Shown here one piece after another: positions 1 to 8,053 of a stretch of DNA of 8,053 nucleotides; position 1 is the stretch's first letter, and every line of letters begins with the position of its first letter. A model generated the notes under the pieces. That model had not been told where the DNA came from. It saw only the letters and a program-made list of their open reading frames with translations, and did no database searches. The stretch comes from Thermoplasmata archaeon (GTDB lineage Archaea > Thermoplasmatota > Thermoplasmata > Thermoplasmatales > Thermoplasmataceae): assembly GCA_021816385.1 (NCBI GenBank), contig JAKAYJ010000049.1, forward strand, positions 1 through 8,053, given 5' to 3'. Position numbers and translations under genes: made by a program.

Positions 1-403
1 ATATCTTACCAGGTCTTAAAGAACTAGTGGACCATTATAACTCTAGAAAAGTGGCCGAGGATTATCACAAGGCTTTCACAAAAGACTATGGCAATCCAGA
101 ATTGAAAAGAAAAGCTATTCAAAGATACGCTAAATTCATTTCGAGATTGAAACAAGGGGGCACATTCTGGACGCGGGTTGTGGTACTGGTAGATTTGTGC
201 AGTACTTCATCAAGAATGGTTTTACAGTGACGGGAATAGATAGTTCAAGCGCAATGATTGAGGTAGCCGCCAAGAACAACCCTTTGGCTGAATTCAAGGT
301 TATGGATATACGCCATCTAAATTTTCCATCGAATTACTTTGAGGGCATATGGAATGTTGTAACTCTGCTTCATTTAATCTCCGACTATGGCAGTTTTGCA
401 TAA
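1..403 (+). pseudogene. Broken SAM-dependent class I methyltransferase (frameshifted and 3'-truncated)
   Basis: This is the remnant of a small class I (Rossmann-fold) methyltransferase; the substrate cannot be told. The frame is open from the window edge, and a GTG at 27 is a possible start ahead of a typical beginning (DHYNSRKVAEDYHKAF). It is readable to about 160. The SAM-binding motif I, ILDAGCGTGRF, lies at 164-196 in another frame, so one base was lost (or two gained) at about 155-164, next to a run of five G. The second frame continues with GFTVTGIDSSSAMIEVA (acidic motif II, GID) and a motif IV region (FEGIWNVVTLLHL), then stops at 401-403. About 130 residues are recognisable, whereas such enzymes usually have 200 or more, so the C-terminal part is missing, probably lost to the insertion sequence that begins just downstream. 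Whether the gene starts at 27 or before the window is unclear. The fold is clear; a DNA-modifying role is not supported. Confidence 0.8.
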
Positions 404-480
404 TATATTTTCAGATTTCCTATGTTTGACGGTATTTAATGTAAAGATCTTCATACTTGGATATTATGTATATAGATATC
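404..480. other. Short A+T-rich junction between methyltransferase remnant and IS4-type element
   Basis: This stretch must contain the left end of the IS4-type element and the break in the methyltransferase gene. I could not identify a terminal inverted repeat, because the matching right end of that element is missing from the window. The A+T-rich part at about 452-475 (TATTATGTATATAGAT) could include the TATA box of the transposase gene, but this is weak. Confidence 0.35.
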
Positions 481-1249
481 ATGGCACATCCTGACTGGGT
501 CCTGAAACATAAGAAAAAGGGAACCCTGATAATGACGAGAGATGACCGGTACTACCTATAGATGTATCCAGCCACCGGAATAGGGAGAAGAAAAGATCCC
601 AGCTCAGGACTGATGAATACCTTGAGAGGATCACCCCTGGCGGTTTAGTTGAGCCGAAGGCAAAGAGGATCCTCAAGCGATACGATCAGGTCACGGTGAA
701 TGAATATGGCTCCCAATTCCTGATCAACCACGTTTCCCGTGATATCCTGGACGAACTGAAGAAACGCCTTCCAGAGTGGAAGGAGATCTTCGCTTTCGCT
801 TGCATGAGGCTGCTGCACCAGTCTCCCATGAAGAATGTTGAATTCCACTACATCCCGTCATACATGTCCGAGATGCTCAGTGATGCACATGTTTCCCCTG
901 ATTCGCTTGATCCAATGCTGAGGAGGATCGGAATGGATCGGACTGCCCTGGCAGGTTTCATGAAAGCCCTCATGAATGATGACCGCTACCTTGCTGTCGA
1001 TCTCACGCATGTTTTGTCCATGAGCGAAGGGATCATATCTGCAACTCCGGGGCACAACAGCACGGATGAATTCCTTCCCCAGGTGCAGCTTCTCTTCCTC
1101 TTCTCCCTCGATCACGAGATGCCAGCATATTTCTGCATCCTCCCCGGATCAATAAACAGCGTGGCTTCCCTGAAAATCACCATGGAGGAATCCAGCGCCA
1201 GGAGGATAGTGCTGGTTGCCGACACAGGGTTTTATTTCTCCTCCAATCT
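481..1249 (+). pseudogene. IS4/IS1634-type transposase, 5' part, frameshifted and interrupted
   Basis: This is the N-terminal half of a DDE transposase of the IS4 superfamily (IS1634-like). It starts at ATG 481 (MAHPDWVLKHKKKG), and the first frame ends at a TAG at 559-561. Deleting one base at about 556-558 explains this: the next frame reads on as IDVSSHRNREKKRSQL, ...YLERITPGGLVEPKAKR and stays open to the IS3 insertion point. Two catalytic aspartates can be seen, in YLAVDLTHVLSMSEG (about 980-1025) and in IVLVADTGFYFSS (about 1207-1244). The glutamate-containing C-terminal half is missing. The last intact codon before the insertion is AAT at 1245-1247. If the IS3 element is removed and one AATCT is kept, the frame continues as SSNLSSLER at 2638 to about 2657, so the gene was split by that insertion. 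No functional transposase can be made. Confidence 0.8.
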
Positions 1250-1251
1250 AT

Positions 1252-1283
1252 TGTACTGTTTCTCACAGTTCTGGACAAATCGC
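1252..1283 (+). repeat. Terminal inverted repeat of IS3-type element (orfB-distal end)
   Basis: It begins TGTACTGTTTCTCACAG and continues TTCTGGACAAATCGC. It matches the reverse complement of 2605-2635 at about two thirds of positions, with one single-base gap, including an uninterrupted TCTGGACAAAT. It lies beyond the end of orfB. Confidence 0.75.
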
Positions 1284-1312
1284 AAAAAGAATTATGATAC
1301 GGTCCCTGCCGT

Positions 1313-2280
1313 TTCATCCCCCATTTTTTTTTCATCATATTGTTTTCCCACTTCAATAGCTTAACCTTCTCACTCCTTGCCTCCACCACTGCAAGCAGGA
1401 CATCATGATTTCCCCTGTAATACTGTGTCGGTGTGAGATAATTGAGCGATGAATGTCTCCGGTTATTGTTGTAATACTGGATGATTCTGGATATTTCAGA
1501 TCTGGCCTGTTCATAGTCTGTCAGTATTACTGGTGCAAGTGATTCCCGCATTATCTTGTTAGCCCTCTCAATGATGCCGTTCTGTTCAGGTATGTGCACT
1601 GATGATATTCTGTGTGAGATTGTTCTGCTTAAGCACTATCCTGAATTCCATGGCGATGAATGATGATCCATTATCCCCTGTTTAAGAGGTTCTGCAATTG
1701 AATCTTTCCTGAGTTTGTCTATTGCTGCCTGTGCTTCCATTGATACTGAATCTGCATCCATTGCTGTTAGAAGAGAATGGTGAACAATGCACCTGCTGTA
1801 CTGATCAATGAAAATGATGAGGTAGAAGAACCTGTCCCTGATTTTTATATACATTATATCGGTCTGTCATCTTTTGTCTGATGTCTTTGCATGATCCGGG
1901 CGGGTGGATTCCCAGATCGGACGATTCCATGGCGTTATGAGGTTGTGCTTCCACAGTATCCTGTAGAGTGCTGATGGGAACAGATATGCAATATCCTCGT
2001 CTATCATGGTACAGGAAATCTCCATGAAGGACATCGCGGGATGCTGGTGCTTGAATCCGTTAACAATCAATTCATCGTAATTTCTTATGGCCATGGGATT
2101 AAACCTTCCGTCAAGGAGGGGAGAGAATCATATCTGTGAATAGTACCAGAATCTTGATATCCCCAGCATGGAAAGTATCCCTGATACGGAATATCCAGCC
2201 CTTTCAACTGTGTTCGCCACTGTTCTGTCCATATCATAAAAGATGGATCTCATATCTGCCCCCTCCTCTGCAAGCATCAT
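1313..2280 (-). pseudogene. IS3-type transposase orfB (rve/DDE domain), several breaks
   Basis: This is the catalytic DDE integrase-fold subunit of the IS3 element, read from about 2280 downward (MMLAEEGADMRSIFYDMDRT). An in-frame TGA follows FWYYSQI at about 2130. The frame then continues as GRFNPMAIRNYDELIVNGFK down to 1867, where ...HAKTSDKR stops and a shift leads into QTDIMYIKIRDRF, with the first Asp. The second Asp motif, DNGSSF, is in yet another frame at about 1657-1675. After one more shift the Glu motif PEQNGIIERANK appears at about 1552-1590. The C-terminal RRHSSLNYLTPTQY is typical of the family. A run of nine A at 1325-1333 appears to have shifted the last frame: with one A fewer it would end in NNMMKKNGG and a TGA at 1313-1315, whereas now it runs through the inverted repeat into IS4 sequence. 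There are at least four disruptions. Confidence 0.8.
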
Positions 2281-2566
2281 CAGGGTTTTTTGATCTCCAG
2301 GTTCTTCGTTTCGACATCAGCAATGGTTGCCTTGAGCCTTGCAATCTCCTTATACTTCTCCGCCCTTATGCAATCCTCATCCACCTTCCTTCCGCGATTC
2401 TCAAATATTTCAGGTGCACTGTTCAGGAGCTGATCCTTCCAGTAGTAGAATCTTGCTGGCTTGAGATCATATTTCCTGCAGAGATCCGCCACTGATATGG
2501 TTTCGCTCATCCCCTAAATGACTATTTCAGTTTCTCCTCGGGTGTGTATTCCCTGTTTGCTGCCAT
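2278..2566 (-). pseudogene. IS3-type transposase orfA (helix-turn-helix protein), N-terminus broken
   Basis: This is the small DNA-binding protein of IS3 elements. The likely original start is ATG 2566, giving AANREYTPEEKLK. After that a one-base loss (about 2524) and a TAG just before the ATG at 2510 break the frame, which then continues cleanly as MSETISVADLCRKYDLKPARF with a helix-turn-helix typical of these proteins, followed by a charged helical tail (YKEIARLKATIADVETKNLE). It ends in KKP followed by TGA at 2278-2280, overlapping the orfB frame by ATGATG. A run of six A just before the stop would allow a -1 shift into orfB, which is how many IS3 elements make their fusion transposase. 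Overlapping stop and start re-initiation is the alternative. Confidence 0.75.
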
Positions 2567-2576
2567 TTATAAGGCA
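2567..2576 (-). promoter_or_regulatory. Possible TATA box for the IS3 transposase genes
   Basis: On the minus strand, CCTTATAAAT lies directly before the proposed orfA start at 2566, inside the gap between the start and the right inverted repeat. It resembles an archaeal TATA box but is very close to the start codon, so transcription driven from it would begin inside orfA. Treat it as weak. Confidence 0.2.
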
Positions 2577-2604
2577 AGAAACAGCATGTATCAAAATTAA
2601 TTTC

Positions 2605-2635
2605 GCAATTTGTCCAGAGATGCGTGAAACGTTCA
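2605..2635 (-). repeat. Terminal inverted repeat of IS3-type element (orfA-proximal end)
   Basis: On the plus strand it reads GCAATTTGTCCAGAGATGCG and then TGAAACGTTCA, ending in CA as the mirror of the TG at 1252. It lies about 39 bases upstream of the proposed orfA start at 2566 and is the likely transposase binding site. Confidence 0.75.
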
Positions 2636-2636
2636 G

Positions 2637-2661
2637 GAATCTCTCCTCATTGGAGAGATTC
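2637..2661. repeat. Perfect 10-bp inverted repeat with 5-nt loop beside the IS3 end
   Basis: GAATCTCTCC at 2637-2646 is the exact reverse complement of GGAGAGATTC at 2652-2661, separated by TCATT. The proposed target duplication of the IS3 element (2638-2642) lies in the foot of the left arm, and the IS4/IS256 junction lies in the right arm. There is no T-run after it on the plus strand, and its position inside broken transposase genes argues against a terminator. Confidence 0.7.
2638..2657 (+). pseudogene. Short downstream continuation of the IS4-type transposase, fused to IS256 sequence
   Basis: After one AATCT copy the bases read in the IS4 frame as NLSSLER, a plausible continuation of ADTGFYFSSNL interrupted at 1249. 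From about 2655 the bases instead fit the IS256 transposase in another frame (EIQAFLEENKG). This is therefore a deletion junction between two old elements. Only a handful of codons support the assignment. Confidence 0.45.
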
Positions 2662-3687
2662 AGGCCTTCCTTGAGGAGAACAAGGGATCGAGAAATTGGT
2701 ATTATGAGAGAGACCTTGGAATCAGGTATAGCAAGATCAATGATCACAGGGTGCCAATAGATCGCCACAAGGAATTCCAGAAAGCCTTGTTCGATAGATA
2801 TCAGCGTAACATCGGGATAGACGATCTTGTTGTATCCATGTACTCAAAGGGTGTGTCAACAAGGAAGATGGCTGAAATCCTCGAGGAATTATTCCACAAT
2901 ATCAAGGATCACGGAAATAACCGTGCCAGAAATCAATAAATAGAGATCCAGATCGCTGGACAGGAGGTACATCGCCATATTCGTGGATGCAGTATTCTTC
3001 TCACCTGACAGGGGTGCAAAAGAAATGTATCATATTTGCAATGGGAATACGGGGATCAGGAAACTATGAAATCCTTGGATTTTACATGAATACTGTAGAA
3101 AACGACTTCGCCTGTGGAAATATTCTCATGGACCTGCATGAAAGAAGCGTAGAAGAGCCTCTTTTTATTCATAGCAGATGGTTTACCGGGAATAGAGGAA
3201 GAAATAAAACAGCTATATCTAAGAGCTGATTTCAAGTTGTGTACAGTGCATGCATCAAGGAACTTTGAAGCGCAAGTGAGAGTGCAGGACAGGGATGAGA
3301 TCGATTTCGGTCTGAAGGGAATATTTCTCTCCAGATCAATGTAGGAGGCCATTGATCAGTTCACTGAGTTCAAGAGTAAACGGTTCTCGAATTACTCCGA
3401 GCCAGTGTACAATATGGATATGAATCTGGGAATATTGCTGAAGTACTATGATTATCCAGAATCCATCAGGAGATCCATACATTCAATGAATCTCATAGAG
3501 CGTATGAACAAGGAAATCCGGAGACGAATCAAGATCATCGATTCTCTCCCATCAGAGGGGAAGTGCCATAAAGATCATTTATCTCAGGGTGGCTGAAATA
3601 AATGAGCGATGGTCGCAGAGAATGTTGAGAGGATTCTATAAATGCATGGACGGGATCAGGAAAATGTTCCAGGAGAAGTATCCTTAA
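2655..3687 (+). pseudogene. IS256-family transposase, 5'-truncated and multiply frameshifted
   Basis: This is a mutator-type (IS256) DDE transposase whose parts are in all three frames. It begins internally (EIQAFLEENKG, then RYSKINDHRVPIDRHKEF) and reads VVSMYSKGVSTRKMAEILEE. A shift near 2900 gives RITEITVPEINK and a TAG at 2941-2943, followed by RRYIAIFVDAVFF with the first Asp. A shift near 3020 gives IIFAMGIRGSGNYEILGFYM. A shift near 3160 gives FIADGLPGIEEE with the second Asp and CTVHASRNFE. A TAG lies at 3342-3344, followed by SIRRSIHSMNLIERMNKEIR with the catalytic Glu. A last shift near 3563 leads to IYLRVAEINERWSQRMLRGF and the natural stop TAA at 3685-3687. The N-terminal 50-60 residues and the left end of the element are missing. 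The similarity is strong but no functional protein is possible. Confidence 0.9.
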
Positions 3688-3688
3688 G

Positions 3689-3711
3689 TTTACACAACTT
3701 TCGGGACGCTG
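3689..3711 (+). repeat. Right terminal sequence of the IS256-family element
   Basis: GTTTACACAACTTTCGGGAC starts one base after the transposase stop. IS256 elements commonly end close behind the gene with a repeat containing TTTACACA, so this is the likely right inverted repeat. No matching left copy was seen in the window, in line with the 5' deletion. It marks the right edge of the decayed block. Confidence 0.6.
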
Positions 3712-3800
3712 TGCTTGAGAGGTTACTATAAATGTGTTTAGCGACACAACAAAGTATAATTTAATATTATGCAGTTATTAAAACAAACTATCTGTGATTC

Positions 3801-3810
3801 TTATTATTAG
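3801..3810 (+). promoter_or_regulatory. Probable TATA box of the nuclease gene
   Basis: TTATTATTAG is centred about 24 bases before the ATG at 3829, the spacing expected for a leaderless archaeal transcript. No ribosome binding site precedes the ATG (the bases before it are GAGCCT), which agrees with a leaderless message. Alternative A/T-rich boxes lie at 3726-3733 (ATAAATGT) and 3754-3768 (around GTATAATTTAATATT), which would give a leader of several tens of bases. Confidence 0.35.
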
Positions 3811-3828
3811 AATTATGCATATGAGCCT

Positions 3829-4668
3829 ATGAAGTTGAATATTGAAATGGATCCATGGAAGAAAATCTGTGACGACCTCGGAATATCCGATGGGATGGAT
3901 TGGTTTGTCTCACCAACAATTTCAAGTAAGACTATAGGGAAACATGGCCGCCCAGAGAAGTTAATACCAATCTATACACGGCAGCAACTCCGTAAACACT
4001 CATTCCTCTCTTCGCATAAATTAATTCCAATACGGATCGGAAGGGGAGAAGCAGTTTTGACTAAAGCAAGCTTAATCCAAGATGCGCCAAAAAGTAGTCA
4101 AAGTGATTCTTTTTCAATCAAGTTATCTAGCAAAGAAGCAGACGCAGTGCAAAAATTTACGAAACTGACAAGTGACAACGAAGCCAAGTTACTTTCAATT
4201 GCATACAATCATGGTGTATTCAGCCGTGTCTTCAATAAAAGTGACAACTGGGATTACAGCCTTGGAATTTTTGGTAAGATGAACTTACCTAAGACTGAAA
4301 TTGGTTTAGTTGATTTCGAAGGAAACAAACAATTTTATGGACTAAGTATAAGTAATGTACAGTTCGAATTGGATTTTTCGTTCGAAGATGAGTCAAACAT
4401 ATTCATAATAGAAGCTAAAGTAGGGGTAACAAAAACATTTTCCTCTCTCCAACTTTTTTACCCTTATCTTTTCTTCAAGAAGTACGCTTTCGAATCAGAG
4501 AAGAAGATACGTCCCATTCTCTTATTAATGCAGAACTTTTCAAAAGAAAAAATACACTATAAAATACTGGAATATGGGTTTCGGAGATCAAACGTTCCGA
4601 ATTCTCTTTACCTGAAAGAAGAAACAAATGTTTCTCTTATCTTTTCTTCTCAATATTATTTCAGTTAA
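3829..4668 (+). CDS. Probable PD-(D/E)XK nuclease, restriction-endonuclease-like
   Basis: This is an intact 279-residue protein that I read as a DNA-cleaving enzyme of the PD-(D/E)XK fold. The central block is QFELDFSF (Asp182), about ten residues, then IFIIEAKVG (Glu195, Lys197), which is the hhD...hhExK arrangement of the active site. It is followed by SLQLFYPYLFFKKY and KKIRPILLLM, a pattern (Q-L-F/Y-YP, then a strand with R-P) that I associate with poorly characterised type II restriction-like enzymes. The N-terminal 100 residues (KLIPIYT, HKLIPIRIGRGEAVLTK) may bind DNA or recognise sequence. There is no signal peptide or membrane segment. No intact methyltransferase accompanies it; the one at 1-403 is broken and not clearly a DNA enzyme, so this may be a solitary nuclease or part of a split system. 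Its base composition matches the operon it faces, not the insertion-sequence block behind it. The fold call is moderate; a restriction role is inferred. Confidence 0.65.
   Translation: MKLNIEMDPWKKICDDLGISDGMDWFVSPTISSKTIGKHGRPEKLIPIYTRQQLRKHSFLSSHKLIPIRIGRGEAVLTKASLIQDAPKSSQSDSFSIKLSSKEADAVQKFTKLTSDNEAKLLSIAYNHGVFSRVFNKSDNWDYSLGIFGKMNLPKTEIGLVDFEGNKQFYGLSISNVQFELDFSFEDESNIFIIEAKVGVTKTFSSLQLFYPYLFFKKYAFESEKKIRPILLLMQNFSKEKIHYKILEYGFRRSNVPNSLYLKEETNVSLIFSSQYYFS
4665..4668. other. Shared TTAA: overlapping stop codons of convergent genes
   Basis: TTAA is its own reverse complement. Positions 4666-4668 are the TAA stop of the plus-strand nuclease gene, and 4667-4665 read backwards are the TAA stop of the minus-strand zinc-finger gene. 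No intergenic space is left for a terminator, so each transcript must run into the other gene or end within coding sequence. Confidence 0.9.
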
Positions 4669-5564
4669 TTTCGGTCATCCCTTTCACGATAATCTCTCAT
4701 GCGAATTCTAGTCGCAATAAGTTCTACGAATTTATCCATTGGTTCAGTCAAACGAACCGGGTCCGTTGAGTCAGGGTCGGGAATTTCTTGGAATATGGAA
4801 GTGGAATTTGGGTAAATGCCATAAAGCGATCCAACTAGTCTTGAAGAATTTCTTCCAGTTTGGTAGAAGGATCTTGTAATTTCCTCGCTAGTTACAAAAG
4901 CAGGATTTCCATCTTCGTTTATCTTTCTGTTAATCGCACCTGATATTAGTCTAAGTGGAACAAAGCCGATTCTGGGGAATGGAGTTCCTCTATAATCATC
5001 CCTAGTAGAAGTTGTAAGGTCTAAATTAATGAGCAAAAGCATAACTAGCAATGAAATTGATTGATTATATCTACGATAGTTCTCATCTGTAGGGTCGTCG
5101 GATAAACTAAGAATTTCATTTCCCGTCTTCAACCGCCTTCCAATTACAAAACTTATACCATCACCCTCCGAATCTTTTGGATATTCTATGTCAAAAATTC
5201 CATGTTCGGAAAATGCCTGTATTAATTTATTCTGTTTTGGAATATCAAGCTTGAGAAATGCGTCTCTGTTAGCTAGTTCCTGAACATGAATCGTTCCGTT
5301 CGTATTATCCATTAACGTATTCAATTCGATTTCAAAAATAAGGTTCTTTAAGCCAGAGTATCTATTATACATCCCCAAGAAATGGTTTAAAAACTCTAAA
5401 GCGCCCCACACCCCATTTATTGGATTAGAATCAGTCGGGTTGTCTAAAAAAGATTCAAGGAATTCAATAGTCTCTTCAACCGTGGTCTTGGCTGTGCTAC
5501 AATAATCGCATAACTCTCTCTCGGAGTTGCTTAAGTAACCCCTGCATATCTTACAATGAGCCAT
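4665..5564 (-). CDS. Zinc-finger protein with possible winged helix, partner of the SMC-like ATPase (function unknown)
   Basis: I do not recognise this 299-residue protein. It opens with a four-cysteine zinc site: Cys4, Cys7, Cys19 and Cys22 (CKIC, then CDYC), a ribbon or treble-clef type finger likely to bind nucleic acid or a protein. A helical stretch follows at about 28-85. Residues 91-142 (IHVQELANRDAF, NKLIQAFSEHGIFDIEYP, then a strand) look like a winged helix-turn-helix. A very hydrophobic helix at 169-181 (SLLVMLLLIN) is too short for a clear membrane span. A second possible helix-turn-helix lies around 224-250 (VTSEEITRSFYQTGRNSSRL). The C-terminus is charged. The gene is last in the operon and starts 14 bases before the ATPase gene ends, with a strong ribosome binding site, so its product is probably made in proportion to the ATPase. 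By analogy with the winged-helix partners of SMC proteins it may be a non-SMC subunit; this is inference only. Confidence 0.85.
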   Translation of the reverse strand: MAHCKICRGYLSNSERELCDYCSTAKTTVEETIEFLESFLDNPTDSNPINGVWGALEFLNHFLGMYNRYSGLKNLIFEIELNTLMDNTNGTIHVQELANRDAFLKLDIPKQNKLIQAFSEHGIFDIEYPKDSEGDGISFVIGRRLKTGNEILSLSDDPTDENYRRYNQSISLLVMLLLINLDLTTSTRDDYRGTPFPRIGFVPLRLISGAINRKINEDGNPAFVTSEEITRSFYQTGRNSSRLVGSLYGIYPNSTSIFQEIPDPDSTDPVRLTEPMDKFVELIATRIRMRDYRERDDRN

Positions 5565-7479
5565 ATGGAATCACCTCTGGTTCCCTCTTTCCACTTTTAG
5601 TTACAGTCATCACTATCAACTTGTTATTCTTTGAAGCGAAATTATGCAAATATTTGAGGATGTCTTGTTTTCTATCTTCGTCGAAGACTTCGTAAATTGC
5701 GTCGATCAGAACTACTGGCTCAGTTCCATAAGATTCTGCCATAGCTAATAGAACTGCTATTGCAATGGAGGCCCTTTCCGAGGCAGAGATACTCTTTGTT
5801 TCAAGTTCGACCCATCCAGAATCTCCTTTTCTATGCACTATAATGTTGAATCTGCCATCATTGGCATCCATTTGAATTCTCAACGGGAAATTGAGAGCTT
5901 TAATAACTCCTTCAATGTTATTATTGAAAATGACTGATAATTTTTTCTGTTCATCTTCCCTTAACTTTCTCGCCTCATCTGAAAGCTCCTTGATGGGTTC
6001 TATGAATAACCTATCAAGTTCCTTTAAGCTTTCGCTGTTCATCGCAAAGGGTATGCCAAATACATCTACACGTGATTTTGTTACTTGCTCAAGCTCGTTA
6101 ATTTTTGCTGTAACTTCTTTCTTCTGGTGTGCAAGAGTATCCAAATGCTTCTGGAGGTCTGGTCTTCCGCTTAACAAAATCTTCTGCAGTTCAAGTTTCT
6201 GATCTTCATAATCTGAAAGGGTCTGGGAAGTGTGATCTATATTGGATTTTAGTTTTTCCAATTCCCGTGCTCTGTCGGTCAGTTCCTGTTCAGCACCTTT
6301 TATTTCATTCTTTAGTTTTTTGATGTAGGATTCAAGCTGATCTTTCTCTTCTTTGGATCTTTTGCCCTGATCCTTTTCTCCATTCAATTTTCGTATTTCG
6401 TTCTCGACTTCATTCCTTTCCTTTGAAAAGTTATTGGACAAGGCCTCAAGTCTTGGTAGGCTTAACATTCCCTTCTCACACAAGGGGCAGGTTATTTCAC
6501 TATGGTTGTGTGTCTCAATCATTCCTCTTGCTTGAGAAACTAGGTCAAAATAAGCCAGAATTGAGGCTCTCTTATCTCGTAACTGTTCTATTTTCTCTTC
6601 AATTTCATTCAGTTCTTCTGTGCTACGCACCTCAATCTTACTTATAGACTCTTCGAATTGAGTTAGGCTGTTACTTTTTATCCTTATTGTTCGAGTGAGA
6701 TCATTGACTCTATTTTCAAGTGATAGCTGTTCTTCTTTGTCCTTAGAAATTTCATTACTCAACGATTTGATCTTATCTTCCAAAGCATTACTTTTGGTAG
6801 TAATCTCTTGATTTTCCTTTCTATTTTGTTCTTTGCTTATCTCTTTAAGCTCTTCACTGATAGTTGAAATGCTGCCATTAATCTTTATTAAATCTGCTTG
6901 CAGTTTTTCTTTGTTTTTTATGAGCTTAATTGACTCCTCAATTCTATTTGTGAGCTCATAACGTTTTCTTATTAATTCATCTTTTACCTGTTCAGCGCCT
7001 TCTATAATAGTCTGAAATGAGTCTAGTCTGTAGGATAATTCTTTGATAAACTTCAAGGCCATTCCTTGTCCTTCTTCAGTATCTAATGTCTTGTTCAAGA
7101 ATCTTGTAATCCAGCTAACGTCAGTCAAAATATTGGTAATGATAAACTTTGAATCTCCTTTATATGAACCTACCTTATCTTTGTATATATCCGCAGATTT
7201 ACTGTTCCCGTTTCTCTCTAATGAAATTTTACAGTGGTCAGAATTGATACTAATTATTCCTTGACTTTTTAGTGGGTCGTCTGGTATTAATCCCAAAAGC
7301 TTCTCTTCTCTTTTCAAATGATTTGGGGCATTCTCATTGTATGAGTATAGGGCAGTAATAGCTCTGACTATTGTAGATTTGCCAGTCGAGTTATCACCTT
7401 CAACAAGTACAAGCCCTTTCTCTGGGAACAAATATTCTTTGGATTTGAACTGCTGAACATTTGTAAGATTCAGTTTCAT
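5551..7479 (-). CDS. Short SMC/Rad50-like ATPase with zinc hook; catalytic Glu and H-loop His replaced
   Basis: This 642-residue protein has the head / coiled coil / hook / coiled coil / head layout of Rad50 and SMC proteins, but is shorter than either (Rad50 about 850-900, SMC about 1150). The N-terminal head has Walker A GDNSTGKST at 28-36. Antiparallel coiled-coil arms run over about 160-325 and 345-470, rich in E, K, L and I. At the turn, CPLC (Cys331, Cys334) matches the CxxC zinc hook by which two Rad50 molecules join. The C-terminal head has an ABC signature variant, SISASERASIAIAVLLAMA (563-581), Walker B VVLID ending at Asp593, and a D-loop VFDEDR (598-603). Where Rad50 has DE after Walker B, this protein has Asp593-Ala594, and the H-loop position in LIVMTVTKS (621-629) is Val626 rather than His. 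The protein probably dimerises on DNA with slow or altered ATP turnover. It overlaps both neighbours. I see a general resemblance to archaea-specific SMC-related proteins but cannot confirm it. Confidence 0.92.
   Translation of the reverse strand: MKLNLTNVQQFKSKEYLFPEKGLVLVEGDNSTGKSTIVRAITALYSYNENAPNHLKREEKLLGLIPDDPLKSQGIISINSDHCKISLERNGNSKSADIYKDKVGSYKGDSKFIITNILTDVSWITRFLNKTLDTEEGQGMALKFIKELSYRLDSFQTIIEGAEQVKDELIRKRYELTNRIEESIKLIKNKEKLQADLIKINGSISTISEELKEISKEQNRKENQEITTKSNALEDKIKSLSNEISKDKEEQLSLENRVNDLTRTIRIKSNSLTQFEESISKIEVRSTEELNEIEEKIEQLRDKRASILAYFDLVSQARGMIETHNHSEITCPLCEKGMLSLPRLEALSNNFSKERNEVENEIRKLNGEKDQGKRSKEEKDQLESYIKKLKNEIKGAEQELTDRARELEKLKSNIDHTSQTLSDYEDQKLELQKILLSGRPDLQKHLDTLAHQKKEVTAKINELEQVTKSRVDVFGIPFAMNSESLKELDRLFIEPIKELSDEARKLREDEQKKLSVIFNNNIEGVIKALNFPLRIQMDANDGRFNIIVHRKGDSGWVELETKSISASERASIAIAVLLAMAESYGTEPVVLIDAIYEVFDEDRKQDILKYLHNFASKNNKLIVMTVTKSGKREPEVIPYGSL
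5570..5577 (-). promoter_or_regulatory. Strong ribosome binding site of the zinc-finger gene
   Basis: On the minus strand, GAGGTGAT lies five bases before the ATG at 5564, within the last codons of the ATPase gene. It matches the 3' end of archaeal 16S rRNA well and fixes this start. Confidence 0.75.
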
Positions 7480-7643
7480 TCTTTTTCACCGGCCTGATAC
7501 TCATTCTTGTAAAAATCCACTAATAACTCCTTAATGAAATTAGCAACTTCACTCTTGCTATACTTTCCATTCGAAAACTGAGAAATGATCTTGTTTTTCA
7601 AGGAGTTTGACACTTCTTTCTTAAAATCGAAGATATCTTTCAT
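7476..7643 (-). CDS. Small 55-residue protein of the SMC-like operon (function unknown)
   Basis: This short gene fills exactly the space between two larger ones. It starts with ATG at 7643-7641, inside the stop of the upstream gene (ATGA), and ends with TGA at 7478-7476, inside the start of the ATPase gene (ATGA). A GAGGTG ribosome binding site stands five bases before its start. The protein begins MKDIFDFKKEVSNSLKNKII and ends in YQAGEKE. It is charged and looks helical (SEVANFIKELLVDFYKN), with no cysteines and no membrane segment. I recognise no family. Its position suggests a small helical subunit or adaptor that binds the ATPase or the upstream protein. The double stop/start overlap plus ribosome binding sites on both sides make a chance reading frame unlikely. 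Confidence 0.8.
   Translation of the reverse strand: MKDIFDFKKEVSNSLKNKIISQFSNGKYSKSEVANFIKELLVDFYKNEYQAGEKE
7486..7490 (-). promoter_or_regulatory. Ribosome binding site of the SMC-like gene
   Basis: On the minus strand, GGTGA lies six bases before the ATG at 7479, inside the end of the 55-residue gene. Together with the ATGA overlap it supports this start and translational coupling. Confidence 0.65.
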
Positions 7644-8053
7644 CAAAGCACCTCTGAAACCTGGATCTCGAAGTAAAGAGACTGTTCCTTGAAACCCTTA
7701 TATTTTTGTTCTACAACTCTCTCAATGGTTTCTTTAACTTTTTGTTTATTAGAGGAATTTACTCCTATGGCATCGTAAATTTCAACCCCACCTTTCGCCC
7801 TACCTTGTACCTTTTCTTTCTTCTCCCCACTTCTGTTAGCTGGCGACTCGGAATTATCTTCTTGGAGTGAAACGTACCTGATTAGCGCGTATTCCTTTGG
7901 AATAATCTCGGCATTTAAACCCTTCAATTCTTCATTGACGCTATCCACGAATTTATAGTTTCGTACAGCCCCTAACATTCTACGAAACTCATTCGCTGAA
8001 TAGCCTTGGTATCTTTTGAAATATACTATTATTTCTAGCCTATCATACGATTG
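7643..8053 (-). CDS. Partial protein, first visible gene of the SMC-like operon (function unknown)
   Basis: The frame is open from the right edge of the window, so 136 C-terminal residues are visible and the start lies outside. It reads SYDRLEIIVYFKRYQGYSAN, then EFRRMLGAVRNYKFVDSVNE. An ATG at 7978-7976 lies in the middle of this continuous, well-folded-looking stretch and is probably internal. After a compact first part come a polar linker (about EDNSESPANRSGEKKEKVQG) and a C-terminal segment (GVEIYDAIGVNSS, then a long charged helix and YFEIQVSEVL). I do not recognise the family, and no catalytic motif, zinc site or membrane segment is evident in this part. Its stop overlaps the start of the 55-residue gene by ATGA, so it belongs to the same transcription unit. 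The operon promoter is not in the window. Confidence 0.8.
   Translation of the reverse strand, partial: QSYDRLEIIVYFKRYQGYSANEFRRMLGAVRNYKFVDSVNEELKGLNAEIIPKEYALIRYVSLQEDNSESPANRSGEKKEKVQGRAKGGVEIYDAIGVNSSNKQKVKETIERVVEQKYKGFKEQSLYFEIQVSEVL
7649..7654 (-). promoter_or_regulatory. Ribosome binding site of the 55-residue gene
   Basis: On the minus strand, GAGGTG lies five bases before the ATG at 7643. It is the main evidence that the small frame is a translated gene. Confidence 0.65.

Follow-up and report, generated by a model that had tools for sequence, protein, structure and literature searches.

Four overlapping genes on the minus strand of the window, which here means the whole 8,053-nucleotide stretch of DNA from a Thermoplasmata archaeon, form a genuine operon, and the ATPase encoded by the third of them (g3) is, by profile comparisons, a distant relative of the archaeal ASRP family, nearer to Sph/coalescin than to Rad50. 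We favor, with moderate confidence, the reading that this divergent Sph/coalescin relative is the core of a small SMC-like machine, which would act as an ATP-gated clamp on DNA and have partners of its own. Its role would more likely lie in nucleoid or cell architecture than in defense.

Gene arrangement and translation signals

All four genes are read from the minus strand. The first, g1 (7643..8053), has 136 visible codons, and its 5' end is cut by the window edge. The 136 visible residues retrieved seven protein clusters with lengths of 137–151 aa (142 aa in four cases), and we therefore place about six N-terminal residues of g1 outside the window. The second gene, g2 (7476..7643, or to 7646 from a TTG), encodes 55 aa from the ATG at 7643 or 56 aa from the TTG at 7646. 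It is followed by g3 (5551..7479), which encodes a 642-aa zinc-hook SMC-like ATPase, and by g4 (4665..5564), which encodes a 299-aa protein with an N-terminal set of four cysteines (Cys4). The first-pass annotation had given the overlaps between these genes as 4, 4, and 14 nt. The values for g2/g3 (4 nt, ATGA) and g3/g4 (14 nt) were reproduced, but g1 and g2 share 1 nt (TGATG) when g2 is the 55-aa protein starting at ATG 7643, and 4 nt only when TTG 7646 is used.

A ribosome binding site had also been claimed for every internal start, and Shine-Dalgarno matches on the minus strand bear this out: GAGGTG before g2 (7649..7654, 6 bases), GGTGA before g3 (7486..7490, 5 bases), and GAGGTGAT before g4 (5570..5577, 8 bases). 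Counted over both strands of the window, matches at least as long occurred at 0.72% of positions for g2 and 0.04% for g4; the signal of g3 is modest taken alone, because 4.6% of positions match as well. Since the gene overlaps are accompanied by Shine-Dalgarno matches before g2, g3, and g4, the four-gene operon is well founded.

The surroundings, described earlier as a nuclease gene and an insertion-sequence graveyard, were confirmed in both respects. A restriction-like nuclease gene of the DUF6997 family (3829..4668, plus strand; Pfam match at 5e-23) converges on the operon, its stop overlapping the stop of g4; we do not count it as part of the operon, to which nothing ties it. Remnants of IS1634, IS3, and IS256 are also present, all scoring under the NCBIfam curated cut-offs.

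Relationship of the ATPase to the ASRP family

The description of g3 as a short zinc-hook SMC/Rad50-like ATPase was upheld, as the Walker A motif, a signature-like motif, and the zinc hook were all found on the minus strand. Walker A (GDNSTGKS, residues 28–35, 7375..7398) is N-terminal, whereas the ABC signature-like SISASERA (residues 563–570, 5770..5793) and Walker B (PVVLIDA, residues 588–594, 5698..5718) are C-terminal, and the zinc hook CPLC occupies residues 331–334 (6478..6489). A coiled coil probably lies between the head motifs, judging from the sequence and from profile matches of coiled-coil type in the NCBIfam scan. The protein search with g3, in which the 7992 candidates sharing most words were scored, gave at least five hits. 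GDNSTGKS, CPLC, and SISASER are unchanged across the five aligned g3 sequences, and the two hook cysteines (C331 and C334, kept in 5/5) align with the CxxC of other ASRPs. P0006, which is identical to the window sequence, was left out of this alignment.

Among 18,950 NCBIfam models, NF045487 (ASRP) was the best for g3 (194.8 bits, E = 2.6e-57), and the match spanned model positions 1–591 of 593; the next models (SMC, Rad50) reached at most 33.4 bits. In the controls, the same model gave 429.6 bits for the ASRP of M. hollandica, 652.8 for Sph2, and 458.7 for Sph1; E. coli SbcC reached 35.2, and RecN was not matched at E ≤ 0.001. At E ≤ 0.001, NF045487 matched all 14 control genomes and exceeded its cut-off in 2, so the size of the score counts here, not the E-value alone. 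The curated cut-off is 300 bits, of which g3 falls short, and we therefore treat the protein as divergently related to the ASRPs, not as a member. Members of the family are called Sph in haloarchaea and coalescin or ClsN in Sulfolobales.

The head domains were compared as well. In a tree of 13 rows, constructed without ClsN, with E. coli SbcC and RecN as the only outgroups and subject to a long-branch warning, g3 and two of its four other relatives (P0008 and P0010) clustered with seven haloarchaeal ASRPs and that of M. hollandica, apart from SbcC and RecN (support 96/97). On a head profile built from the other ASRPs, g3 scored only 46.0 bits, RecN 12.7, and SbcC −18.5. In addition to the nearly full-length profile match, g3 resembles the ASRPs in its size, its N- and C-terminal ATPase motifs, its coiled coil, its CxxC zinc hook, and its SxSxSER-type signature. 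It differs from them in its score below the cut-off, in indels that affect its N-terminal head and coiled coil, and in its visible neighbors, which are three other partners without an RdfA match. The published ASRP survey places a zinc hook in the vast majority of ASRPs, with the Walker A motif N-terminal and Walker B C-terminal, and describes the family as spread over broad archaeal lineages whose diversity coalescin and Sph do not represent (PMC9389158).

The zinc hook and the Rad50-like layout of g3 could also be read as those of a module that, like Rad50, repairs DNA or processes DNA ends, here with partners of an unusual kind, and g3 does match PHROG phrog_77 (an SbcC-like subunit) at 3.5e-11 and, weakly, AAA_23, AAA_27, and AAA_29, all below the Pfam cut-offs. 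We consider this reading very improbable. The best Rad50 model gave g3 32.8 bits, far from its threshold of 700 and against 194.8 bits for ASRP; a Pfam scan of five genes within the window gave no hit to a Mre11-like domain; and g3, unlike active Rad50, is missing the Walker B glutamate.

In the Walker B motif of g3, alanine stands where the catalytic glutamate is expected, and the glutamate is replaced in all five g3 sequences (four Ala, one Thr; one sequence is identical to that of the window). When g3 was aligned with eight comparison ASRPs, the catalytic position read D-E only in the ASRP of M. hollandica; it read D-S in three (Sph2, Halorussus, and Halolamina), D-G in three (Sph1, Haloarcula, and Halorubrum), and D-A in Haloterrigena, as in g3, so that 7 of the 8 comparison ASRPs share the missing glutamate with g3. 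In ABC ATPases, loss of this residue should slow hydrolysis and favor the ATP-closed state. Because the Walker B glutamate is absent, g3 would be expected to hydrolyze ATP slowly and to favor the closed state, although E597 might stand in for the missing residue.

Partner proteins and conservation of the gene set

As the first-pass annotation had stated, the three partners are unrecognized: g1, g2, and g4 gave no significant family match in the profile searches. Structure modeling gives moderate support to a ferredoxin-like fold for g1, with an insert that is disordered, and the amino-acid composition of g2 suggests a helical character. In g4, previously described as a zinc-finger and possible winged-helix protein, the Cys4 set was confirmed. 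Its CxxC-x11-CxxC pattern (C4, C7, C19, and C22; 5499..5555, minus strand) is unchanged in five aligned sequences with identities down to 47%, a sixth sequence (P0004) having been excluded as a chimera, and residues 3–23 match RecR_ZnF in Pfam below the threshold. The winged helix was not established: a low-confidence model contains possible winged-helix segments. Among known systems, the SMC-kleisin-KITE complexes (Smc-ScpAB, Nse1/3/4, and JetABC) also come close. A more elaborate arrangement modeled on them would give g4 a zinc knuckle and two winged-helix segments and make it KITE-like in the manner of Nse1/Nse3 or JetB, with g1 and g2 as a minimal bridging module. The whole would be a complete SMC-type complex whose zinc-hook ATPase is Rad50-like but impaired in hydrolysis, and it would stand midway between the Rad50 and SMC-kleisin classes. 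We regard this arrangement as highly speculative and give it very little credence.

A close known counterpart of an SMC-like ATPase with a small adjacent partner is the RdfA-Sph3 pair of Haloferax volcanii. In the report on this pair, SMC-like proteins lay adjacent to RdfA-family genes in 42 of 50 cases in 24 haloarchaeal genomes, and rdfA and sph3 mutants formed disks only, both genes being needed for rod shape (PMC10869688). We examined 10 plasmid records, picked as haloarchaeal or hit-bearing and hence not a random sample, of which one had neither family over the cut-off and another had RdfA but no ASRP that passed the cut-off. All 11 ASRPs over the cut-off in these records adjoined an RdfA-family match (one of the RdfA matches being under its own cut-off), but the pairs are not all independent, because two plasmids come from the same species and another pair consists of equal-scoring copies within a single record. 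In the same records, 2 of 13 RdfA matches had no ASRP directly adjacent. The neighbor of the M. hollandica ASRP scored 26.5 bits on the RdfA model, just below the cut-off of 27, which suggests that the pairing reaches methanogens. For ASRPs in general, the survey reports no apparent consensus neighborhood among flanking genes (PMC9389158).

In the visible window, RdfA (PF21811) was not found in g1, g2, or g4 by hmmscan, by a custom HMM, or by hhalign, and in this the operon, with its three other proteins, differs from the RdfA-Sph3 pair. The HMM, built from 10 RdfA-family proteins, gave −0.6 bits for g1, −1.0 for g2, and −2.0 for g4, and at least nine of 200 shuffled g2 sequences scored above 1 bit on it (best, 4.9); the hhalign probabilities were 0.1% (g1), 0.1% (g2), and 2.3% (g4). 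Cysteines near the N-terminus, as in g4, are present in most of the ten aligned RdfA-family proteins. By-eye resemblances between g2 and a helix motif of RdfA, and between CKIC at the N-terminus of g4 and CCKI of RdfA, were considered as signs of homology and rejected on these scores.

Joint conservation of the four genes outside the window was only partly shown. The g3 and g4 homologues P0008 and P0002 come from the same sources and have longest contigs of equal size (14257), as do P0010 and P0003 (3866), and the longest contigs of the g1 and g3 homologues P0023 and P0009 are also of equal size (3525). Because the contigs of the paired homologues are equal in size, we infer that each pair lies on the same contig, and that g3 is linked to g4 and to g1 elsewhere. 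Such pairing was lacking for 2 of 5 clusters of g3, 3 of 5 of g4, and 6 of 7 of g1. Scans of genome contigs with g3 and with the g4 alignment, and of viral contigs with g3, with the g4, g3, and g1 alignments, and with a mixed ASRP alignment, returned no relative; these pattern-scan negatives are weak because only one to six short peptides serve as the query. No relative was found by tblastn with g3 in plasmids and phages, in plasmids with P0005 or P0021, or in phages with the M. hollandica ASRP.

These observations bear on the possibility that the genes form an operon by position only, each small protein acting on its own, g4 perhaps as a transcription regulator, and no complex being formed. 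The weak structural matches of g4, largely to MarR-type regulators, would agree with it, but the tight overlaps and the probable linkage on other contigs argue against it, and we judge it decidedly unlikely.

Defense and the proposed DNA clamp

A defense role had been suggested from the genomic context. In a Lamassu- or ABC-3C-like system, g3 would be an LmuB-like sensor of DNA structure, g2 the middle component, and g1 or g4 the effector, and the DUF6997 gene and IS remnants would mark a defense island. The operon resembles these systems (LmuABC and DdmABC) in having a zinc-hook ABC ATPase of about 650 aa with an altered Walker B, a multi-gene layout, and a small middle gene; in the Lamassu report, LmuB is of about 650 aa, often carries a zinc hook, and generally has a Glu-to-Gln change (PMC10586767). 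A plasmid of E. faecium also carries a distant relative of the DUF6997 gene (25% identity) next to a DNA adenine methylase, and the PADLOC LmuB model PDLC03859 matches g3 at 3.1e-21. This best LmuB model is unspecific, however, since it prefers E. coli SbcC (83.3 bits) to g3 (74.2) and also matches Sph1 (69.7), Sph2 (50.3), and the M. hollandica ASRP (46.2); following these SbcC and Sph controls, the PADLOC assignment to Lamassu was dropped as evidence. The similarity of g3 to LmuB is thus no greater than that of SbcC. Furthermore, g1, g2, and g4 matched no PADLOC family in a scan run without an LmuA/LmuC positive control, and the operon has no match of the LmuA/LmuC type. No MC model appeared among their Pfam hits at E ≤ 1, a check in which MC4 was confirmed as a Pfam model and in which a protein of 55 aa such as g2 is easily missed; we take MC4 to be an ABC-3C middle component. 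An effector domain was not recognized in the operon. The suggestion of defense was not supported by these results, and we consider a Lamassu- or ABC-3C-like system possible but on balance unlikely.

Under the preferred reading of an SMC-like clamp, two g3 subunits would be joined through the zinc hook and through heads that sandwich ATP, and the dimer would hold DNA in an ATP-closed state, with hydrolysis slow or nil. The g4 protein, through its Cys4 set and perhaps a winged helix, may tie the clamp to DNA, while g1 and g2 may bind the heads or the coiled coil of g3 and control loading or release, filling the place that RdfA holds beside Sph. Such a machine would organize DNA or cell architecture as an accessory, lineage-restricted function.

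A divergent ASRP relative whose three partner genes are tightly coupled to it offers a small number of components for reconstitution. Absence of the Walker B glutamate from the g3 group and from 7 of 8 compared ASRPs, though not from that of M. hollandica, makes it testable whether these proteins are ATP-locked clamps and not motors.

The left flank of the operon

At the left end of the window, positions 1–403 of the plus strand contain a fragment of a class I methyltransferase, in which a reading frame at 197–403 matched Methyltransf_11 (1e-8) and was preceded by an apparent frame break. Three insertion-sequence families, all present as remnants and each recognized by an NCBIfam match below the curated cut-off, occupy positions 696–3596: IS1634 (696–1364, plus strand), IS3 (pieces within 1177–2510, minus strand), and IS256 (pieces within 2751–3596, plus strand). 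The IS3 remnant is flanked by a 43-nt inverted repeat (arms at 1258–1300 and 2588–2630, 79% complementary), which perhaps represents its terminal repeats.

Beside the operon, a plus-strand gene at 3829–4668 encodes a DUF6997 protein (5e-23), and a search of its product against PADLOC gave a weak match to a type II restriction enzyme (5.4e-5). No DNA methylase partner for this gene was recognized among the scanned frames of the window. On an Enterococcus faecium plasmid, a distant relative of the DUF6997 gene directly follows a DNA adenine methylase gene.

A rearranged relative of g4

P0004, a protein related to window positions 4665–5666, comes from a 1145-base contig. Its coding sequence follows g4, the Cys4 protein, from the start to residue 130 and then switches to the opposite strand of the junction between g4 and g3, the SMC-like ATPase gene. 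This arrangement may be either an inversion that occurred naturally or a fold-back chimera, an artefact introduced during amplification or assembly.

Plasmid-borne archaea-specific SMC-related proteins (ASRPs)

The Walker B glutamate was replaced by Ser, Ala, or Gly in all seven aligned ASRPs from haloarchaeal plasmids (L016, L017, L018, and L021–L024); in the same alignment, the Methanomethylovorans hollandica ASRP retained it. No mention of this pattern was found in the parts of PMC9389158 consulted or by a term search of that paper. Directly after the ASRP gene on the M. hollandica plasmid pMETHO01 lies an RdfA-like gene (positions 9904–10527 of locus L019), whose product is annotated as hypothetical and matched PF21811 just under the cut-off (6.5e-6). 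This gene would carry the Sph–RdfA pairing outside the haloarchaea.
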